From: an uncultured Alphaproteobacteria bacterium
Lineage (GTDB): Bacteria > Pseudomonadota > Alphaproteobacteria > UBA6615
DNA length: 64,000 nt
NCBI GenBank assembly: GCA_943787745.1
Contig: CALSNJ010000002.1
Location: 880,125-944,124, forward strand
Direction: 5' to 3'
Shown: positions 1-64,000 of the stretch, in pieces
How the letters are laid out: each line of letters opens with the position of its first letter
Position numbering within the stretch: position 1 is the first letter of the stretch
The notes under the pieces: model-generated
Databases searched by the model: none
The model's input: only the letters and a program-made list of their open reading frames with translations
What the model was told of the DNA's origin: nothing
Made by a program: the position numbers and the translations under genes

Positions 1-770
1 TGCCGGGCACGTTGGCAGCGGCAGCAGCGGGCAAGCATGTATTTGTCGAAAAGCCGGTCTCCAACACCATTGCAGACGGGCGCGCGATGATTGCAGCCTG
101 TGATGCGGCCAACGTCGTTCTTGCGGTGGGGCATTCCTACCGCCGTCACGGTGCCCTGCGCCATCTGAAGAAAATGATCGACGATGGCGAACTGGGGCGG
201 GTCAGCCGGGCCGAGGGCATATTCTCAAATGACAATGGCCTGAAGTTGAAGCCGGGTGCCTGGCGCACCGATCCCGCCGAAATTCCCGGCGGCTGCCTGA
301 TGCAGATCGGCATTCATCAGATCGACAATTTGCTCTATCTGCTTGGGGACGCGCAGGAACTGACCGCTTATGTCGACCGTCTGGAAACCGAACCGGAAAT
401 CGAGGATGTGACTTCGGTTCTGATGCGCTTTCGGTCCGGGGCGATCGGTTTCGTCGCATCTGACTATATTTCTCCCCGCCGTTTCATGATCAACGTCCAT
501 GGCACCAAGGGGAATGCCTTTTTCGACATGGACAATGACGGCCTGCGCGTTCAACGAACAGGCGAGAGCAAACCGTCTCCGGTCGTGTTTCCCCCGGCAG
601 ATCATCTGCTGGCCGAATTGGAAGATTTTGCGGACGCCGCCAAAGAAGGCCGGAAGCCGGAAATCGATGGAACAGACGCGCTGAACCCCCTCGCCGTCGT
701 ACTCGGAGCCGTTCAGTCTTCCAAAGAGGGCCGTTCGATCAGTCTCAAGGAAATCCTAGGCGAGGCCTGA
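1..770 (+). CDS. Gfo/Idh/MocA-family oxidoreductase, 5' end outside the window
   Basis: This is a NAD(P)-dependent sugar, polyol or related dehydrogenase of the Gfo/Idh/MocA family, probably cytoplasmic. The reading frame is open from base 3, so the N-terminal Rossmann GxGxxG part lies to the left of the window. The first visible residues carry the family's E-K-P motif (F-V-E-K-P-V-S-N-T). The C-terminal alpha/beta domain follows, with G-G-C-L-M-Q-I-G-I-H-Q-I-D in the place of the usual G-G-x-L-x-D-x-G-x-H segment that holds the catalytic His. About 256 residues are visible of a typical 330-400. It is convergent with the next gene and their ends overlap by 15 bp. The substrate cannot be told from sequence alone. 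Confidence 0.88.
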   Translation, partial: PGTLAAAAAGKHVFVEKPVSNTIADGRAMIAACDAANVVLAVGHSYRRHGALRHLKKMIDDGELGRVSRAEGIFSNDNGLKLKPGAWRTDPAEIPGGCLMQIGIHQIDNLLYLLGDAQELTAYVDRLETEPEIEDVTSVLMRFRSGAIGFVASDYISPRRFMINVHGTKGNAFFDMDNDGLRVQRTGESKPSPVVFPPADHLLAELEDFADAAKEGRKPEIDGTDALNPLAVVLGAVQSSKEGRSISLKEILGEA

Positions 771-1841
771 TATCTCGAGCGCCCGAGCGCGTTCCAGCCC
801 GAGCAGTTCACCACCATCCAGCAATCCGGTCCAGGTGCGTTCGGGAATCGGAATACCATTGGCCCGCCGATCCTTTCGGGCCGCGCGTTCAGGATCACCG
901 GGTACCAGAACCGGCTTGTCGGGATCTGCGGGTTTGGCGCTCTTCGTGTAGTCCGCCATTGCATCGACTTCCTGCTTGATCCAGTCGGCATCACCCAGAC
1001 GTGCCGGATCCATCACAATCATCGTCATTGTGTTGATGATGCCATCCAAACGTTTGTGACCAGGCTGAAGTGTTCCGCCGCCAGAAAGCGCGCCGGACAT
1101 CAGTTCAGCCATCAAGCACAATGCGTAACCCTTGTGTTCGGCAAACGCCCGCAATGCGCCCAGCGGTTGGCGAAACATCACACCCGGATCGCTACTGGGC
1201 TGTCCCTCGGAATCAATAATCCAGGCATCGGGCACCTGCTTGCCGGAATCATGCGCCACGCGAATTTTGCCCATCGCGACAACGCTCGTGGCCATATCAA
1301 GGATAATCGGTTCGTCCGGGTTGCTCGTCGGCATGGCCATCGTGACCGGGTTGGTGCCGAAACGCGCTTCGGCCCCACCAAAGGGCGCGACCATGGCCCA
1401 GTGATCAGTCACGTTCGTGAAATGGATCGAAACAAACCCGGCAGCAGCCACCATCTCGGCATATGTCCCCACCCGGCCGATATGGTGTGAGTTTTTGAGC
1501 GTCGCGACACAAATACCGCTCTCCTGCGCGCGCGCAATCGCGGCCTCTGTCACCTCTTCGGCAACGCGCTGGCCATAACCTTTGTGCCCGTCAAACTGAA
1601 GAAACGGCCCGTCATCATGCACGCAATCGGCTGGCGTATTGGGGACCAACAACCCGCGCTTAAGATTGTTGATATAGGTCGCAACAATCCCGATGCCGTG
1701 ACTGTCATGACCAGCTAGGTTGGCACCCACAAGGTGCTCGGAAACAATACGACACTCTTCCTCTTCGCTGCCCCCGAGACGGACCATCTCATGGATCAGA
1801 GCTGTTAACGCATCGACTTGAACGGTGACATCACCCGACAT
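756..1841 (-). CDS. Ldh-family (malate/L-lactate type 2) NAD(P)-dependent dehydrogenase
   Basis: The protein has 361 residues, the usual length for the Ldh_2 family (malate, L-sulfolactate, ureidoglycolate or L-lactate dehydrogenases), which does not use a Rossmann fold. Family signatures are visible: a G-H-D-S-H-G stretch near residues 44-49, an S-H-H-I-G-R-V-G-T-Y motif near 118-127 that contains the likely catalytic His, and a G-T-N-P-V-T-M-A segment near 160. It lies downstream of an SDR gene on the same strand, with a gap of about 37 bp, so the two may be co-transcribed as a small hydroxyacid or alcohol oxidation unit. Its stop region overlaps the end of the convergent oxidoreductase. 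The substrate is not determinable. Confidence 0.88.
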   Translation of the reverse strand: MSGDVTVQVDALTALIHEMVRLGGSEEEECRIVSEHLVGANLAGHDSHGIGIVATYINNLKRGLLVPNTPADCVHDDGPFLQFDGHKGYGQRVAEEVTEAAIARAQESGICVATLKNSHHIGRVGTYAEMVAAAGFVSIHFTNVTDHWAMVAPFGGAEARFGTNPVTMAMPTSNPDEPIILDMATSVVAMGKIRVAHDSGKQVPDAWIIDSEGQPSSDPGVMFRQPLGALRAFAEHKGYALCLMAELMSGALSGGGTLQPGHKRLDGIINTMTMIVMDPARLGDADWIKQEVDAMADYTKSAKPADPDKPVLVPGDPERAARKDRRANGIPIPERTWTGLLDGGELLGLERARALEISGLA

Positions 1842-1878
1842 TAAAAATCCCCCCGGACCTCTTCACAAAAACGACGGA

Positions 1879-2670
1879 TCACACGACCGGTGTGCGCCCG
1901 CCATCAACATTGATCGCACAACCCGTCACATAAGAACCGGCATCCGAGACCAGAAAACAGGCCATGTTTGCGAACTCTTCGGCTTCGCCGATCCGACCGA
2001 GCGGAATGTCGGCTTCCTTGGGCGCAATGAAGTCATCGAATGACTTGTCGGGTGCCTGATTTTGATGGCGACGTTCATGTTGTCCCGATCGGATCAAACC
2101 GACAAGCAATGCATTCACCAGAATATTGTCAGGGCCCCCTTCTCCGGCGAGCACCTTGGTCAAGGCCATACCCGCAGCACGAGAAACAGATGTGGGCGCA
2201 CTGCCACCTGCCGGTGCTTTCGCGCTTCCGGCCAGAACATTGATGATCCGTCCCCATTTCCGCTCCGCCATACCCGGCATCGCCAAACGGCACAGCCGGA
2301 TAGCCGCAAAAAGCTTGAGATCGAGATCGGCCTGCCAGCGCTCATCCGAGCACTCGAGAAACGGCCCGATTGCGTGTGCGCCAGCGTTGTTCACCAGAAT
2401 ATCGACGTTGCCGAATGTCTCTGAAATCTGCGCCCAGGTGCTCTCGATCTGCGCCACATCGGTCACGTCACACGGCAATGCTTCCACGCGTACGGAATTT
2501 CCGCCCACAGCTGCCAGAATACTGTCCCGGCCGGCGGCAAGCTTGTCTGCCGAACGCGCGACCATCGCGACATTGGCGCCGGATTCAGCGAACTGTCTCG
2601 CCATCGCCAAGCCCAATCCTTCGCTGGCACCTGTAATTACGGCCGTGCGGCCATCCAGTCGAACTTCCAT
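1879..2670 (-). CDS. SDR-family oxidoreductase with substituted Tyr/Lys active site
   Basis: This 263-residue classical-length short-chain dehydrogenase has the cofactor motif T-G-A-S-E-G-L-G at residues 13-20 and N-N-A-G at 94-97, so an NAD(P)-binding Rossmann fold is clear. The catalytic Y-x-x-x-K is not conserved. The codons at the expected positions read ACA (Thr160) and CGT (Arg164), giving T-S-V-S-R-A-A in place of Y-S-x-S-K-A-A, while Ser149 is present. The C-terminal I-N-V-D-G-G is typical of the family. A GGGGAG ribosome site lies just upstream. It probably works with the Ldh-type gene downstream. It may be a catalytically divergent SDR subgroup or an inactive one. Confidence 0.87.
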   Translation of the reverse strand: MEVRLDGRTAVITGASEGLGLAMARQFAESGANVAMVARSADKLAAGRDSILAAVGGNSVRVEALPCDVTDVAQIESTWAQISETFGNVDILVNNAGAHAIGPFLECSDERWQADLDLKLFAAIRLCRLAMPGMAERKWGRIINVLAGSAKAPAGGSAPTSVSRAAGMALTKVLAGEGGPDNILVNALLVGLIRSGQHERRHQNQAPDKSFDDFIAPKEADIPLGRIGEAEEFANMACFLVSDAGSYVTGCAINVDGGRTPVV

Positions 2671-2770
2671 TTTACTCTCCCCGGTTCAATCACTTCTTGA
2701 TATTACGCCATGCAGACCGCTTTGACAGGGTCACAACACCAGCGCAATGTCTGCAATGGGGAGAAAAACA

Positions 2771-5095
2771 ATGGCGAAAAGCTCACACCGGCACACCTCG
2801 CACTGGGGTACATTCACGGCAGATGTTGAAAACGGTCGTTTGACCGGGGTTCACCCGTTCAAACTCGACCCCGATCCCTCTCCGATCATCCAATCGCTTC
2901 CCGACGCGGTTCACGATGAAAGCCGCGTTGCACGTCCGATGTTTCGCAAGGGCTGGCTGGAACGTGCGCAAGGCGGGTCTCCCGAAAACCGTGGTGTTGA
3001 TCCCTTCGTTGCCATTCCGTGGGACGAGGCACTGGATATGGTCAGCGCTGAAATCGACCGGGTGCGTTCAGATCATGGGAATGCTTCTATATTTGGCGGC
3101 TCCTACGGGTGGTCGAGTGCTGGGCGGTTTCACCACGCAAAGAGCCAGCTACAACGCTTTTTGAATACCGTGGGCGGGTTTACCGGACAGGTCCACACCT
3201 ACTCAATCGCGGCTGGCTACGCGATCCTGCCGCATATTCTCGGAACAGCGCAGGCTGCCATGACCGAGGCAACAAGCTGGGATTCGATCATCGACAATAC
3301 CGAGCTGATGGTTGCCTTTGGAGGCATCCCGCTCAAGAACGCTCACGTTGCAGCTGGTGGCCCCGGCCAGCATATGACAGGGCCTTACCTGAAGGATGCG
3401 CATGCGGCAGGAATCGCGTTCATCAATGTCTCGCCCATCCGCGATGATATCGCCGATCATCTGAACGCTGAATGGGTCGCCATTCGTCCCAATACCGATG
3501 TGGCGCTGATGCTGGCACTGGCCCACACGCTGGAAACCGAAGGCCTGGCCGATCAGGGTTTCCTGGAACGCTACTGCGTTGGATACCCGCAATTCCGCCG
3601 TTATCTGCTTGGCGAGGATGATTCGACACCAAAGGATGCTGACTGGGCGTCTCAGATTTGCGAAATGCCTGCAGATTCAATCCGCGAACTGGCAAAACGG
3701 ATGGCGCGATCACGCACGATGATCAACACCAACTGGTCTCTCCAGCGTGGCGATCATGGCGAACAAACATTCTGGATGACAGTCACCCTGGCTGCGATGC
3801 TGGGCGGGATCGGCCGTCCCGGTGAAGGCTTCGGATTCGGCTATGGCAGCATGGGCAATATCGGAAACCCGAGGCAGCCTGCACCATCGCCGTCCTTGTC
3901 GATCGGGCAAAATCCCTGCAAGAGCTGGATCCCTGTCGCACGGATCGCAGACATGTTGCTCAACCCCGGCGGACAGTACGAATTCGACGGTGAAACCCGC
4001 ACCTATCCCGACACCAAGCTCGTCTACTGGTGTGGCGGCAATCCGTTCCACCACCATCAGGACCTCAACCGCCTCGTGCGGGCCTGGCGCAAACCGGAAA
4101 CGATTATTGTCAACGAACCCTGGTGGACGGCAACGGCAAAGTTCTCCGACATCGTTTTACCCTCAACCACCACACTGGAACGCAAGGACATCGGTGCGAC
4201 CTCAAGAGACCGTTTTATTCTGGCCATGGACAAGGCGATCGAGCCGGTCGGTGACGCGCGGAATGATTTTGATATTTTTCGGGGACTGGCCCAGCGACTT
4301 GGCACCTACAACGAATTCACCGAAGGCCGTGAACCCGAAGACTGGCTGCGCCACATTTACGATCGGGCCCAACAAGGCGCGGCCGAAAAGGACATTACTC
4401 TCCCGTCTTACGACACGTTTTGGGAAGACGGGCATGTCGAAATTCCACGCTCCTCGAAACCGGATATCATGTTCGAATCCTTTCGCGCCGATCCGGTCGC
4501 CAATGCACTGCCCTCGCCATCGGGGAGAATTGAAATATTCTCCGAGACAGTTGATGGTTTCGGCTATGACGACTGCCCCGGACATCCGGTATGGCGCGAA
4601 CCCGCCGAATGGCTTGGCTCTCCCGTCGCAAAAACACATCCGCTTCACATGATTTCCAACCAACCACGGACCCGTCTCCACGGTCAGCTCGACAATGGTC
4701 GGGTCAGCCGTGACGACAAGATCAACGGGCGTGAACCCATCTGGATTAACCCACTCGATGCCGCAGAACGCGGATTGATCGATGGGGACGTTGTGAGAGT
4801 GTTCAATGACCGAGGTGCGCTGCTCGCCGGGGCACGCGTCACGCCCGAAGTTCGGCCCGGGGTCGTACAACTCGCCACAGGCGCCTGGTACGATCCCGAT
4901 GACCCGGCGCAACCCAACAGTCTGGACAAGCACGGCAATCCCAACGTTCTGACGATCGACAAAGGAACTTCTCAACTTGGACAAGGGCCGATTGCGCATA
5001 GTGCTCTGGTCGAAATCGCGCTTTATGAAGATGACCTGCCTGACGTCACCGCACACAAACCGCCACAGATCGTTCCCCGCGACCAACCTGGCTAA
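2771..5095 (+). CDS. Molybdopterin oxidoreductase, DMSO/TMAO/biotin-sulfoxide reductase family
   Basis: This enzyme of about 774 residues binds bis-molybdopterin guanine dinucleotide and resembles BisC/TorA-type S- or N-oxide reductases. The N-terminus begins with H-W-G-T-F rather than a Cys cluster, so no N-terminal Fe-S centre is expected. No Tat signal is seen, so the protein is probably cytoplasmic, as BisC is. Ser145 in T-Y-S-I-A-A-G aligns with the Mo-ligating Ser of DMSO reductase. The C-terminal molydop-binding domain starts around residue 620 (H-M-I-S-N-Q-P-R-T-R-L-H). An in-frame ATG exists at 2747, but GGGGAG at 2758-2763 is ideally spaced for the ATG at 2771. There is no electron-donor subunit beside it. 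Confidence 0.9.
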   Translation: MAKSSHRHTSHWGTFTADVENGRLTGVHPFKLDPDPSPIIQSLPDAVHDESRVARPMFRKGWLERAQGGSPENRGVDPFVAIPWDEALDMVSAEIDRVRSDHGNASIFGGSYGWSSAGRFHHAKSQLQRFLNTVGGFTGQVHTYSIAAGYAILPHILGTAQAAMTEATSWDSIIDNTELMVAFGGIPLKNAHVAAGGPGQHMTGPYLKDAHAAGIAFINVSPIRDDIADHLNAEWVAIRPNTDVALMLALAHTLETEGLADQGFLERYCVGYPQFRRYLLGEDDSTPKDADWASQICEMPADSIRELAKRMARSRTMINTNWSLQRGDHGEQTFWMTVTLAAMLGGIGRPGEGFGFGYGSMGNIGNPRQPAPSPSLSIGQNPCKSWIPVARIADMLLNPGGQYEFDGETRTYPDTKLVYWCGGNPFHHHQDLNRLVRAWRKPETIIVNEPWWTATAKFSDIVLPSTTTLERKDIGATSRDRFILAMDKAIEPVGDARNDFDIFRGLAQRLGTYNEFTEGREPEDWLRHIYDRAQQGAAEKDITLPSYDTFWEDGHVEIPRSSKPDIMFESFRADPVANALPSPSGRIEIFSETVDGFGYDDCPGHPVWREPAEWLGSPVAKTHPLHMISNQPRTRLHGQLDNGRVSRDDKINGREPIWINPLDAAERGLIDGDVVRVFNDRGALLAGARVTPEVRPGVVQLATGAWYDPDDPAQPNSLDKHGNPNVLTIDKGTSQLGQGPIAHSALVEIALYEDDLPDVTAHKPPQIVPRDQPG

Positions 5096-5102
5096 AAACT
5101 GT

Positions 5103-5108
5103 TATAAT
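5103..5108 (+). promoter_or_regulatory. Candidate -10 element TATAAT
   Basis: A perfect TATAAT lies about 30 bp before the ATG of the PAS histidine kinase gene. No convincing -35 hexamer is seen 16-18 bp upstream (the sequence there resembles CGACCA), so this is only a plausible promoter element for the kinase. Confidence 0.3.
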
Positions 5109-5136
5109 ATGATGGTTCACGGCCCCTTGGTTGTTC

Positions 5137-8022
5137 ATGGATAGTGTCCTGAATATGGAAATGTCTTCGATGTTGATAACGCTTGCGTTTGGCGGGCTGT
5201 TTACAGTTGTCGCTGTACTCGCAATCGCGCTCGTGCAGACAAGACGCAAAAGTCGGCCCTTCCAGGTCACCTTTGACACCGCATCGGTGGGTTTGGTCCA
5301 TGTTGCCCTGGATGGCACTTGGCTGCTTGCCAACAACAAAATGACGGAAATTACCGGCTATGAGCGTGAAGAACTCGCGCGCATGCGATTTGCAGATGTC
5401 ACTGTTGAGGAAGACCTGCAAAAAAACCACGAACTGAATACAAAGCTGCGAAGTGGCGAGATCGATTCCTACACGCTGGAGAAACGCTATCTCCGCAAGG
5501 ACAAAAGCATCATTTGGGCAAAGCTGTCCGTCACACTCGTCCGAAAAAAGGATGGGAAGCCCGATTATTACGTCTCAGCCATTGAAGACATCGACGAACT
5601 CAAACGCGCTGAGTTTGCTTTGCAGGAACAGGAAGCACGGTTCCGCGCCTTTTGGGACAACAGCCCCTTCAACCAATCCATCAAAGACAGGCAAGGTCGT
5701 CTGGTAGATGTAAATAATACTTATCTAAGCACCTTCGGCATTCAGAAAGAGAACTTTCGGGGCAAGAGCCTCGATCAGGCCCATGGCACCAAATGGAGTT
5801 CTGGTGTCGACGACTTCGATCGCGAAGTTTTGCGTACAATGACGACCAGAACATCTGACGTCACAGTGCCGGGCAAAGATAACGACGACCTACTGATCCG
5901 GGTCACAAAATTCCCGATCTCAGATCGCGAAGGGCGTGTCGTTGGTGTTGGCGGCATATCCTATGACATCACAAGCCAAGTGCGCGCCGCCCAGCAAATG
6001 CGCGACAGTGAAGAACGGTTCCGGGCCACGTTCGAACAGGCAGCTGTCGGAATCGCACATGTGTCCATCGACGGACAATGGCTGCGAATGAATCAGCGAT
6101 ATTGCGACATCCTCGGCTACTCAGAAGAAGAATTGCGCCATCTGACCTTCCGAGACATTACGCACTCTCAGGACCTCGAAGCAGATATTGCCATTCGCAA
6201 CGAACTCCTCAATGCCGGGCGCGGCTCCTATACCAACGAAAAACGGTATATTCGCAAAGGCGGGACGCCGGTCTGGATCAAGGCGACAGCTTCAATTACC
6301 GAGCCGTCGCGTTACCGCGAGCCCTACCTGATCGTCGTCGTCGAAGACATCACCGCCCGCAAGGAAGCCGAACAGTCACTTGCCATTCGCCTGGACCAGC
6401 AATCCGCCGTTATGGCGATTGGTCAGATGGCGCTGGTTGAAGGTGACCTTGAAACGCTTTTGTCCGAAATCGCGAACATGGTGGCCGTCACCCTGGATGT
6501 CGATATTTGCCTGATTTCGAAAATGATTAACCCACCCACTGATTTCCAGATCATCGCTGCGAATATGAGCGGTGAAAAATTTGTGGGTGTTGAGGTTCGC
6601 CCCAAAACACCAGACGAGGAGCGAAGCTTCTCCCCGATCTCTTCAAAGTCTGTGATTTTTGACAATCGGGACCCCGAAAACCCCGACCTGACAAGTCCAA
6701 TCACCGACGACATCGGCACACTGGCCGGCGTGACCGTTGTCATTGCCGAGGGTGACAGCACCTTCGGGATGCTTGCTGTCCATTCCAGCCGCTTCAGAGA
6801 CTTCACTGGCGATGACGTAACCTTCCTTCAGGCGGTCGCCAACGTCGTTTCCACAGCAATCGTTCGCAACCGAATCACAGATGAACTGTCCGATCGCGAA
6901 CGGACACTGGACGCGATCCTCGATAATGCCGCAGACGGGATCGTGGTCTACGACGCACGCGGGAATATTGTAATGGCGAACGACGCCGCCGAAGATATCT
7001 TCGGCTACGAAACGGCGCGGCTTACAAAGATGCAAATTCGCGACCTGGTCCCGGCCACATATCCAAGCAAAAACGCACATGCGGCCCACGACTTTGAAAT
7101 CCAGACTTCCGCACGGGAGATGGTGGGCCGACGCGCCGATGGTTCAAGCGTGCCCATCGATATCGCCATGTCCGAGTTTGACGGCCCGGATGGCTCTCTG
7201 CACATCGCTCTTGTCCGCGACATTACCGAGCAAAAGTCAATGCAGAGCCAGCTTATCCAGGCTTCAAAACTCGCAACGGTTGGTGAAATGGCGGCGGGAA
7301 TCGCACACGAACTCAATCAGCCACTCAACATCATGCGCATGGCTGCCGACAACGTTCTGATCAGAATGGACACCGGCAACATCGATATGGATTACGTTCG
7401 CGACAATCTCGTTCTCGTCAGTGAGCAAGCTGGCCGCATGGGAAAGATCATCCTGCATATGCGCGTGTTCAGCCGCCAGGATACGTCGGATTTCGTTCCG
7501 TTTGACCCAGCGCGCCCGACACGAAATGCCTGTGAACTCATGCGCCGACAGCTTCAGCTTGAGAGCATAGAACTCAATCTCGACGTAGAGATGTCGGACT
7601 ATCTTGTAGAGGGCAGCGAATCTCAGCTTGAGCAGGTGATCATCAACATGATCACGAATGCCCGGGATGCCATTCAGGAACACTCAATCGAAGCCACGGC
7701 AGGTTCGCGGGGGGTCATCGACGTAACCGGACGCCCACACCCAAGTGATGTAACATTCATTGTAAAGGTCAGGGATAACGGTGGCGGCATTCCCGGCGAT
7801 GTTCTTGCCCGAGTCTTCGACCCGTTCTTCACCACCAAGGAAGTTGGGATTGGCACCGGCCTTGGACTTTCGGTGAGCTACGGCATCATCAGTTCAATGG
7901 GCGGTTCGATTACAGCTCACAACACGGGCGACGGCTGCGAAATGTGCATCGAATTGCCACTATCCGCTGAGCATGTATCGAACAGCTCATTGACTAAGGT
8001 GTCAGCTCCAAAGCTTCAATAA
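5137..8022 (+). CDS. Multi-PAS/GAF hybrid-input sensor histidine kinase
   Basis: This large membrane-tethered histidine kinase has about 961 residues. One hydrophobic segment (roughly residues 12-30) is followed by three PAS/PAC modules (about 42-150, 165-285 and 293-410), a GAF-like domain (about 425-580), a fourth PAS (about 590-705), HisKA and HATPase_c. The phosphoacceptor is His724 in [11 protein letters not shown]. The N-box Asn is near residue 841, and the D-N-G-G-G-I-P-G and G-x-G-L-G-L ATP-lid motifs follow. An earlier TTG at 5131 is in frame, and ATG 5137 is preferred. It is convergent with a receiver-only regulator and overlaps it by 29 bp. The input signal is unknown; PAS and GAF domains suggest a redox or small-molecule ligand. 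Confidence 0.9.
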
Positions 8023-8401
8023 CGAAGCGACGCAGTATTCTGAGGGGTATCGGCTTTTCGATGATCGTAAACACGTTCGGTCGCCGGTCATAAGCAGCCC
8101 GAAGAGACGTCGGGTCACCCGTCATCAGGATCACCTTGATGTTACTACCAATGCTTGTAAGTTGGTCGACCGTCTCCACGCCATCGAGAACGGGCATGCG
8201 GATGTCCATGATTACGAGCTTCGGCATATGGGCCTCGATAACTTCGAGAGCCTCCTCACCGTTGCCCGCCTGAAATATCCCGACATCAAGGTCTGACAGA
8301 CAGTCCACAAGCTGGTTGCGTTGCAACTTTTCATCATCGACAACCAGAATGGACCGGTGCGCCGCACCGCCGTCAGCCAGGCCTTCATACGCCATAGACA
8401 T
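7994..8401 (-). CDS. Single-domain response regulator (CheY-like receiver)
   Basis: This 135-residue protein is a stand-alone receiver domain with no output domain. The acidic pair is in V-V-D-D-E, the phosphoacceptor is Asp66 in V-I-M-D-I-R-M-P, the conserved Thr is near residue 94, and the conserved Lys is Lys116 in E-K-P-I-P-L. The reading frame extends to 8434, but GGAGG lies seven bases before the ATG at 8401, which is taken as the start. It is tail-to-tail with the PAS kinase gene and overlaps its 3' end, which makes it the natural partner. Signalling may continue to a third protein elsewhere. Confidence 0.88.
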   Translation of the reverse strand: MSMAYEGLADGGAAHRSILVVDDEKLQRNQLVDCLSDLDVGIFQAGNGEEALEVIEAHMPKLVIMDIRMPVLDGVETVDQLTSIGSNIKVILMTGDPTSLRAAYDRRPNVFTIIEKPIPLRILRRFVIEALELTP

Positions 8402-8548
8402 CAGCAGCCCTCCAGAACCAAGAAACCCAAACACACCACATGGTTGTTTAGGGACCCCCTACATATACGTCAGGTTACTCTTCCAAAGGGAAGCGAATTC
8501 CTCAAAATTGCGTTATTTCGGTAGTGCGGTATGCACATGGTCCTCCGG

Positions 8549-9980
<1,432 letters not shown>

Positions 9981-10090
9981 CTGTCTTGCCTTCAGTTTCA
10001 ATATGTCTGCCGCACAACACCGAAGCACAATTGGCTCTGGAGGACCACGCCAGCACATGCTTATGGTGTGCAGATCAACAATCGGGTCAC

Positions 10091-10981
10091 ATGATGGAAT
10101 CGCGCAAGGAAATCCTCGGTATTTTACTGGTCCTCGTCATTGGTGTCGGCTTTGCGATGTCCAATACGCTTGCCGGTGTCGCCTATACCGGCGGCACGGA
10201 CGCCCTCACTGTTTCCACGGCACGCTTTTTCCTTCCGGCCGGGATCCTGCTGATCATATTGCTGGTCTCCGGCAAAAAGGTTCTGATGCCGTCGCGCGAT
10301 GGCATCATCGCAGCGGTTCTTGGGGTTATCACTGTCGGTTACACATGGGCGCTGTTGTCCGCCATAGAACTGCTCCCCGTCCCGCTTGCCGTTCTTGTGT
10401 TCTATCTGTTCCCGGTCTTCACCACATTCATTGTCGCCGCGCTCGGCTGGGAACGCCTGCTCCGCATCAACATCATTGCAGCATTTGTTGCTTTCGCCGG
10501 GCTTGCACTCGCGCTTGGCATCAGCGGTCAGGGCCTGAACCTCTTGGGCGTCTTTTATGCCGCTATTGCAGCATTGGGACTGGCCGTCGTCTCGGCCGTG
10601 AGCGGGCGCGTTATTCGTTCCGGCGATCCACGTCAGGCCACGCTCTATATGGCCACAACCGCGGCCCTGACCTTTGTGGCCATAACCATCTTCTTTGGAG
10701 AGTTTCGTCTGCCAACCACCGAGACCGGTTGGTGGGGGTTTATCGGTTCAAATCTCGTTTATGCCGGTGCCATGATCGGTTACTTCGTTGCCATATCCAT
10801 GATCGGACCGGGCAAGACCACGCTGTACTCCAACATCGAGCCGCTGATCGCGATCGGCGCGGCATTCCTGCTGCTCGGGCAGGTTCTCTCGCCCCTGCAA
10901 ATTCTCGGGGTGTTCGTCGTGGTCGGCGCTTTGTCACTTGCGGCCCGCGCCAGCCTCAAATCCACGAATGGCGAGCGTTAG
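10091..10981 (+). CDS. EamA/DMT-family transporter
   Basis: This 296-residue protein is made almost entirely of hydrophobic helices, about ten TM segments in two EamA repeats. It is typical of drug/metabolite exporters (RhaT/YdcZ-like) in the inner membrane. The frame extends upstream to 9911, but that part is antisense to the aminotransferase and is not membrane-like. ATG 10091 (or 10094) begins the first TM segment. It is divergent from the aminotransferase/3-HAO operon, with about 110 bp between, and may export or import a metabolite of that pathway. Its last four bases overlap the end of the convergent hydrolase. Confidence 0.88.
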   Translation: MMESRKEILGILLVLVIGVGFAMSNTLAGVAYTGGTDALTVSTARFFLPAGILLIILLVSGKKVLMPSRDGIIAAVLGVITVGYTWALLSAIELLPVPLAVLVFYLFPVFTTFIVAALGWERLLRINIIAAFVAFAGLALALGISGQGLNLLGVFYAAIAALGLAVVSAVSGRVIRSGDPRQATLYMATTAALTFVAITIFFGEFRLPTTETGWWGFIGSNLVYAGAMIGYFVAISMIGPGKTTLYSNIEPLIAIGAAFLLLGQVLSPLQILGVFVVVGALSLAARASLKSTNGER

Positions 10982-11853
10982 GCCGTACGGGCCGGGAAAT
11001 ATCTGTCAAGCCACCCTTTTACCGCCTCGCGTGCGCGATGGCTGTCGACCGAGAACGGAAAGTGGTCAACATCTGAGAGCAGCATAAGATCCGTGGGCTG
11101 CTTGGCGTGAGCAAAAAGCTGAAGTGACTGGTCAGTCGGTGTCACTGAGTCATTCGCGGCATGAAACAACAAACATGGTCGCGGCGAGATGTCCGCAATC
11201 ACATCATTGGCGCGAAAATCGTACATGCTTTGCGCTGTTTCCGCAGGAAAACTGGTGTGCACGTTTTTACCCATATGGCCGCGCAGATGCTTGGGAATCG
11301 GCACGATATCCCAACGGTCGACCATCAGAGACGTACCGGTTTTCTCGCGATGCGCCTTGCCATCCTCGAGCATCTTGGTGAACTTCGCCCACTCGGCTTT
11401 CGACTTGTGCTGGAGGCGGAATTTGCTTTCGCCGTCGCCCCAACCACAGGAGGAAATCACAGCAGCAATTCGCTTGTCGACGCCACCAGCATAGACGGCA
11501 ACGGCCGCGCCAAAACTGTGTCCAATGACGCCGATTTTCTTACCATCCACATAAGGTTGTTTGGCGAACCAGGAAACCGCGTTCTTCACGTCTTCGACCT
11601 GGTCTTCACACATGATCCATGCGTGCTCACCTTCGCTGTCGCCGCAACTCCGGAAATCGAACCGCATGGCGACATAGCCCCATTCGGCCAGCATATTCGC
11701 AAGAATTTCAGGTGTTGAGCCATCCTTGCCGGTGCCAAATCCGTGCAGCACAAGAAATGCCGGCCGTTCGCTCCCCGGCGCCAGATCAGCCGGTGTGTGA
11801 ACCACGCCCGACAATGTCAGTCCGTCAGACTTGAATGTAACTTTCTCTTCCAT
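10978..11853 (-). CDS. Alpha/beta hydrolase (prolyl-oligopeptidase/DLH-like)
   Basis: This 291-residue alpha/beta hydrolase has the oxyanion region L-H-G-F-G-T-G at 37-43, the nucleophile Ser113 in I-G-H-S-F-G-A, an Asp in H-A-A-N-D-S-V-T-P and a His in D-V-D-H-F-P-F. GAGGAGGGG upstream fixes ATG 11853 as the start. It lies 29 bp downstream of the aryl-CoA ligase gene on the same strand and is probably in the same operon, so it may cleave an ester or acyl-CoA intermediate of aromatic-acid metabolism. The exact substrate is unknown. Confidence 0.88.
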   Translation of the reverse strand: MEEKVTFKSDGLTLSGVVHTPADLAPGSERPAFLVLHGFGTGKDGSTPEILANMLAEWGYVAMRFDFRSCGDSEGEHAWIMCEDQVEDVKNAVSWFAKQPYVDGKKIGVIGHSFGAAVAVYAGGVDKRIAAVISSCGWGDGESKFRLQHKSKAEWAKFTKMLEDGKAHREKTGTSLMVDRWDIVPIPKHLRGHMGKNVHTSFPAETAQSMYDFRANDVIADISPRPCLLFHAANDSVTPTDQSLQLFAHAKQPTDLMLLSDVDHFPFSVDSHRAREAVKGWLDRYFPARTA

Positions 11854-11882
11854 GGCACCCCTCCTCGAAGCACTCTTCCCGC

Positions 11883-13511
11883 TCAACCGTCAGATCGCAG
11901 TTTCTGTCTGTCTATTTTGCCCGTTCCGGTTTTTGGCAGGTCATCGTGGTACTCGACAACCCGCGGATATTTGTACGGCAGCAGTTTCGACTTTACGTAA
12001 TCTTTCAAGGCCTGTGTCTTTTCATCCGTGGCGTCGTCCACAGATTTGAGAACGATCCACGCCTTCGTCGTCATTAATCCATCAGCCTGCTGGACACCCA
12101 GAACGCAACTTTCCTGCACATCAGGATGATCATTCAGACAACGTTCGATCTCAAGCGGATGAATCCATTGACCACTGACCTTTATCAGGTCATCTGCACG
12201 ACCGGCAAAATGGTAGAATCCCCCTTCGTCTTGCGTGAAGCGATCGCCGGTATATATCCAGTCCTCGCGCATGGTCTCAGCCGTCTTATCCGGCTGGTTC
12301 CAATAGAACGGTGCTTGTGAATCACCACGAACCCACATGGTACCCGCTTCGCCCGGCGGAACGATCTTGCCGTCCATATCACGCAATTCAACCTCATAGC
12401 CCGGGACCCGTTTCCCGCTCGCGCCCTTGCACAAATCATCAACATAATTGCTGACATAGATATGGAGGACTTCGGTCGAACCCAGACCTTCCAGTATTTC
12501 CAAACCATAGCGGCTTGACCAGATATCGAAGGTTTCCCCTGGCAGAGGTTCTGCCGCTGAAATGCACAATCGAACACTCGAAAGGTCCCGGTCCGCACTG
12601 CCTTCATGGGCAACAAGCGCGTTGTAGAGAGTTGGCAGACCGAAAAAGACGGTTGGCTTGTGTTCTTCAATCACATCGTAAATCGGCCCAGGCTCCGGTC
12701 GCCCGGAAGCGAGCACCACAGCAGCGCCAACGGAGAATGGAAACGTCACTGCGTTTCCAAACCCATAGGCAAAGAATATCTTCGGCACCGAATAGACTAT
12801 GTCATTTTCGGTCAGCTTCAGGACGTGCTCTGCATAGCTAAGATGGGTGTAGGGCATATCATGTTGCAAATGCACAATGCCTTTTGGACGGCCGGTGCTA
12901 CCCGAACTGTACATCCAGAACGCCATGTCATCGCGATGTGTGTCTGCTGCTGCGAGCTCCGGTAACTCTTGGGAAACAAAGTCGTCCCACGAAACGGTTG
13001 CAACCGGAAACGTCTCTGGTTGCTCACCATTTGCCACAACGACAAGACGAATATCGGCACCGTTTTCGAGGGCTTCTGAAAGGACCGGCAGCAGATTGGA
13101 TTCCGCAATAACAATCTCTGCTGAGCTGTCTTCAATGTAGTACTGCACCAATTCAGCGGGAGACAAAGTGTTCACAAGCACCGGGACGAAACCGGCACGC
13201 ACGGCACCAAAAAAGGCTGCCGGGTAAACCGGAGTATCATCGAGCAGCATCACCACTCTGTCTGAGCGAGCAAGCCCGGTTCGCACCAGTGCATTTCCAG
13301 CCTGACAGGACAACGCGCACAAAGCCGCATAACTCAAACGGAGATCCCCAGAGTGCAGGGCAATATTCGTCCCACGACCGGCGCTCAGATTGTCGAACAG
13401 AACCGCACTTGCATTGTAGGACTCCGGCACCGAAAAACAGATTTCCGTCGACCCCAGAGCATCCAATCCGACGGGATCGACCACTGGTTCTGAAAAATTG
13501 TTCTTGTCCAT
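11883..13511 (-). CDS. Benzoate-CoA ligase-family AMP-forming ligase
   Basis: This 542-residue ANL-superfamily enzyme activates a carboxylic acid with ATP and CoA. The A3 motif Y-S-S-G-S-T-G-R-P-K-G, the A5-type G-L-G-S-T-E, the A7/A8 Y-T-G-D-R and hinge region, and the catalytic C-terminal Lys in L-P-K-T-G-T-G-K-I-D are all present. The F-F-A-Y-G-F-G-N stretch and the overall length match benzoate-CoA ligases (BclA/BadA). Because an SDR-like L-lysine or carrier domain is absent, a CoA ligase is more likely than an NRPS loader. The frame opens with a TTG at 13526, but ATG 13511 has GGGAG about ten bases before it. It is transcribed with the downstream hydrolase. Confidence 0.9.
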   Translation of the reverse strand: MDKNNFSEPVVDPVGLDALGSTEICFSVPESYNASAVLFDNLSAGRGTNIALHSGDLRLSYAALCALSCQAGNALVRTGLARSDRVVMLLDDTPVYPAAFFGAVRAGFVPVLVNTLSPAELVQYYIEDSSAEIVIAESNLLPVLSEALENGADIRLVVVANGEQPETFPVATVSWDDFVSQELPELAAADTHRDDMAFWMYSSGSTGRPKGIVHLQHDMPYTHLSYAEHVLKLTENDIVYSVPKIFFAYGFGNAVTFPFSVGAAVVLASGRPEPGPIYDVIEEHKPTVFFGLPTLYNALVAHEGSADRDLSSVRLCISAAEPLPGETFDIWSSRYGLEILEGLGSTEVLHIYVSNYVDDLCKGASGKRVPGYEVELRDMDGKIVPPGEAGTMWVRGDSQAPFYWNQPDKTAETMREDWIYTGDRFTQDEGGFYHFAGRADDLIKVSGQWIHPLEIERCLNDHPDVQESCVLGVQQADGLMTTKAWIVLKSVDDATDEKTQALKDYVKSKLLPYKYPRVVEYHDDLPKTGTGKIDRQKLRSDG

Positions 13512-13565
13512 CCAACCATCTCCCAAGGCGCTTTAAATCGAGCCGCCACAAGGCAATCAATGCAT

Positions 13566-13596
13566 AAAAAAGCCCGCCGCGCAAAACGCAGCGGGC
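13566..13596 (-). terminator. Rho-independent terminator after the GlsB-like gene
   Basis: On the minus strand GCCCGCTGCG and GCGCGGCGGGC form a 10-bp stem (one G-T wobble) around a T-rich loop, followed by a run of six T. It sits 19-49 bp beyond the stop of the small membrane-protein gene at 13615 and separates it from the ligase gene. Confidence 0.85.
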
Positions 13597-13614
13597 CTTC
13601 GGAACATATGTCGG

Positions 13615-13878
13615 TCAGGCGTTCTTTCTGACCATGCGAAAGACGAGAAGCAGGATGATCGCGCCAACAATGGCCGTCACGATGCTTCCCAGACTCAGGC
13701 CACCAACGGCTCCCAAACCCAACAATCCTCCGACAAATCCACCAACAAATGCACCGACGATACCAATAATGATCGTCACAATGATTCCGCCCGGGTCTTT
13801 ACCGGGGATAACCATTTTTGCAACTACGCCTGCGATCAATCCGAGGACGATCCAGGTGACTATCGAAGTCAATGTCAT
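13615..13878 (-). CDS. GlsB/YeaQ/YmgE-family small membrane protein
   Basis: This 87-residue, very hydrophobic, Gly-rich protein has three predicted TM segments (about 5-22, 29-50 and 58-80) and a basic C-terminus (R-M-V-R-K-N-A). This is the signature of the transglycosylase-associated / GlsB stress-response family. It has its own terminator downstream and a gap of about 70 bp from ccoS upstream, so it is probably monocistronic. Its biochemical function is not established; homologues respond to general or acid stress. Confidence 0.9.
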   Translation of the reverse strand: MTLTSIVTWIVLGLIAGVVAKMVIPGKDPGGIIVTIIIGIVGAFVGGFVGGLLGLGAVGGLSLGSIVTAIVGAIILLLVFRMVRKNA

Positions 13879-13947
13879 GTGGTACTTCTCCCAAAAGCGC
13901 CAAAACCGAAGCAGAGACGGGAGACTAGAACCCGGCCCGGAATCGCG

Positions 13948-14124
13948 TCAAAGGCGGTCGGAATGACCCTCATCAGCACTGCCCGGCTCATCGTCGATCA
14001 ATATACGCTGTGCAGCACCGTCGAGGTCATCGTACTGCCCGGTACGAATGGACCAGATGAACGCGGCAAGCCCGATGGCACCAAGAAAAAGCGCTGCAGG
14101 AATCAAAACCAACAGAATGTTCAA
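13948..14124 (-). CDS. ccoS: CcoS, cbb3 oxidase maturation protein
   Basis: This 58-residue single-TM protein ends the ccoGHIS maturation operon. From its likely TTG start (TTG AAC ATT CTG) the protein reads N-I-L-L-V-L-I-P-A-A-L-F-L-G, then F-I-W-S-I-R-T-G-Q-Y-D-D-L-D-G, the diagnostic CcoS signature. The start overlaps the TGA of the upstream P-type ATPase fragment in the arrangement TTGA, showing translational coupling in the original operon. CcoS is needed for cofactor insertion into the cbb3 core. Because the rest of the locus is deleted, this gene is probably an intact but useless leftover. An open frame continues upstream to 14256 but is the antisense/alternative frame of the ATPase. 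Confidence 0.9.
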   Translation of the reverse strand: MNILLVLIPAALFLGAIGLAAFIWSIRTGQYDDLDGAAQRILIDDEPGSADEGHSDRL

Positions 14125-14905
14125 GGCATTGATTCCCCGCTTTGCCGACGTTGCAGCCGCAGGGCATTCAAAGTCACCAGGAGTGATGAAGAGGACATCG
14201 CAACAGCGGCCACAAGGGGGGTTACAAACCCCGCCATCGCAAAGGGGACGGCACAAGCGTTATAAAGCACAGCTAACCCGACGTTCTGGCGGGTCAAAGT
14301 CGTTGCGCGGCGGCCGGTTCGAAGTGCAAACAGGACAGGAGCCAAGCCGTCTCCCTGAAAAACAAGATCTGCCTGCACCTGACTGATATCAGCAGCTGTG
14401 GACGGCGAAATCGAGACATGCGCCGCTGCGAGTGCGGGTGCGTCGTTCAATCCATCTCCCACCATCAAAACGTGACACCCTTCGGCCTCCAGTTCACGCA
14501 AGCGCGCAACCTTTTCAACCGGCGAACACCCAGCGCGGCGACTCTCAATTCCGAGCGCGACCCCGACCGTTTCAACCACCTCATCGCGGTCACCTGAGAG
14601 TAACTCAACCGCATATCCCATCGCGACAAGTTGCGCGACAGTCGCGGCAGCGTCTTCACGCGGGGCATCGGCAAACGCAAATCCTGCTACAGGCTCCCCT
14701 TCTCTGCTCAACCAGATTTCGGGACCGTTCGACAGTACGGGCTGATCAGCAGCACCACACCAGTCACGCCGCCCCAAACGCCAACTGGTCCCCTCAATCG
14801 TCGCCGTCACTCCACAGCCAGCGACCTCCTGGCTATCCGCCGCCGGCGTTTGTACTCCTTCGGCCCGCTGTATCGCACGTGACAGTGGATGATTGCTGGC
14901 GGAGG
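14121..14905 (-). pseudogene. ccoI: ccoI/copA-type heavy-metal P-type ATPase, 3' fragment cut by an IS element
   Basis: About 260 C-terminal residues of a P1B copper ATPase (CcoI/FixI) remain. Reading leftward from the insertion element the frame begins S-A-S-N-H-P-L-S-R-A, the conserved HP motif of the nucleotide-binding domain. The hinge G-D-G-L-N-D-A-P-A-L and the last two TM segments follow, ending in -G-E-S-M-P. The metal-binding domain, the first six TM helices with the CPC motif and the DKTGT phosphorylation site are all missing, because the IS3-family element starts precisely at 14906. A GTG at 14810 can open a 229-aa frame, but the product cannot pump copper. Confidence 0.92.
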
Positions 14906-14932
14906 TGTCCTTCCCCCCTAAAACTGGGCCAC
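14906..14932 (+). repeat. Left inverted repeat of the IS3-family element
   Basis: The sequence starts TGTCCTTCCCCC and contains ACTGGGCCAC. It matches the right end in inverted orientation at the TGTC tip, the C-run and the CTGGGCCA block, with one base of length difference. Confidence 0.85.
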
Positions 14933-14959
14933 TATTTTTAGAGACTGAAGGGGGATGTG

Positions 14960-15247
14960 ATGGCTCGGAAACGTTATTCGGATGAGGACATACTCAAGCT
15001 GCTGCGTGAGATTGAGGTGAAGCTGTCGACTGGCAGTGACGTGCCGTCGGCCTGTCGTGGCGTGGGTATTAGTGATGCCACTTACTACAACTGGCGCAAG
15101 CGGTTTGGCGGGATGGGGAAGTCTCAACTGTCGGAACTTCGCGCTCTTGAGAAAGAGAATGTGCGGCTGAAGAAGATCGTCGCGGAACTCGAACTCGATA
15201 AGCTGATCCTCAAAGAAAGCTTGACCCACCTGAAGCCCAGGGCCTGA
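14960..15247 (+). CDS. IS3-family transposase OrfA
   Basis: This 95-residue DNA-binding subunit has an N-terminal helix-turn-helix (about residues 5-55, with S-A-C-R-G-V-G-I-S-D-A-T-Y-Y-N-W as the recognition part) and a leucine-zipper-like helix (about 60-90). AAGGGGG at 14948-14954 supports ATG 14960; a GTG at 14957 is in frame directly before it. OrfB lies in the -1 frame and remains open upstream across the OrfA stop, so an OrfAB transposase made by ribosomal frameshifting is expected. Confidence 0.93.
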   Translation: MARKRYSDEDILKLLREIEVKLSTGSDVPSACRGVGISDATYYNWRKRFGGMGKSQLSELRALEKENVRLKKIVAELELDKLILKESLTHLKPRA

Positions 15248-15270
15248 CGACAGAGCAGGTCCGTCAGGCC

Positions 15271-16089
15271 GTGATCCATACGCGTCAGAAGCTCGCGACG
15301 TCAGAGAGACGGACATGCCGGGTGATCGGACTGGCGCGCAGTTCTCTGCAATACCGACCGGCCCGGCGAGATGATGATGCTCTGCGATTGGCCCTGATCC
15401 GGCTGGCCAAGCAATACGGGCGCTACGGCTATCGCAAGATAGCCGAACTGCTGCGCATCGAAGGTTGGAAGGTGAACCACAAGAAGGTTGAGCGGATCTG
15501 GCGCGAAGAAGGCCTTCAACTGCCGCAACGGCACAAGAAGCGCCGACGGCTCTACCACAAGGATGCTTCGATCATACGGCTGCGGCCAACCCATCCGAAC
15601 CACGTCTGGAGCATCGACTTTGTACACGACAAGCTCGACAGCGGTCGGAGTTACAAGATGCTGACAGTTCTCGACGAGTACACCCGTCAGGCTCTAGCGG
15701 TCGCGGTTCGCACCAGGATGGGAGCTGAGGATGTCCTTGAGGCGCTCTACCCGCTACTCATGCGCCACGGCACTCCAGAATATATCCGTTCCGACAATGG
15801 CCCCGAGTTCGTCGCGGAAGCGATGCAGGACTGGTTGGCAAGGGTCGGGATCAAGCCTATCCGGATCTATCCCGGGTCACCCTGGGAGAATGGATACAAC
15901 GAACGATTTAACGAAACTCTGCGCCGCGAGGTGCTCAACGCCGAATGGTTCACCACAACAAAGCAGGCCCAGATCGTCATCAACCAGTGGCTCAGACAGT
16001 ACAATCACATCCGCCCACATCAGGCCCTCAACATGCGCCCTCCTGTTCCAGAAACTCTAATCAGGAATGGCCCAGAACATGGGGGCTAG
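15271..16089 (+). CDS. IS3-family transposase OrfB (rve integrase core)
   Basis: This 272-residue DDE transposase has an N-terminal HTH_21 region (about 35-90) and an integrase core with Asp116 (W-S-I-D-F), Asp175 (R-S-D-N-G-P-E-F) and Glu211 (N-G-Y-N-E-R-F-N), a D-D-35-E spacing as expected for IS3. The GTG at 15271 is only the first start codon in the frame; the frame is open further upstream into orfA, which fits a frameshifted OrfAB fusion. Its stop codon lies inside the right inverted repeat. No stop or frameshift damage is seen. Confidence 0.93.
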
Positions 16090-16092
16090 ACA
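16066..16092 (+). repeat. Right inverted repeat of the IS3-family element
   Basis: Read on the minus strand this end begins TGTCTAGCCCCC and continues ATGTTCTGGGCCATT, matching the left end. The bases just beyond it on the plus strand already belong to ccoN codons (F-M-V-V on the minus strand). Confidence 0.85.
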
Positions 16093-17203
16093 CGACCATG
16101 AAGCGGATGATGGGATCCGTACGAATCTTGTCCCATGCGCCTGACAACGTCATCAGGCCGTTGATCATGCCTCCCCAGGACGGCATCCACAGCATGATCG
16201 AGAAGGTCATGCCCAGCGTTTGCGCCCAATCCGGCAGCGCCGTGAAATGAAGGTGATGGGGTCCGGCCCAAATGTAGAGAAAAATCAGCGACCAGAAATG
16301 CACGATCGAGAGGCGATACGAGAAGATCGGTCGTCCCGCCTGCTTGGGCAGGAAGTAGTACATGATCCCCAGAAATCCGGCGGTCAGGAAGAAGCCCACC
16401 GCATTATGGCCGTACCACCACTGGGTCAGCGCATCCTGCACGCCGGACCAGAGAATATAGCTTTTCGAACCCGTCAGGCTGACCGGCACCGAGGCATTGT
16501 TGACGAGGTGCAACATCGCAACGGTGACGATGAAGGCCAGATAGAACCAGTTTGCCACATAGATATGCGGTTCCTTGCGTTTCCAAAGCGTCGCCAGAAA
16601 GACCAGCAGATAGGCAACCCAGACGATGGTCAGCCAGAGATCCACATACCATTCCGGCTCGGCATATTCCTTCGACTGGGTAATCCCCAGCAGATAGCCG
16701 GTGGCCGCAAGAACAATGAACAGCTGGTAGCCCCAGAATACGAACCATGGAGCCAGTTCACCGGCGAGCCGCGCACGGCAGGTGCGCTGGACGCAATAGA
16801 ACGAGGTCATGATCAGAACGTTGCCACCGAAGGCAAAAACAACCGCTGAAGTGTGCAGCGGACGCAGACGTCCGAAGTTGATCCAGGATGTGTCAAAATT
16901 CAGAACCGGAAAGGCGAGCTGTAAAGCGAGGACCAATCCGACCTAAAACCCGGCCAACCCCCAGAACATCGATGCAATCACACCGGCCCGGATCACGCCA
17001 TCATTGTAGTCGACGCTCCCTTGCCCGGTTGCTGCCGCAGGTCGCGCACCATAGATACGGCTGATCAGCGCAAACACGGCCAAGATGGCCGCTCCTGCGA
17101 ACATCATGCCGTGGATTCGCATCCCCGTATCTGCAGCGCTCGACGCCACTCCCAAACCCAGGATTGCGGCCACGCCCAATCCAAACATCGCAAACACGTT
17201 CAT
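16093..17203 (-). pseudogene. ccoN: ccoN (cbb3 oxidase subunit I), amber codon plus 3' deletion
   Basis: Subunit I of cbb3 cytochrome c oxidase is recognisable over about 370 codons: [34 protein letters not shown], and [14 protein letters not shown] with the CuB His pair. It is doubly broken. A TAG at 16943-16945 stands in frame at a position where CcoN normally has a hydrophobic residue (TTG to TAG would be one base change). The gene also runs into the IS element after I-I-R-F-M-V-V, losing the last third with the low-spin haem ligand region. The fragments on both sides of the TAG are in the same frame, so this is a nonsense change and not a shift. ccoO, ccoQ and ccoP are absent. Confidence 0.93.
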
Positions 17204-17281
17204 GCGTGCCCCCAGTCATACTCTCGTAAAACCACCCGCAAAGGCAGCACCGCCGGAATCGGCTTCGAGTCTTTATCCAAT

Positions 17282-17307
17282 GAGCTTTTCGCAGGTGCGA
17301 AAAGCTC
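17282..17307. repeat. Perfect 12-bp inverted repeat in the ccoN upstream region
   Basis: GAGCTTTTCGCA and its exact complement TGCGAAAAGCTC are separated by only GG. It lies between the FNR-type box and the ccoN start and is not followed by a T-run in either direction, so it is more likely an operator or structural element than a terminator. Confidence 0.6.
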
Positions 17308-17312
17308 CCGCG

Positions 17313-17326
17313 TTGACCCATGTCAA
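17313..17326. promoter_or_regulatory. FNR/FixK-type box upstream of ccoN
   Basis: TTGACCCATGTCAA is a perfect dyad TTGAC-N4-GTCAA, one base per half-site from the FNR/FixK consensus TTGAT-N4-ATCAA. It lies about 110 bp before the ccoN start codon. Anaerobic or microaerobic control of cbb3 operons by FixK/FnrL through such boxes is well established in alphaproteobacteria. The box has outlived the operon it served. Confidence 0.72.
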
Positions 17327-17361
17327 TTCGTGAAAATTCCCTGATTCGCGGGCACCTGCGC

Positions 17362-18300
17362 CTAGTGGACGAGTTCGTAGTTGGTCACGAAATCTTCCGG
17401 CACCTGCGGCCCCCAGAGATAGAGCGAATCCTTCTCGGGCCACTCCCCGGCTTCCCAGTCATAACCATCCGGGATGTAGTCGATGTCCGAGAAGAACTCG
17501 ATCAAACCGTCCCAGGGATCACGCATGTAGTGAAAAAAGTTGGAGCCGATGACGTGACGCCCAAAGCCCCAGTGGCTGCGGTGTCCCTTTTCGACCATAC
17601 GCTGCGCATTCAGGCTTATGTGATCGGCATTCGCCATCTCAAAGCTCGCATGGTGCAGTCCCGGTCCATCAGATTTCGCCAGCGCTACCACATGATGATC
17701 ACTCCCACCTTGCAGATACATGAACGCAATCAGGTCTCCGACCCGGTCTGCTACGCGCATACCCAGCATACGGGTGTAGAATTCGATTTTGCGGCTCACA
17801 TCCGGCGTAAACTGCAGAATATGACCTAGACGACGTGGATTCACCTGAACGTCACGTGGTGGAGCAGCGCGAAGTCCGTGCCGTTCGAAATGTCCCGGCG
17901 TGTTCGTCGGCCAGGTGGCCTGATCGCCCAACGCTTCCGGCCCACCAAATGAGGGCGCCGGGTCAGCGATTCTAATATTTACGTAAATCCCGTCGGGATC
18001 GCGCACCCAAAGCCCCTCTTCAGGACTTTCATTCGGCGCATCAAGCAGCTCTATACCGCCGTTTTCCAGGCGAAACTTGATGAGTGAATAGCCGGACTCG
18101 CTGGTGCCAAAACACACATGGTGGAGCTTCTTGCGGGTTCCCTCGATCAGCTTGAGTTGGTCCTGAGAGCGGCCCACGCAACCGACAACACCAACGCCAT
18201 CCCGGGCATAGGTTTCCAATCCCGCGTCACCATAGAAATCCAAGCCTGTCTGAATATCCGGAACCTCAATCCCCACATGCTGAAGATTTGTGACCGCCAT
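17362..18300 (-). CDS. Type I extradiol (catechol 2,3-dioxygenase-like) VOC protein
   Basis: This 312-residue protein has two vicinal-oxygen-chelate repeats (about 5-120 and 150-280), the architecture of type I extradiol dioxygenases. The catalytic C-terminal domain shows the three Fe(II) ligands in context: His in R-L-G-H-I-L-Q-F, His in G-L-H-H-A-S-F-E and Glu in W-D-G-L-I-E-F-F-S-D. The enzyme would cleave a catecholic ring meta to the hydroxyls. Its C-terminal tail with W-G-P-Q-V-P-E-D-F resembles 2,3-dihydroxybiphenyl-type enzymes. No other meta-cleavage gene is adjacent; the aryl-CoA ligase lies 4 kb away beyond the cco remains. The substrate is uncertain. Confidence 0.87.
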   Translation of the reverse strand: MAVTNLQHVGIEVPDIQTGLDFYGDAGLETYARDGVGVVGCVGRSQDQLKLIEGTRKKLHHVCFGTSESGYSLIKFRLENGGIELLDAPNESPEEGLWVRDPDGIYVNIRIADPAPSFGGPEALGDQATWPTNTPGHFERHGLRAAPPRDVQVNPRRLGHILQFTPDVSRKIEFYTRMLGMRVADRVGDLIAFMYLQGGSDHHVVALAKSDGPGLHHASFEMANADHISLNAQRMVEKGHRSHWGFGRHVIGSNFFHYMRDPWDGLIEFFSDIDYIPDGYDWEAGEWPEKDSLYLWGPQVPEDFVTNYELVH

Positions 18301-18434
18301 GAAGTCTTCCTCCTCGATCCATACGGTTTCGTATGGAAAACATAGGAGTGCGTAATGCTTCGCTCATTGATGTGGGTCAAACCACGACAACATCGTATAA
18401 AGCCCGGGCTCAAAGTCAGAACGGTCTATGCCCC

Positions 18435-19073
18435 ATGAAAGCTGTCATCATTCCCGTCACCCCGTTCCAGCAGAACTGCTCGGTTCTCTGGTGTGAAGAA
18501 ACCAACAAAGCCGCCGTGGTCGATCCGGGCGGAGAGATCGAACGCATTGAAGAGGCCATCGACGAACAGGGCGTCGACGTCGAGAAAATCATGCTCACCC
18601 ATGGTCATATCGACCATGCGGGAGGTGCCGCAGACCTTTCCGAGAAACTAGGGATTCCCATTGAAGGCCCGCATCCCGATGACACCTTCCTGATCGAAAA
18701 ACTACATGAACAGGGCGCGCAGTTTGGTGTGGAAGGCGGAAAGCCATTCACCCCCACCCGCTGGCTGGATCAGGACGACAAAGTGACGGTCGGCAACCTC
18801 ACATTTGAGGTTCGCTTGTGCCCGGGGCACACACCGGGACACATCATCTTTTTTGAACCTGTCTCTCGGATCGCCTTTGTGGGTGATGTGATCTTTCAGG
18901 GGTCCGTCGGGCGGACGGATTTCCCGCGCGGGGATCATGCAACCCTCATGAACTCGATCCGCGAACAGATCTGGCCATTGGGCGATGATGTAACCTTCGT
19001 GCCGGGTCACGGCCCCGCCTCAACCCTTGGTCACGAACGCGAATCAAACCCTTTTGTTCGTGAAACCCTCTGA
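18435..19073 (+). CDS. MBL-fold metallohydrolase, glyoxalase II-like (YcbL type)
   Basis: This 212-residue metallo-beta-lactamase-fold hydrolase has H56-x-H58-x-D60-H61 (T-H-G-H-I-D-H-A-G-G), then P-G-H-T-P-G-H, F-V-G-D-V-I-F with the bridging Asp, and V-P-G-H-G-P near the C-terminus. The short length and the N-terminal P-V-T-P-F-Q-Q-N-C are typical of YcbL/GloC-type glyoxalase II proteins. The frame opens at 18333, but the first residues there are not family-like; ATG 18435 is preferred. It probably hydrolyses S-D-lactoylglutathione or a related thioester in the cytoplasm. Confidence 0.9.
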   Translation: MKAVIIPVTPFQQNCSVLWCEETNKAAVVDPGGEIERIEEAIDEQGVDVEKIMLTHGHIDHAGGAADLSEKLGIPIEGPHPDDTFLIEKLHEQGAQFGVEGGKPFTPTRWLDQDDKVTVGNLTFEVRLCPGHTPGHIIFFEPVSRIAFVGDVIFQGSVGRTDFPRGDHATLMNSIREQIWPLGDDVTFVPGHGPASTLGHERESNPFVRETL

Positions 19074-19079
19074 GCGCTT

Positions 19080-20012
19080 CTAACGGTTCTGGGTGATCGG
19101 TTCGGTCCGTGGCGTAAAGAAATCCGGCAATTCGCTTTCCTTCAGGCCTTCATAAAGACAATGCTTTTTCGGGTGCGCCTCATACTGCGCATCCGGGCTC
19201 GCATCCGTGGCGGGCGTGGTGGGAATACACCCTTCGCAATAAGCCTTGAGGGTACGCAGCGGCGGTTCACCCTTGATCGATTCATAAAGTTCTACCGCGG
19301 CATCAAGCTTTTCCTTCTCCGCCTCGACAACCAGCACGACCGAGCCTTCCGACCCCATGGCTCCACCGCCACCGACATGGGTCACATCATCAATATCGAA
19401 CAGAATTTTAAAGGCCTGAACCTCGGTGATGACGATCCCGTTGGTGACCGGCATCATCCCGACCCGTTGTCCGGAATGATAGTAGAAGGTGTCCTGCCCC
19501 ATATGGCGGGCTGACTCGGTCACCGACGGAACCAGTTTTTCCAGACCCAGCGGAATGATCAGCTTGGCGCCACGCGCCATCATGATCCCCATCGCAAAAC
19601 CAATGGTCCCACACCCGGGATGCGCGCAAAAGACGCCGGCATTGAAGTCCGGGTCAACGGCGTTACCGCCTTTGATGAACACGCATTTGTCGTCAAAGTT
19701 GCGCAGCATCTCATCCATCATACCGCTTGGCGGCATCAGATTGCCCTTCACAAGACGAATGATCGGCGGCTTTTCTTCGGGTTGGGTCTGGCAGAGCACA
19801 TTGTTGATGACCTGCCCCGAAAGATAGAATTCCTTGTTCGGCACTTCTCCCATGATCTCTTCGGCCACGAACACATTCGTGGAGCCATGGGCGATGATCA
19901 TCTCGGTATTCTCATAGGCGTTCTGCACGACCGGCAGCGCTGCAACGGCCTTGCCGATAATCCGGCGGCCTTCCCATGGCGTGAAGACGAAGGAAGCGCG
20001 AAGTTTGCTCAT
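19080..20012 (-). CDS. Conserved-looking protein of unknown function, 310 aa
   Basis: I do not recognise a family. The protein is soluble, with no signal peptide or TM segment and a well-mixed alpha/beta composition. It has Gly-rich stretches (G-C-G-T-I-G-F-A-M-G-I-M near 145, G-G-G-G-A-M-G-S-E-G near 235) that could be phosphate- or nucleotide-binding loops. Seven or more Cys include F-C-A-H-P-G-C-G, Y-C-E-G-C-I-P and K-K-H-C-L-Y-E, a possible metal or Fe-S site. AGGAAA before ATG 20012 fixes the start; the frame is open to 20090. It is divergent from the hydroxyisobutyrate-dehydrogenase-like gene and convergent, 6 bp apart, with the MBL hydrolase. Confidence 0.8.
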   Translation of the reverse strand: MSKLRASFVFTPWEGRRIIGKAVAALPVVQNAYENTEMIIAHGSTNVFVAEEIMGEVPNKEFYLSGQVINNVLCQTQPEEKPPIIRLVKGNLMPPSGMMDEMLRNFDDKCVFIKGGNAVDPDFNAGVFCAHPGCGTIGFAMGIMMARGAKLIIPLGLEKLVPSVTESARHMGQDTFYYHSGQRVGMMPVTNGIVITEVQAFKILFDIDDVTHVGGGGAMGSEGSVVLVVEAEKEKLDAAVELYESIKGEPPLRTLKAYCEGCIPTTPATDASPDAQYEAHPKKHCLYEGLKESELPDFFTPRTEPITQNR

Positions 20013-20184
20013 AATGGAGTTTCCTGAAACATGTTTGCCTGGCACGAGTGAAACCACGCCTTTGCGCGTGAATACCACGACATGAACCACCTATATGCAC
20101 GATCCACGGGTATCTTCTCAATTCCTGAGCACGTAATTTGGCATCAAATCAAATATCAACACATTGGAACTGAGGATCGACGCC

Positions 20185-21090
20185 ATGAAAATCGGATTGA
20201 GCGGCACAGGACGGATGGGCACAGCCATGGGCCTTCATCTCATGGACAACAAACACAAGCTTGCCGTCTGGAACCGCACATCGCGCAAGACCCGGGAACT
20301 TGTCAAAGCAGGTGCCACAGCGTGCAAAACGCCCGCAACTGTCGTGAATGAAAGTGATCTGATCCTCAACATTGTCATCGACGACAAGGCCGCCAAGGCC
20401 GTCTACGAGGGCAAGGACGGAATTCTGTCGGGCGACCTCAAAGGCAAGCTGGTCATCGAAATGAGTACATTAATGCCAGAAACCACCAAGGCGCTGGAGA
20501 AGAAAATCAAGGCCAAGGGCGGCGCATTCCTGGAGTGCCCGGTTGGCGGTTCCGTCGCCCCGGCTCGGTCGGGCAATCTGATCGGGATGGCAGGTGGAAC
20601 ACCCGCCACCTTCAAACGCGCCAAGCCGGTGCTCGAAACCCTGTGCCGTCGCGTCGACCGCGTCGGTCATGTTGGTACGGGTGCCGCCATGAAACTGGCG
20701 ATCAACCTGCCGCTTCTAACCTATTGGGAAGCGTTGGGTGAAGCCATGTCTCTTACAGAAAAAGCCGGCATCAAGAGCGCGCTTGCCGCCGATATCCTCG
20801 CGGATTCCAGCGGTGCAGCAAAGGTTGGCCCGGCCCGCATCCCTTGGATCACAGACGCCATCAACGGCAAGATGCAAAAAAACGTCGCCTTTGACGTCGC
20901 CGGTGCGGCCAAGGACGCCACCCTGATGTGTGCCCTGGCCAAGCATTTCGGTGTCGATGCGCCCGCCATCAACGCAACCCGACTTGCCTATCGCAAGGCC
21001 GCGAACAGCGTGTGGAGCGGTCGTGACTTTGCACTTTTGTCCGCCTGGCGTGTCCTCCAGAACAAGAAGCCGAAATCCAAACGCACCTGA
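20185..21090 (+). CDS. 3-hydroxyisobutyrate dehydrogenase-family NAD(P)-dependent oxidoreductase
   Basis: This 301-residue beta-hydroxyacid dehydrogenase has an N-terminal G-x-G-x-M-G nucleotide-binding motif (L-S-G-T-G-R-M-G-T-A-M-G, residues 5-16), the substrate region C-P-V-G-G-S-V-A-P-A-R-S-G near 120 and the catalytic Lys in G-T-G-A-A-M-K-L-A-I-N near 170. GAGGA upstream supports ATG 20185. Members oxidise 3-hydroxyisobutyrate, tartronate semialdehyde, 6-phosphogluconate-like acids or reduce succinic semialdehyde; this one cannot be assigned. The basic tail K-K-P-K-S-K-R-T is unusual but harmless. Confidence 0.9.
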   Translation: MKIGLSGTGRMGTAMGLHLMDNKHKLAVWNRTSRKTRELVKAGATACKTPATVVNESDLILNIVIDDKAAKAVYEGKDGILSGDLKGKLVIEMSTLMPETTKALEKKIKAKGGAFLECPVGGSVAPARSGNLIGMAGGTPATFKRAKPVLETLCRRVDRVGHVGTGAAMKLAINLPLLTYWEALGEAMSLTEKAGIKSALAADILADSSGAAKVGPARIPWITDAINGKMQKNVAFDVAGAAKDATLMCALAKHFGVDAPAINATRLAYRKAANSVWSGRDFALLSAWRVLQNKKPKSKRT

Positions 21091-21182
21091 CGGACGCATA
21101 GCGAACCGCGAATGTTGAACATGGGGATTTTTGTCATATCTATCGGACAGGAATTGCATGACGCAGCAACGGATTTCATATC

Positions 21183-22055
21183 ATGACCAACCCGGTTGAA
21201 CTGGTAATCAAGCCCCGCACGCGTGACCTTGGTGGATTCGAGGTTGCGCGCGTCTTGCCCTATGCCAAACGCCGCACCATCGGCCCCTTCATTTTCTTTG
21301 ATCGCATGGGCCCCAATAGCTTCGGCGTCGGCGAAGGGATCGACGTGCGCCCACACCCCCATGTTGGGCTAGCAACAGTGACCTACCTTTTCGAGGGTGA
21401 GATCATGCACCGGGACAGTCTCGGCTACGCGCTGCCGATCCAGCCCGGTGACGTCAACTGGATGACGGCGGGGCGCGGCATCGTGCATTCCGAACGCACC
21501 CGTGATGAGATTCGCGATTCCGAAAGTCGGATGTTCGGTATCCAGTCCTGGGTGGCCCTGCCAGAAGGATCGGAGGAGATCGAGCCGTCTTTCCACCATC
21601 ACCCGGGCGAAACCCTGCCGGAGACGGAAATTGGCGGTGTGTATTTGCGAATGATCGCGGGCACGGCTTATGGGCTGGAATCTCCGGTCGTAACGGCGTC
21701 TCCCATGTTCTATATTGATGCACAACTTGCTGCCGGTGCTTCGCTCAATATGACAAACGAACATCGCGAGCGCGCAATCTTCGTTGTCGAAGGCGAGATC
21801 ACCATCGCAGAGCAAACCTATGGCACCAGCGAGATGCTCGTGCTGACCGAAGACATGGACATCACGCTCTCATCTGCAGATGGCGCGCGAGTAATGTTAT
21901 TGGGTGGCGCCCCCATCGACGGGGAGCGCCACATCTGGTGGAATTTTGTTTCCAGTTCAAAAGAACGCATCGAGCAAGCCAAGGCCGACTGGAAAGCCGG
22001 GCGGTTTGACATGATCAAGGGGGACGACGAATTCATTCCCCTGCCGGAGAATTGA
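21183..22055 (+). CDS. Pirin-family bicupin protein
   Basis: This 290-residue bicupin has the N-terminal pirin signature R-P-H-P-H-V-G-L-A-T-V-T-Y, with metal ligands His in H-P-H, His in I-V-H-S-E and Glu in H-S-E-R-T, followed by a degenerate C-terminal cupin ending in the G-G-A-P-I pirin_C motif. Bacterial pirins include quercetinases and redox-linked regulators. The gene overlaps nothing and is followed 5 bp later by pdxA on the same strand, so the two probably share a transcript. Confidence 0.93.
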   Translation: MTNPVELVIKPRTRDLGGFEVARVLPYAKRRTIGPFIFFDRMGPNSFGVGEGIDVRPHPHVGLATVTYLFEGEIMHRDSLGYALPIQPGDVNWMTAGRGIVHSERTRDEIRDSESRMFGIQSWVALPEGSEEIEPSFHHHPGETLPETEIGGVYLRMIAGTAYGLESPVVTASPMFYIDAQLAAGASLNMTNEHRERAIFVVEGEITIAEQTYGTSEMLVLTEDMDITLSSADGARVMLLGGAPIDGERHIWWNFVSSSKERIEQAKADWKAGRFDMIKGDDEFIPLPEN

Positions 22056-22060
22056 TCCCG

Positions 22061-23017
22061 ATGACCAAGCCCATCGCCATCACCATGGGAGACCCCGCCG
22101 GCGTCGGTCCCGAAGTCATTTGCAAGGCTCTCGCGGAGACAAGCGCGGACATCTGCAAGAACATTCTGGTGATCGGTTCACAAACCGTTCTGGAACGCGC
22201 CAACGCACTTTGCCGTACCGGGCTCCAGTTCGGTGAAGGCGGCATCGCACTCCTCGATCTGCACACAGATGGCGTAGACGACGCGCCGGCATGCGAAGTT
22301 TCAGCATCAAGTGGCGATGCGGCCTATACCTATATCGTTCGTGCCGCAGAGATGGCGCTTGCCGAGGAAATTGGTTGCATCGTAACGGCCCCAATCAACA
22401 AGGCCGCACTTCACGCTGCGGGACATATCTACGATGGGCATACCGGCCTGCTCAGCCATCTCGCTGGTGGAATCAGGCCGAACATGTTGCTGACGTCCCC
22501 GACGCTGTCGACGATTCATGTCTCCGCGCATGTGTCACTGGCCGATGCGATCCGGCGTTGCACAACCGCGCGCGTGCTCGAAGTTATCCGCGTCGGAGAC
22601 AATCATTTCAAACGGCTGGGGATGAAGACACCCCGCATCGCAGTTGCCGGACTGAACCCACATTGTGGTGAAGGCGGCATGTTTGGAACTGAAGATGACG
22701 AACAGGTGGCACCCGCCGTCGTAGCCGCACAGGCCGAAGGCATAAACGTTGTCGGCCCGCTGTCGGGCGACACGGTGTTTGCCCGTGCCCATCATGGGGA
22801 ATTCGATCTGGTGATCGCCCAGTATCACGATCAGGGTCACGCAACCGTCAAGCTCATCGCCTTCGACACTGCGGTAAACGTCACTGTCGGCCTGCCGTTC
22901 GACCGCTGCTCCGTCGATCATGGCACAGCCTTCGACATCGCCTGGACCGGCAAGGCCGACCACACGAACATGATCGCCGCGATTGAATATGGACGTCGAC
23001 TGGCGGCGGCGGCCTGA
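22061..23017 (+). CDS. pdxA: 4-hydroxythreonine-4-phosphate dehydrogenase (PdxA family)
   Basis: This 318-residue PdxA-family enzyme opens with I-T-M-G-D-P-A-G-V-G-P-E, the family hallmark. It has T-A-P-I-N-K near residue 106, a G-H-T-G-L-L-S-H metal His segment, G-L-N-P-H-C-G-E-G-G, and Q-Y-H-D-Q-G-H-A-T-V-K near 260. In vitamin B6 synthesis PdxA oxidises 4-phosphohydroxy-L-threonine with NAD. Many alphaproteobacteria also carry PdxA2-type paralogues in catabolic clusters, and the setting next to pirin and an amidase makes that alternative reasonable. GGAGA lies upstream of ATG 22061; a TTG at 22052 is in frame. Confidence 0.88.
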   Translation: MTKPIAITMGDPAGVGPEVICKALAETSADICKNILVIGSQTVLERANALCRTGLQFGEGGIALLDLHTDGVDDAPACEVSASSGDAAYTYIVRAAEMALAEEIGCIVTAPINKAALHAAGHIYDGHTGLLSHLAGGIRPNMLLTSPTLSTIHVSAHVSLADAIRRCTTARVLEVIRVGDNHFKRLGMKTPRIAVAGLNPHCGEGGMFGTEDDEQVAPAVVAAQAEGINVVGPLSGDTVFARAHHGEFDLVIAQYHDQGHATVKLIAFDTAVNVTVGLPFDRCSVDHGTAFDIAWTGKADHTNMIAAIEYGRRLAAAA

Positions 23018-24454
23018 TCAGGCGACACCGACAATCGGATCGAGTGGCGTCATGTTTCCAAGACCGAGAATGTTCTCGAGTTGCGCGGCGTAGGACAGCA
23101 GCTCTGCTTCTCCGAACGGTCGCCCCACCAATTGGATGCCCACCGGCAAACCTGATTTTGTGAAGCCGGCCGGCACCGAAATCGCCGGGCAGCCCGTCAG
23201 AGTGATCGCGTAAGTGATGTAGATCCAGTCGACATAATTGTCGAACCGGTAATCTCCCACCTGTTCGACATAGCGAATATCCACATCGAAGGGCGGCACA
23301 ATGGCGGCGGGCAGCGCGAGAACATCGTAGTCCCCAAACCAGTGCAGCACGCGTTCGTATAGCTTCGTGCGGGCAATCGCGGCCCGACCGACCTCCCCTG
23401 CCGTCAGGGCCATGCCCTTTTCAACCTGCCAGACCATTTCAGGTTTGAGCTGATCGCGATGATTGTCGAGCAGCGGAGCGGCGATACTTGCAAACAATGC
23501 AGCGCGCAGGGTCTGGAAGATATCCATCGACCCTGAGAAATCCGGACACGATTCTTCCACGAAAGAGCCCGCATCCGTGAAACGACGGGCTGCGGCGGCG
23601 CAAATTTCAGTGACCTCGGGGTCCACCGGACCAATACCGAGATTTGGTGTGTAGCCAACACGCTTTGGTGCACGTGGTTCACGCGCAGCATTGAGAAACG
23701 GCACTGCCGGGGCTTCGAGCGACTTCGGATCGCGTGGGTGACGCCCGGACTGGGCATCCAGCATCAATGCAACGTCTGGAACACTTCGACCAAGTGGACC
23801 TTCGGCCACGAGTGACTGGTGAATGTCCTGCCACATCAGTCCCGCGCCATGAGCAACCCGACCCACGGATGGACGCAAGCCGACGATCGAACAAAAACTC
23901 GCCGGTGTACGCAGCGACCCGCCGAGATCATTTCCCGTTGCCAGCCATGACATCCCGGTTGCCACAGACACCGCAGATCCGCCCGATGAGCCACCGCAAG
24001 TCATCGCTGTGTTCCAGGGGTTGCGGGTCTTGCCGAACACTTCATTGAAGGTGTTCGCACCGGACCCGAATTCCGGTGTATTGGCTTTGCCGATAACGAT
24101 GGCGCCGCGCTTCTTGAGGGTCTCAACCATGACCTCATCACGCGTGGGGACATTGTCGGCAAAGATCGGCGAACCAAAAGTCGTCCGCACCCCTGCCGTC
24201 TCGTTCAGGTCCTTGACCACAACAGGCAGACCCGCGAGCCAACCGGGCTCAGGGTTTTTGGGTTGCTGCAGCGCTTGTGCCGCATCGCGTGCCTGGTCCA
24301 GGCACAATGTCGGGACTGCATTGACAGCAGGGTTCACCGCCGCAATACGATCGGCTGCTGCGTCCACCAGCTCAACAGGCGACACCTCACCCGCACGCAG
24401 ACGGGCAACGGCATCGCAGGCCGACAGCGCAATCAGCTCATCATGTCCCGACAT
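23018..24454 (-). CDS. Amidase (amidase-signature family)
   Basis: This 478-residue amidase-signature hydrolase has the Ser-cisSer-Lys triad: Lys81 in P-V-V-V-K-D-L, the Ser pair of C-G-G-S-S-G-G-S-A near 156-157, and nucleophile Ser180 in D-L-G-G-S-L-R-T-P-A. The C-terminal P-x-G-x-Q-L-V-G-R-P-F is also typical. It hydrolyses an amide (related families include GatA, aryl amidases and indoleacetamide hydrolase). The frame could start at 24508, overlapping the upstream hydrolase, but ATG 24454 fits family N-termini. It lies 16 bp downstream of a large alpha/beta hydrolase gene and is probably in the same operon. Its stop abuts pdxA tail-to-tail. Confidence 0.92.
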   Translation of the reverse strand: MSGHDELIALSACDAVARLRAGEVSPVELVDAAADRIAAVNPAVNAVPTLCLDQARDAAQALQQPKNPEPGWLAGLPVVVKDLNETAGVRTTFGSPIFADNVPTRDEVMVETLKKRGAIVIGKANTPEFGSGANTFNEVFGKTRNPWNTAMTCGGSSGGSAVSVATGMSWLATGNDLGGSLRTPASFCSIVGLRPSVGRVAHGAGLMWQDIHQSLVAEGPLGRSVPDVALMLDAQSGRHPRDPKSLEAPAVPFLNAAREPRAPKRVGYTPNLGIGPVDPEVTEICAAAARRFTDAGSFVEESCPDFSGSMDIFQTLRAALFASIAAPLLDNHRDQLKPEMVWQVEKGMALTAGEVGRAAIARTKLYERVLHWFGDYDVLALPAAIVPPFDVDIRYVEQVGDYRFDNYVDWIYITYAITLTGCPAISVPAGFTKSGLPVGIQLVGRPFGEAELLSYAAQLENILGLGNMTPLDPIVGVA

Positions 24455-24470
24455 TGCGTCCGCTTTCAGA

Positions 24471-25739
24471 TCAATCGTTGCGAATGCCAGCTGGGCCGAG
24501 CTGGGCATCGGTCAGTCCGGCTGCTTTGCCCACGCGTTCGGGCAACATGAAACCACGATCAGAATGCGGCACATAGGGTCCTGGCGCACCGCGTTCCGGC
24601 ACAAGGATTTCCTTCTTGTGGTCGGCGGGGATTTTCCCGGCAAGCGCATCGTTGATCCAGTCGGCCAGGAAGCCGTAGAAATCAATGCCACCAAAATTCG
24701 GACGGTTGCGTGGATTGTGGAAATCATTCTCCACGACCCAGAGCTCCTTCGGTGCGGTGACCATTTCATAAATGCGCAGCACGTCTTCGAGCGGAGCCAG
24801 CGGGTCATACTCACCGGTCACCTGCAGCACGGGACACTCAACTTCCCCGGCCACATCATCGAGCACCATCTTGGAAGCAAATTCGTCGAACTCATCTTCG
24901 TCGTGAATGCCAGCCATATACATGAAGACCTGCTTGAAGCGCGGCGAAGCCTGTTCGAAGATTGCGGTCTTGGGTCCGTAACAGGCAGCCGCCGTGGCAA
25001 CAGCCTTCACCCGCTTGTCGAGTGCGGCCAACCGCATGCCCCAATAAGAGCCCATCGAGAAACCCGAAACAGCAATCTGGTCGGGATCAACTTCCGGACG
25101 CGTGCACAGATAGTCGATCGCGGCAGAGCCCGCGCGCTCATAATTGTCCAGGGTCACCCGAATCTTACGAATGTTGCTCGTCCCCTGACCCGGACCGTCG
25201 AGATGCAGGCAATTCAGCCCGCGATTGACGAAGGGATGGTTGAGCGCATCAATGAAGGCTTCCTTTGTCATGTCCATTCCCGGACAAAAGACCACCGTCG
25301 GGCGTTTCTCGCCGCCGGGCACCATGTGCAGAACGCCCTGAATATAATTTCCTTCAAAGGGAATCTCGACGCGTTCGATGGGGTGAGAAGCGTAGGCCAT
25401 CACCTTGTCGAAGCATTTCAGAAGCATATCATGGAGGTAGATTTTCTCGGGATTGTCATCTTCGTAGATGGTGTGCTGCGCTTCACGATAATGCTCGCTG
25501 GCGACCCAGAACAATTCCGCTGCCGTTGACAGGTGACCGGCCTTTTCCGCCTCTTCGGCAATCGACACGACATGGCGTGCATGCTTGTCGACCACGCGAT
25601 GAATCTGCGCGTAGGACTTAACCTCCGGCGGAACAACACGATTGTCATAGGCGAAGTTCTGGACGCGCCCGGTCGTCTTGATAACCCAGTCGAGCATCCA
25701 TTGCTGATTGTCGCGGCGGCGTTCGGTTTTCTTGGACAT
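24471..25739 (-). CDS. Large alpha/beta hydrolase, DUF1100 / dihydroxypseudooxynicotine-hydrolase type
   Basis: This 422-residue hydrolase has an N-terminal all-helical region (about 1-130) followed by an alpha/beta-hydrolase domain with C-P-G-M-D-M near 160, the nucleophile Ser in V-S-G-F-S-M-G-S-Y-W-G, an Asp in T-G-E-Y-D-P-L and a His in N-D-F-H-N-P. The combination of a helical N-terminal lid and this length is seen in FrsA/DUF1100 esterases and in the C-C bond hydrolase of nicotine degradation. GGGGG before ATG 25739 sets the start. It is the first gene of an operon with the amidase, suggesting breakdown of an N-containing substrate. Confidence 0.85.
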   Translation of the reverse strand: MSKKTERRRDNQQWMLDWVIKTTGRVQNFAYDNRVVPPEVKSYAQIHRVVDKHARHVVSIAEEAEKAGHLSTAAELFWVASEHYREAQHTIYEDDNPEKIYLHDMLLKCFDKVMAYASHPIERVEIPFEGNYIQGVLHMVPGGEKRPTVVFCPGMDMTKEAFIDALNHPFVNRGLNCLHLDGPGQGTSNIRKIRVTLDNYERAGSAAIDYLCTRPEVDPDQIAVSGFSMGSYWGMRLAALDKRVKAVATAAACYGPKTAIFEQASPRFKQVFMYMAGIHDEDEFDEFASKMVLDDVAGEVECPVLQVTGEYDPLAPLEDVLRIYEMVTAPKELWVVENDFHNPRNRPNFGGIDFYGFLADWINDALAGKIPADHKKEILVPERGAPGPYVPHSDRGFMLPERVGKAAGLTDAQLGPAGIRND

Positions 25740-25846
25740 GTTTCCCCCTTGTCGGAACAAATTTTGTGTGTGGCTGCTGGCGTTGATCTGACGCAGCCTT
25801 TAGTCCTCTATACAGAGACGACAGCGGACTGAAAAGCCGTCCGCCC

Positions 25847-27070
25847 ATGCACAACGATCAATTCGAACCTTCGGCTCCAATGTCCGCAAAGAGCAACCTC
25901 AAACTTGTTATCGTTCTCGCGCTGATTTCAGGGTTGGGGCCGATTTCGATTCATGTTGTCGTTCCAATATTGCCGTCAATCAAAACGGCCTTTGCCGCAT
26001 CGAACACCGTCACCCAGTTCACGCTTACACTTGGCGTCGTCACCATGGCGTTGGCAACAATCGGGTTCGGTCCTGCGGCCGATCGGTATGGCCGAAAGCC
26101 CGTCGCCTTTTTCGGCCTCATACTGTTCATTCTGGGCAGCGGAATTTGTGTCTGGTCACCCAATATCGAAGTGCTGATCGCCGGACGAATTATCCAGGCG
26201 GTCGGGGGCGCTGCTGGCATCGTCGTCAGCCGCGCCATCATCCGGGACATGTTCAGCCGCGAAGAAACCGCACGCGTGCTTGGACAGGTTATGTCGATCG
26301 TTGTTCTGGCCCCTGTTCTGGCGCCCGTGATTGGCGGTTTCATCGTTGAATTTGCCGGTTGGCGCTATGTCTTCATCCTTGCCGGAGGCATGGGGGTTCT
26401 GGCGCTTTTGGTGGCCCTGCCCGCTCTTCGAGAAACCCACACGCCCAGTGTCGAAACAAACCTGTTCACGCAGATGCTGCGGGCCTACCCAAGCCTGCTT
26501 CGCACCCCGGCTTTTATCGCCTATGCGGGTTATGCCGGTTGCGGCATGGGCATATTCATGGTGGTTGCCGGTGGTGTGCCGTTCCTGATGGTCGAAGTGT
26601 TTGACCGATCGCCTTCCGCATTTGGTCTGTTTTTCATGTGCCTGACCGCAAGTTTTCTGATTGGCACATTCATTTCATCACGGAGCACGGAACGGCTTGG
26701 GCTGGATCGTATGGTGCGGATTGGCAGCACCGGCGCGGCCATTTCAGCGCTGACAATCCCCATCCTCTTTCTTTCCGGTGTGAACTCACCCTGGGCCATC
26801 TTTGCACCGGGGATCCTAATGGGGTTTTCACACGGTCTTGCAATGCCAAACGCGCAGGCCGGCGGCGTCAGCGTGAACCCGCAACTGGCCGGGTCTGCGT
26901 CGGGTTTGATGATGTTTCTGCAAATGAGCATCGGCGCCGGATTTGGGCAGCTTGCCGGCATGTTGCCCCATGACAGTCCCTTGCCCGTCGCGCTTTTGAT
27001 CGGTGCCGCAGGCCTGAGTGGTTTCCTTGTGTACAATGTACCGATGTTCCTGACTCGAAAGCACACCTGA
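25847..27070 (+). CDS. MFS transporter, Bcr/CflA drug-resistance family
   Basis: This 407-residue inner-membrane protein has about 12 TM segments. The loop 2-3 motif reads G-P-A-A-D-R-Y-G-R-K-P (MFS signature), and a G-x-x-x-G-P-x-x-G-G motif C variant occurs in helix 5 (V-L-A-P-V-I-G-G-F). Both are typical of Bcr/CflA (DHA1) exporters. The start may be ATG 25847 or 25880. It is divergent from the hydrolase/amidase operon and is followed 2 bp later by an ankyrin-repeat gene on the same strand. The substrate is unknown. Confidence 0.9.
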   Translation: MHNDQFEPSAPMSAKSNLKLVIVLALISGLGPISIHVVVPILPSIKTAFAASNTVTQFTLTLGVVTMALATIGFGPAADRYGRKPVAFFGLILFILGSGICVWSPNIEVLIAGRIIQAVGGAAGIVVSRAIIRDMFSREETARVLGQVMSIVVLAPVLAPVIGGFIVEFAGWRYVFILAGGMGVLALLVALPALRETHTPSVETNLFTQMLRAYPSLLRTPAFIAYAGYAGCGMGIFMVVAGGVPFLMVEVFDRSPSAFGLFFMCLTASFLIGTFISSRSTERLGLDRMVRIGSTGAAISALTIPILFLSGVNSPWAIFAPGILMGFSHGLAMPNAQAGGVSVNPQLAGSASGLMMFLQMSIGAGFGQLAGMLPHDSPLPVALLIGAAGLSGFLVYNVPMFLTRKHT

Positions 27071-27072
27071 TC

Positions 27073-27777
27073 ATGAAACAACAACGCCTCTATCTCGCCG
27101 TGGCCGCCTGCGTGCTGATCAGTTTTGGAGGCCATGGCAAAAGCACCGCGCAGGTGCCGCCAAGCTACGTCATGATCGAAACCTATGACGGGCTTCTCAA
27201 GGCTGCAGCACAGGGCGACATCCCTGCCATCCGGTCATTGGCTTCAAATGGGGCAAACCTCAACGCCCGCGACCCACGCGGACGCACACCGCTTATGGTT
27301 GCCGCCCATTTGCAGCACCACGACGCCGTCCGTGCCCTGATCGAAGCTGGCGCCGATATCAACGCACTCGACAAAGACCGCTATGACGTTATCACCATCG
27401 CAGCCGTCGCCGACGACCCCGAAATGATCAGCATTGCTGTGGCGGGCGGTGGCGACCCAACCCTCATCACAAGCCGGTATGATGGAACTGCTCTGATCGC
27501 GGCCGCGCATCTGGGCCACGACAAAGTCGTCAAAACGCTTATCGAAAGCGGTGCGCCGCTCGACCATGTCAACAATCTGGACTGGACCGCACTGATAGAG
27601 GCTATCGTGCTTGGTGACGGCGGCCAAAGACACACCGAAACCGTGCGGGCTCTGGTCAGCGCGGGTGCAAACGTCAATCTTCCCGACGGTAACGGAATAC
27701 GCCCACTACGGCTCGCACTCCAGCGCGGCTATGATGATATTGCTGAAATACTGCGAAACAGTGGTGCGCGTCCCTGA
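27073..27777 (+). CDS. Secreted/periplasmic ankyrin-repeat protein
   Basis: This 234-residue protein has an N-terminal signal peptide (K-Q-Q-R-L then a hydrophobic core, cleavage near residue 26-27 after S-T-A-Q or nearby) and about five to six ankyrin repeats starting near residue 38. Repeats such as G-R-T-P-L-M-V-A-A-H, A-L-I-E-A-G-A-D-I-N-A-L and A-L-V-S-A-G-A-N-V-N-L are clear. It probably acts as a protein-protein interaction module in the periplasm. It follows the MFS exporter by 2 bp and is likely co-transcribed. A function beyond binding cannot be stated. Confidence 0.9.
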   Translation: MKQQRLYLAVAACVLISFGGHGKSTAQVPPSYVMIETYDGLLKAAAQGDIPAIRSLASNGANLNARDPRGRTPLMVAAHLQHHDAVRALIEAGADINALDKDRYDVITIAAVADDPEMISIAVAGGGDPTLITSRYDGTALIAAAHLGHDKVVKTLIESGAPLDHVNNLDWTALIEAIVLGDGGQRHTETVRALVSAGANVNLPDGNGIRPLRLALQRGYDDIAEILRNSGARP

Positions 27778-27807
27778 CAGCAGGACAGCGACCCTAGGGA
27801 GTAATCC

Positions 27808-28413
27808 ATGAATTCCGAACGCGAAGACAAACTGACGATCCGTGATCTGGTTGAGAACTGGGTCGTGTGGCGCGATTCCGGTGACTGGGCGCGCTTCCGG
27901 ACCGTATGGCACGACGATGGTGTTATGCAGGCAACCTGGACCCAGGGCACTGCTGACGAATTCATCACAATCAGCAAAAAGGGCTGGGAGAACGGCCTCA
28001 AGGTCGTCCATTTTCTGGGCGGCAACTCAATAGATCTTGCCGGAGACCGCGCCATTTCCCAGACAAAGATGCAGATTGCTCAACGGGCAAACTGTCACGA
28101 TGTGGAGGTCGACGTCGTGTGCACGGGTCGGTTCTATGACTTCTTCGAACGTCGCGAGGGGCGGTGGGGTCTGGTGTTGCGCCAGCCGATTTACGAGAAG
28201 GATCGGATGGACCCGGTCGATCCGGCAGCCACGCTTGAACTGGATGCGAGCATTCTGACCCAGTTCCCCGAGGGTTATCGTCATCTGGCTTATCTGCAGA
28301 CGGCCGTCGGTTACGACGTTAAACGCGACATGCCGGGCCTTAAGGGTCCAGAGGTTGAAGCGCTCTACGCACGGGGCAAAGCCTGGCTCGACGGAGCAGA
28401 CTCGCCCAACTGA
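27808..28413 (+). CDS. SnoaL/NTF2-like fold protein
   Basis: This 201-residue soluble protein opens with an NTF2/SnoaL-like cone: helix R-D-L-V-E-N-W, then W-R-D-S-G-D-W-A-R-F-R-T-V-W-H-D-D-G, the common D-W/F-H-D-D-G pattern of SnoaL_4-type proteins. It has a C-terminal extension of about 60 residues. Such domains serve as small-molecule lyases, isomerases or dioxygenase beta-like partners. AGGGAG lies before its ATG. It is followed 50 bp downstream by the CoxL-type molybdoenzyme on the same strand and may act on the same substrate. Confidence 0.8.
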   Translation: MNSEREDKLTIRDLVENWVVWRDSGDWARFRTVWHDDGVMQATWTQGTADEFITISKKGWENGLKVVHFLGGNSIDLAGDRAISQTKMQIAQRANCHDVEVDVVCTGRFYDFFERREGRWGLVLRQPIYEKDRMDPVDPAATLELDASILTQFPEGYRHLAYLQTAVGYDVKRDMPGLKGPEVEALYARGKAWLDGADSPN

Positions 28414-28462
28414 CATTGGGACGATAGTCTAGGGACAACAGTATTTTGGGAGGAGCAGGACC

Positions 28463-30778
28463 ATGCAGTTCGGTATCGGACAATCAGTAAAGCGAAAAGA
28501 AGACCCCAAGTTTCTGACCGGACGGGGGCGCTATGTCTCTGATCTTGTGTTGATGCGGCAGACCTACGCCGTCTTTGTCTATTCAAACACCGCGCATGCC
28601 GACATAAAATCGATCGACACCTCGCAAGCAGCCCAAGCACCAGGTGTCGTCGCCGTCCTGACCGGAGCCGACTATGTCGCAGATGACATGGGACCGACCG
28701 GCGGCGTGATGCCCGAAGATATGGGAGGCCCTCCCGGACATCGCACATTCCACATGCCTCTGGCGGTCGATCGTGTGCGTTTCGTCGGCGAACGCGTCGC
28801 CGTTGTGATTGCCGAGAGTGAAGCACAGGCGCGTGATGCCGCCGACCTCATCGATATTGATTATGCGGACCTTCCCGCCGTCGTTATGGCTGAAGATGCC
28901 GTCAAAGACGGGGCCCCACTCGTCTATGACGAAGCGGCCAACAACACGAGTTTCACATTGCGTCTCGGCAATGGTGATGAAGTCGAAGCCGCCTTCTCCC
29001 GCGCCCACCACGTCACCAAACTGCATCTCCACAACAATCGGCTGGATGCTGTGACGATGGAGCCGCGCGGTTGTCTGGGTGATTTCGACACCAGCAACGG
29101 ACGGCTCACCTTCTACACCAGCACCCAGAACGTCCATGGAATCCGCCAGGGTCTCGCAGCCCAGAACCTGAAAGTTCCCGAGAGCATGATTCGGGTCGTC
29201 GCCAAGGATGTTGGTGGCGGTTTCGGCATGAAGGGTCATGTTTATCCCGAAGAAGCCATTGTGGCCTGGGCCTGCAAGCGGATCGAACGCCCGGTCAAAT
29301 GGATCGCAACGCGAAGCGAATCCCTGATGGGAGATGATCACGGTCGCGACCAGACCGTCGATGCCGAACTCGCGCTCGACGAAAACGGGAAGTTCCTTGG
29401 ACTGCGCTGGCATGGCCTGCACAATGTCGGCGCCTATATCGAAGGCGCGGGTGCGATTCCCGTGCTGTTTGCGGTGAAACTGGGATCGACCGTCTACAAC
29501 ATCCCGGCCGTCGATGTGATCAACAAAGCCGTCTTCACGAACACCTCGCCCACTGTACCCTATCGGGGTGCGGGACGACCTGAGGCTGTCTACATCATGG
29601 AACGGCTGGTTGATCTCGCGGCACAAGAGATGGGGATCGACAAGGCTGAGCTTCGTAAGATCAATTTCGTCAAACCCGAAGAAATGCCCTACACCAACCA
29701 CACCGGCTGGGTCTACGACACGGGTGACTACGCCTCCGCGCTCGAGAAGTGTCAGGCCATGTCCGACTGGGATGGCTACAATGCGCGCAAGGCCGAGACA
29801 GAAGCGCGCGGACTCATACGCGGACGCGGCATCGTCTACTATGTCGACAACACCGGCATCTTCAACGAGCGCATGGAGATCCGTTTTGACCCGAGCGGGA
29901 CCGTGACCGTGATCTCCGGCGTGCTGTCACATGGTCAGGGCCATGAAACAAGCTTCTCCCAGATGGTCTCGGACTGGCTGGGCGTTCCTTTCGAAAACAT
30001 TCGCCTTTCACAGGCAGACACCGATGAAGTTGCGATCGGTCGCGGCACCTATGCTTCACGCTCGATGATGGTTGGCGGCAGCGCGTTGCAGGCCGCAGCG
30101 AATGACGTGATCGAAAAGGGCAAGAAGTTCGCGGCACACTTCATGGAGGCAGATGCCGCTGATATCGAATTTGCGGAAGGCAAGTTTGTGGTGGCCGGAA
30201 CGGACAAGGAAATGCCTCTGACTCAGGTGGCACAAATGTCGTTCATGCCCGTGCATCTTCCCAGTGAAGATCTGGGAGTTGGTCTGCAGGGGGTAGGCGC
30301 GTTTGCCGCCGAAGTCCCGAGCTTCCCGAACGGATGCCATATCGCCGAAGTCGAGATTGACGCCGACACCGGTGAAGTCCGGATCGACCGATACAATGTG
30401 GTCGATGATATCGGCACGGTTATCAATCCGCTTCTTGCGCAGGCCCAAATTCATGGCGGTGTTGTCCAGGGTGTGGGACAGGCTCTGCTTGAAGACGTCA
30501 CCTACGACCGTGAAAGCGGCCAGTTGTTGGCCGGCTCCTTCATGGATTACGGGATGCCCCGGGCGGACATCATGCCGGAGATCAAGGTCGACTTCAGCCC
30601 GGTGCGCAGTAAGTCCAACCCACTCGGTGCCAAGGGCGTTGGCGAAGGTGGGACCGTGGCCGGCACCCCGACCATTGTGAACGCAATTCTCGATGCTCTC
30701 GCCCCACTTGGCGTGCAACAGATAGATACACCGGTCACACCCATGCGAGTCTGGAACGCGATCAACGACGCTGCTTAG
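28463..30778 (+). CDS. Xanthine dehydrogenase/CoxL-family molybdopterin-binding large subunit
   Basis: This 771-residue large subunit of the molybdenum hydroxylase family (form II CoxL-like) opens with a G-R-G-R-Y-V-S-D motif. The Moco-binding parts show D-V-G-G-G-F-G-M-K, P-Y-R-G-A-G-R-P-E-A (where true CO dehydrogenase has A-Y-R-C-S-F-R), G-Q-G-H-E-T, and the catalytic Glu in G-V-G-E-G-G-T. It is therefore an aldehyde/heterocycle-type hydroxylase rather than CO dehydrogenase. The partner subunits (2Fe-2S CoxS and FAD CoxM) are not in this window. GGGAGGAG precedes the ATG. A SnoaL-like gene is upstream. Confidence 0.92.
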   Translation: MQFGIGQSVKRKEDPKFLTGRGRYVSDLVLMRQTYAVFVYSNTAHADIKSIDTSQAAQAPGVVAVLTGADYVADDMGPTGGVMPEDMGGPPGHRTFHMPLAVDRVRFVGERVAVVIAESEAQARDAADLIDIDYADLPAVVMAEDAVKDGAPLVYDEAANNTSFTLRLGNGDEVEAAFSRAHHVTKLHLHNNRLDAVTMEPRGCLGDFDTSNGRLTFYTSTQNVHGIRQGLAAQNLKVPESMIRVVAKDVGGGFGMKGHVYPEEAIVAWACKRIERPVKWIATRSESLMGDDHGRDQTVDAELALDENGKFLGLRWHGLHNVGAYIEGAGAIPVLFAVKLGSTVYNIPAVDVINKAVFTNTSPTVPYRGAGRPEAVYIMERLVDLAAQEMGIDKAELRKINFVKPEEMPYTNHTGWVYDTGDYASALEKCQAMSDWDGYNARKAETEARGLIRGRGIVYYVDNTGIFNERMEIRFDPSGTVTVISGVLSHGQGHETSFSQMVSDWLGVPFENIRLSQADTDEVAIGRGTYASRSMMVGGSALQAAANDVIEKGKKFAAHFMEADAADIEFAEGKFVVAGTDKEMPLTQVAQMSFMPVHLPSEDLGVGLQGVGAFAAEVPSFPNGCHIAEVEIDADTGEVRIDRYNVVDDIGTVINPLLAQAQIHGGVVQGVGQALLEDVTYDRESGQLLAGSFMDYGMPRADIMPEIKVDFSPVRSKSNPLGAKGVGEGGTVAGTPTIVNAILDALAPLGVQQIDTPVTPMRVWNAINDAA

Positions 30779-31113
30779 ACGTCCCGGGTTCGATCTGAAT
30801 TGTTGCGCAGGGCACACAAATCTCGTGCCCAAAGTCCACGGCGCGGATTGTGGTAGACGCATGATGCCTGCAATTCCTCAAATTGCTGCACTGCACGGTG
30901 ACATTTTTGCGTTTTAATTCAATCCCCCTGAAATATGTATGGTGCGTCGCACAAATAATTCTTACAGAAATACTGCAATATTATTAGGCCTCAATTCCCC
31001 GTGATTTTCGGTTTGTGAATTTTGAACACCTTGCTATTGCCCGGTTATCTCCCGATAGTTCAAAGACAAACAGAGTCTTGAACAAGACCTAGTCCAATGG
31101 GAGGACATCAAAA
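30779..31113. other. 335-bp AT-rich intergenic region, no gene seen
   Basis: No convincing ORF is present on either strand. The first part has a weak hairpin (GGGCAC...GTGCCC near 30810-30830) without a T-run. The middle is AT-rich (around 30930-31010), as expected of promoter DNA ahead of an ABC transporter operon. The last 60 bp contain alternative inverted repeats (listed separately), then GGGAGG ahead of the substrate-binding protein start. Confidence 0.6.
31058..31088 (+). promoter_or_regulatory. Mutually exclusive hairpins in the leader of the ABC operon
   Basis: GTTCAAAGAC (31058-31067) can pair with GTCTTGAAC (31075-31083) with one bulge. The same GTCTTG (31075-31080) forms a perfect dyad with CAAGAC (31083-31088). 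The elements lie some 10-40 bp before the Shine-Dalgarno of the binding-protein gene, so they could be a protein operator or a small RNA switch. This is seen only as base pairing. Confidence 0.35.
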
Positions 31114-32130
31114 ATGAAGACATTGAAATATCTGGCAATGGCGGCTGCCGCTTTGCCATTTGTCGCGTTCAGCAATGTTGCCAGCGCGCAGGAACTTGTT
31201 GTTGGTGCAGCCGGCAACCCCGGCGGTCTCGCCGTTTTTGTAGCCCAGGAAAAAGGTTTCTTCGCTGCAAACGGCGTCGATGTGAAAGTCGAAATCCGGA
31301 ACACCGGCTCAGAGCTTTCCAAGGGTCTTCGCGCAGGTGAATTCGACTTCGCCCCGGCCGCGTTTACCAACCTGCCCGCCGCCCTCGAGCGCGGTCTCGA
31401 TGTGCGCGGTATCGTCGGCTATGTCGGCGCAGCTTACGCAAAGCCCACAGCTGATGAAGTTGTTGCCCTGGTGGCGTCCGGTTCGTCAGGCATCAATTCG
31501 GTGGCAGATCTCAAAGGCAAAAAAGTTGGTGTCACCTTCGGTTCGACCGGTGACCTCTGGCTGCTTGAGGCCCTCAAGGAAGCGGGCCTGAGCGTCAACG
31601 ACATTGATCGCATCAACACCCGTCCCCCCGGGCTTGTCTCGGTTCTTGACACCGGTGGCGTGGATGCGGTCGCAGCATGGGAACCCTTTGTGACCCAGAC
31701 CCTGAACAAGGTTGACGGCGCAAAACTCGTGAAGCGCGGCGGTGATCTTGTTTGCTTCTGTGCTTATCTGCACGGCAATCCCGAGCGGGTCTACAAGGAC
31801 GAAGAAGCGACCCAGGGCTTTGTGGATGCCATCGCACAGGCGGCCGCCTATGTACGCGACCCCGCCAACAGTGACGAAGTGGTCGAGATCGCCTCACGTT
31901 TCGTCAACAACTCGAAAGATGAGATCCGCGCAGGGCTCAGCTTCTGGCAGTACGATCCGCGGATCGGTGAGAACACCGCCAAGGCCTTCGAGGGCTCTGT
32001 CAAGCGTCTGATTTCCCAGAAGAAGATGAAGAAGCCGTTCGCAGCTTCTGACTATCTGGATTCCAAGTTCATTGATTCGACAGTGAAGCGGCATCCGGAA
32101 TGGTTCGCAGATCTTCCTGGTGGAAGCTGA
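31114..32130 (+). CDS. ABC transporter substrate-binding protein, SsuA/NMT1-like
   Basis: This 338-residue periplasmic binding protein has a clear signal peptide (M-K-T-L-K-Y, hydrophobic core, cleavage after A-S-A near residue 25). The mature part starts [13 protein letters not shown] and follows the type II binding-protein fold of the nitrate/taurine/sulfonate/thiamine-precursor group ([15 protein letters not shown]). It is the first gene of an operon with one ATPase, two permeases and a small TM protein. The substrate is probably an organic N- or S-compound, but this is an inference from the family. Confidence 0.9.
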
Positions 32131-32161
32131 GCGGCTCACACCACACGCTTCGTTTCGTGGC

Positions 32162-32186
32162 GGGCGCGGGATCAGATCCCGCGCCC
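32162..32186 (+). repeat. Intercistronic hairpin between binding protein and ATPase genes
   Basis: GGGCGCGGGATC and GATCCCGCGCCC are perfect complements around a single A. No T-run follows, so full termination is unlikely. Such hairpins after binding-protein genes commonly stabilise the upstream mRNA or attenuate downstream expression. Confidence 0.65.
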
Positions 32187-32225
32187 ACTCACAAATCATT
32201 CAAAAATAGACAGGCCGGACACGCT

Positions 32226-33023
32226 ATGACGGGTGACGCAAAACTCATCGTTCAGGGACTCTCACATCACTACCCTGATGAATACACGGGCGAATCTGTT
32301 CATGCGCTGCAGGACATCAACCTCCAGATTCATGACAATGAATTCGTGACAATTGTCGGACCCAGTGGCTGCGGCAAAACAACTTTCCTGAATATCATTG
32401 CTGGCCTGCTGCCCTACCGCGAAGGTCGCGCCATGGTAGATGGTGTCGAGATCAAGGGCCCCGGCCCTGATCGTGGTGTGGTGTTTCAGGAACACGCGAT
32501 CCTGCCCTGGCGGACGGTGAACCGAAATATCGGGCACGGCCTAGAGATCCGCAAGGTGCCGAAAGCCGAGCGTGAGAAGCGTGTTCAGGAATATATCGAC
32601 CTTGTCGGGCTGAGCGGCTTTGAAGAGCGCTACCCCCATGAACTTTCCGGCGGCATGAAACAGCGTGTGGCCGTCGCCCGAACGCTTTGCGCCGACCCCG
32701 TCATCATGTTGATGGATGAACCCTTTGCCGCTGTTGATGCACAGACCCGCATCACGCTGCAGGACGAACTGAACCGCGTCGTGATGGCAACCCGCCGCAC
32801 AATTCTGTTCATCACCCATTCGGTCGAGGAAGCCGCCTTCCTCGGCGATCGCTGCATTGTGTTTTCGCGCCGACCCGGCCAGATCAAGACCGAGATCAAG
32901 ATCGACATTCCGCGCGAAGAACGTCTGTGGAAGGATATGGTCAACAATCCGAAATTCACCGAGGCCCGGGATGAAATCCTCAGCCTCGTCCGTTCGGAGG
33001 TCACAAACGATGACGACGGTTGA
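32226..33023 (+). CDS. ABC transporter ATP-binding protein (nitrate/sulfonate/taurine type)
   Basis: This 265-residue ATPase has Walker [10 protein letters not shown] (about 46-54), the Q-loop in V-V-F-Q-E-H-A, signature [13 protein letters not shown], Walker [10 protein letters not shown] and the H-loop in F-I-T-H-S-V-E-E-A. It groups with SsuB/TauB/NrtD. The long frame begins at 32100 but those residues overlap the end of the binding-protein gene in another frame; ATG 32226 is the start. Its last 14 bp overlap the first permease gene. Confidence 0.94.
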
Positions 33024-33825
33024 TGTCGCGCCGCACCGGCGCAAATCGCTCAAGAAAACCATCACGGACAGCCGGGCCATTCAGCTTGTCATCCTGCTGA
33101 TCGGTGTCCTCATCCTCTGGACGCTCATTTCATCTGTCATTGATCGCCCGGACCGGTATCTGCCCTCGCCGCTGACAACTCTGCTGTCGTCGGTTGATTT
33201 GCTTGAGAAGGGCGTCCTGATCAGTTTCTACACCGACACCCTCAGCCGGCTGGTGATCGGCAGTGCGGTCGGGATTGCGCTGGGTATTCCCTTTGGTTTG
33301 CTGCTGGGTCTGAACCGCAATATCGCGGACATGTTCTATCCGCTCATGAATTTCTTTCAGTCGGTCTCGGGCATCGCAATTTTCCCGGTGATCGTGATTT
33401 GGTTCGGCAACAGCAACACCACCGTGATGATCGTGATTCTCTATACGAGTTTCTTCCCCATCGCGTTCAACGTTCTTTCCGGCGTGCGATCCGTGCCTAT
33501 GCGCTATATCAGCGCCGCACGCACCCTGGGTGCCTCTCGCTTCCAGATCATCAAGGATGTGCTTCTGCCCGGCGCGATGCCGTCTGTGGCTATTGGTTCA
33601 CGTCTGTCTATCGGCTTTGCATGGCGCGCCGTCATCGCCGGCGAGATGCTCGCCGGACAGGCCGGTCTGGGCAACATGATCTTTGCGGGACAGGAACTCG
33701 ACAACACCGCGCAAATCCTGCTCGGGATGATGCTCATCGGTCTGACCTGGATCATGCTGGATCATTATCTGTTGCGACCACTGGAGACCGACACGATCGA
33801 ACGCTGGGGGCTCGTACAGAAATGA
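33010..33825 (+). CDS. ABC transporter permease 1
   Basis: This 271-residue permease has about six TM segments and the BPD_transp_1 EAA loop ([23 protein letters not shown]), which is the contact site for the ATPase. GGAGG nine bases upstream marks ATG 33010, inside the end of the ATPase gene. It couples to the next permease by an ATGA overlap (33822-33825). The length and sequence fit the SsuC/TauC group. Confidence 0.92.
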
Positions 33826-34682
33826 CCGCGATCAACGAATTTTCCATAGCGGTTCAGCGCCGTTTCGGACGTCAGAAGTTACGCAAGCTGATCCTCGGAT
33901 CAATCCCGTTTGCTCTGCTGATTGCGGTCTGGCACATGAATTCGGTTTTTGTCTGGTTCGATCCGGTCGAAATTCCGCCAATTGCTGATGTCTGGGGTGC
34001 CATCTTCTGGCTCCAGAGTGACTGTCCGGGGTTCATAGCCGCTGTTGAAGGCCATAACGGCTGCCAGTTGACCAACAATATCTCGTCCTCCATTGGGCGG
34101 GTCATTTTGGCCATGATTGTTGGCGTCCCACTGGGTATCGGGTTCGGCATCCTTGCCGGCATGAACCGTGTGGTCTCCGCCTATCTGGAGCCAATTGGCG
34201 TGTTCATGAACTCGGTGTCGGGTATCGCCTGGATCCCGCTAGCCATTGTCTGGTTTGGCGTTGGCTGGGAAACCACGCTGTTCATCATGCTCAACACCAT
34301 TTTCTGGCTGTTGTTCTTCAACACGATGATGGGTGTGCGCGCCGTTCCGAAAGTGCTTGTACAAGGCGTGCAGACACTTGGGGGCTCTCGGCTCGATACG
34401 ATTATGCAGGTCTACCTGCCCGGGTCGATGACCTCGATCATCACAGGCCTTCGCATGTCCATGGGATTTGGCTGGCGCGCCCTGATTGCAGCCGAGATGA
34501 TCGGTGGAGACAGCGGTCTTGGCTTCATGATCTTCGTTTCCGCCCAGGAATTCAAAACCGAGGAAGTCTTCCTTGGCGTGATCCTGATTTCCCTTATTTT
34601 CCTCGCAACCGACCGCTGGCTCCTTGTCCCGATTGAAAAGTGGACGATCGAGCGGTGGGGCCTGGTCTGGAAGCCCACTTGA
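33822..34682 (+). CDS. ABC transporter permease 2
   Basis: This 286-residue permease is homologous to the preceding one, with the EAA loop V-Q-T-L-G-G-S-R-L-D-T-I-M-Q-V-Y-L-P-G-S and six TM segments. An insertion of about 20 residues with two Cys (S-D-C-P-G-F, N-G-C-Q-L-T) lies in the first periplasmic loop. The C-termini of both permeases share the sequence T-I-E-R-W-G-L-V, showing they arose by duplication. The two probably form a heterodimer. It starts by ATGA overlap with permease 1. Confidence 0.92.
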   Translation: MTAINEFSIAVQRRFGRQKLRKLILGSIPFALLIAVWHMNSVFVWFDPVEIPPIADVWGAIFWLQSDCPGFIAAVEGHNGCQLTNNISSSIGRVILAMIVGVPLGIGFGILAGMNRVVSAYLEPIGVFMNSVSGIAWIPLAIVWFGVGWETTLFIMLNTIFWLLFFNTMMGVRAVPKVLVQGVQTLGGSRLDTIMQVYLPGSMTSIITGLRMSMGFGWRALIAAEMIGGDSGLGFMIFVSAQEFKTEEVFLGVILISLIFLATDRWLLVPIEKWTIERWGLVWKPT

Positions 34683-34683
34683 T

Positions 34684-35064
34684 ATGACAACTCAGGAACT
34701 CGACGAAGTCCGGCCGATCCGCCGACGCAGGGCTTGGTACAAACGCCGCGATATTCTATTCATCCTCACCGTGGCCGCCATCTGGATCGGCTGGGAGGGG
34801 TACGGCTATGTCACCGCACCCACGCGGATATCAGATTCCCTTGCCATTGAACTCGATAAGAACCCCAAAACGATCAACATTTTGGTGACGGCGAAGTTTC
34901 GGCCCGAACGCTTCCATTCCAATATCTACAACGAAGTGGGCGTCCAGCGTGGAACGGAAGGCCGGACCACTCAGCTGGTTCGAGCACGTCCGTCCGGGAT
35001 CAACTGGCTCTCTCGCCAGTACTGGATCGATGAAATCGATCTGGCGCCAGATCAGGGTCGCTAA
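34684..35064 (+). CDS. Small one-TM protein of the ABC operon
   Basis: This 126-residue protein has a basic cytoplasmic N-terminus (R-R-R-R-A-W-Y-K-R-R), one TM segment (about 25-42) and a C-terminal domain of about 80 residues predicted outside the membrane. It starts one base after the stop of permease 2, so it is translationally coupled to the transporter. I recognise no family. The position suggests an accessory subunit of the importer rather than an independent gene. Confidence 0.78.
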   Translation: MTTQELDEVRPIRRRRAWYKRRDILFILTVAAIWIGWEGYGYVTAPTRISDSLAIELDKNPKTINILVTAKFRPERFHSNIYNEVGVQRGTEGRTTQLVRARPSGINWLSRQYWIDEIDLAPDQGR

Positions 35065-35156
35065 CGACAGAAATGGGCACCGCGAGGCCTTGCGTTTTGC
35101 GGTGCTGCGGGCCAAAACCCCGCTAATTCTTTAACGATCACTGTCTGGCACCTGAA

Positions 35157-36056
35157 ATGAGCGATTCATCGCCCCTGTCCGCCACGTCGCAACAATTCGA
35201 CCGGCGATACGTTCTGAAATTTTCCTGCCCCGACCAGATGGGCATCGTGGCAGCTGTTGCCAGTTTCCTGGCACAGCAGGATTGCAATATTCTGGAGTCA
35301 GCCCAGTTCGATGACGAAGGCACTGGGCGCTTCTTCATGCGCACGGTCTTTGGTGCCGGCGAAACAACACCGCAGCTGGAAAACCTGTCGGCCGCATTCG
35401 ATCCCATCGTGCAACGTTTCGGAATGGAATGCTCGATCCACGATCAGGCAGAGAAACCCAAAGTTCTGATTCTGGTCTCAAAACCCGGCCATTGTCTGAA
35501 CGATCTTCTGTATCGAACCAGCACGGGCGCTCTGGATATGGAAATTGTCGGTGTCGTCTCGAACCACGAAGACCAGAAGCCCCTCGCAGAGTTCTACAAC
35601 CTGCCCTTTCACCACCTGCCGATCACACCCGATACAAAGCGTGAGCAGGAAGCACAGATACTTGAAGTCGTCGAACAATCGGGCGCCGAGCTAATTGTCC
35701 TCGCGCGGTATATGCAAATACTGACGTCAGAGATGTGCGATGCCCTCGCAGGACGCTGCATCAACATCCACCATTCCTTCCTGCCCGGCTTCAAGGGCGC
35801 CAAGCCCTATCATCAGGCCCATACGCGGGGCGTGAAGCTGATCGGGGCAACGGCCCACTACGTGACCGCCAATCTAGATGAAGGCCCGATCATCGAGCAG
35901 GAAACCAGCCGGGTCAGTCATGCCAATATGCCGGACGATCTGGAACGAATTGGCCGCGATCTCGAAAGTGTGGTTTTGGCCCGCGCCGTTCGGTTTCACA
36001 TCGAACAGCGTGTTCTGATCCATGGCGAACGGACGGTGGTGTTCACCCAGAGCTGA
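35157..36056 (+). CDS. purU: Formyltetrahydrofolate deformylase
   Basis: This 299-residue enzyme hydrolyses 10-formyl-THF to formate and THF. An N-terminal ACT domain (about 18-95, V-L-K-F-S-C-P-D-Q-M-G-I-V-A) precedes a formyltransferase-like catalytic domain with C-I-N-I-H-H-S-F-L-P-G-F (catalytic Asn and His) and the Asp in N-L-D-E-G-P-I-I-E-Q. An extra 15 residues precede the usual start. It lies about 90 bp after the ABC operon on the same strand and is convergent, with no gap, with the secretion-adaptor remnant. In such organisms PurU often supports methyl-group or choline/sarcosine catabolism. Confidence 0.95.
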   Translation: MSDSSPLSATSQQFDRRYVLKFSCPDQMGIVAAVASFLAQQDCNILESAQFDDEGTGRFFMRTVFGAGETTPQLENLSAAFDPIVQRFGMECSIHDQAEKPKVLILVSKPGHCLNDLLYRTSTGALDMEIVGVVSNHEDQKPLAEFYNLPFHHLPITPDTKREQEAQILEVVEQSGAELIVLARYMQILTSEMCDALAGRCINIHHSFLPGFKGAKPYHQAHTRGVKLIGATAHYVTANLDEGPIIEQETSRVSHANMPDDLERIGRDLESVVLARAVRFHIEQRVLIHGERTVVFTQS

Positions 36057-37070
36057 TCAACGTTCGCGGAAGGCTTCCGAACGTATTTTCAGCACAGGTT
36101 GGATCAGGTAGTCGATCACCCGCTTTTCACCGGTGTGGATATCGACCGTGGCGATCATGCCGGGAATGATCGGCAAATTGCCATCATCGCCCAGTGTGCT
36201 GTCACCGGTTTCCACCACAACACGGAAATAGTGTCGTCCCCGGTCATCGGTATCGGCATCTGCCGCAATGTTGATCACGGTACCTTCCAGGCCACCGTAT
36301 CGAACAAAGTCATAGGTGCTGATCTTGGCCACGGCCCGCTGGCCAACTTCGACATGGCCGATGTCACGTGGATCCAGGCGCGCTTCGATCAACAGGCGTT
36401 CGCGTGACGGTACGATCTGCATGATGGGGTCACCCGGCCCCACGACCCCGCCAATCGTATGATAGGCCAAGTTCTGGATCACACCATCTATGGGGCTGGC
36501 AATTACAGCGCGCGCCCTCTGCTCTGTCGCCTTGAGCAGGCGTGACCGTTCACGCTCGATTTCAAGCTGCACGAGTGTAATCTGCTCTGATACCGCGCGC
36601 CGAAACTCCAGCTCAATTTCGCGACCATTCTCCTCGGCTTCAGCCAGTGCAGCCTCCACACGCGGAAGACTGGCATTCAGGCGTACGATCTCACCCTTGA
36701 TCTCCTCGAACTCACGCTCGCGCTCCAAATGTTCCATACGAGGTGTCAAATCTTCGTCGAGCAAGGATTTAGAGAGCCGAAAGCGTTCCTGCACAAGCGG
36801 GAGACTCTTCGACAATGTGCTCCGGCGGGCCTGAAGCTCTGTCACTTCCAAGACACGCTGGCTGACACGTTCGCGCGCGGATGAAACACGGCTGGCAAGT
36901 TGCGCCCGCGTCAGCGCAAGTGCTTCGTTCTCTGCATCAACGAGATCAGGATGGCGCGTCTCAGATCGTTTCAGAATGTCTCTGCATGTCTCATTCTGCG
37001 ATGTCGCATAGTGCGGCACTGCATTGTTCTGCAGACCAGACTTAGGGGACATTTCAGATACAGAAAACAC
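36057..37070 (-). pseudogene. Type I secretion membrane-fusion protein (HlyD/PrtE type), 5'-truncated
   Basis: The 337-aa frame matches the C-terminal two thirds of an HlyD-family adaptor: a long coiled coil (about 45-185), then the distal lipoyl half I-A-S-P-I-D-G-V-I-Q, beta-barrel I-V-P-S-R-E-R-L-L-I-E-A-R-L and T-Y-D-F-V-R-Y-G-G-L-E-G, and the typical end I-P-G-M-I-A-T-V-D-I-H-T-G. The N-terminal cytoplasmic part, the TM anchor and the first lipoyl half are missing. The first 35 residues are unlike the family, and the DNA upstream is a hairpin-rich noncoding stretch. No HlyB or TolC partner is nearby. Without the TM anchor it cannot work as an adaptor. Confidence 0.82.
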
Positions 37071-37123
37071 AATAACCCAATGTTTTTAATATATTTTTTA
37101 ATACTCTCGCCTCAATCAATAAA

Positions 37124-37148
37124 GGCGGCGACCGAGATGATCGCCGCC
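37124..37148 (-). terminator. Hairpin terminator-like element
   Basis: GGCGGCGA and TCGCCGCC form a perfect 8-bp stem around a 9-base loop. On the minus strand it is followed by TTTATTGATT, a weak U-rich tail, so it may end the transcript of the 70-aa gene at 37224-37436. Confidence 0.6.
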
Positions 37149-37199
37149 TTATTGGGGGAGGAGGACACTATTCACTCAAGTGTCCTACCCCATAATAAG
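37149..37199. repeat. Long imperfect inverted repeat
   Basis: Outer arms TTATT-GGGG and CCCC-ATAATAA enclose inner arms AGGACACT (37162-37169) and AGTGTCCT (37179-37186). Together they could fold into a rod of about 50 nt. It lies between the terminator-like hairpin and the 70-aa gene and codes for nothing visible. Confidence 0.5.
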
Positions 37200-37223
37200 C
37201 AAGGGGGTGTGCCAACTCTGCAG

Positions 37224-37436
37224 TTATACGGATCGAAGAACATGTTCGATCCGTTCCGCCAGGGCCTCTGCATCCTGTGCGACGTTGTTCATATGACGCG
37301 CCTGATTTCGAAGTGCCTCGGCTTCACCACGCAAGGTCTGAATCCAGCCGCGCATCTCCTCGCGATCCATCTCATTCACGGGGCCAGCTGCAACCAATTC
37401 ACGGCCTGACCCGCCATCTTTTGAAAAAATGCTCAT
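37224..37436 (-). CDS. Small helical protein of unknown function, 70 aa
   Basis: The frame extends to 37547, but GAGG lies just before the ATG at 37436, giving a 70-residue acidic protein with no Cys, signal or TM segment. Residues 22-68 form a long amphipathic helix (E-E-M-R-G-W-I-Q-T-L-R then heptad-like A-E-A-L, A-E-R-I), suggesting a coiled coil. It is divergent from the dehalogenase-like gene, with 124 bp between them. I do not recognise a family. Confidence 0.6.
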   Translation of the reverse strand: MSIFSKDGGSGRELVAAGPVNEMDREEMRGWIQTLRGEAEALRNQARHMNNVAQDAEALAERIEHVLRSV

Positions 37437-37560
37437 ACACCTCAGGTGGCAAACAGCGTGCCAGTTCTGATCTAGGGTTGGGAGGTTGTTCTGCGGCATA
37501 CTGCGGCAAGAACGCCAAACACGAAGTTGAAGCCGGTACACCTGCACGTAGGAGAAATCG

Positions 37561-39618
37561 ATGCGTCTGCTAAAGAACGGAGACCGACCCTATCATCTCG
37601 GGCCGTTTCCTCTTGAGACGCTCCCGCGTGATGAACGAATAGCTGGCCCCGAGATCGCCCGCCCACACATCGCTGCCGACACGAACAAGGAAGCAGGGCC
37701 TCTTCTGGGTCTGTCACTGCGCGCATATCGAGATATCTTCTCTCGCGTCGCAGAGGGCGAAGTGGCCCCCATACGTGCACCCGACACAGATGACCCCATG
37801 CGCTGCACGGTCGACATCAAAGGCGCGGCCTATTTCATGGATGCCAGCCAGGTCGGCATCTGCCGCATTCCCTTGAACGCCTGGCGCGCAGGGGCTACGC
37901 CGCGCGCGCATACTCACGCCATTGTCCTGCTTCTCGAACACCAGCGCGTTCCCCATGATGAGCCGCGTGCGCGGTCATGGGCTGAGGGGAATGTGCAGGA
38001 ACTTGCTGAAATGCGCGCTACGGAAATCGCCGGAAATCTGGCAGGTCATATCCGCCTGATGGGCTTTGATGCCCGCGCTGATGTTCCCGGTCAGCGTTTC
38101 CTCGATGAAGAGCGGCTGGCCGTTCTGGCAGGACTTGCCGTGCGGCGTGACGACGAGAGCCTGGCCAACCCATATGTGGATGCCTTTTCACTGATCGTCA
38201 TCAGTACGGACTACGATCTTATCTGCGATTCCCCCCTCGCCGCAGCGGCTCTCAATGCGAAGGGCTTCCGATATTGGTGGGGCATCAATGATGCGCAATC
38301 AGGGCGCGAACGAAACCGTCGCGCCAAGCGGGCGTCCTGGGCCAGCCGATACCCCATGGAAACTGTAAAACGGGTGGCCCGACCGACAACGCTTATCCTT
38401 GATGACGAGGTGAACCCGGCTGCGGATACGTCTGCGTATTCCGATCCAGCTGCAAATGCCAAAGCCATCAAGGCTTTGTCCTACTTTCTTGGATCAGACC
38501 TCACAGGTATCTGTGAGGTGCCGCGCTATGCCTGGTACTCCCACAAGGACGATGGCACGCCGATTGAGATGTATCACCGCTACGCGGTCGTTATGCTGAT
38601 CGATCAGGGCTTTGAAACCATGGAAGGTGCCAGTGGTGACGACTGGATATCCGGGTCCCAGTCCATGCGCGGGTATCAGCGTGGCGCGGAAATCGCGGGA
38701 ATAATGTCTCATCATCTCGGACAACTTGGGTTTTCGGCGCGCGCCCAGACAAATGCCGATAGTGATGTCCTGCAAATTCCACTGGTCTTGCTCGCCGGAC
38801 TGGGGGAGTTGAGCCGCATTGGTGAACTCGTCCTCAATCCTTTTGTCGGCCCACGGTTCAAGTCGGTGGTGCTGACAACAGACATCCCATTGGACGTCGA
38901 CAAACCGATTGATTTTGGCCTCCAAACCTTTTGTCAGGGATGCCTGAAATGCGCCCGCGAATGTCCGTGTGATGCCATCCCGTTTGGCGACAAGGTCATG
39001 TTCAATGGCTATGAAATCTGGAAACCCGACGCCGAACGATGTGCCCGCTACCGGGTGACAAACCCGCACGGCTCTGCCTGTGGTCGATGCATGAAGACAT
39101 GCCCGATCAACAAGGTCGTCGATAGCGACGGCCCATTGCTCTCACGCGCGGCCAGCTGGCTGGGTGTGAACGCCATGTTCCTGAAAAAGCTGATGGTACC
39201 TGTCGCAACATGGGCTGATGACGCACTGGGCAACGGCCGTCGGAATGCCGCCAAGAAATGGTGGTTTGATCACGAGGTCGTGGGGGATCGCGTTGTCGTT
39301 CCGAAAGGCGTGAACCAACGTGAGATAGACCCGTCTCGCAAGGTGGATCCCGCCAAACAACGTCTGGCGTACTACCATGCGAGCATGATGCCGCCGCCCG
39401 ACACAGCCGAACCTGTTCCGGTCGACCGCAAAGCCGCGATGGCTGCAAAAGCCTTGCTGGAAACACCAAACGAAGCCCGTGCGCGTATGGCTGCCGGCGG
39501 CCCTGCCCCGGACCATTACACACCCACTCCGCCCATCGGTACTGGACCCGCGAAAAATCTTGCGGCAAACCCCTATTCCACTGACTTTGCAGATATGAAA
39601 ACCCCGCCGAGTGAATAA
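37561..39618 (+). CDS. Cytoplasmic reductive-dehalogenase-like corrinoid/Fe-S protein
   Basis: This 685-residue protein resembles catabolic RdhA enzymes (NpRdhA type) that reductively dehalogenate with cobalamin and two [4Fe-4S] clusters. It has an internal duplication: the G-x-x-x-V-G-I-C-R-I-P-L-N-A-W unit near residue 95 recurs as S-D-L-T-G-I-C-E-V-P-R-Y-A-W near 315, as in NpRdhA. The ferredoxin-like part has Cys458-x2-Cys461-x2-Cys464-x3-Cys468-Pro and Cys494-x12-Cys507-x2-Cys510-x3-Cys514-Pro. There is no Tat signal and no RdhB anchor, so it is cytoplasmic. AGGAG precedes the ATG. The C-terminal 110 residues are Pro-rich and divergent. An epoxyqueuosine-reductase-like role is less likely given the size and duplication. 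Confidence 0.82.
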   Translation: MRLLKNGDRPYHLGPFPLETLPRDERIAGPEIARPHIAADTNKEAGPLLGLSLRAYRDIFSRVAEGEVAPIRAPDTDDPMRCTVDIKGAAYFMDASQVGICRIPLNAWRAGATPRAHTHAIVLLLEHQRVPHDEPRARSWAEGNVQELAEMRATEIAGNLAGHIRLMGFDARADVPGQRFLDEERLAVLAGLAVRRDDESLANPYVDAFSLIVISTDYDLICDSPLAAAALNAKGFRYWWGINDAQSGRERNRRAKRASWASRYPMETVKRVARPTTLILDDEVNPAADTSAYSDPAANAKAIKALSYFLGSDLTGICEVPRYAWYSHKDDGTPIEMYHRYAVVMLIDQGFETMEGASGDDWISGSQSMRGYQRGAEIAGIMSHHLGQLGFSARAQTNADSDVLQIPLVLLAGLGELSRIGELVLNPFVGPRFKSVVLTTDIPLDVDKPIDFGLQTFCQGCLKCARECPCDAIPFGDKVMFNGYEIWKPDAERCARYRVTNPHGSACGRCMKTCPINKVVDSDGPLLSRAASWLGVNAMFLKKLMVPVATWADDALGNGRRNAAKKWWFDHEVVGDRVVVPKGVNQREIDPSRKVDPAKQRLAYYHASMMPPPDTAEPVPVDRKAAMAAKALLETPNEARARMAAGGPAPDHYTPTPPIGTGPAKNLAANPYSTDFADMKTPPSE

Positions 39619-39648
39619 CCGGCTGGCCCCAACCGAAAGAGAAATCAC

Positions 39649-40368
39649 ATGGCAACTTTTGTACTCGTTCACGGCGCCTGGCATGGCGGCTGGTGCTGGT
39701 CCCGTATCACTCCGCGCCTGCGCGCTGCCGGCCACAATGTTCACACACCCACGATGACGGGTTTTGGCGAACGCAGTCACCTGCTGACCAAAGATGTCGG
39801 CTTGGAAACCAATGTCGTGGACATCATGAATGTTCTGCAATGGGAAGATCTGAGCGATGTCATTCTAGTCGCTCAAAGCTATGCCGGCATGGTGACCACC
39901 AGCGTGGCCGACCGGATGCCCGATCGCGTTGCCGCGCTTGTCTACATCAATGCCTTTATTCCCACCGACGGGATCTCTCAAAATGATCTGCTGCCGGACT
40001 GGCGGCGTGAAATGATCGAAGAGGAACTCAAAAGCGACCCGGACGCCTGGCGGATGCCGGCCCCGACCCCAGAGCTGATCGGCGTGACAGACCCTGAAGT
40101 TGCAGCCTGGATCACCGACAAGATGACCGTTCAGTCCGCCAAAACGATGGCGGATCGCGCCACCATCACTGGCGGAATCGACCAGATCACCAACCGGACC
40201 TTCATTCGTGCGACGGGTTATCGCAACAGCACATTCGACGCAACCGTGAAGGAGTTCCAGGCGCATCCCCAATGGCAAGGCATCGAACTCGATACCAGCC
40301 ATGACGCGATGATCACTGCTGCCGAAGAGGTCACCGGGATACTTCAAGGTGTCGCTGAAAGCCTCTAG
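39649..40368 (+). CDS. Alpha/beta hydrolase, methylesterase/salicylate-esterase type
   Basis: This 239-residue protein opens with V-L-V-H-G-A-W-H-G-G-W-C-W, the oxyanion signature of the plant-type methylesterase / hydroxynitrile-lyase group that is also common in bacteria. The nucleophile is Ser77 in V-A-Q-S-Y-A-G-M, and the His is in D-T-S-H-D-A-M-I near the C-terminus. It starts 30 bp after the dehalogenase-like gene and is likely co-transcribed with it, so it may release the substrate for that enzyme from an ester. The product is not determinable. Confidence 0.9.
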   Translation: MATFVLVHGAWHGGWCWSRITPRLRAAGHNVHTPTMTGFGERSHLLTKDVGLETNVVDIMNVLQWEDLSDVILVAQSYAGMVTTSVADRMPDRVAALVYINAFIPTDGISQNDLLPDWRREMIEEELKSDPDAWRMPAPTPELIGVTDPEVAAWITDKMTVQSAKTMADRATITGGIDQITNRTFIRATGYRNSTFDATVKEFQAHPQWQGIELDTSHDAMITAAEEVTGILQGVAESL

Positions 40369-40370
40369 CG

Positions 40371-40402
40371 CAAAAGGAAAGGGCCGCTCCGAAGAGCGGC
40401 CC
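40371..40402 (-). terminator. Terminator after the 26-codon ORF / catabolic operon
   Basis: GGGCCGCTC and GAGCGGCCC form a perfect 9-bp stem closed by the stable tetraloop TTCG on the minus strand, followed there by TTTCCTTTT. It lies about 50 bp beyond the stop of the small ORF and just beyond the stop of the convergent esterase. Confidence 0.82.
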
Positions 40403-40449
40403 CGTGAGCAGGCAATTCGCCTAACCCTTGGTCTGATAGACCGTTGTCT

Positions 40450-40530
40450 TTAGCTGGCCAGAGAAGGTTGCTCCACTGTCCGCACCCAAGACACAGGGTT
40501 GAACTCGTTGCCTAGGATCTCACTCGACAT
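40450..40530 (-). CDS. 26-residue ORF with near-ideal ribosome-binding site
   Basis: This 27-codon frame opens ATG TCG AGT GAG and encodes M-S-S-E-I-L-G-N-E-F, then N-P-V-S-W-V-R-T-V-E, ending Q-P-S-L-A-S. It is preceded by a 12-base Shine-Dalgarno at perfect spacing and followed by a terminator, so it looks like a deliberately expressed short protein or peptide precursor. It is the last cistron after an SMP-30 gene on the same strand, 100 bp away. I recognise no family. In the -1 frame, reading stays open past this stop to a TAG at 40421-40423 and would add G-A-T-F-S-G-Q-L-K-T-T-V-Y-Q-T-K-G, so the true product could be longer if a shift or an ancestral indel is involved. Confidence 0.55.
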   Translation of the reverse strand: MSSEILGNEFNPVSWVRTVEQPSLAS

Positions 40531-40533
40531 CAG

Positions 40534-40545
40534 ATCACCTCCTTT
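40534..40545 (-). promoter_or_regulatory. Extended Shine-Dalgarno sequence
   Basis: AAAGGAGGTGAT on the minus strand is complementary to the whole 3' tail of 16S rRNA. GGAGG is seven bases before the ATG of the 26-codon ORF. No other gene in this window has so complete a match. Confidence 0.8.
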
Positions 40546-40629
40546 CGATTGTTGAAGAACATCAAAACCCTAGCATCGGATTCCGCGTCGCCAGCAAGCG
40601 AAAAAAGCAGCCTGTTCTTGAAACTTTTG

Positions 40630-41550
40630 TTACCCGCCGAACCGGGTTTCGGGAACACCCTGAATACCAAGCCCTGTAATCCGGAACAGTCCACCCGCTG
40701 CGAACTGGGGTTTGCTCTCGACAGCGAAATGACCATGCGCATCTGCGCCCGGATGTGCCACACGCGCCATGGACGTCACATAGATTTCATCCATGTTGTC
40801 GCCGCCGAATATGACGCTGGTGATGTTTTTCACCGGCATTCCGATGCGCCGCTCGACCGAACCGTCTGGCGCATAGCGCACCAGTTCCCCGCCCGTGACT
40901 TGTGCGTTCCACATATAGCCTTCTGCATCGACGGTTGAGCCGTCTGCGACACCGATATCATCATGGGTCGTGGCAAAGACCCGCTTGTTCGAGACGTCAC
41001 CCGTCTCGATATCGTAGTCATAAGCCCAGAATTCTCCCTGGAAGGTGTCGGCAAAGTAGAAGGTCTTGTCGTCAGGGCTCCAGCAGGGCCCGTTCGAGCA
41101 GACAATTCCATCATCGACCTTGGTGACGGTCAGATCCGGATCGAGCCGATAGAGACTGCACAGCCCCTTTTCTTCCAGATCGTCCATGCCGCCTGCAAAA
41201 AATCGCCCCCGACGATCCACCTTGCCATCATTGAGACGTGAGCGAGGTTCGCCCTCGTCGATCAGGGTGATAAGTTCGAGGTCTTCACTCTCAAAGTCGT
41301 AGAAATAGAACCCGTCATCATTTGCGAGAACCGCGCCGCCATCCTTGCGCAGTGCGATCGCACCCACATCATGGGAGAGGTTCCAGTTCTCGACCTTCCC
41401 GCTCTTGGGGTCCATCCGCCACAACGCCGGTTTGCCGACCCGTTGCCCGGTTCCATCAACCCAGTAAAGCCGCCCTTCCTCGACATCCCAGATCGGGCTT
41501 TCGCCCAGATGGTTGTCGCACATCAAAACGCACTCGATGGAATAAGACAT
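40630..41550 (-). CDS. SMP-30/gluconolactonase-family lactonase
   Basis: This 306-residue six-bladed beta-propeller has the family's metal site: Glu in H-L-G-E-S-P-I-W-D (about 17), Asn in R-L-N-D-G-K near 105, Asn in C-S-N-G-P-C-W near 150 and Asp in V-A-D-G-S-T-V-D near 205. Members hydrolyse sugar or other lactones. It is the fourth gene of a minus-strand operon (Rieske protein, small protein, amidohydrolase, this gene), 17 bp after the amidohydrolase, and may open a lactone intermediate in that pathway. GGAGA lies before the ATG. Confidence 0.92.
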   Translation of the reverse strand: MSYSIECVLMCDNHLGESPIWDVEEGRLYWVDGTGQRVGKPALWRMDPKSGKVENWNLSHDVGAIALRKDGGAVLANDDGFYFYDFESEDLELITLIDEGEPRSRLNDGKVDRRGRFFAGGMDDLEEKGLCSLYRLDPDLTVTKVDDGIVCSNGPCWSPDDKTFYFADTFQGEFWAYDYDIETGDVSNKRVFATTHDDIGVADGSTVDAEGYMWNAQVTGGELVRYAPDGSVERRIGMPVKNITSVIFGGDNMDEIYVTSMARVAHPGADAHGHFAVESKPQFAAGGLFRITGLGIQGVPETRFGG

Positions 41551-41567
41551 AGAGGTCTCCGTTGGAA

Positions 41568-42788
41568 TTACTCGGCTGCCAGCGCGTTGTAGCGCTCGGG
41601 AACATCAAGATTGAAGATACGCGCTGCGTTGTAGCCCAGGATATTGCGCTTTGCGCCCTCATCGAGGAATGGCAAATCCCAGATCACCGAGGGCAGATCA
41701 AAGTCCCAGTGCGGCCAGTCGGATGCATAAAGCATCTGCGAGCGCGCGCTGATCGCCTCCATCGTCGCACCAAGCAGCGTCTCATTGCTCCGCTCCATAG
41801 GCTGGGTCGTATAGAACATGTCGCGCATATACTCGCTCGGCAGCTTCTTGAGCAACGGCGCTTCGGAGGTCCGCATCATGTATTCATGATCAAGCCGCTG
41901 CATGGCGAAAGACAGCCAGGCAATGCCACTTTCAATCCACATCACTTTGAGCTTTGGAAACCGTTCAGGCAGCCCGTTGATCACCCAATTGGTGAGATGC
42001 ACCAGATTGCAGAGCACGAACGAAATCGCATGCATGGAAATGAATCGGTTGAGCTGAGACGTGTACTCATCCTGCCAGTTCAGATGGGTATGGAATCCAA
42101 GCACCTGATCGGCTTCCTCGAGCATCGCATAGAGGCGCATATACTCGTTGGCATGGACCGGCTTGTGACGAGACGATGTCACCATAAATCCGGCAACACC
42201 CGGTTTTCCGAGGAAACGTTTGACGGTCGCTTCAGCAGCCTCTGGATTGTTGAACGGCAGATAAAGCATCGCCTTGACCCGCGGATCTTCGGGCAAAATC
42301 TTCTCGACCAGCCAGCGGTTGTAGGCCGTTGAGAGGTGAACCTCCATCTCCGGGACCGGATGCATGCCCAAAAACAGCAAGGCATTGGGGAAGACAACCT
42401 GATAGTCGAGCCCCATCTCATCAATACACTTACGGGCCAACACGATATCGCGCGGCACGCCATTATCCTCGACCGGCTCCTTGAGCCCCTGCCCGTGCGG
42501 AATCCGGCCCCAGACATTCTGCCACTGAAGACCATTCGCGCCGTTCAGGAAGGCGCCTTTTCGGCTGCCATCACCAAACGCAAACGCCGCGTCATGAATA
42601 ACCGGATCCTCCACGAAATCCAGGATTTCGGGCCACGCCGCACCATCACTGATATGTGAATCGATATCGACGATGAACACATCGTCAAAATTTCGCTTAT
42701 CGGCCTGCTGACGGGCACGGGCCAGTATTTCCCGGCTGTCGGTCCAGTCATCAATCTGCGAATAGGTTCGCTTGAAATCATCACTCAT
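41568..42788 (-). CDS. Amidohydrolase_2-family metal-dependent hydrolase/decarboxylase
   Basis: This 406-residue TIM-barrel protein of the ACMSD/gamma-resorcylate-decarboxylase superfamily has the beta-1 metal site as D-I-D-S-H-I in place of D-x-H-x-H. Later features are G-F-M-V-T-S-S near 200, H-T-H-L-N-W near 235 (a metal His), L-V-H-L-T-N-W near 265, I-E-S-G-I-A-W near 285 and A-S-D-W-P-H-W-D near 360 (the catalytic Asp). Members decarboxylate or hydrolyse ring-derived acids. AAGGAA precedes the ATG. Genome context (Rieske protein upstream, lactonase downstream) suggests an aromatic or terpenoid catabolic operon. True ACMSD is shorter, so that name is not given. Confidence 0.87.
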   Translation of the reverse strand: MSDDFKRTYSQIDDWTDSREILARARQQADKRNFDDVFIVDIDSHISDGAAWPEILDFVEDPVIHDAAFAFGDGSRKGAFLNGANGLQWQNVWGRIPHGQGLKEPVEDNGVPRDIVLARKCIDEMGLDYQVVFPNALLFLGMHPVPEMEVHLSTAYNRWLVEKILPEDPRVKAMLYLPFNNPEAAEATVKRFLGKPGVAGFMVTSSRHKPVHANEYMRLYAMLEEADQVLGFHTHLNWQDEYTSQLNRFISMHAISFVLCNLVHLTNWVINGLPERFPKLKVMWIESGIAWLSFAMQRLDHEYMMRTSEAPLLKKLPSEYMRDMFYTTQPMERSNETLLGATMEAISARSQMLYASDWPHWDFDLPSVIWDLPFLDEGAKRNILGYNAARIFNLDVPERYNALAAE

Positions 42789-42813
42789 ACGCGAGAGTTC
42801 CTTCTAGTCTTGC

Positions 42814-43101
42814 TCATGTCCGGTTCGTCCACATCGCCAGGTCGAACAGGTTGAGGTCAGCCACCTGGAGCAAAGCGGTCACAGTGACTGCGACATCGGT
42901 TGCCGTCATCGTTTCAGGGTCACGCACCGGTATAAACCGCCGCCCCTCCTGATCAACCTTGCGCGCATAAAGGCGTGCACCGGCCGTCAACAGGGCCTGA
43001 ACCGTCTCATCAGATACAGCTTCAGTATCATCGGAGTTCAAGCAGCGTAGCGCCTCAGCCAGAGCCGTTTCAGCGCTGTCGGCCAGATCAGACGCGGACA
43101 T
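42814..43101 (-). CDS. Small protein of unknown function in the Rieske operon, 95 aa
   Basis: From ATG 43101 the protein has 95 residues, is acidic and largely helical, and has no signal or TM segment. The segment A-L-L-T-A-G-A-R-L-Y-A-R and a C-terminal L-N-L-F-D-L-A-M-W are its best-defined parts. It overlaps the end of the Rieske gene by 14 bp and precedes the amidohydrolase by 25 bp, so it is translationally embedded in that operon and likely works with them. The family is not recognised. Confidence 0.75.
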   Translation of the reverse strand: MSASDLADSAETALAEALRCLNSDDTEAVSDETVQALLTAGARLYARKVDQEGRRFIPVRDPETMTATDVAVTVTALLQVADLNLFDLAMWTNRT

Positions 43102-43453
43102 AGACAGCCCCGTCGCGCACCACGGTCTCAAAGCCGGTCAATCGGGTGCTCGGCTCTCCCGGGTGCATTCCTGTCCGAAGATTAAATTCATACCCATGCC
43201 ATGGACACACGATATGGACGTCCGCTTCAACGAACTCGAACCCGCGGCTTTTCTTGTCATCATCGAGCACTTCATTAACCCGATTCATGACCTTGCCCTG
43301 ACAAACCGGTCCGCCCATATGCGGGCAATTGCTTTCCCAGGCGAAAAACTCATCACCCAGTCGAAACACACCGATCTCCAGATTGCCTTCTGCGACGACA
43401 CGTCGTTCGCGGTCGGCAATCTCGTCAACATTCGCGACAAAAACCTCTGTCAC
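43088..43453 (-). CDS. Rieske-type [2Fe-2S] ferredoxin
   Basis: This 121-residue single-domain Rieske protein binds its cluster through Cys43-x-His45 (N-C-P-H-M-G-G) and Cys83-x2-His86 (V-C-P-W-H-G-Y-E-F). The two halves are 37 residues apart, about 20 more than in most Rieske ferredoxins; the extra loop (near 55-75) is charged. The start is GTG at 43453. As first gene of the operon it probably passes electrons to an oxygenase encoded elsewhere. The lack of a catalytic alpha subunit nearby is notable. Confidence 0.9.
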   Translation of the reverse strand: MTEVFVANVDEIADRERRVVAEGNLEIGVFRLGDEFFAWESNCPHMGGPVCQGKVMNRVNEVLDDDKKSRGFEFVEADVHIVCPWHGYEFNLRTGMHPGEPSTRLTGFETVVRDGAVYVRV

Positions 43454-43649
43454 GTTTACCCCCTCACAGAAATTGGAATTCGCCGTTCACCTGCGGCATT
43501 TTGATTTTTGGAAAATAGCGCGACAACGCATGCACCGCAAGAATGCGGGATCAAAGCGTTGATTGGCCGCATAGCGTCAGGCCGTGAAAGCGTTATGATA
43601 GGTGCCGTGATCCCTGATGTTCGTGATCGCCGCCGGAAGGAACATTACG

Positions 43650-45035
43650 ATGGAATGGTTCGACGCCGTCTTGCTCGCCCGCATCCAGTTTGCGTTCACC
43701 ATCAGCTTTCATATCATCTTCCCGGCTTTCACCATCGGCCTGGCGAGCTACCTTGCGGTTTTAGAGGGCCTCTGGCTCTACACGAAACGTGACGTCTATC
43801 TGCACATCTTCAAGTATTGGCTGAAAATCTTTGCCGTGGCCTTCGCCATGGGCGTCGTATCGGGCGTGGTGATGAGTTACCAGTTCGGAACGAATTGGGG
43901 GCCCTTTGCAGAAAAGACAGCACCCATACTTGGGCCCCTTCTCGCCTACGAGGTGCTGACGGCATTCTTCCTCGAAGCCGGGTTCCTCGGCGTCATGCTG
44001 TTCGGTCTGAACAAGGTCGGCCCCAAGCTCCATTTCACTGCCACCGTTCTGGTCGCCGTGGGGACATTGATGTCGGCATTCTGGATTCTGTCGGCCAACA
44101 GCTGGATGCAGACACCCGCAGCATACCTGATCGAGAATGGTCGCTTCATTCCGGAAAGCTGGGTCGGTGTCATCTTCAATCCATCATTCCCCTATCGTCT
44201 CGTCCATATGGTGCTGGCCGCGTTTCTGACGACGTCTTTTGTCGTGGGAGCCGTTGCCGCATGGCATTTGCTTAAAGACCGAACGAGCGAACCTGCCAGG
44301 ATCATGTTCGCCATGGCCGTCATGATGGCTGCGGTCGTCGCTCCCATTCAGGTCATTGCCGGGGATCAGCACGGACTGAACACCCAGAAACATCAGCCGG
44401 CCAAGATCGCAGCCATGGAAGGCCATTTCAAAACGCAATCCGGCGCACCTTTGATTCTGTTTGGCATTCCCGACATGGATGCCGCCGAAACGAAGTACAA
44501 AATTGAGATCCCAAAGCTTGGCAGCCTGATTTTGGGCCATAGCTTTGATGCAACTGTTGTCGGCCTCGACCAAATTCCCCGGGAAGATTGGCCGAATGTG
44601 CCGATCGTCTTCTGGTCGTTCCGGGTCATGGTCGGCATCGGCATGCTGATGCTGCTTTACGGCAGTCGCCGGAGCGGCTACTCAGCGCGCGGCGACGTCT
44701 CTTCAAAAGTGACCTTTACTTAGCGTTGGGCGGTTCTGATGGGCCCGACGGGTTTTGTCGCGATACTGTCCGGCTGGTTCGTCTCGGAAGTGGGACGGCA
44801 ACCCTTCGTCGTCTACGGCCTGATGCGCACCGCCGATGCCGCCTCGCCCATCGGCGCACCGGGTGTGGCCGCCTCACTTCTGGGGTTCTTCATTGTCTAC
44901 ATGATCGTGTTCGGGGCGGGCGTCTACTACATGCTGAAACTGATGTCGCGGCCACCTCATCATGAGCCCCAGAAGCCCGGCACGGACGGCCCGATCCGGA
45001 CCGGCTCGCCCAACGCCCACAGCGCGGCGGACTAG
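43650..45035 (+). pseudogene. cydA: Cytochrome bd oxidase subunit I (CioA type), disrupted
   Basis: The first 358 codons read as a good CydA/CioA: E-W-F-D-A-V-L-L-A-R-I-Q-F-A-F-T-I-S-F-H with the haem His, L-V-H-M-V-L-A-A-F with the second His, and the Q-loop G-D-Q-H-G. After M-V-G-I-G-M-L-M-L-L-Y-G the frame turns into an unrelated stretch and stops at TAG 44721-44723. The expected residues of the linker (R-R-R-L-F-K-S-D-L-Y-L) are found in the -1 frame at about 44683-44719. The original frame then resumes with R-W-A-V-L-M-G-P-T-G-F and E-V-G-R-Q-P-F, through to a normal TAG at 45033. Two opposite single-base indels about 40-60 bp apart explain this. The truncated product lacks the G-R-Q-P helix. 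Confidence 0.88.
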
Positions 45036-45044
45036 GAGATGGCC

Positions 45045-46046
45045 ATGTTCGATTTGCCAACCATCTGGGCCGTCCTGATCAGCCTCGCCCTGCTGGCTTA
45101 TGTGGTGCTCGACGGGTTTGACCTCGGGATCGGGATCCTCTTTGGCTTTGGCCGCACCAAAGAACAGCGCGACACGATGATGAACACCGTCGCGCCCGTC
45201 TGGGACGGCAACGAAACCTGGCTGGTCCTCGGGGGCGGCGGTCTTTTTGCCGCTTTCCCGCTGGCCTATTCGATCCTGCTGACCGCGTTTTATGCCCCCA
45301 TCATCGCAATGTTGCTGGCCCTCGTACTGCGCGGTGTTGCCTTTGAATTTCGGTTTCGCGCCGAGCGCACCCGCAAACTATGGGACATCGCCTTTATTGG
45401 CGGATCCACAACTGCAGCTTTTTGTCAGGGCATCATGGTGGGAGCATTTGTCCAGGGCATCGAAGTTCAGGATCGTGCCTATGCCGGCGGCTGGTTCGAC
45501 TGGCTAAGCCCTTTTACAATTCTCTGCGGATTTGCACTCGTCGCAGGTTATGCGTTGCTCGGTGCATCATGGCTGGTCGTGAAAACAGAGGGCCCACTGC
45601 AAGCACGAATGCGCGCGCTCCAACTGCCTCTCGGTGGTTTGGCGGTGCTGGTCGTCGGCCTCGTGAGCGGCGGGACTCTCTTGCAGCACCATTTGATCAT
45701 GGAGCGCTGGTTCTCGGGGGAAGCTTTACGCTGGATCTGGATCATCCCAATCCTGTCGGTTGCGCTATCGGCCGGGTTTGTTCTGGCCGTACGGGCCAAG
45801 CGTGAACTGCTTCCCTTCATGCTGGCGCTTGGGCTGTTCGTGATCTCCTTTGCTGGGCTTGCCGCCAGCATGTACCCGCACCTGATCCCACCAGATATCA
45901 CCTTCCGGGAAGCGGCCAACGCCCATGGTAGTTTGGCCTTCATGCTTGTCGGAGCGCTCGTTCTGCTCCCTGTGATTTTGACCTACACCGCATACAATTA
46001 CTGGGTATTTCGCGGAAAAGTGCGTGACGGCGAAGGCTATCATTGA
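45045..46046 (+). CDS. cydB: Cytochrome bd oxidase subunit II
   Basis: This integral membrane subunit of about 333 residues has some eight to nine TM segments. It shows the family stretches V-V-L-D-G-F-D-L-G-I-G, P-V-W-D-G-N-E-T-W-L-V and L-R-G-V-A-F-E-F-R-F. AGGAG at 45034-45038 favours ATG 45045 over 45039, and the site overlaps the cydA stop, so the operon is coupled. CydB supports assembly and the structure of the haem b/d core held by CydA. It appears intact although cydA is broken. The DUF2474 gene follows by a TGATG overlap. Confidence 0.93.
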   Translation: MFDLPTIWAVLISLALLAYVVLDGFDLGIGILFGFGRTKEQRDTMMNTVAPVWDGNETWLVLGGGGLFAAFPLAYSILLTAFYAPIIAMLLALVLRGVAFEFRFRAERTRKLWDIAFIGGSTTAAFCQGIMVGAFVQGIEVQDRAYAGGWFDWLSPFTILCGFALVAGYALLGASWLVVKTEGPLQARMRALQLPLGGLAVLVVGLVSGGTLLQHHLIMERWFSGEALRWIWIIPILSVALSAGFVLAVRAKRELLPFMLALGLFVISFAGLAASMYPHLIPPDITFREAANAHGSLAFMLVGALVLLPVILTYTAYNYWVFRGKVRDGEGYH

Positions 46047-46171
46047 TGTCCGACGACTTGCGGCGGAAACACGGACACCGGCTCTTGTGGTTCGTCGTTC
46101 TGTGGATTGCGGGCGTGAGCGTCGTCGGCTCACTCTCCTATGCCATCAGATTTCTCATTGGGGTCCAGTGA
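46046..46171 (+). CDS. DUF2474-type small subunit of cytochrome bd (CydX-like)
   Basis: This 41-residue protein has a basic N-terminus (R-R-K-H-G-H-R) and a single TM segment starting L-L-W-F-V-V-L-W-I-A-G-V and continuing to I-R-F-L-I-G. It matches the pattern of the DUF2474 subunit that replaces CydX in CioAB-type oxidases. It begins in the TGATG overlap with cydB. It is short but well supported by position, composition and coupling. Confidence 0.85.
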   Translation: MSDDLRRKHGHRLLWFVVLWIAGVSVVGSLSYAIRFLIGVQ

Positions 46172-46308
46172 CGTAATTTGAACCGACAGACACTATACGC
46201 GCCACGGAATCCTGAATACGTGTTCAAGATTATTCATTGGATTGTGATCCATAGTTTTTCCAGCTGCGTAACCACGGGCACAAGCAACTCACACAACGGA
46301 GTTCCCCA

Positions 46309-46809
46309 ATGCCCTCGATCAAAAAAATTGCATCAGCCGTGCTCGTCGCCGGCGCTTTGGCCCTGTCCTCAACCGCTGCCCTTGCCGGTGGCCACGGAAA
46401 GAAGGACATCGTCGATACAGCCGTAGCCAATGAGCAGTTCTCCACCCTTGTCGCCGCGGTTCAGGCTGCTGGCCTCGTCGACACACTGAAGGGTGACGGC
46501 CCCTTCACAGTGTTTGCTCCGACCAATGACGCGTTCGCCAAACTCCCTGCAGGAACTGTCGAGAATCTCCTGAAGCCGGAAAACAAGGACCAGCTGGTTG
46601 CTGTTCTGACCTATCACGTTCTCCCTGGAAAAGTGATGGCGGCTGACATCGCAGGCAAGACACTGAGCACCGCCACTGTTCAGGGCAGCATGGTCGATAT
46701 CGACGCGACCAATGGCGTCATGATCGATGGTGCGACTGTAACCGCAGCTGATATTGAAACATCCAATGGTGTGATCCACGTGATCGATACCGTTATCCTG
46801 CCGAACTGA
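46309..46809 (+). CDS. Secreted fasciclin-domain (FAS1) protein
   Basis: This 166-residue protein has a signal peptide (K-K-I-A-S-A-V then a hydrophobic core, cleavage after A-L-A near residue 26) and one FAS1 domain (about 33-165). The FAS1 H1 box reads [11 protein letters not shown], the Y-H motif is T-Y-H-V-L-P-G-K, and H2 is [13 protein letters not shown]. It is probably periplasmic or surface-exposed and adhesive. The 137 bp upstream, after the bd operon, give it room for its own promoter. Confidence 0.94.
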
Positions 46810-46911
46810 CCATCAGACAAAGGCCCTCGTCCCCCCTCCCATAAGGGCCTGAGTGAACGCCGGGTGCGCTGTTGTGCGCGCGGCGTATTTCTTCCAGAAA
46901 GAGAGATAGAG

Positions 46912-47094
46912 ATGACAACAAATACCGAGATCGAAATCGGCCTTGTCGGCCCTGCAACCTGCCCGGCATGTGATTCAGAAACGCGGTTTTGGATGCAGGA
47001 CAACGGTCGCGCCATGTGCCCATGTTCCGCGCGCCGTGCGTTTGAACCCGCCGAGCTGAAAATGGCCACCTCGTCGGAAGACAACGCCGGCTAG
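46912..47094 (+). CDS. Small Cys-motif (zinc-ribbon-like) protein, 60 aa
   Basis: This 60-residue acidic protein has T-C-P-A-C-D-S-E and M-C-P-C-S-A, two CP-x-C-like knuckles about 18 residues apart, suggesting a small zinc ribbon. GAGAGA lies before the ATG at 46912. Its TAG overlaps the GTG start of the downstream SDR gene, so the two are coupled. Its function is unknown; similar proteins often regulate or chaperone a neighbour. Confidence 0.65.
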   Translation: MTTNTEIEIGLVGPATCPACDSETRFWMQDNGRAMCPCSARRAFEPAELKMATSSEDNAG

Positions 47095-47855
47095 TGACCA
47101 AAGCAAAGGCCGCTCCAGAAATGAAATCCATGGGACGCAAACTGTCAGTCGCTGTTTTCGGTGCGAGTGGCGGAATTGGCCAATGCTTTGTCACCGCATT
47201 TGCAGAAGATGAGGCTGTCAGAGCGGTTCATGCATTCTCGAGAAGCCCTGAAAAAAACGTCTCCCCAGCAGTTTCTTCGCACCCTTTCGACCTGCTGGAT
47301 GAAAGTTCGATAGAGCATGCCGCAGAGCTGGTATCCAGGAGTGGCCCGCTGCACCTTGTGATCGTAGCCACAGGTTTGCTCCAGGACGGGGATACGACGC
47401 CTGAAAAACGCGCACATGATCTCTCGCCGTCAGCCATGGAGCGCCTTTTCCGGATCAATGCGATTGGCCCAGCTCTGATTGCGAAGCACTTTCTGACACT
47501 TCTCGATCGGGAGCGGAAATCTGTTTTCGCCGCGTTGTCAGCAAGAGTTGGCAGCATCGAAGACAATCAACTTGGCGGATGGCACAGTTATCGGGCCTCG
47601 AAAGCTGCGCTCAATATGTTTGTAAAGAACCACGCCATCGAACTTGCCTATCGCAATACGAATGCGGTCTGTGTTGCCCTGCATCCTGGCACTGTCGCCA
47701 CCAGCCTGTCGGAACCCTTCCAGCGAAATGTTCCGGCCGAAAAACTCTTCACCCCCGATCACGCAGTTGCCCAAATGCTCACAGTGATCGACAGTTTGAC
47801 GCCCGCAGATAGCGGTGGGCTATTTGCCTGGGACGGACAACGGATACCTTATTAG
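47094..47855 (+). CDS. SDR-family protein, CsgA/C-factor-like
   Basis: This SDR of about 253 residues has a G-A-S-G-G-I-G-Q cofactor motif near residue 23 and an intact active site, with Ser in A-L-S-A-R-V-G-S and the Y-R-A-S-K motif near 169. The C-terminal P-G-T-V-A-T-S-L matches the C-factor/YciK-like group. The GTG at 47094 overlaps the stop of the small Cys-motif gene; ATG at 47121 or 47130 are alternative starts that fit the usual N-terminus better. Cytoplasmic; substrate unknown. Confidence 0.87.
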   Translation: MTKAKAAPEMKSMGRKLSVAVFGASGGIGQCFVTAFAEDEAVRAVHAFSRSPEKNVSPAVSSHPFDLLDESSIEHAAELVSRSGPLHLVIVATGLLQDGDTTPEKRAHDLSPSAMERLFRINAIGPALIAKHFLTLLDRERKSVFAALSARVGSIEDNQLGGWHSYRASKAALNMFVKNHAIELAYRNTNAVCVALHPGTVATSLSEPFQRNVPAEKLFTPDHAVAQMLTVIDSLTPADSGGLFAWDGQRIPY

Positions 47856-47870
47856 GAGACCCAGCAGGAG

Positions 47871-48296
47871 ATGGACATGACTGTAAAATACCTCGCCGTC
47901 TATATCGCGGCGCTTGTGGTCTTTCTGATCATCGACGGAATTTGGCTCGGTTTGATTGCGCGCTCATTCTACGTGGACCAGCTTGGACATCTTTTGCGTC
48001 CCTCACCCAACTTTGGTGTCGCCGGCCTGTTCTACCTGTTCTACGTGGTTGGAATTGTCGTCTTCGCCGTAATGCCTGCAATGGCTCAGCAATCCTGGGT
48101 AACCGCTGTCATCCTTGGTGCTCTGCTGGGGTTCATCGCTTACGGGACATATGACCTCACCAATCTGGCAACGCTTGCCGGATGGCCGGTACTTGTCTCT
48201 GTCGTGGACATGATCTGGGGCGCTGTTTTGACGGCGACCGTCGCAGCGGCGGGTTACGTGGCCTCACGCCTAATATTCAACGCCGGCAGCGGGTAG
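47871..48296 (+). CDS. DUF2177-family membrane protein
   Basis: This 141-residue protein has four TM segments. It shows the DUF2177 features F-L-I-I-D-G-I-W-L-G near residue 20, R-P-S-P-N-F near 44, and Y-G-T-Y-D-L-T-N-L-A-T-L near 95. It follows the SDR gene by 15 bp and is the last gene before a bidirectional terminator. The family's function is unknown. Confidence 0.9.
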   Translation: MDMTVKYLAVYIAALVVFLIIDGIWLGLIARSFYVDQLGHLLRPSPNFGVAGLFYLFYVVGIVVFAVMPAMAQQSWVTAVILGALLGFIAYGTYDLTNLATLAGWPVLVSVVDMIWGAVLTATVAAAGYVASRLIFNAGSG

Positions 48297-48324
48297 CGAG
48301 CCCGTCTCGACGGACGAGAAGAAA

Positions 48325-48351
48325 AAAGGCGGCCCAACCGGGGCCGCCTTT
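48325..48351. terminator. Bidirectional rho-independent terminator
   Basis: AAAGGCGGCCC and GGGCCGCCTTT are perfect complements around a five-base loop. The plus strand continues with T-rich sequence, and the minus strand gains a run of T from the six A at 48322-48327. It serves both the DUF2177 gene and the convergent MBL gene. Confidence 0.88.
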
Positions 48352-48357
48352 CGTGTC

Positions 48358-49242
48358 TTAGAGGTTGTACTGGTAGGAATGCGGCACCCAGGCATATCCA
48401 TCGCCATGTGTGTCGATGTAACCGACTGACGGGAACGGCATGTGGAAGCCGATTGCCGGCATCTTGGCATCCACGATCTGTGCCAAAACCCGCTTGCGTG
48501 AAACAATGGCCTTATCAGGGTCATCATCCATCCCGAACTTCCATTCCGGATGCGCCAGTGACATCACAAAATGCGCAACCGTATCGGACATGATCATCAG
48601 CTGATTGCCAGCACTTTCGATATGGTAAGCCATATGTCCGGCCGAATGCCCAAAGGCATCAACAGCCGTCACGCCCGCAACGATATCGTCACCAGGCTTC
48701 ACAAAACGAGCGCGCTCACCCAGCGGCTCACAGATCTTGCGGAACATTTCCAGCGTCGGCGGACGATGGGCCGGGATGTTCTCACCCTTCTTCCAGAAAT
48801 CAAACTCAGCTTCGCCAAACACGATTTCCGCATTGGGGAAGGTCAGCCCGTCACCATGGGTCAGGTTTGCAATATGGTCGGGGTGACAATGCGTGATGAC
48901 AACGATGTCTACGTCATTGCGGTCGTAACCCGCGTCAGCCAGACGGTCATTGTAGTGACCGGCATTGGGCTGAGGGGATTTGTCACCGAAACCCGGATCG
49001 AATGCGATCAGCTTCTCACCAGTGTCCACGAGTGTGGGCACGAACTGATGTTCGAAGTTGGGGAACGGAATGCGAAACTGGGTCGCAAGGGCCTCAACTT
49101 CACTGGCTTCGGCATTTGTGCCCGTCACCGGGTGCAAGTCCTCACGCAGCAAGAAGCCTTCGAGAATATTGGTCACGACAAAATCGCCATGATTAAACTG
49201 ATAGACGGTCGGGCGCGTCATCTTGGGTTTGTTGGCAGCCAC
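48358..49242 (-). CDS. MBL-fold metallohydrolase
   Basis: This 294-residue metallo-beta-lactamase-fold hydrolase has a complete metal site: T-H-C-H-P-D-H-I near residue 118, His in G-H-S-A-G-H near 195, Asp in I-M-S-D-T-V-A-H near 218, and a C-terminal His in I-G-F-H-M-P-F-P. The overall sequence resembles lactonase/alkylsulfatase-neighbour proteins (AHL-lactonase-like in length), but it has no clear family name here. No signal peptide is seen. It is divergent from the TauD-type dioxygenase gene. Confidence 0.9.
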   Translation of the reverse strand: MAANKPKMTRPTVYQFNHGDFVVTNILEGFLLREDLHPVTGTNAEASEVEALATQFRIPFPNFEHQFVPTLVDTGEKLIAFDPGFGDKSPQPNAGHYNDRLADAGYDRNDVDIVVITHCHPDHIANLTHGDGLTFPNAEIVFGEAEFDFWKKGENIPAHRPPTLEMFRKICEPLGERARFVKPGDDIVAGVTAVDAFGHSAGHMAYHIESAGNQLMIMSDTVAHFVMSLAHPEWKFGMDDDPDKAIVSRKRVLAQIVDAKMPAIGFHMPFPSVGYIDTHGDGYAWVPHSYQYNL

Positions 49243-49394
49243 TTTGGGTCCTCCTCCGGAAAATGAGTGCGCTGTATAGCATTGCTCCCGATGAGATCAA
49301 AAACTGCAAGACGACAAAAGTCTTGTTGCAAACCGGTGATTGACATTTTTCCCGGCGGATTTAACCCTCTAGGTTCAAATTCAGGAGTATTCCT

Positions 49395-50264
49395 ATGATG
49401 CCCCAATCTTCGCTGGATATTCAGCCCGTTTCCAAATCGCTCGGCGCAGAAATCATCAATGTCGATATCTCTCAGCCCCTTTCAGCCAGTCTGATCGACG
49501 AAATTCACAAGTCGTGGCTGGAAAATCTGGTTCTGCTGTTTCGGAACCAGACCCTGAGTGATGCTGATCTTGTCGCGTTTAGCCGCAATTTTGGCGATCT
49601 CGATTCCGTGCCCGGCTGGGAGCCCTTCTCGCCGGACACCCACCCCGAAGTTCTCGTTGTGTCCAACGTTCAGGAAAACGGAACACCGATCGGCGTGCTG
49701 GGCGATGGCGAGGCCTCCTGGCACACCGATATGGCCTATATCGCCAAACCCCCACCCGCGAGCCTGCTTTACAGCCTGGAAGTGCCCGACACTGGTGGTG
49801 ATACCTGCTTCATGAATATGTACGACGCGCTGGACGCCTTACCTGACGACCTGCGTCGCGCGATCGAGGGAAAGACACTCAATCACGATTCCAGCCATGA
49901 CAGCGGCGGAAACCTGCGGCCAAATCACCAGATGTTTACATCCTTGGCCGAAGCGCCAGGGGCGCGTCATCCAATCATCCGAAAGCATCCCGATACGGGA
50001 CGGCCCGCTCTCTTTCTGGGTCGTCGCCTTCATGCCTGGATCGTCGGGATGGATATCGCACAAAGCGATGCCCTGCTGGATCGACTCTGGGAACATTGCC
50101 TGCAGGAAGACTTCACCTACCGTCACGAATGGCAACCGGGCGACCTTCTGATGTGGGACAATCGCGTCACCATGCATCGCCGCGACCCATTTGATGGTGG
50201 CGCCAGACGGGTCATGCATCGTACCCAGCTCAAAGGTATAGCGGGAGTTGAAGCGGCGGCTTGA
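49395..50264 (+). CDS. TauD/TfdA-family Fe(II)/2-oxoglutarate dioxygenase
   Basis: This 289-residue enzyme has the 2-His-1-carboxylate facial triad: His and Asp in A-S-W-H-T-D-M-A-Y (about 111-113) and the distal His in R-V-T-M-H-R-R-D near 255, followed by the 2-oxoglutarate Arg in R-R-V-M-H-R-T. It hydroxylates an organic acid, sulfonate or phenoxy compound and so releases an oxygenated product. AGGAG lies before the ATG. It stands between the MBL gene and a BASS transporter, so a small organic-acid substrate is plausible. Confidence 0.92.
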   Translation: MMPQSSLDIQPVSKSLGAEIINVDISQPLSASLIDEIHKSWLENLVLLFRNQTLSDADLVAFSRNFGDLDSVPGWEPFSPDTHPEVLVVSNVQENGTPIGVLGDGEASWHTDMAYIAKPPPASLLYSLEVPDTGGDTCFMNMYDALDALPDDLRRAIEGKTLNHDSSHDSGGNLRPNHQMFTSLAEAPGARHPIIRKHPDTGRPALFLGRRLHAWIVGMDIAQSDALLDRLWEHCLQEDFTYRHEWQPGDLLMWDNRVTMHRRDPFDGGARRVMHRTQLKGIAGVEAAA

Positions 50265-50272
50265 TGACTTGC

Positions 50273-51127
50273 TCAGTTCATGTTTGAGCGGCGCAGGATC
50301 GCTATATAAATCAACGCCGTTGCGAACATGATCAGGCTGTAAGTGGCAGCCGGAACGGTCGCCAGCCCACCATCGAAAAGCAAAGTTGCAACAGCAATGG
50401 CCAACGTTCCGTTTTGAAGACCGCATTCGAGAGAGATCGTGACCCTCTGCTTCGGTCCCGATGCGAAGACCCGGGCAATTACATAGGCGAGCACCATCAT
50501 CACGAGGTTCAAAACCAGCGTGATCAGGCCGGCCTGTGCGAAATAGGTCACGATATTTGCGCGTTCCTGAAAAATCGCCCCGGCCAGAACGAGCACAAAC
50601 AAAAGCGCTGAAATCTGACGGGCAATTGGCTCCAGCCGGATCGCGAATCCCTCCGCACATCGTCGCACGGCCAAGCCGATCAGAACCGGCACCGTGACAA
50701 TTGCAAACACACTGATCGCAGTACTCGCCACAGAGACATCGCCCGCCTCTCCCCCGATGAGTTGTGCATAAGAGAATACGACCACAGCAGGAATGGTGAT
50801 GACGCTCAAAAGGCTGATGACAGCCGTCAGAGAAATCGAGAGGGCCACATCACCTTTGGCAAAGGCCGTCAGGATATTCGACGTCACCCCCCCGGGCGCC
50901 GCCGCAATAATCATCACGCCAAGCGCAAGCTCCGGTGGCAGACTCCACACACTGATGAGCAAAAACGCCACAACGGGCAACAGCACGATCTGTGCAAGCG
51001 CGCCAATGAAGAAGTCCCTCGGTTTCCGCGCAACCCGGGCAAAATCATCAAATGTGAGGCCAAGGCCAAGCACAAACATGATGAAGGCCAGCGCAAGCGG
51101 CAGAACAATATCGGTAACGATGCCCAT
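50273..51127 (-). CDS. Bile acid:Na+ symporter (BASS)-family transporter
   Basis: This 284-residue inner-membrane protein has nine to ten TM segments. The family stretches are G-V-M-I-I-A-A-A-P-G-G-V-T-S-N in TM4 (the crossover motif that binds substrate and sodium) and S-L-E-C-G-L-Q-N-G-T-L-A near the second crossover (E-x-G-x-Q-N). It probably takes up an organic acid or steroid-like anion with sodium. It is convergent with the TauD gene, 8 bp apart. Confidence 0.93.
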   Translation of the reverse strand: MGIVTDIVLPLALAFIMFVLGLGLTFDDFARVARKPRDFFIGALAQIVLLPVVAFLLISVWSLPPELALGVMIIAAAPGGVTSNILTAFAKGDVALSISLTAVISLLSVITIPAVVVFSYAQLIGGEAGDVSVASTAISVFAIVTVPVLIGLAVRRCAEGFAIRLEPIARQISALLFVLVLAGAIFQERANIVTYFAQAGLITLVLNLVMMVLAYVIARVFASGPKQRVTISLECGLQNGTLAIAVATLLFDGGLATVPAATYSLIMFATALIYIAILRRSNMN

Positions 51128-51199
51128 GACTTTCCCCCATCTATCGGCTTTGTGGCGGCAGTCTAGGTGAAGACCTCGCGCCGCTGGAAGGGTGGTCTA

Positions 51200-52567
51200 T
51201 CAGTCAGGGCTGCTTGGAACAGGCAGGCGTACCAGCACCTGAAGCCCGCCCTCCTCGCGGTTGCGCAGTTCCAGCTCCCCGCCCTCACCGGCGATGATCT
51301 CACGCGCCAGCGTCAGGCCAAGACCGCTCCCGCCAGTTTGCCGGTTTCGTGAGTGCTCGAGACGCACAAAATCTTCAAAGACCCGTTCCATATCCGCATT
51401 CGCAATTCCGGGCCCCTCATCACGAATATCGACCACAACCCACTGGTCTTGCCGGAAAACGCTAACCCGCGCGCGGCCACCATATGTCACGGCATTATCA
51501 ATCAGATTTCGGATCGCCCGCCGCATCAGGACCGGCCGCACAGGCGCTGTGACCCGCGCGCCCGGCTCAAATATCACATCCAAACCCAACGCACGAAAAT
51601 CCTCGGTCACCGCGTCCACGAGTGCGGCCACATCAACGGTCTGGATGTCTTCGGCAGACTGTCGGAGGCGTGCAAGAGCCAGAATATCTTCCAGCGTCGC
51701 ATCCATTTCAGCGATCGTGTCAACCATCGCGGCGCGTGTGTCGGGGTCTTCAACCATCTCTGCCCGCAATCGCAACGATGCCAGTGGCGTACGAAGATCA
51801 TGTCCGATGGCACCAATCATGCGATCCTTTTCCAATAACATTCCCGATATCCGGTCTCGCATCTCCAGAAAGGCCGTCGTCAGGCGCTGCACATCAACCG
51901 GGCCACGGGGCCACAACTCCGAAGCGTCAGATGTGTCTGGCGCCAGACCAACATTGGCAACAGCATGCGTCAGGTGGTTGAGAGACTTGGCCGCACGCCG
52001 TCCCAGCCAGAGAACCGACAAAAGCACCACGAGATAGATAATCGCCGTCTGCAGCAGAATTTGGTCAAGCAGGCCCTTTTCGATCCGCGGCTCAATGCCC
52101 ACGAGATTTATCCAGAGCCCGTTTTCCAGCTGAACCGAGACCAGAACAAACTCGGCATCCCTTGGCGCTCGCTCGGCGAGCCGCCGTGGCACCCACGCGC
52201 GAACGTCCTCCTTACCGGCCTGTGCTGCCCGGACATCCGCTACATTGAGGGGGATATCGCCAAGCCTGGCTGAGATACGACGTTCAAAGTCGGTCATGCG
52301 CCGCAACTCGGGTGTCACAGCCGGCATATCGGCAATACGGGCCCGGCCCAAAAACCCGCTCCGACGTAGATTATCTGTGCCATCGGCGTTCAATCGTTCT
52401 TCGGCATCCACGATCCGGGCGACCAAAGGTGCACTGATCGTGTTCAGGCGCCGCTCATGACGTTCCTTGAGCAGTAACCCCGCACTAACGGTCTGAGCCA
52501 CAAGCAAGGCCAAAGCAACCAGAAGCGCCAATTGTCCAGCAAGTGTTCTGGGTCGTGCGAACCTCAA
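51200..52567 (-). CDS. EnvZ/OmpR-type sensor histidine kinase
   Basis: This 455-residue membrane kinase has TM1 at about 12-32, a periplasmic sensor of about 130 residues, TM2 near 172-190, a HAMP linker and HisKA with phosphoacceptor His in I-G-H-D-L-R-T-P-L-A-S-L. HATPase_c follows, with N-L-I-D-N-A, D-E-G-P-G-I and G-S-G-L-G-L. The likely start is a TTG in the TTGA overlap with the response-regulator stop, so the pair is coupled. Target genes probably include the EF-hand gene upstream. Confidence 0.93.
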   Translation of the reverse strand: MRFARPRTLAGQLALLVALALLVAQTVSAGLLLKERHERRLNTISAPLVARIVDAEERLNADGTDNLRRSGFLGRARIADMPAVTPELRRMTDFERRISARLGDIPLNVADVRAAQAGKEDVRAWVPRRLAERAPRDAEFVLVSVQLENGLWINLVGIEPRIEKGLLDQILLQTAIIYLVVLLSVLWLGRRAAKSLNHLTHAVANVGLAPDTSDASELWPRGPVDVQRLTTAFLEMRDRISGMLLEKDRMIGAIGHDLRTPLASLRLRAEMVEDPDTRAAMVDTIAEMDATLEDILALARLRQSAEDIQTVDVAALVDAVTEDFRALGLDVIFEPGARVTAPVRPVLMRRAIRNLIDNAVTYGGRARVSVFRQDQWVVVDIRDEGPGIANADMERVFEDFVRLEHSRNRQTGGSGLGLTLAREIIAGEGGELELRNREEGGLQVLVRLPVPSSPD

Positions 52568-53286
52568 AGCAACACCACATCCGAAGCCAGCACGTAACCC
52601 CCACCCCAGACCGTCTTGATGAAGACAGGAGATTTCGGATCTGCTTCGATCTTTCGCCGTAATCGACTGATCTGGTTGTCAACAGCCCGATCAAAGGCCT
52701 GTGCTTCGCGCCCTTGGGTCAGATCCAACAAATGATCACGCGAAAGCACCTGATTGGGATGTGTCACCAGTGCAAGCAGGAGGTTAAACTCACCCGTCGA
52801 AAGGGGCACCGCAATCCCGTCTCCATCAATCAGCGTTCGCTCACCAGACCGTAACACCCAGCTCCCAAAACCATAATTCTGAATCTCAGGTGCACGCTGA
52901 CGAACCGCCCCCCCGCCTGTTCGTCGCAAGACGACGCGAATGCGGGCGATGAGTTCACGCGGGTTGAATGGTTTGGACACATAGTCATCCGCGCCCATTT
53001 CCAATCCGACAATGCGTTCGGTGTCTTCATTGCGCGCTGTCAGCAAAATGACCGGCACTTCGCTATTCGCGCGGATATGCCGGCACAAACTCAACCCGTC
53101 TTCACCGGGCATCATGATATCGAGAACGACGAGATCGATTGCGTGCACCAATAGCTGCGCCCGCGCACTTGCCGCGTTTTCTGTCTGCGTGACGCGAAAT
53201 CCGTTTTCCTTCAGATAACGCGCCAATGGTTTTCGAATGGACGGTTCATCCTCGACCAGCAGGATATGTGGCTTATCAATCGTCAT
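52564..53286 (-). CDS. OmpR-family response regulator
   Basis: This 240-residue regulator has an N-terminal receiver with Glu12/Asp13, phosphoacceptor Asp56 in V-V-L-D-I-M-M-P and the Lys in V-S-K-P-F-N-P-R-E. A C-terminal winged helix (about 140-235) has R-E-L-x-like R-D-H-L-L-D-L-T and the recognition region F-D-R-A-V-D-N-Q-I-S-R-L-R-R-K-I-E. It is coupled to the kinase gene downstream. Tandem TGTCGCAAA repeats 630 bp upstream (before the EF-hand gene) are a plausible target site. Confidence 0.95.
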   Translation of the reverse strand: MTIDKPHILLVEDEPSIRKPLARYLKENGFRVTQTENAASARAQLLVHAIDLVVLDIMMPGEDGLSLCRHIRANSEVPVILLTARNEDTERIVGLEMGADDYVSKPFNPRELIARIRVVLRRTGGGAVRQRAPEIQNYGFGSWVLRSGERTLIDGDGIAVPLSTGEFNLLLALVTHPNQVLSRDHLLDLTQGREAQAFDRAVDNQISRLRRKIEADPKSPVFIKTVWGGGYVLASDVVLL

Positions 53287-53352
53287 GTCACATCATAGCC
53301 CGGGCTGGAGCGCGGTCGGAAGCAGGGTCGCAGGACCCTGCTTCCACCGTGG

Positions 53353-53853
53353 CTAGTTCTTTGAACGCTTGCCACGTGCTTCGGTGCGCTCCTGTTCGGT
53401 CACGGTTCCATCACCATTCGCATCGAGCACGGCAAACCGCTTCATGGCCCGAGCGTCGAATTCAACTCTGGTGATCACGCCGTCACCATCGGTATCGAGA
53501 CCTGCCCGCATCTTGTCACGCTTTCCTTTGCCGCCACGCTTGCCAGATCGCTCTTTGTGGGCGGATTCCATCTCCGACTGGGAAATCGAGCCATTCCCGT
53601 CAGTATCAATGCGGGCAAACCGTTCTGCATCGCGAGAACCATGAGCGGCTGACACTTCGTCCGTCGTCACTTTGCCATCTCCATTGGCATCAAGTTTTGC
53701 GAACCGTTCGGAAAGTCTTGATGAAAGCTCGGCGCGCGTCACGTTCCCATCGTCATCGATATCCATGCCGGAGAACCCGCCCGGATGCGCCGAAGCAAGC
53801 CCGCCGGAAATGAGAAAAGCGGCAACTGCTGTGGTGATTGCTAAATTTTTCAT
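53353..53853 (-). CDS. Secreted EF-hand calcium-binding protein
   Basis: This 166-residue protein has a signal peptide (M-K-N-L-A-I-T-T-A-V, cleavage after A-S-A near residue 22) and five EF-hand-like loops: D-I-D-D-D-G-N-V-T, D-A-N-G-D-G-K-V-T, D-T-D-G-N-G-S-I-S, D-T-D-G-D-G-V-I-T and D-A-N-G-D-G-T-V-T. A Lys/Arg-rich linker (K-R-G-G-K-G-K-R) lies between loops three and four. Its start may also be 53862. It lies 66 bp before the OmpR/EnvZ-type pair on the same strand and could report periplasmic divalent-cation status to it, by analogy with other Ca-responsive two-component loci. Confidence 0.92.
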   Translation of the reverse strand: MKNLAITTAVAAFLISGGLASAHPGGFSGMDIDDDGNVTRAELSSRLSERFAKLDANGDGKVTTDEVSAAHGSRDAERFARIDTDGNGSISQSEMESAHKERSGKRGGKGKRDKMRAGLDTDGDGVITRVEFDARAMKRFAVLDANGDGTVTEQERTEARGKRSKN

Positions 53854-53918
53854 GGTCATCATCCTGTCTGTGTTTGGTGCAGGTCATGTCCTGCATGAAC
53901 ACCGTTATGAACGGGAGA

Positions 53919-53970
53919 TGTCGCATAACTTTGTCGGGACTGCGGAAAAGTGTCGCAAAGTGTCGCAAAC
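53919..53970. promoter_or_regulatory. Direct TGTCGCA repeats upstream of the EF-hand gene
   Basis: TGTCGCATAA at 53919, TGTCGGGACT at 53932, and an abutting pair TGTCGCAAAG/TGTCGCAAAC at 53951 and 53961. The 10-bp tandem pair is the usual geometry of OmpR-family binding sites, and the block sits 66-117 bp before the start of the EF-hand gene. Confidence 0.5.
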
Positions 53971-54040
53971 CAGAAATTCTGTCAGGCTAGGGAATTCCAA
54001 TCGCTCACAGCAGAACCGCAGGCGACCCAAACAAGAATAA

Positions 54041-54667
54041 TCAGGTGCTCACGATGCGTTGGTACCAACCGGTTTGCCCTGAAGCAGTCTCCAAGACGGT
54101 CTCGAGAGGCTTCTTCGGCATAGCGCGGTAGTCGGTGATGACAACGTGGGATGGCTGACCTTCCATGGCGAGATAGCGCCGCACCCGAATCACTTCATCA
54201 AGTTCGGCGCTGGCTGCCAGATGGTCACGCACATAGCTGATGTTGAAGCTTTCAATCGCGTCATCGGAAAGTTCAAACCGGTCCACCCGGATAAGTGACG
54301 CCAGACCGGAATCTCCATCATGGACACCACTTAGTTCAGGTCCTGTCCAGGCCAGAGTGTAGCGGTCCGGATTACGAAACTTCTTGTGATAGGCCGCGTC
54401 GCGCGGTTTCCGCTGACGCCGCAAAGCCTGATAGGGCTCGCCATAAAGATGGCCAAGACTCGGCATTTCATAGAGCGTCAGGAATTCTTGCCCGTTGCCC
54501 GCGATCAGGTCGAAACTGGCGCACGCGTCGAATCCGATCGCCATCCGCGCCGGGAACATATCCTCGGTCAGCCAGGGCCGAAAATCCGTTTTGTCGGATT
54601 CATCAAGATCGCAAAAGATCGCGAGCAGACCGGTTCCACCGGTCGGAGAGTCAACGATTTCGGCCAT
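54041..54667 (-). CDS. Protein of unknown function with EthD/dimeric-barrel-like features
   Basis: This 208-residue soluble protein has no signal peptide. The pattern G-L-L-A-I-F-C-D-L-D at the N-terminus, L-T-L-Y-E-M-P-S-L near residue 65, and a second half with V-R-R-Y-L-A-M-E-G and S-H-V-V-I-T-D-Y resembles two ferredoxin-like (dimeric alpha/beta-barrel) repeats. I do not recognise the family with certainty. It follows the TauD-like dioxygenase gene by 8 bp on the same strand and probably shares its transcript and pathway. Confidence 0.72.
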   Translation of the reverse strand: MAEIVDSPTGGTGLLAIFCDLDESDKTDFRPWLTEDMFPARMAIGFDACASFDLIAGNGQEFLTLYEMPSLGHLYGEPYQALRRQRKPRDAAYHKKFRNPDRYTLAWTGPELSGVHDGDSGLASLIRVDRFELSDDAIESFNISYVRDHLAASAELDEVIRVRRYLAMEGQPSHVVITDYRAMPKKPLETVLETASGQTGWYQRIVST

Positions 54668-54675
54668 TACGCTCC

Positions 54676-55734
54676 CTATGCCGTCTCGAAGACAACATCG
54701 TCCCCGTGCCCCGGGTGACCACCGCGCACCGCACCCGCGCTCGTCTCACGATAGAACGGTGCAAAGGCCGGCGAGAGTTCCCGCCCATTGGGCAGTGAAA
54801 ACCACAGGCGCATCAGATGGCGGCGCTTTTCAGGCTCGGGATAATCCTCAAACTCTGTCCGCATGTGCAGCATCAGATGATTGTTGAGAAACTGCATGTC
54901 ACCGGGCTGGAACATCATGGTGAGCTGAAACTCCGGGCGCGCGCAGAGTTCGTCGATCATATCCAGCGCCTCAGCCTGAGCCTCCGTCATCTTCGGCAGA
55001 TGATCCATCATCTGCGCCGAACGCATATGGGTGCGGGTGTAACGCGCGGCGAACTTCCCATTGTGCGTGGTAAAAACCGGCTGCTCATAGTGCGGCTGCG
55101 TGCCGGGCAGTTCATTGCCCTGAAAACTCCAGTAGTAAGGTTGGTAAAGCACCTCCAGCAAGTCAGGCCGGGTCCGCAGGATTTCATTGTGGATGGCCGA
55201 GGTGCTGACGATCCGGCTAAGCCCACCCTTTTTGGCCGGCTGCAGACAAAACAGGCCTGTCACATCGGCCGCGTCCGCGTGATAGGTCAGTTCACCAGCG
55301 CTGGTGTAGCCACGGAACTTCGGACCATCGAGGCCTGTCCCCAGATCCCGCACATCACCAAGTACATCGCCCCGCTTACTCTGAGACACAGCCGTCCCCA
55401 GATGCAGCCCGAAGCCCCAATAGATAAACCGCAAATCGTCTTTTGAGTAACGCTCCACCGGGATCCCGCGGAGCAGGTAGAGTCCCCAGCCTTCTTCAAG
55501 TTCATGCTGAACCGTCGCCAGAATCTTCCCCACGGCCGGCAGAGGGAATTGTTCCCGGGTCAAAGTCCCAAGAGTTGCCCCAGCTTCGATGGCGGAGCGG
55601 TAGGCGCTATCAATTTCAGCCACCTCAGCGTCCGAGAAATGGTGCACCCAGGCATCAGAGGCCTGCGCTGTCTCGCCCATCCAGACATCCGGGCCCTGTA
55701 ACACGTGGCGTGGCACATTCTCGATGTCGGGCAT
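54676..55734 (-). CDS. TauD/gamma-butyrobetaine-hydroxylase-like Fe/2-OG dioxygenase
   Basis: This 352-residue enzyme has His and Asp ligands in L-T-Y-H-A-D-A-A-D near residue 152, a distal His in N-N-H-L-M-L-H-M-R-T near 290 and an Arg in R-R-H-L-M-R-L-W-F-S that would bind 2-oxoglutarate. The long N-terminal helical region and the sequence Y-L-L-R-G-I-P match a TauD-like subgroup common in marine bacteria that is often of unknown substrate. It is the first gene of a two-gene unit with the 208-aa protein. Confidence 0.9.
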   Translation of the reverse strand: MPDIENVPRHVLQGPDVWMGETAQASDAWVHHFSDAEVAEIDSAYRSAIEAGATLGTLTREQFPLPAVGKILATVQHELEEGWGLYLLRGIPVERYSKDDLRFIYWGFGLHLGTAVSQSKRGDVLGDVRDLGTGLDGPKFRGYTSAGELTYHADAADVTGLFCLQPAKKGGLSRIVSTSAIHNEILRTRPDLLEVLYQPYYWSFQGNELPGTQPHYEQPVFTTHNGKFAARYTRTHMRSAQMMDHLPKMTEAQAEALDMIDELCARPEFQLTMMFQPGDMQFLNNHLMLHMRTEFEDYPEPEKRRHLMRLWFSLPNGRELSPAFAPFYRETSAGAVRGGHPGHGDDVVFETA

Positions 55735-55861
55735 TGGGCGCTCTCCTCCACGTGGAACCGGGTATTCCCACTTTCAAACACTCGGGAACACAACTTAACA
55801 CCGCGCAAACCATTTTCTAAGTGTTCACCGAGGGCGGTAGAGACCCGATTCGGATCCAGAA

Positions 55862-55876
55862 TTGTTGAATCAACAA
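55862..55876. promoter_or_regulatory. Palindrome TTGTTGAATCAACAA upstream of the PHA depolymerase
   Basis: Seven-base arms TTGTTGA and TCAACAA flank a single A. It lies about 135 bp before the phaZ start in a 276-bp intergenic region and is a candidate operator. Confidence 0.45.
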
Positions 55877-55879
55877 CTT

Positions 55880-55914
55880 ACTGCAACGCAATATGTCAAT
55901 GTTGCAGTGCATAA
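55880..55914. promoter_or_regulatory. TGC/GCA dyads, PhaR-like candidate site
   Basis: ACTGCAAC (55880-55887) and GTTGCAGT (55901-55908) are perfect inverted arms 13 bp apart. The right arm continues as TGCAGTGCA (55903-55911), the TGC-N3-GCA dyad described for PhaR of alphaproteobacteria. The block is about 100 bp before phaZ, the expected kind of target. Confidence 0.45.
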
Positions 55915-56010
55915 TGGGAATCACTAGCCTTTCCCCATGAACAGTCGCATAAACGAGTATCACCGCGACCGTTCAAAGCCCTCAAAGAGCCACATCGGAC
56001 GCTAGACCGT

Positions 56011-57225
56011 ATGCTGTACCAGAGCTATCAGAACTACACCGACACCATGGCACCCTTGCGGAACGCCGCGCGCAACGCGGCCTCTATGGCCAAAATGATC
56101 CCGGGCTTCGAGTTTATGGGCCTGACCCGGAACATGACCGCCTTCTGGGAAATGTCGGCGCGCTCGCATCTGATCCATACCCGCCCAGACTACAATATTG
56201 ACCAAGCCAAGGTCGGCAAGAACCATGTTGCAGTGCGTGAGGAAGTTGTTCTCACACATCCGTTCTGCAATTTGCTGCGCTTCGCCAAGGATGGAGTTCC
56301 AGCGCAGCCGAAGATGCTGGTCATCGCACCGCTTTCGGGACATTTCGCAACACTCCTGCGGCCCACCATCCAAACCTTGCTCACTGACCACGACGTCTAC
56401 GTCACTGACTGGAAGAACGCGCGGGATGTCCCTGCCTCCGAGGGACAGTTCGGTTTCGACGAACACATCGAATTTCTCATCGAATGTATCGAGACACTTG
56501 GCCCGGACGCCCATGTCTTTGCCGTCTGTCAGCCCAGCGTGCAGGCGCTCGCCGCCGTGGCATTGATGGAAGAAGATGATCACCCGGCTGCACCCCGAAG
56601 CCTGACCTTGATGGCGGGCCCGATCGACACACGGGTCTCGCCCAACGCAGTCAACAAGTTCGCCACCTCCCATCCTATCGAATGGTTTGAGAGCAACGTC
56701 GTCAGTCGTGTGCCCTTCCGGTTTGAAGGGAATGGCCGGTCGGTCTATCCGGGTTTCCTGCAGTTGTCTGGCTTCATGTCGATGAACAAAGAAAAGCATG
56801 CCAAGGCCCACCACGATCTTTACGGACATCTTGTGGGAGGCCGTCACGAAGACGCTGAGACCATCACCAAATTCTACGATGAATACTGCTCGGTTCTCGA
56901 CCTGACAGCCGAGTTTTTCCTCGAGACCATCGGCACCGTGTTCCACGACCAGAGCCTTGCCAAAGGTGAGCTGACGTATCGCGGACGCAATGTCGACCCG
57001 GGAGCGATCAAGCGCACCATGCTGCTCACCATTGAAGGAGAGCGCGACGATATATGCTCGGTTGGCCAAACCGCAGCCGCGCACGGACTTTGTACCAGCC
57101 TGCGTGCCAAACAGAAGCGACACCATCTGCAAGCAGGCGTCGGCCACTACGGTACGTTCAGCGGCAGACGCTGGAACAGTGAAATCTATCCCGAAATCAA
57201 GAAGACTGTCCGCGCAGCAAGCTAG
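56011..57225 (+). CDS. phaZ: Intracellular polyhydroxyalkanoate depolymerase
   Basis: This 404-residue depolymerase of native PHB/PHA granules belongs to the PhaZ1 type. The lipase-box-like nucleophile is Cys173 in F-A-V-C-Q-P-S-V-Q, with an Asp in G-E-R-D-D-I-C and a C-terminal His in G-V-G-H-Y-G-T-F-S-G-R-R-W. The N-terminal Y-Q-S-Y-Q-N-Y-T-D region is typical. No signal peptide is present, as expected for the cytoplasmic enzyme. Palindromes upstream suggest control by a PHA-responsive repressor. Its stop abuts the convergent MFS gene. Confidence 0.95.
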   Translation: MLYQSYQNYTDTMAPLRNAARNAASMAKMIPGFEFMGLTRNMTAFWEMSARSHLIHTRPDYNIDQAKVGKNHVAVREEVVLTHPFCNLLRFAKDGVPAQPKMLVIAPLSGHFATLLRPTIQTLLTDHDVYVTDWKNARDVPASEGQFGFDEHIEFLIECIETLGPDAHVFAVCQPSVQALAAVALMEEDDHPAAPRSLTLMAGPIDTRVSPNAVNKFATSHPIEWFESNVVSRVPFRFEGNGRSVYPGFLQLSGFMSMNKEKHAKAHHDLYGHLVGGRHEDAETITKFYDEYCSVLDLTAEFFLETIGTVFHDQSLAKGELTYRGRNVDPGAIKRTMLLTIEGERDDICSVGQTAAAHGLCTSLRAKQKRHHLQAGVGHYGTFSGRRWNSEIYPEIKKTVRAAS

Positions 57226-58494
57226 CTACATCTCGGCCGACAGGACCCCGCGCTTGCGGGCCCAGACAAACAATAAAGCCATTGCGAGCAACAGCACACC
57301 GGCGCTGATCGACAGGGACAGGTGGATACCAATGAGCCCGCCGCCAAACCCCACGGTGAAACCGCTGAAGGTGCGGCAGCCCAGACTTCCGACATTGAAA
57401 ACGCCAATCGCACGCCCGCGAATCTCAGCGGGCGCATTGAGCTGCGCGATGGTCCGGGTCATCGAATTGAACGAAAGATCAAAGAACCCGGCCAACACCA
57501 GAAGCCCAAACGACACGACATAGTAGGGCGATAGCGCAAATCCGAAAATTGCCGCCGCCCAGAGCATGCCGAGGATAAATGCAGTTCGTGTTCGCGCCGG
57601 CAGCATGCTTCGTGCCTCGAGCACAATGCCTGCAGTCAATGCACCCGCGGCATTGGCACCCAGAAGCAGGCTGTAATAGACACCCTGCCCCGCATAGCCC
57701 AGATCGGCTGCAAACTCAGGCATTTGCGGTTGGTGTGCGTTTCCCACCAACGTCGCCGCAAGGCCAGCCAGCATGGACATGGCAAAGACCACCGGGATAT
57801 CTGCCACCTGTCGCAAGGCCACAAACATGTCTCGAAAACTGGAAATCGCAGCCCCGGTACGGTCGCGCGCGCGTTCGATACGTTCCGGGTGATGGATCAG
57901 CCATATTGTGAGCGGCATATAGATCAGAATATTGATCAAGATCCCATATGTCGGCCCAACGAGTATCAACAACGCCCCACCGACAGCAGGCCCAAGAAGC
58001 AAACCAAGGGTGAGCGAGGTGGCCATCAACCGGATCGCACTTTGTAACTGCCCTCCACCGACCACATTGTGAATCAACACCTGACTTGCGGGCGCCCATA
58101 GCGCGCCGGCAAGTCCGTGCACAATAAGCAGGATCACCGCGTGCCACTGTTGAAGCGTATCGGTGGCAAACAGAACACCCCAGCCCAAAGACACCAGCAT
58201 GAACAAACCCATCCCGACCTGAATGATCCGACGCGGGTCATAGCGATCTGCCAAGGCACCCGCCCAGATCGAACCCAGAAGGAAAGGCACCCAATGAGCG
58301 ATCACCGCAAACCCGGCAAGCGCGGGAGACTGAAACTTCTCGAATATGATCCAGTAGCTGATCACATGTTCAACGCTGTCCGCCATCATCGCCAAAGCAG
58401 CGAACAGCAAATACTGGCGCGATGCCGGAATCCGCAATGCCGCATATGAACGGTGGTCGGGTGCGACCGGCGGGTCTGTTTCCTGTGCTGTCAT
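57226..58494 (-). CDS. MFS transporter, MFS_3/EntS-like exporter
   Basis: This 422-residue protein has 12 TM segments. The MFS loop motif is G-A-L-A-D-R-Y-D-P-R-R after TM2, repeated less clearly in the second half, and the central V-G-P-T-Y-G-I-L/L-L-L-G-P-A-V-G-G fits the MFS_3 (EntS-like) subgroup. ATG 58494 is preferred over the TTG before it. It may export a metabolite; there is no siderophore gene beside it. It lies 46 bp after the hydrolase gene at 58541, on the same strand. Confidence 0.9.
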   Translation of the reverse strand: MTAQETDPPVAPDHRSYAALRIPASRQYLLFAALAMMADSVEHVISYWIIFEKFQSPALAGFAVIAHWVPFLLGSIWAGALADRYDPRRIIQVGMGLFMLVSLGWGVLFATDTLQQWHAVILLIVHGLAGALWAPASQVLIHNVVGGGQLQSAIRLMATSLTLGLLLGPAVGGALLILVGPTYGILINILIYMPLTIWLIHHPERIERARDRTGAAISSFRDMFVALRQVADIPVVFAMSMLAGLAATLVGNAHQPQMPEFAADLGYAGQGVYYSLLLGANAAGALTAGIVLEARSMLPARTRTAFILGMLWAAAIFGFALSPYYVVSFGLLVLAGFFDLSFNSMTRTIAQLNAPAEIRGRAIGVFNVGSLGCRTFSGFTVGFGGGLIGIHLSLSISAGVLLLAMALLFVWARKRGVLSAEM

Positions 58495-58540
58495 CAACGA
58501 CCTTCCAGGCCGTCAGCGCGGCAGGACAAGGGGTAATTCG

Positions 58541-59380
58541 CTAGGCCGCCTGCCGGGCCATGAAGTCCGCAAGCGTTTGCGCAATCTCGGGTTCGTGCGC
58601 TTCCCAGTCCTCGAAGGGCACGACGGGAACATCCTGATCTTCCATCGGCAGGACATGCATCTCGCTTCCCGGGATCATCGCATGCACCGCACGACCGCTT
58701 CGGGAATCATGAACCTTGTCGTTTCCGGGAATTACCATGGTCGGCAGGTCGATGGAGTTCAGCTCGACTTCGGTGACCCCGAACACCGGCAAATCGGCGC
58801 CCGCCACGAACAGATCGCGCAACCGCGTTTGAATCTCGATGAACTCCTCGGCCGACAGCGCCATCAGCCGCGCGCGGTTCTCGGGATTGGCCGCGATCCG
58901 TTCCCCGTACTCAGGGGTCTCACAGATGGCATCCATACCACCTTCCTGTGCGATCCGGATGAATTGCTCGTAATAGGCTTCCGGCAAGCGCTGCGCAGCA
59001 AACGCCCCGCCCGAGACACGCAGCAACAGCAGACCACGCGCGGTTTCGGGGTGCCGCAGACCAAACATCAGAGCCGTGCGAGCGCCTGACGAAGATCCAC
59101 CAATAAACGCCGGGGCGGCGTCAAGCTGCCGGAGCAGTTCGGCGAGGTCATCGGCCCAGACGGCCTCCTCCACTTCCTCTCCCTGCATCTTGATGTCCGA
59201 CGCGCCCGTATTGCGACGGTCGTGCAACAGCACACGGTACCCATGCGCGGCAACTTTTTCAGCCAGAGGCACGAATTCATCGAACCCGCGGCGGCCGCCG
59301 GTGATCAGTGTGACAAACGGACCGTTGTCACCAACGATCTGATAGCGGAGATTAACGCCGCGAATATTGGCTATAGGCAT
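58541..59380 (-). CDS. Alpha/beta hydrolase
   Basis: This 279-residue protein opens with the strand L-R-Y-Q-I-V-G and the oxyanion region L-I-T-G-G-R-R-G near residue 27. The nucleophile is Ser in G-G-S-S-S-G-A-R near 96, the acid is in I-P-G-N-D-K-V-H-D, and the His is probably in the C-terminal part. It resembles haloperoxidase/epoxide-hydrolase-like members, but the substrate is unknown. It is first in a minus-strand pair with the MFS exporter and divergent from the thioesterase gene. Confidence 0.87.
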   Translation of the reverse strand: MPIANIRGVNLRYQIVGDNGPFVTLITGGRRGFDEFVPLAEKVAAHGYRVLLHDRRNTGASDIKMQGEEVEEAVWADDLAELLRQLDAAPAFIGGSSSGARTALMFGLRHPETARGLLLLRVSGGAFAAQRLPEAYYEQFIRIAQEGGMDAICETPEYGERIAANPENRARLMALSAEEFIEIQTRLRDLFVAGADLPVFGVTEVELNSIDLPTMVIPGNDKVHDSRSGRAVHAMIPGSEMHVLPMEDQDVPVVPFEDWEAHEPEIAQTLADFMARQAA

Positions 59381-59486
59381 GATGGCTTCCCTTTTTCGAG
59401 CGTTCGACCCGAACGCCTGGTCAGGTTATATGCTGTGCCCTTAAAACCAAACACCCGTTCAAACCTGTTGAAACAAGGCGAATAGC

Positions 59487-59942
59487 ATGCCCGACACTTC
59501 CACTGACGCACCCGACCTGACATCGCGCGACACATTTGCCGTCTGGACGACCGTCAGCGTGCGGTATGGAGATCTTGATCCCAACCACCACGTCAACAAT
59601 GGTGCGATCAATCAGTACTTCGAGGATGGACGTGTGGGATTTCGTCTGCAACGCCTCGCAGACGTCGCGGGCAACACGCTGTCAGGCTTTGCCGTCGTGA
59701 AATTCACTGCAAACTATTTGGCGCCCGCACATTATCCCGGTGATGTTGAAATCGGCACCGTCGTGACCCGGATTGGCGGGTCATCCTACGGTCTGGGACA
59801 GGGCATTTATCAGGACGGCTCCTGTGTGGCGACCGCAGAGATCGTCACCGTGCAATTCGACCCGGAGACATCAAAGTCTATCGCACTATCTGAAGAATTC
59901 CGTCGTCTGCTGGAAGCCGCAATGGCACCCGCCAGCAACTGA
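59487..59942 (+). CDS. Acyl-CoA thioesterase, hot-dog fold (4HBT/YbgC type)
   Basis: This 151-residue protein has the 4HBT-family helix Y-G-D-L-D-P-N-H-H-V-N-N-G-A near residues 30-43, whose Asp (Y-G-D-L-D) is the usual catalytic residue. The rest matches a single hot-dog domain (F-A-V-V-K-F-T-A-N-Y-L-A-P-A). It hydrolyses an acyl-CoA, probably aromatic or short-chain, in the cytoplasm. It is convergent with the cupin gene, with a gap of 3 bp. Confidence 0.92.
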   Translation: MPDTSTDAPDLTSRDTFAVWTTVSVRYGDLDPNHHVNNGAINQYFEDGRVGFRLQRLADVAGNTLSGFAVVKFTANYLAPAHYPGDVEIGTVVTRIGGSSYGLGQGIYQDGSCVATAEIVTVQFDPETSKSIALSEEFRRLLEAAMAPASN

Positions 59943-59945
59943 AAC

Positions 59946-60482
59946 CTATTCCGCAGCCGGCACCATCTTGCCGTCGGCATCCAGCTTCAAGCCCGCAGCA
60001 GCGGCCGCATCAATGACGCTTTGCGGGCGCGATACGGTTGTATTCTCGGTTCCCCCAATGATGACCAGAAGGTATCCATAGGTATCACCGACATTCTTGA
60101 AGCTGCGCATCACTTTCTCGGGCACTGAGATGCAATCCATCGGGCCAAGCACGATTTCTTCCATATCATCGCCTTCGTTCCAGTAGATCGCCCATTGGCC
60201 GGAAATCGGAATGAAAACCTCGACCTCTTCGTTATGTGTGTGCATCGCCGAGCCATTGTTGGGCTCCGCGCCCACATAGGCCACATTGAAACCTTCGGAA
60301 TCCACGATGCCGGGCTGGGTCCCAGAATCTTCTGAAACGCCCTTGCCGATGATGCTGTAGATGTCGCGCTGAAACCCCGGAATGCTTTGCGTGATCATCA
60401 GCTGGTCATTGCCCTGCTGCTCCGCAAATCGCGCGACCCGCGCGCTCATTTCTTCCTGATTCATTTCAATGATATCGTTCAT
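59946..60482 (-). CDS. Cupin-domain protein
   Basis: This 178-residue single-cupin protein has the metal motif H-T-H-N-E-E-V-E-V-F-I-P near residues 79-90 (G-S-A-M-H-T-H) and the second half-motif as M-D-C-I-S-V-P with E-K-V-M-R-S-F. GGAGGGG before ATG 60482 sets the start; the open frame upstream (to 60689) belongs to the overlapping shadow of the GMC gene. It is probably an auxiliary enzyme for the GMC oxidoreductase upstream, 16 bp away, on the same strand. Confidence 0.85.
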   Translation of the reverse strand: MNDIIEMNQEEMSARVARFAEQQGNDQLMITQSIPGFQRDIYSIIGKGVSEDSGTQPGIVDSEGFNVAYVGAEPNNGSAMHTHNEEVEVFIPISGQWAIYWNEGDDMEEIVLGPMDCISVPEKVMRSFKNVGDTYGYLLVIIGGTENTTVSRPQSVIDAAAAAGLKLDADGKMVPAAE

Positions 60483-60498
60483 ATTCCCCTCCCGTGGA

Positions 60499-62196
60499 TT
60501 ATGAAGCCAAAATTGTAGCAGAAATCTTCTCGGCGACCATAAGCGTGGGAATGTTTGTGTTCCCGCGCGGTACCCACGGCATGAGTGAGGCATCGACCAC
60601 GCGCAGACCTTCCACGCCGTGCACCCGTCCTTGCGAGTCTGTGACCGCGCTCGGATCATCAACCGGCCCCATCCGACAGGTTCCGGCATGATGTGACATT
60701 CCGGTTACGCTGGTGCGCACGAATTCATCCAAGGCATCATCATCTTCGGCCAAACGCAGGACATCGAGCCCCGGCTTGGTCAACGTTCCCATGATCGGCC
60801 GGCTTGCCGCCGGGACCATATCCAGAATGGCCGAAATCGCGCGGGCACGTATTGCGTTGTACCTGTTGATGTCGTTGAACTTCCTGAGCTGTTGGGTTCG
60901 TGCGACCGGCGTCGCCGAATGCCAAAGCGCCCGGACTTCCGGTGCCAGAAGCATGCCTGCCGCGCGGCGCACGGCATCGGCATGACGCACCCGGTCGCGG
61001 TCATCGGACTGATATTCAAAGCGAATATCGGGACGCCCCGCCGGATTGCCTGCTTCAAGCCTGACCTGTCCGCGCGAAAACGGTTTGAGGACGACCGGGG
61101 TCAGGGAACTGATCCTGCGTCCCAGTGCATGCCAGCCGGTTTGCGCCACATAGCTGATGTACATATCGCTGTCAGGGCAGTTCTCGACGCCAGAGGAAAA
61201 GCGCCATGTGGCCGTCGTATGATCCCGCTGCCCGGCAGGTGGCTGGGCCTGTTTCTTCAAATGGGCCACGAGATAAAGAAACTGGTGGTTGTGCAGGTTC
61301 CGCCCGACGCCCTGATGATCGGCGAGAACGGCAATACCATTCGATGTCAGTTCATCGGCCGGGCCAATGCCAGACCGCAACAACATCACCGGCGATTGCA
61401 ATGCGCCCGAGGATACGATCACTTCCTTGGCACGGAATTCACGCGACGATCCGTCGACAGTGGCGATGACACCTGTCACCCGGCGCCCGTCAAAGATCAG
61501 CCGTTCGACTTCAGCATTCGTTGCGAGGGTCAGGTTTGACCGGGCACGCACTTGTGCGTCCAGGTAGCAAATTGCGCTGGACGCGCGCTTGTTCTCGAAC
61601 TTGCTCAGGGGCAAAGGCCCGAACCCGTCCCGAAAATCCGAATTGAAGTCTTCGATCTGCGCGACCTGCTGCTTCTCCAAGGATGTCGCAAACGCCTTCA
61701 TGATCGGCGGCCACTTCGCACGAGGCAAACGCCGAATCGGAACCGGACCATCGCCACCATGTGCGTTTCCATGCTGCGCGTGATCGGCGAAGTCCGTGTC
61801 GGTTTCCAGTTTGCGGAAATACGGCAGGACGTCGTCCCAACCCCAGCCTTCGGCGCCCATTTCCGCCCATTCGTTGTAGTCCTTTGGCGTTCCGCGCAAG
61901 GCAACCATGCCCATCAGCGAAGACCCACCGCCCAGAATACGTCCCTGGCGCAAATTCACTTTCGGCGCATCCGCCCGGGTGTGTTCGGTCCCGACGAGCG
62001 AAGACCATGAATAATTCAAGTTGTAGTAGGAGGTTGGGTAGGTGTCGGCCACGTCGGCGGGCTCCGCCCCGGGCGGGGTATCCTGACCAGCCTCCAGAAG
62101 AAGTACCTTGTTGGCTGAGCGCGCAGAAAGGCGGTTGGCCAGCACGCACCCTGCCGCGCCACCACCCACGATGATGTAGTCAAAACCCTCAGACAT
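60499..62196 (-). CDS. GMC-family FAD-dependent alcohol oxidoreductase
   Basis: This 565-residue enzyme of the choline-dehydrogenase/alcohol-dehydrogenase (GMC) family opens with the FAD motif I-I-V-G-G-G-A-A-G-C-V-L-A-N-R-L. The GMC signature is G-G-G-S-S-L-M-G-M near residue 85. Catalytic residues are in S-H-H-A-G-T-C-R-M-G near 500 and in the C-terminal P-R-G-N-T-N-I-P-T. ATG 62196 is preferred. It sits between a GST gene and the cupin gene in what looks like a three-gene operon, perhaps for degradation of a xenobiotic or lignin-type alcohol. Confidence 0.93.
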   Translation of the reverse strand: MSEGFDYIIVGGGAAGCVLANRLSARSANKVLLLEAGQDTPPGAEPADVADTYPTSYYNLNYSWSSLVGTEHTRADAPKVNLRQGRILGGGSSLMGMVALRGTPKDYNEWAEMGAEGWGWDDVLPYFRKLETDTDFADHAQHGNAHGGDGPVPIRRLPRAKWPPIMKAFATSLEKQQVAQIEDFNSDFRDGFGPLPLSKFENKRASSAICYLDAQVRARSNLTLATNAEVERLIFDGRRVTGVIATVDGSSREFRAKEVIVSSGALQSPVMLLRSGIGPADELTSNGIAVLADHQGVGRNLHNHQFLYLVAHLKKQAQPPAGQRDHTTATWRFSSGVENCPDSDMYISYVAQTGWHALGRRISSLTPVVLKPFSRGQVRLEAGNPAGRPDIRFEYQSDDRDRVRHADAVRRAAGMLLAPEVRALWHSATPVARTQQLRKFNDINRYNAIRARAISAILDMVPAASRPIMGTLTKPGLDVLRLAEDDDALDEFVRTSVTGMSHHAGTCRMGPVDDPSAVTDSQGRVHGVEGLRVVDASLMPWVPRGNTNIPTLMVAEKISATILAS

Positions 62197-62204
62197 CGTG
62201 CCGC

Positions 62205-62825
62205 TCAATCTGTCGGAAGGCTGTGTTTGCGTGCCGCCTGAAGTGCGGGTCGTTCCTCGATCCGGGCGATGTAGGCCGCCACATTGGGAAGTGCAGAGAC
62301 GTCAGCGCCAAGGCGCGCCGCCACGCTGCAGGCATGGCCGGTCATAATATCGGCGGCGGTAAATTCACCTGCCAGATATTCCCGACCCTCCATATGCATC
62401 TCCACCGCACCCAGCATCCGGTTGAGCAGCTTCGTCGCCCGGTCGACATTGACCTGATTGCGCCGTTCTTCAGACAGGAACACGGTTTCCACGACGATGG
62501 TGTTGACCGGTGGCATCAACATGCCTTCTGCATAATGGAACCATTGCAGATAGGTCGCGAATTCCGGCGTCGACATATCGGGCACCAGCGCACCGTCGCC
62601 GTACTTCGCGAGAACATATTGGACAATGGCACCGGATTCAAAGATCGTCTGCTCGCCGTCCAGCAAGACAGGCACCCGCCCCATCGGAGAAACTTTCAGG
62701 AACTCCGGTGCACGCATCTCCGGGCTCCCCAATTTGAACTGCACGAGTTCATAGGGCAGGCCGAGCTCTTCGAACAACCAGATGACACGGACCGATCTGG
62801 AACCGGGGGCGTGATAGATTCTCAT
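62205..62825 (-). CDS. Glutathione S-transferase
   Basis: This 206-residue cytosolic GST has an N-terminal thioredoxin-like domain (about 1-80) with the catalytic Ser probably in P-G-S-R-S near residue 9 and the glutathione-contact E-S-G-A near 65. The C-terminal helical domain runs from about 90. It resembles beta/theta-type bacterial GSTs that aid degradation of aromatics such as lignin beta-ethers or halogenated compounds. Its stop is 8 bp before the GMC start, so they are co-transcribed. Confidence 0.93.
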   Translation of the reverse strand: MRIYHAPGSRSVRVIWLFEELGLPYELVQFKLGSPEMRAPEFLKVSPMGRVPVLLDGEQTIFESGAIVQYVLAKYGDGALVPDMSTPEFATYLQWFHYAEGMLMPPVNTIVVETVFLSEERRNQVNVDRATKLLNRMLGAVEMHMEGREYLAGEFTAADIMTGHACSVAARLGADVSALPNVAAYIARIEERPALQAARKHSLPTD

Positions 62826-63005
62826 GAGCGCGTCTTCCGAATTGAATCATTGGGTACACACATTCTAGCGCGAAGCGTTTAGCCCTGCCCAGATTGAGAC
62901 GTGAATGGATTTCTCACAGAGACGTCATGCCTCGACGAACCAGCGACCGGGCTTTATCTTCGCTGCTTCAAATACTCTTCATAAAGAATTTTCCGGAGAT
63001 TTCCT

Positions 63006-64000
63006 GTGGCCAACCTCGCGCAAAAAGCACTGAACATCGAAGACCTGCGCAAGATGGCCAAGCGTCGCCTGACCAAGGCCCTTTTCGACTTCTGTGACAA
63101 AGGCAGTGAGGATCAGGTGGCGATGCGGGACAACCGCGCCGCTTTGGACGGGATCAAACTGATGCCGCGGGTCCTCAACAACACCTCGGCACGCCATGCC
63201 GGCATCTCGCTTCTCGGCAAGGAACATGGTCTGCCCCTGCTGATCGGTCCGACGGGTCCTGCAGGCTTTGTCTGGTATCGCGGCGAGACCCATCTCGCGC
63301 GCGCTGCGGCAAAGGCGAATATCCCGTTCACGCTGGCCAGCACGTCGAACACGGACATGGAAAAAGTCTACGCCAATGGCGGCGGCACCCAGTGGTTCCA
63401 GCTTTATGTCTGGCGCGACCCGGAGGCAGCCTTCGTTACGATCCAGCGTGCGCTGGACACCGGGTTTGAGGCGCTGGTCGTCACTGTTGATTCCCCGGTT
63501 TACAACAACCGCGAGATCGATGTGAGAAACGGTCTGGTCTTCCCGCCGAAGATCAACATGCGCACAGCCGTCGACAGCCTGAAGCATCCGCGTTGGCTAC
63601 TCGGCACAGCTGGACAATACTTCCTCAACGAGGGCAAACTGCCCGCGTTCACGAACATCCATATCCCCGAAGAAGCCAAAGCCGAAGCCACGGGCTATGT
63701 CTCAGCGAAATCTACAAGCTTCCTCAATCGCGACGATACGATGGATTGGGACTATATCCGGCGTATCCGGGATGTCTGGCCGCGCAAACTGCTCCTCAAG
63801 GGCATCCTGCACCCCGAAGATGCTGTGAAGGCCGTCGAAGTTGGGGCAGACGGCATTTTCGTCTCCAACCATGCGGGCAACACCAATGACACGGCCATCA
63901 CGCCGTGGGACGCGTTGCCTGCAATCGTGGAAGCGGTCGGTGGCAAACTGACCGTTATTGCTGACAGCGGTGTTCGCCGCGGTAGTGACGTCCTGAAGGG
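63006..64000 (+). CDS. FMN-dependent alpha-hydroxy-acid dehydrogenase/oxidase, 3' end outside the window
   Basis: At least 331 residues of an L-lactate-dehydrogenase/glycolate-oxidase-family flavoprotein (LldD type) are visible, from a GTG start at 63006 with GGAG upstream. Family motifs present are P-T-G-P-A-G in the FMN site, Q-L-Y-V-W (active-site Tyr), V-V-T-V-D-S-P and L-L-L-K-G-I. The normally invariant S-N-H-G-G-R is S-N-H-A-G-N here (His289 kept, Arg replaced by Asn292), and the N-terminal Tyr-rich segment is F-D-F-C. Substrate binding should therefore differ. The gene continues to the right. Confidence 0.9.
   Translation, partial: MANLAQKALNIEDLRKMAKRRLTKALFDFCDKGSEDQVAMRDNRAALDGIKLMPRVLNNTSARHAGISLLGKEHGLPLLIGPTGPAGFVWYRGETHLARAAAKANIPFTLASTSNTDMEKVYANGGGTQWFQLYVWRDPEAAFVTIQRALDTGFEALVVTVDSPVYNNREIDVRNGLVFPPKINMRTAVDSLKHPRWLLGTAGQYFLNEGKLPAFTNIHIPEEAKAEATGYVSAKSTSFLNRDDTMDWDYIRRIRDVWPRKLLLKGILHPEDAVKAVEVGADGIFVSNHAGNTNDTAITPWDALPAIVEAVGGKLTVIADSGVRRGSDVLK

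Follow-up and report, generated by a model that had tools for sequence, protein, structure and literature searches.

The closest described relative of the RNA studied here is CC2171 (RF01867), known from Caulobacter and also predicted in Mesorhizobium huakuii (PMC5596092). The literature searched describes neither a function nor an ORF for CC2171, and places it in Caulobacter and one rhizobium only. The available text of a Caulobacter study describes the translation of two ncRNAs that had been predicted earlier, giving no names, and CC2171 may be one of them; according to the same text, 75% of Caulobacter genes have no Shine–Dalgarno sequence (SD) (PMC4117421), so that the extended SD of the RNA described below stands out.

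The stretch of DNA analysed here (64 kb in its entirety, hereafter the window) carries on its minus strand, at 40546-40378, an SD, an ATG, 26 codons, a stop codon and a terminator with a UUCG loop, as read from the letters and the ORFs. A previous sequence-only reading had singled out this place for its ideal ribosome site, its ATG at the right spacing with a 26-codon frame and its tetraloop terminator, and had treated it as a gene-like unit separate from a catabolic operon. Our analysis bears out these elements, with a distance between SD and start that is near-fixed across members, and supports a separate unit with its own terminator, in all likelihood translated. That reading did not recognise that the greater part of the unit is a conserved structured RNA related to CC2171. 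The features of the window copy are as follows:

40592..40597, minus strand: putative -35 hexamer TTGCTG; TTG lies at -48 to -52 from the SD in most members, and the consensus is weak here
40570..40575, minus strand: putative -10 hexamer TGCTAG; a -10-like hexamer lies at about -28 in most members
40378..40556, minus strand: whole conserved RNA element, from the 5' CAAC leader to the terminator, by covariance-model match
40547..40554, minus strand: unstructured leader CAACAATC; its CAACAA positions are 66-87% conserved over members, and the RF01867 model begins here
40533..40546, minus strand: extended SD GAAAGGAGGTGATC, 14 nt, complement of the complete free 16S 3' tail, near-invariant in 156 members
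40450..40530, minus strand: 26-codon ORF MSSEILGNEFNPVSWVRTVEQPSLAS with its TAA stop (ending at 40450), ATG at 40530-40528 and Ser as codon 2; start, Ser2 and stop position are conserved, the sequence is not
40519..40523, minus strand: 5' strand of helix P1, GTGAG, in codons 3-4, pairing with 40404-40408; compensatory changes in helix 1
40463..40474, minus strand: apical hairpin GGAGCAACCTTC (helix 6), which holds an ACCTY anti-SD-like stretch; nucleotides conserved, reading frame different in other families
40430..40442, minus strand: P3 hairpin GGTCTATCAGACC (helix 7), 3' of the stop codon; 5/5 pairs with two-sided changes
40404..40408, minus strand: 3' strand of P1, CTCAC, directly 5' of the terminator, pairing with 40519-40523; compensatory changes
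40380..40403, minus strand: intrinsic terminator GGGGCCGCTC-TTCG-GAGCGGCCCT with UUCG tetraloop (helix 8); 10/11 pairs with two-sided changes

When up to two mismatches are allowed, GAAAGGAGGTGATC has a single site in the 64 kb window, and there it is perfect. The 16S rRNA of the source genome itself ends in GGATCACCTCCTTTC, and the pairing of the SD therefore spans the whole free 3' tail, with 14 Watson–Crick pairs and one G–U pair; several of the SD changes seen across members keep a wobble pair with 16S. The terminator hairpin (40403-40380) was found by a terminator scan and folds with about -21 kcal/mol. Transcription is predicted to start at about 40556-40562. A strict sigma-70 scan of the window copy found no promoter, and the promoter call for this copy thus rests on the conservation of position across members. 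The window ORF by itself would be unremarkable; it is the conservation that exceeds chance.

An Rfam scan of the window at the default cut-off gave no match. With a relaxed E-value, RF01867 matches 18 of 20 loci, nearly always over the full length and with E ≤0.025 in 16 of them; on the window copy it covers 40554-40380 with 34.8 bits (E 6.9e-06 in a 401-base stretch). Since the gathering cut-off is 75 bits, we regard the window copy as a divergent relative and not as one of the filed members; other loci score 76-120 bits. In the other direction, a covariance model built from nine sequences of the window's clade only (R1) matches the window copy over its full length (1-180, the whole element being about 180 nt) and retrieves the other types of the RNA, among them loci that lie above the Rfam cut-off (L124, E 2e-8; L128, 6e-7; L129, 6e-6). 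Full-length homology between RF01867 and the window copy could be traced via intermediates in both directions and, judged by this comparison, the window RNA very probably belongs with the CC2171 family. At E ≤1e-3, RF01867 has matches in 49 of 240 class genomes (the window and 48 others).

Of 95 relatives searched at the DNA level, nine match over most of the element, and they represent two genera within the same family; conservation in relatives, on which the sequence-only reading had made its proposal depend, is therefore present. The same search returned a shorter piece of 30-46 nt, covering the region of the SD and start codon, from further genera and families in the class, and a 20-nt SD/start pattern, AAAGGAGGTGATCNNATGTC, gave 29 matches in 289 class genomes, against 0 for a reversed-pattern control. 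The loci share one layout, consisting of promoter-like -35/-10 signals, the CAACAA leader, SD, start, TCN, a short ORF, hairpins and the terminator. Among 386 class genomes of at least 90% completeness, a second model (R2), built from the window's clade and others, has matches in 122, mostly with one copy each. Named carriers of the RNA are Caulobacter vibrioides, Methylobacterium bullatum and Sphingobium sp. TomTYG74. The window copy scores 158.1 bits with R2 (E 1.2e-44) and is the sole match in its source genome. By such model matches, roughly one in three of the sampled alphaproteobacterial genomes has the RNA, the E-values of these home-made models being rough and many of the genomes being MAGs. 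The sampling relied largely on the conserved 5' block, so that this block appears more invariant than it really is.

Some genomes have two copies of the RNA (G035, G489 and G496). Those of G489 lie on different contigs and are near-identical in the ORF, and the weaker second match in G496 is the Azospirillum-type locus L226. In loci of this type (L162, L163, L226), the CAAC/SD/start block is followed by a secretory-looking ORF of 57-58 aa (MSHGA...LLTAG.A.ADC) and by no short ORF; a copy of the block has perhaps been recruited there as the 5' end of a protein gene. Of about 60 genomes of the genus g76, most lack the RNA or have it in a form too diverged for the Rfam model to detect; the sister genera have it. 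Outside the class and inside the phylum, R2 matches three related elements in one family (L237-L239), which we take to be gammaproteobacterial from its 16S sequence by eye. The 16S tail of this family reads CCTTA, and two of the three elements begin their SD with T, matching that tail; as one or a few events, this match is only suggestive. Another locus outside the class (L212) was rejected as a member by eye, being the 3' end of a ribosomal protein gene, and phage records gave weak, chance-level matches only.

As judged from sequence alignments, the 5' block, a multi-helix fold and the terminator are conserved across Alphaproteobacteria. In an alignment of 23 members, which was fitted to the structure and so favours it, 46 of 51 base pairs show two-sided changes, and 91.4% of cells are paired, against 41-49% when the partners are slid by 1-3 columns. 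A MAFFT alignment of nine sequences, made without structure, contains two-sided changes in 10 of 58 predicted pairs. P1 is formed by ORF codons 3-4 and the bases just 5' of the terminator, P2 lies within the ORF, and P3 follows the stop codon.

The mean predicted probability that the SD is unpaired is 0.55 in the window's clade (f1), 0.00 in family f23, 0.12 in f171 and 0.07 in f175B, and the SD is accordingly predicted to be largely open in the first and closed in the other three. In f23, a CACCTCC-like stretch lies 3' of the ORF, and the SD/anti-SD pair run amounts to 7.8, against 6.2 in mononucleotide shuffles. Since runs of 7 occur in 40% of the shuffles, the case for an anti-SD in f23 rests mostly on its conserved position and on the run counted in Watson–Crick pairs only, which is at least 7 in 9 of 18, against 7% of shuffles. 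In the f175B sub-clade (L249-L252), the SD reads AAGGAAGGTG, with lower complementarity to 16S, and is matched by an internal CACCTTCCTT; by their sequences, SD and internal anti-SD have changed together. An internal anti-SD is a feature of some families and is not universal.

The start codon is NTG in 157 of 159 non-redundant members (ATG 89, GTG 62, TTG 6, CTG 0), the ATG count being helped by a pattern requiring ATGTC through which some of the members entered the set; no such requirement applied to loci retrieved with covariance models. In 154 members the start lies precisely 15 nt downstream of the SD block's first base, and codon 2 is Ser in 152 of 157, which could reflect amino-acid selection. 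All three stop codons are used (TGA 63, TAA 51, TAG 42), and nearly all ORFs have 14-35 codons. Within families the length is kept: 18 codons in 19 of 19 members of f23, with all three stop codons (the unparsed L274 also has 18 by eye, giving 20/20), 14 codons in 8 of 9 members of f171, 23 in 9 of 12 of f175 and 26 in 8 of 10 of the window's clade. First stops are scattered in the +1 frame; a stop in the +2 frame is often supplied by the conserved TCTAGTGA itself. These comparisons make it highly probable that the RNA is genuinely translated. The family-wise lengths, the interchanging stops, the free amino acids and an apical block whose reading frame varies together indicate that start, stop and fold are kept, and that the peptide is not, or only weakly.

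Promoter-like signals and terminator are conserved and, by sequence comparison, the ORF is likely translated. We read the unit as a stand-alone sRNA gene with its own promoter and terminator; its function would lie in capturing ribosomes and in their termination, with the peptide as a by-product, and we give this reading a probability of about 0.5. That translation, and not the peptide, is the function appears slightly favoured on balance; a trans-acting output of the RNA is held with less confidence than that. According to the proposed mechanism, the SD would bind 30S subunits very strongly, and a ribosome would initiate, melt P1 and P2 and terminate at a fixed place, after which the RNA would refold, the peptide being left as a by-product. 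The structure of the RNA would in this way report and respond to ribosome availability, with RNA stability, or the exposure of anti-SD-like segments to other mRNAs, as probable outputs. In some families, the internal anti-SD would hold the SD, the window's clade being predicted as largely open. In its widest form, which we propose tentatively and at somewhat below even odds, this amounts to a free-standing ribosome-gated RNA switch across Alphaproteobacteria, in which translation sets the state of a trans-acting RNA and thereby senses ribosome supply; a few genomes outside the class probably have counterparts that this reading would include.

A small-protein gene, with a functional short peptide and a fold that serves mRNA stability or translation control, is the best of the rival explanations, and we consider it unlikely; the same holds for the peptide precursor considered in the sequence-only reading. 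It would explain the conserved start, Ser2 and stop together with the super-strong SD, and some families do possess specific peptide motifs, e.g., VSHCH...TWIVAS and VSR..LE..VGT. The window's clade also shows a modest synonymous excess (97 changes, against 72 expected, counted over pairs that are not independent and hence pseudo-replicated), which may leave room for some constraint on the peptide, at most a weak one. However, in f23 the true frame has 139 synonymous changes, against 183 and 194 in the shifted frames (no excess), and codon positions vary alike; f13 presents the same picture, without frame-specific constraint. Furthermore, the reading frame that runs through the conserved apical block GGAGCAACCTC varies between families, the peptides of different families have only Met/Val-Ser in common, and a Pfam search with the peptides gave no family match, in agreement with the earlier remark that the peptide belongs to no recognised family. 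Clear purifying selection on amino acids and accompanying genes, which would mark a small protein or a RiPP precursor, were not found in these comparisons, while the RNA fold is constrained. SEP1 of Sinorhizobium (23 aa, highest TE) was considered as a homologue and dropped, an acidic pI being reported for it.

Rather less probable still is a trans-acting non-coding sRNA with an incidental ORF, in which the SD-like block would pair with the 30S subunit as a decoy, with the 3' end of pre-16S or with anti-SD-bearing RNAs. The pairing over the whole 16S tail, which far exceeds that of an ordinary SD, and the filing of CC2171 as non-coding in Rfam both fit such an RNA, but an incidental ORF would not keep NTG without CTG, nor the position of the stop while the stop codons interchange.

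The sequence-only reading had further suggested a leader peptide whose regulated gene has been lost. An ORF followed by a terminator is compatible with such a leader or attenuator, and in the window's family the unit is located after an amidohydrolase or an SMP-30/gluconolactonase gene, so that a 3' by-product of the catabolic operon might also be considered. Yet recurring neighbours occur in close relatives only, and of 60 scored loci, 29 have a next gene that runs in the same direction as the unit and 31 one that runs against it; the co-directional gene directly downstream that an attenuator should regulate does not accompany the unit. Because neighbours are not conserved and the strand of the next gene is divided about half and half, a leader of a downstream gene is excluded; with promoter-like signals of its own and a free-standing position among unrelated neighbours in dozens of families, the unit is very improbable as a lost leader or operon by-product. 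Even less credible is a frameshift, recent or programmed, that would connect the ORF with the -1 frame: that frame is indeed open to 40421 in the source genome, as had been noted, but its stop and sequence are kept in 0 of nine relatives.

Several further observations concern the surroundings. In a relative, the orthologue of the window's SMP-30/gluconolactonase gene (G001:C22:19656-20372) is split by an in-frame TGA, possibly a sequencing error. A 685-aa protein encoded at 37561-39618 of the window has a 4Fe-4S dicluster-like region just below the Pfam cut-off and, by eye, resembles proteins of the reductive-dehalogenase type. An IS3-type transposase ORF (15271-16089, plus strand) overlaps the end of a COX1/cbb3 oxidase ORF (16061-16936, minus strand), whose Pfam match ends at profile position 316 of 436, and a P-type-ATPase-like fragment (14121-14810, minus strand) lies near the transposase ORF; an insertion with loss of a cco-type region is possible at 14121-16936.

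Among the known systems, Pos19 (Rhodobacter) and rnTrpL (Sinorhizobium) resemble the window RNA as short transcripts with a translated sORF, according to the available text of their sources (PMC5036791, PMC7298713); Pos19 was compared by its description there. The peptide of rnTrpL, peTrpL, acts, and the unit derives from an attenuator, whereas the window RNA has a non-conserved peptide and no following gene. Attenuator leader peptides also have a short ORF translated within alternative RNA structures, where the position of the ribosome matters, as we infer here for the window RNA; in contrast to them, the window RNA has no downstream gene, is free-standing and ends in a terminator. The sRNAs with anti-SD loops (CCUCCUCCC type, SmelA075/RSs0680, PMC3927594) are comparable in that some families of the window RNA have CACCUCC or CCUCCUCC, able to pair with SDs, but here the anti-SD faces the SD of the RNA itself, its position varies by family, and the 5' part of the RNA family is itself an extended SD.

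With CC2171, finally, the window RNA shares the 5' block, the position of the start codon (GTG in CC2171), the overall layout and the terminator, and full-length model matches link CC2171 to the window and to most loci; the differences are its filing as non-coding and the score of the window copy below the cut-off. Overall, the family, listed as a non-coding sRNA of Caulobacter, proves to occur widely in the class, mostly with one copy per genome, and has a maintained ORF and a freely drifting peptide. Taken together, these traits point to a free-standing RNA in which translation as such does the regulating; the RNA also represents a clean natural case of 16S complementarity over the whole 3' tail.
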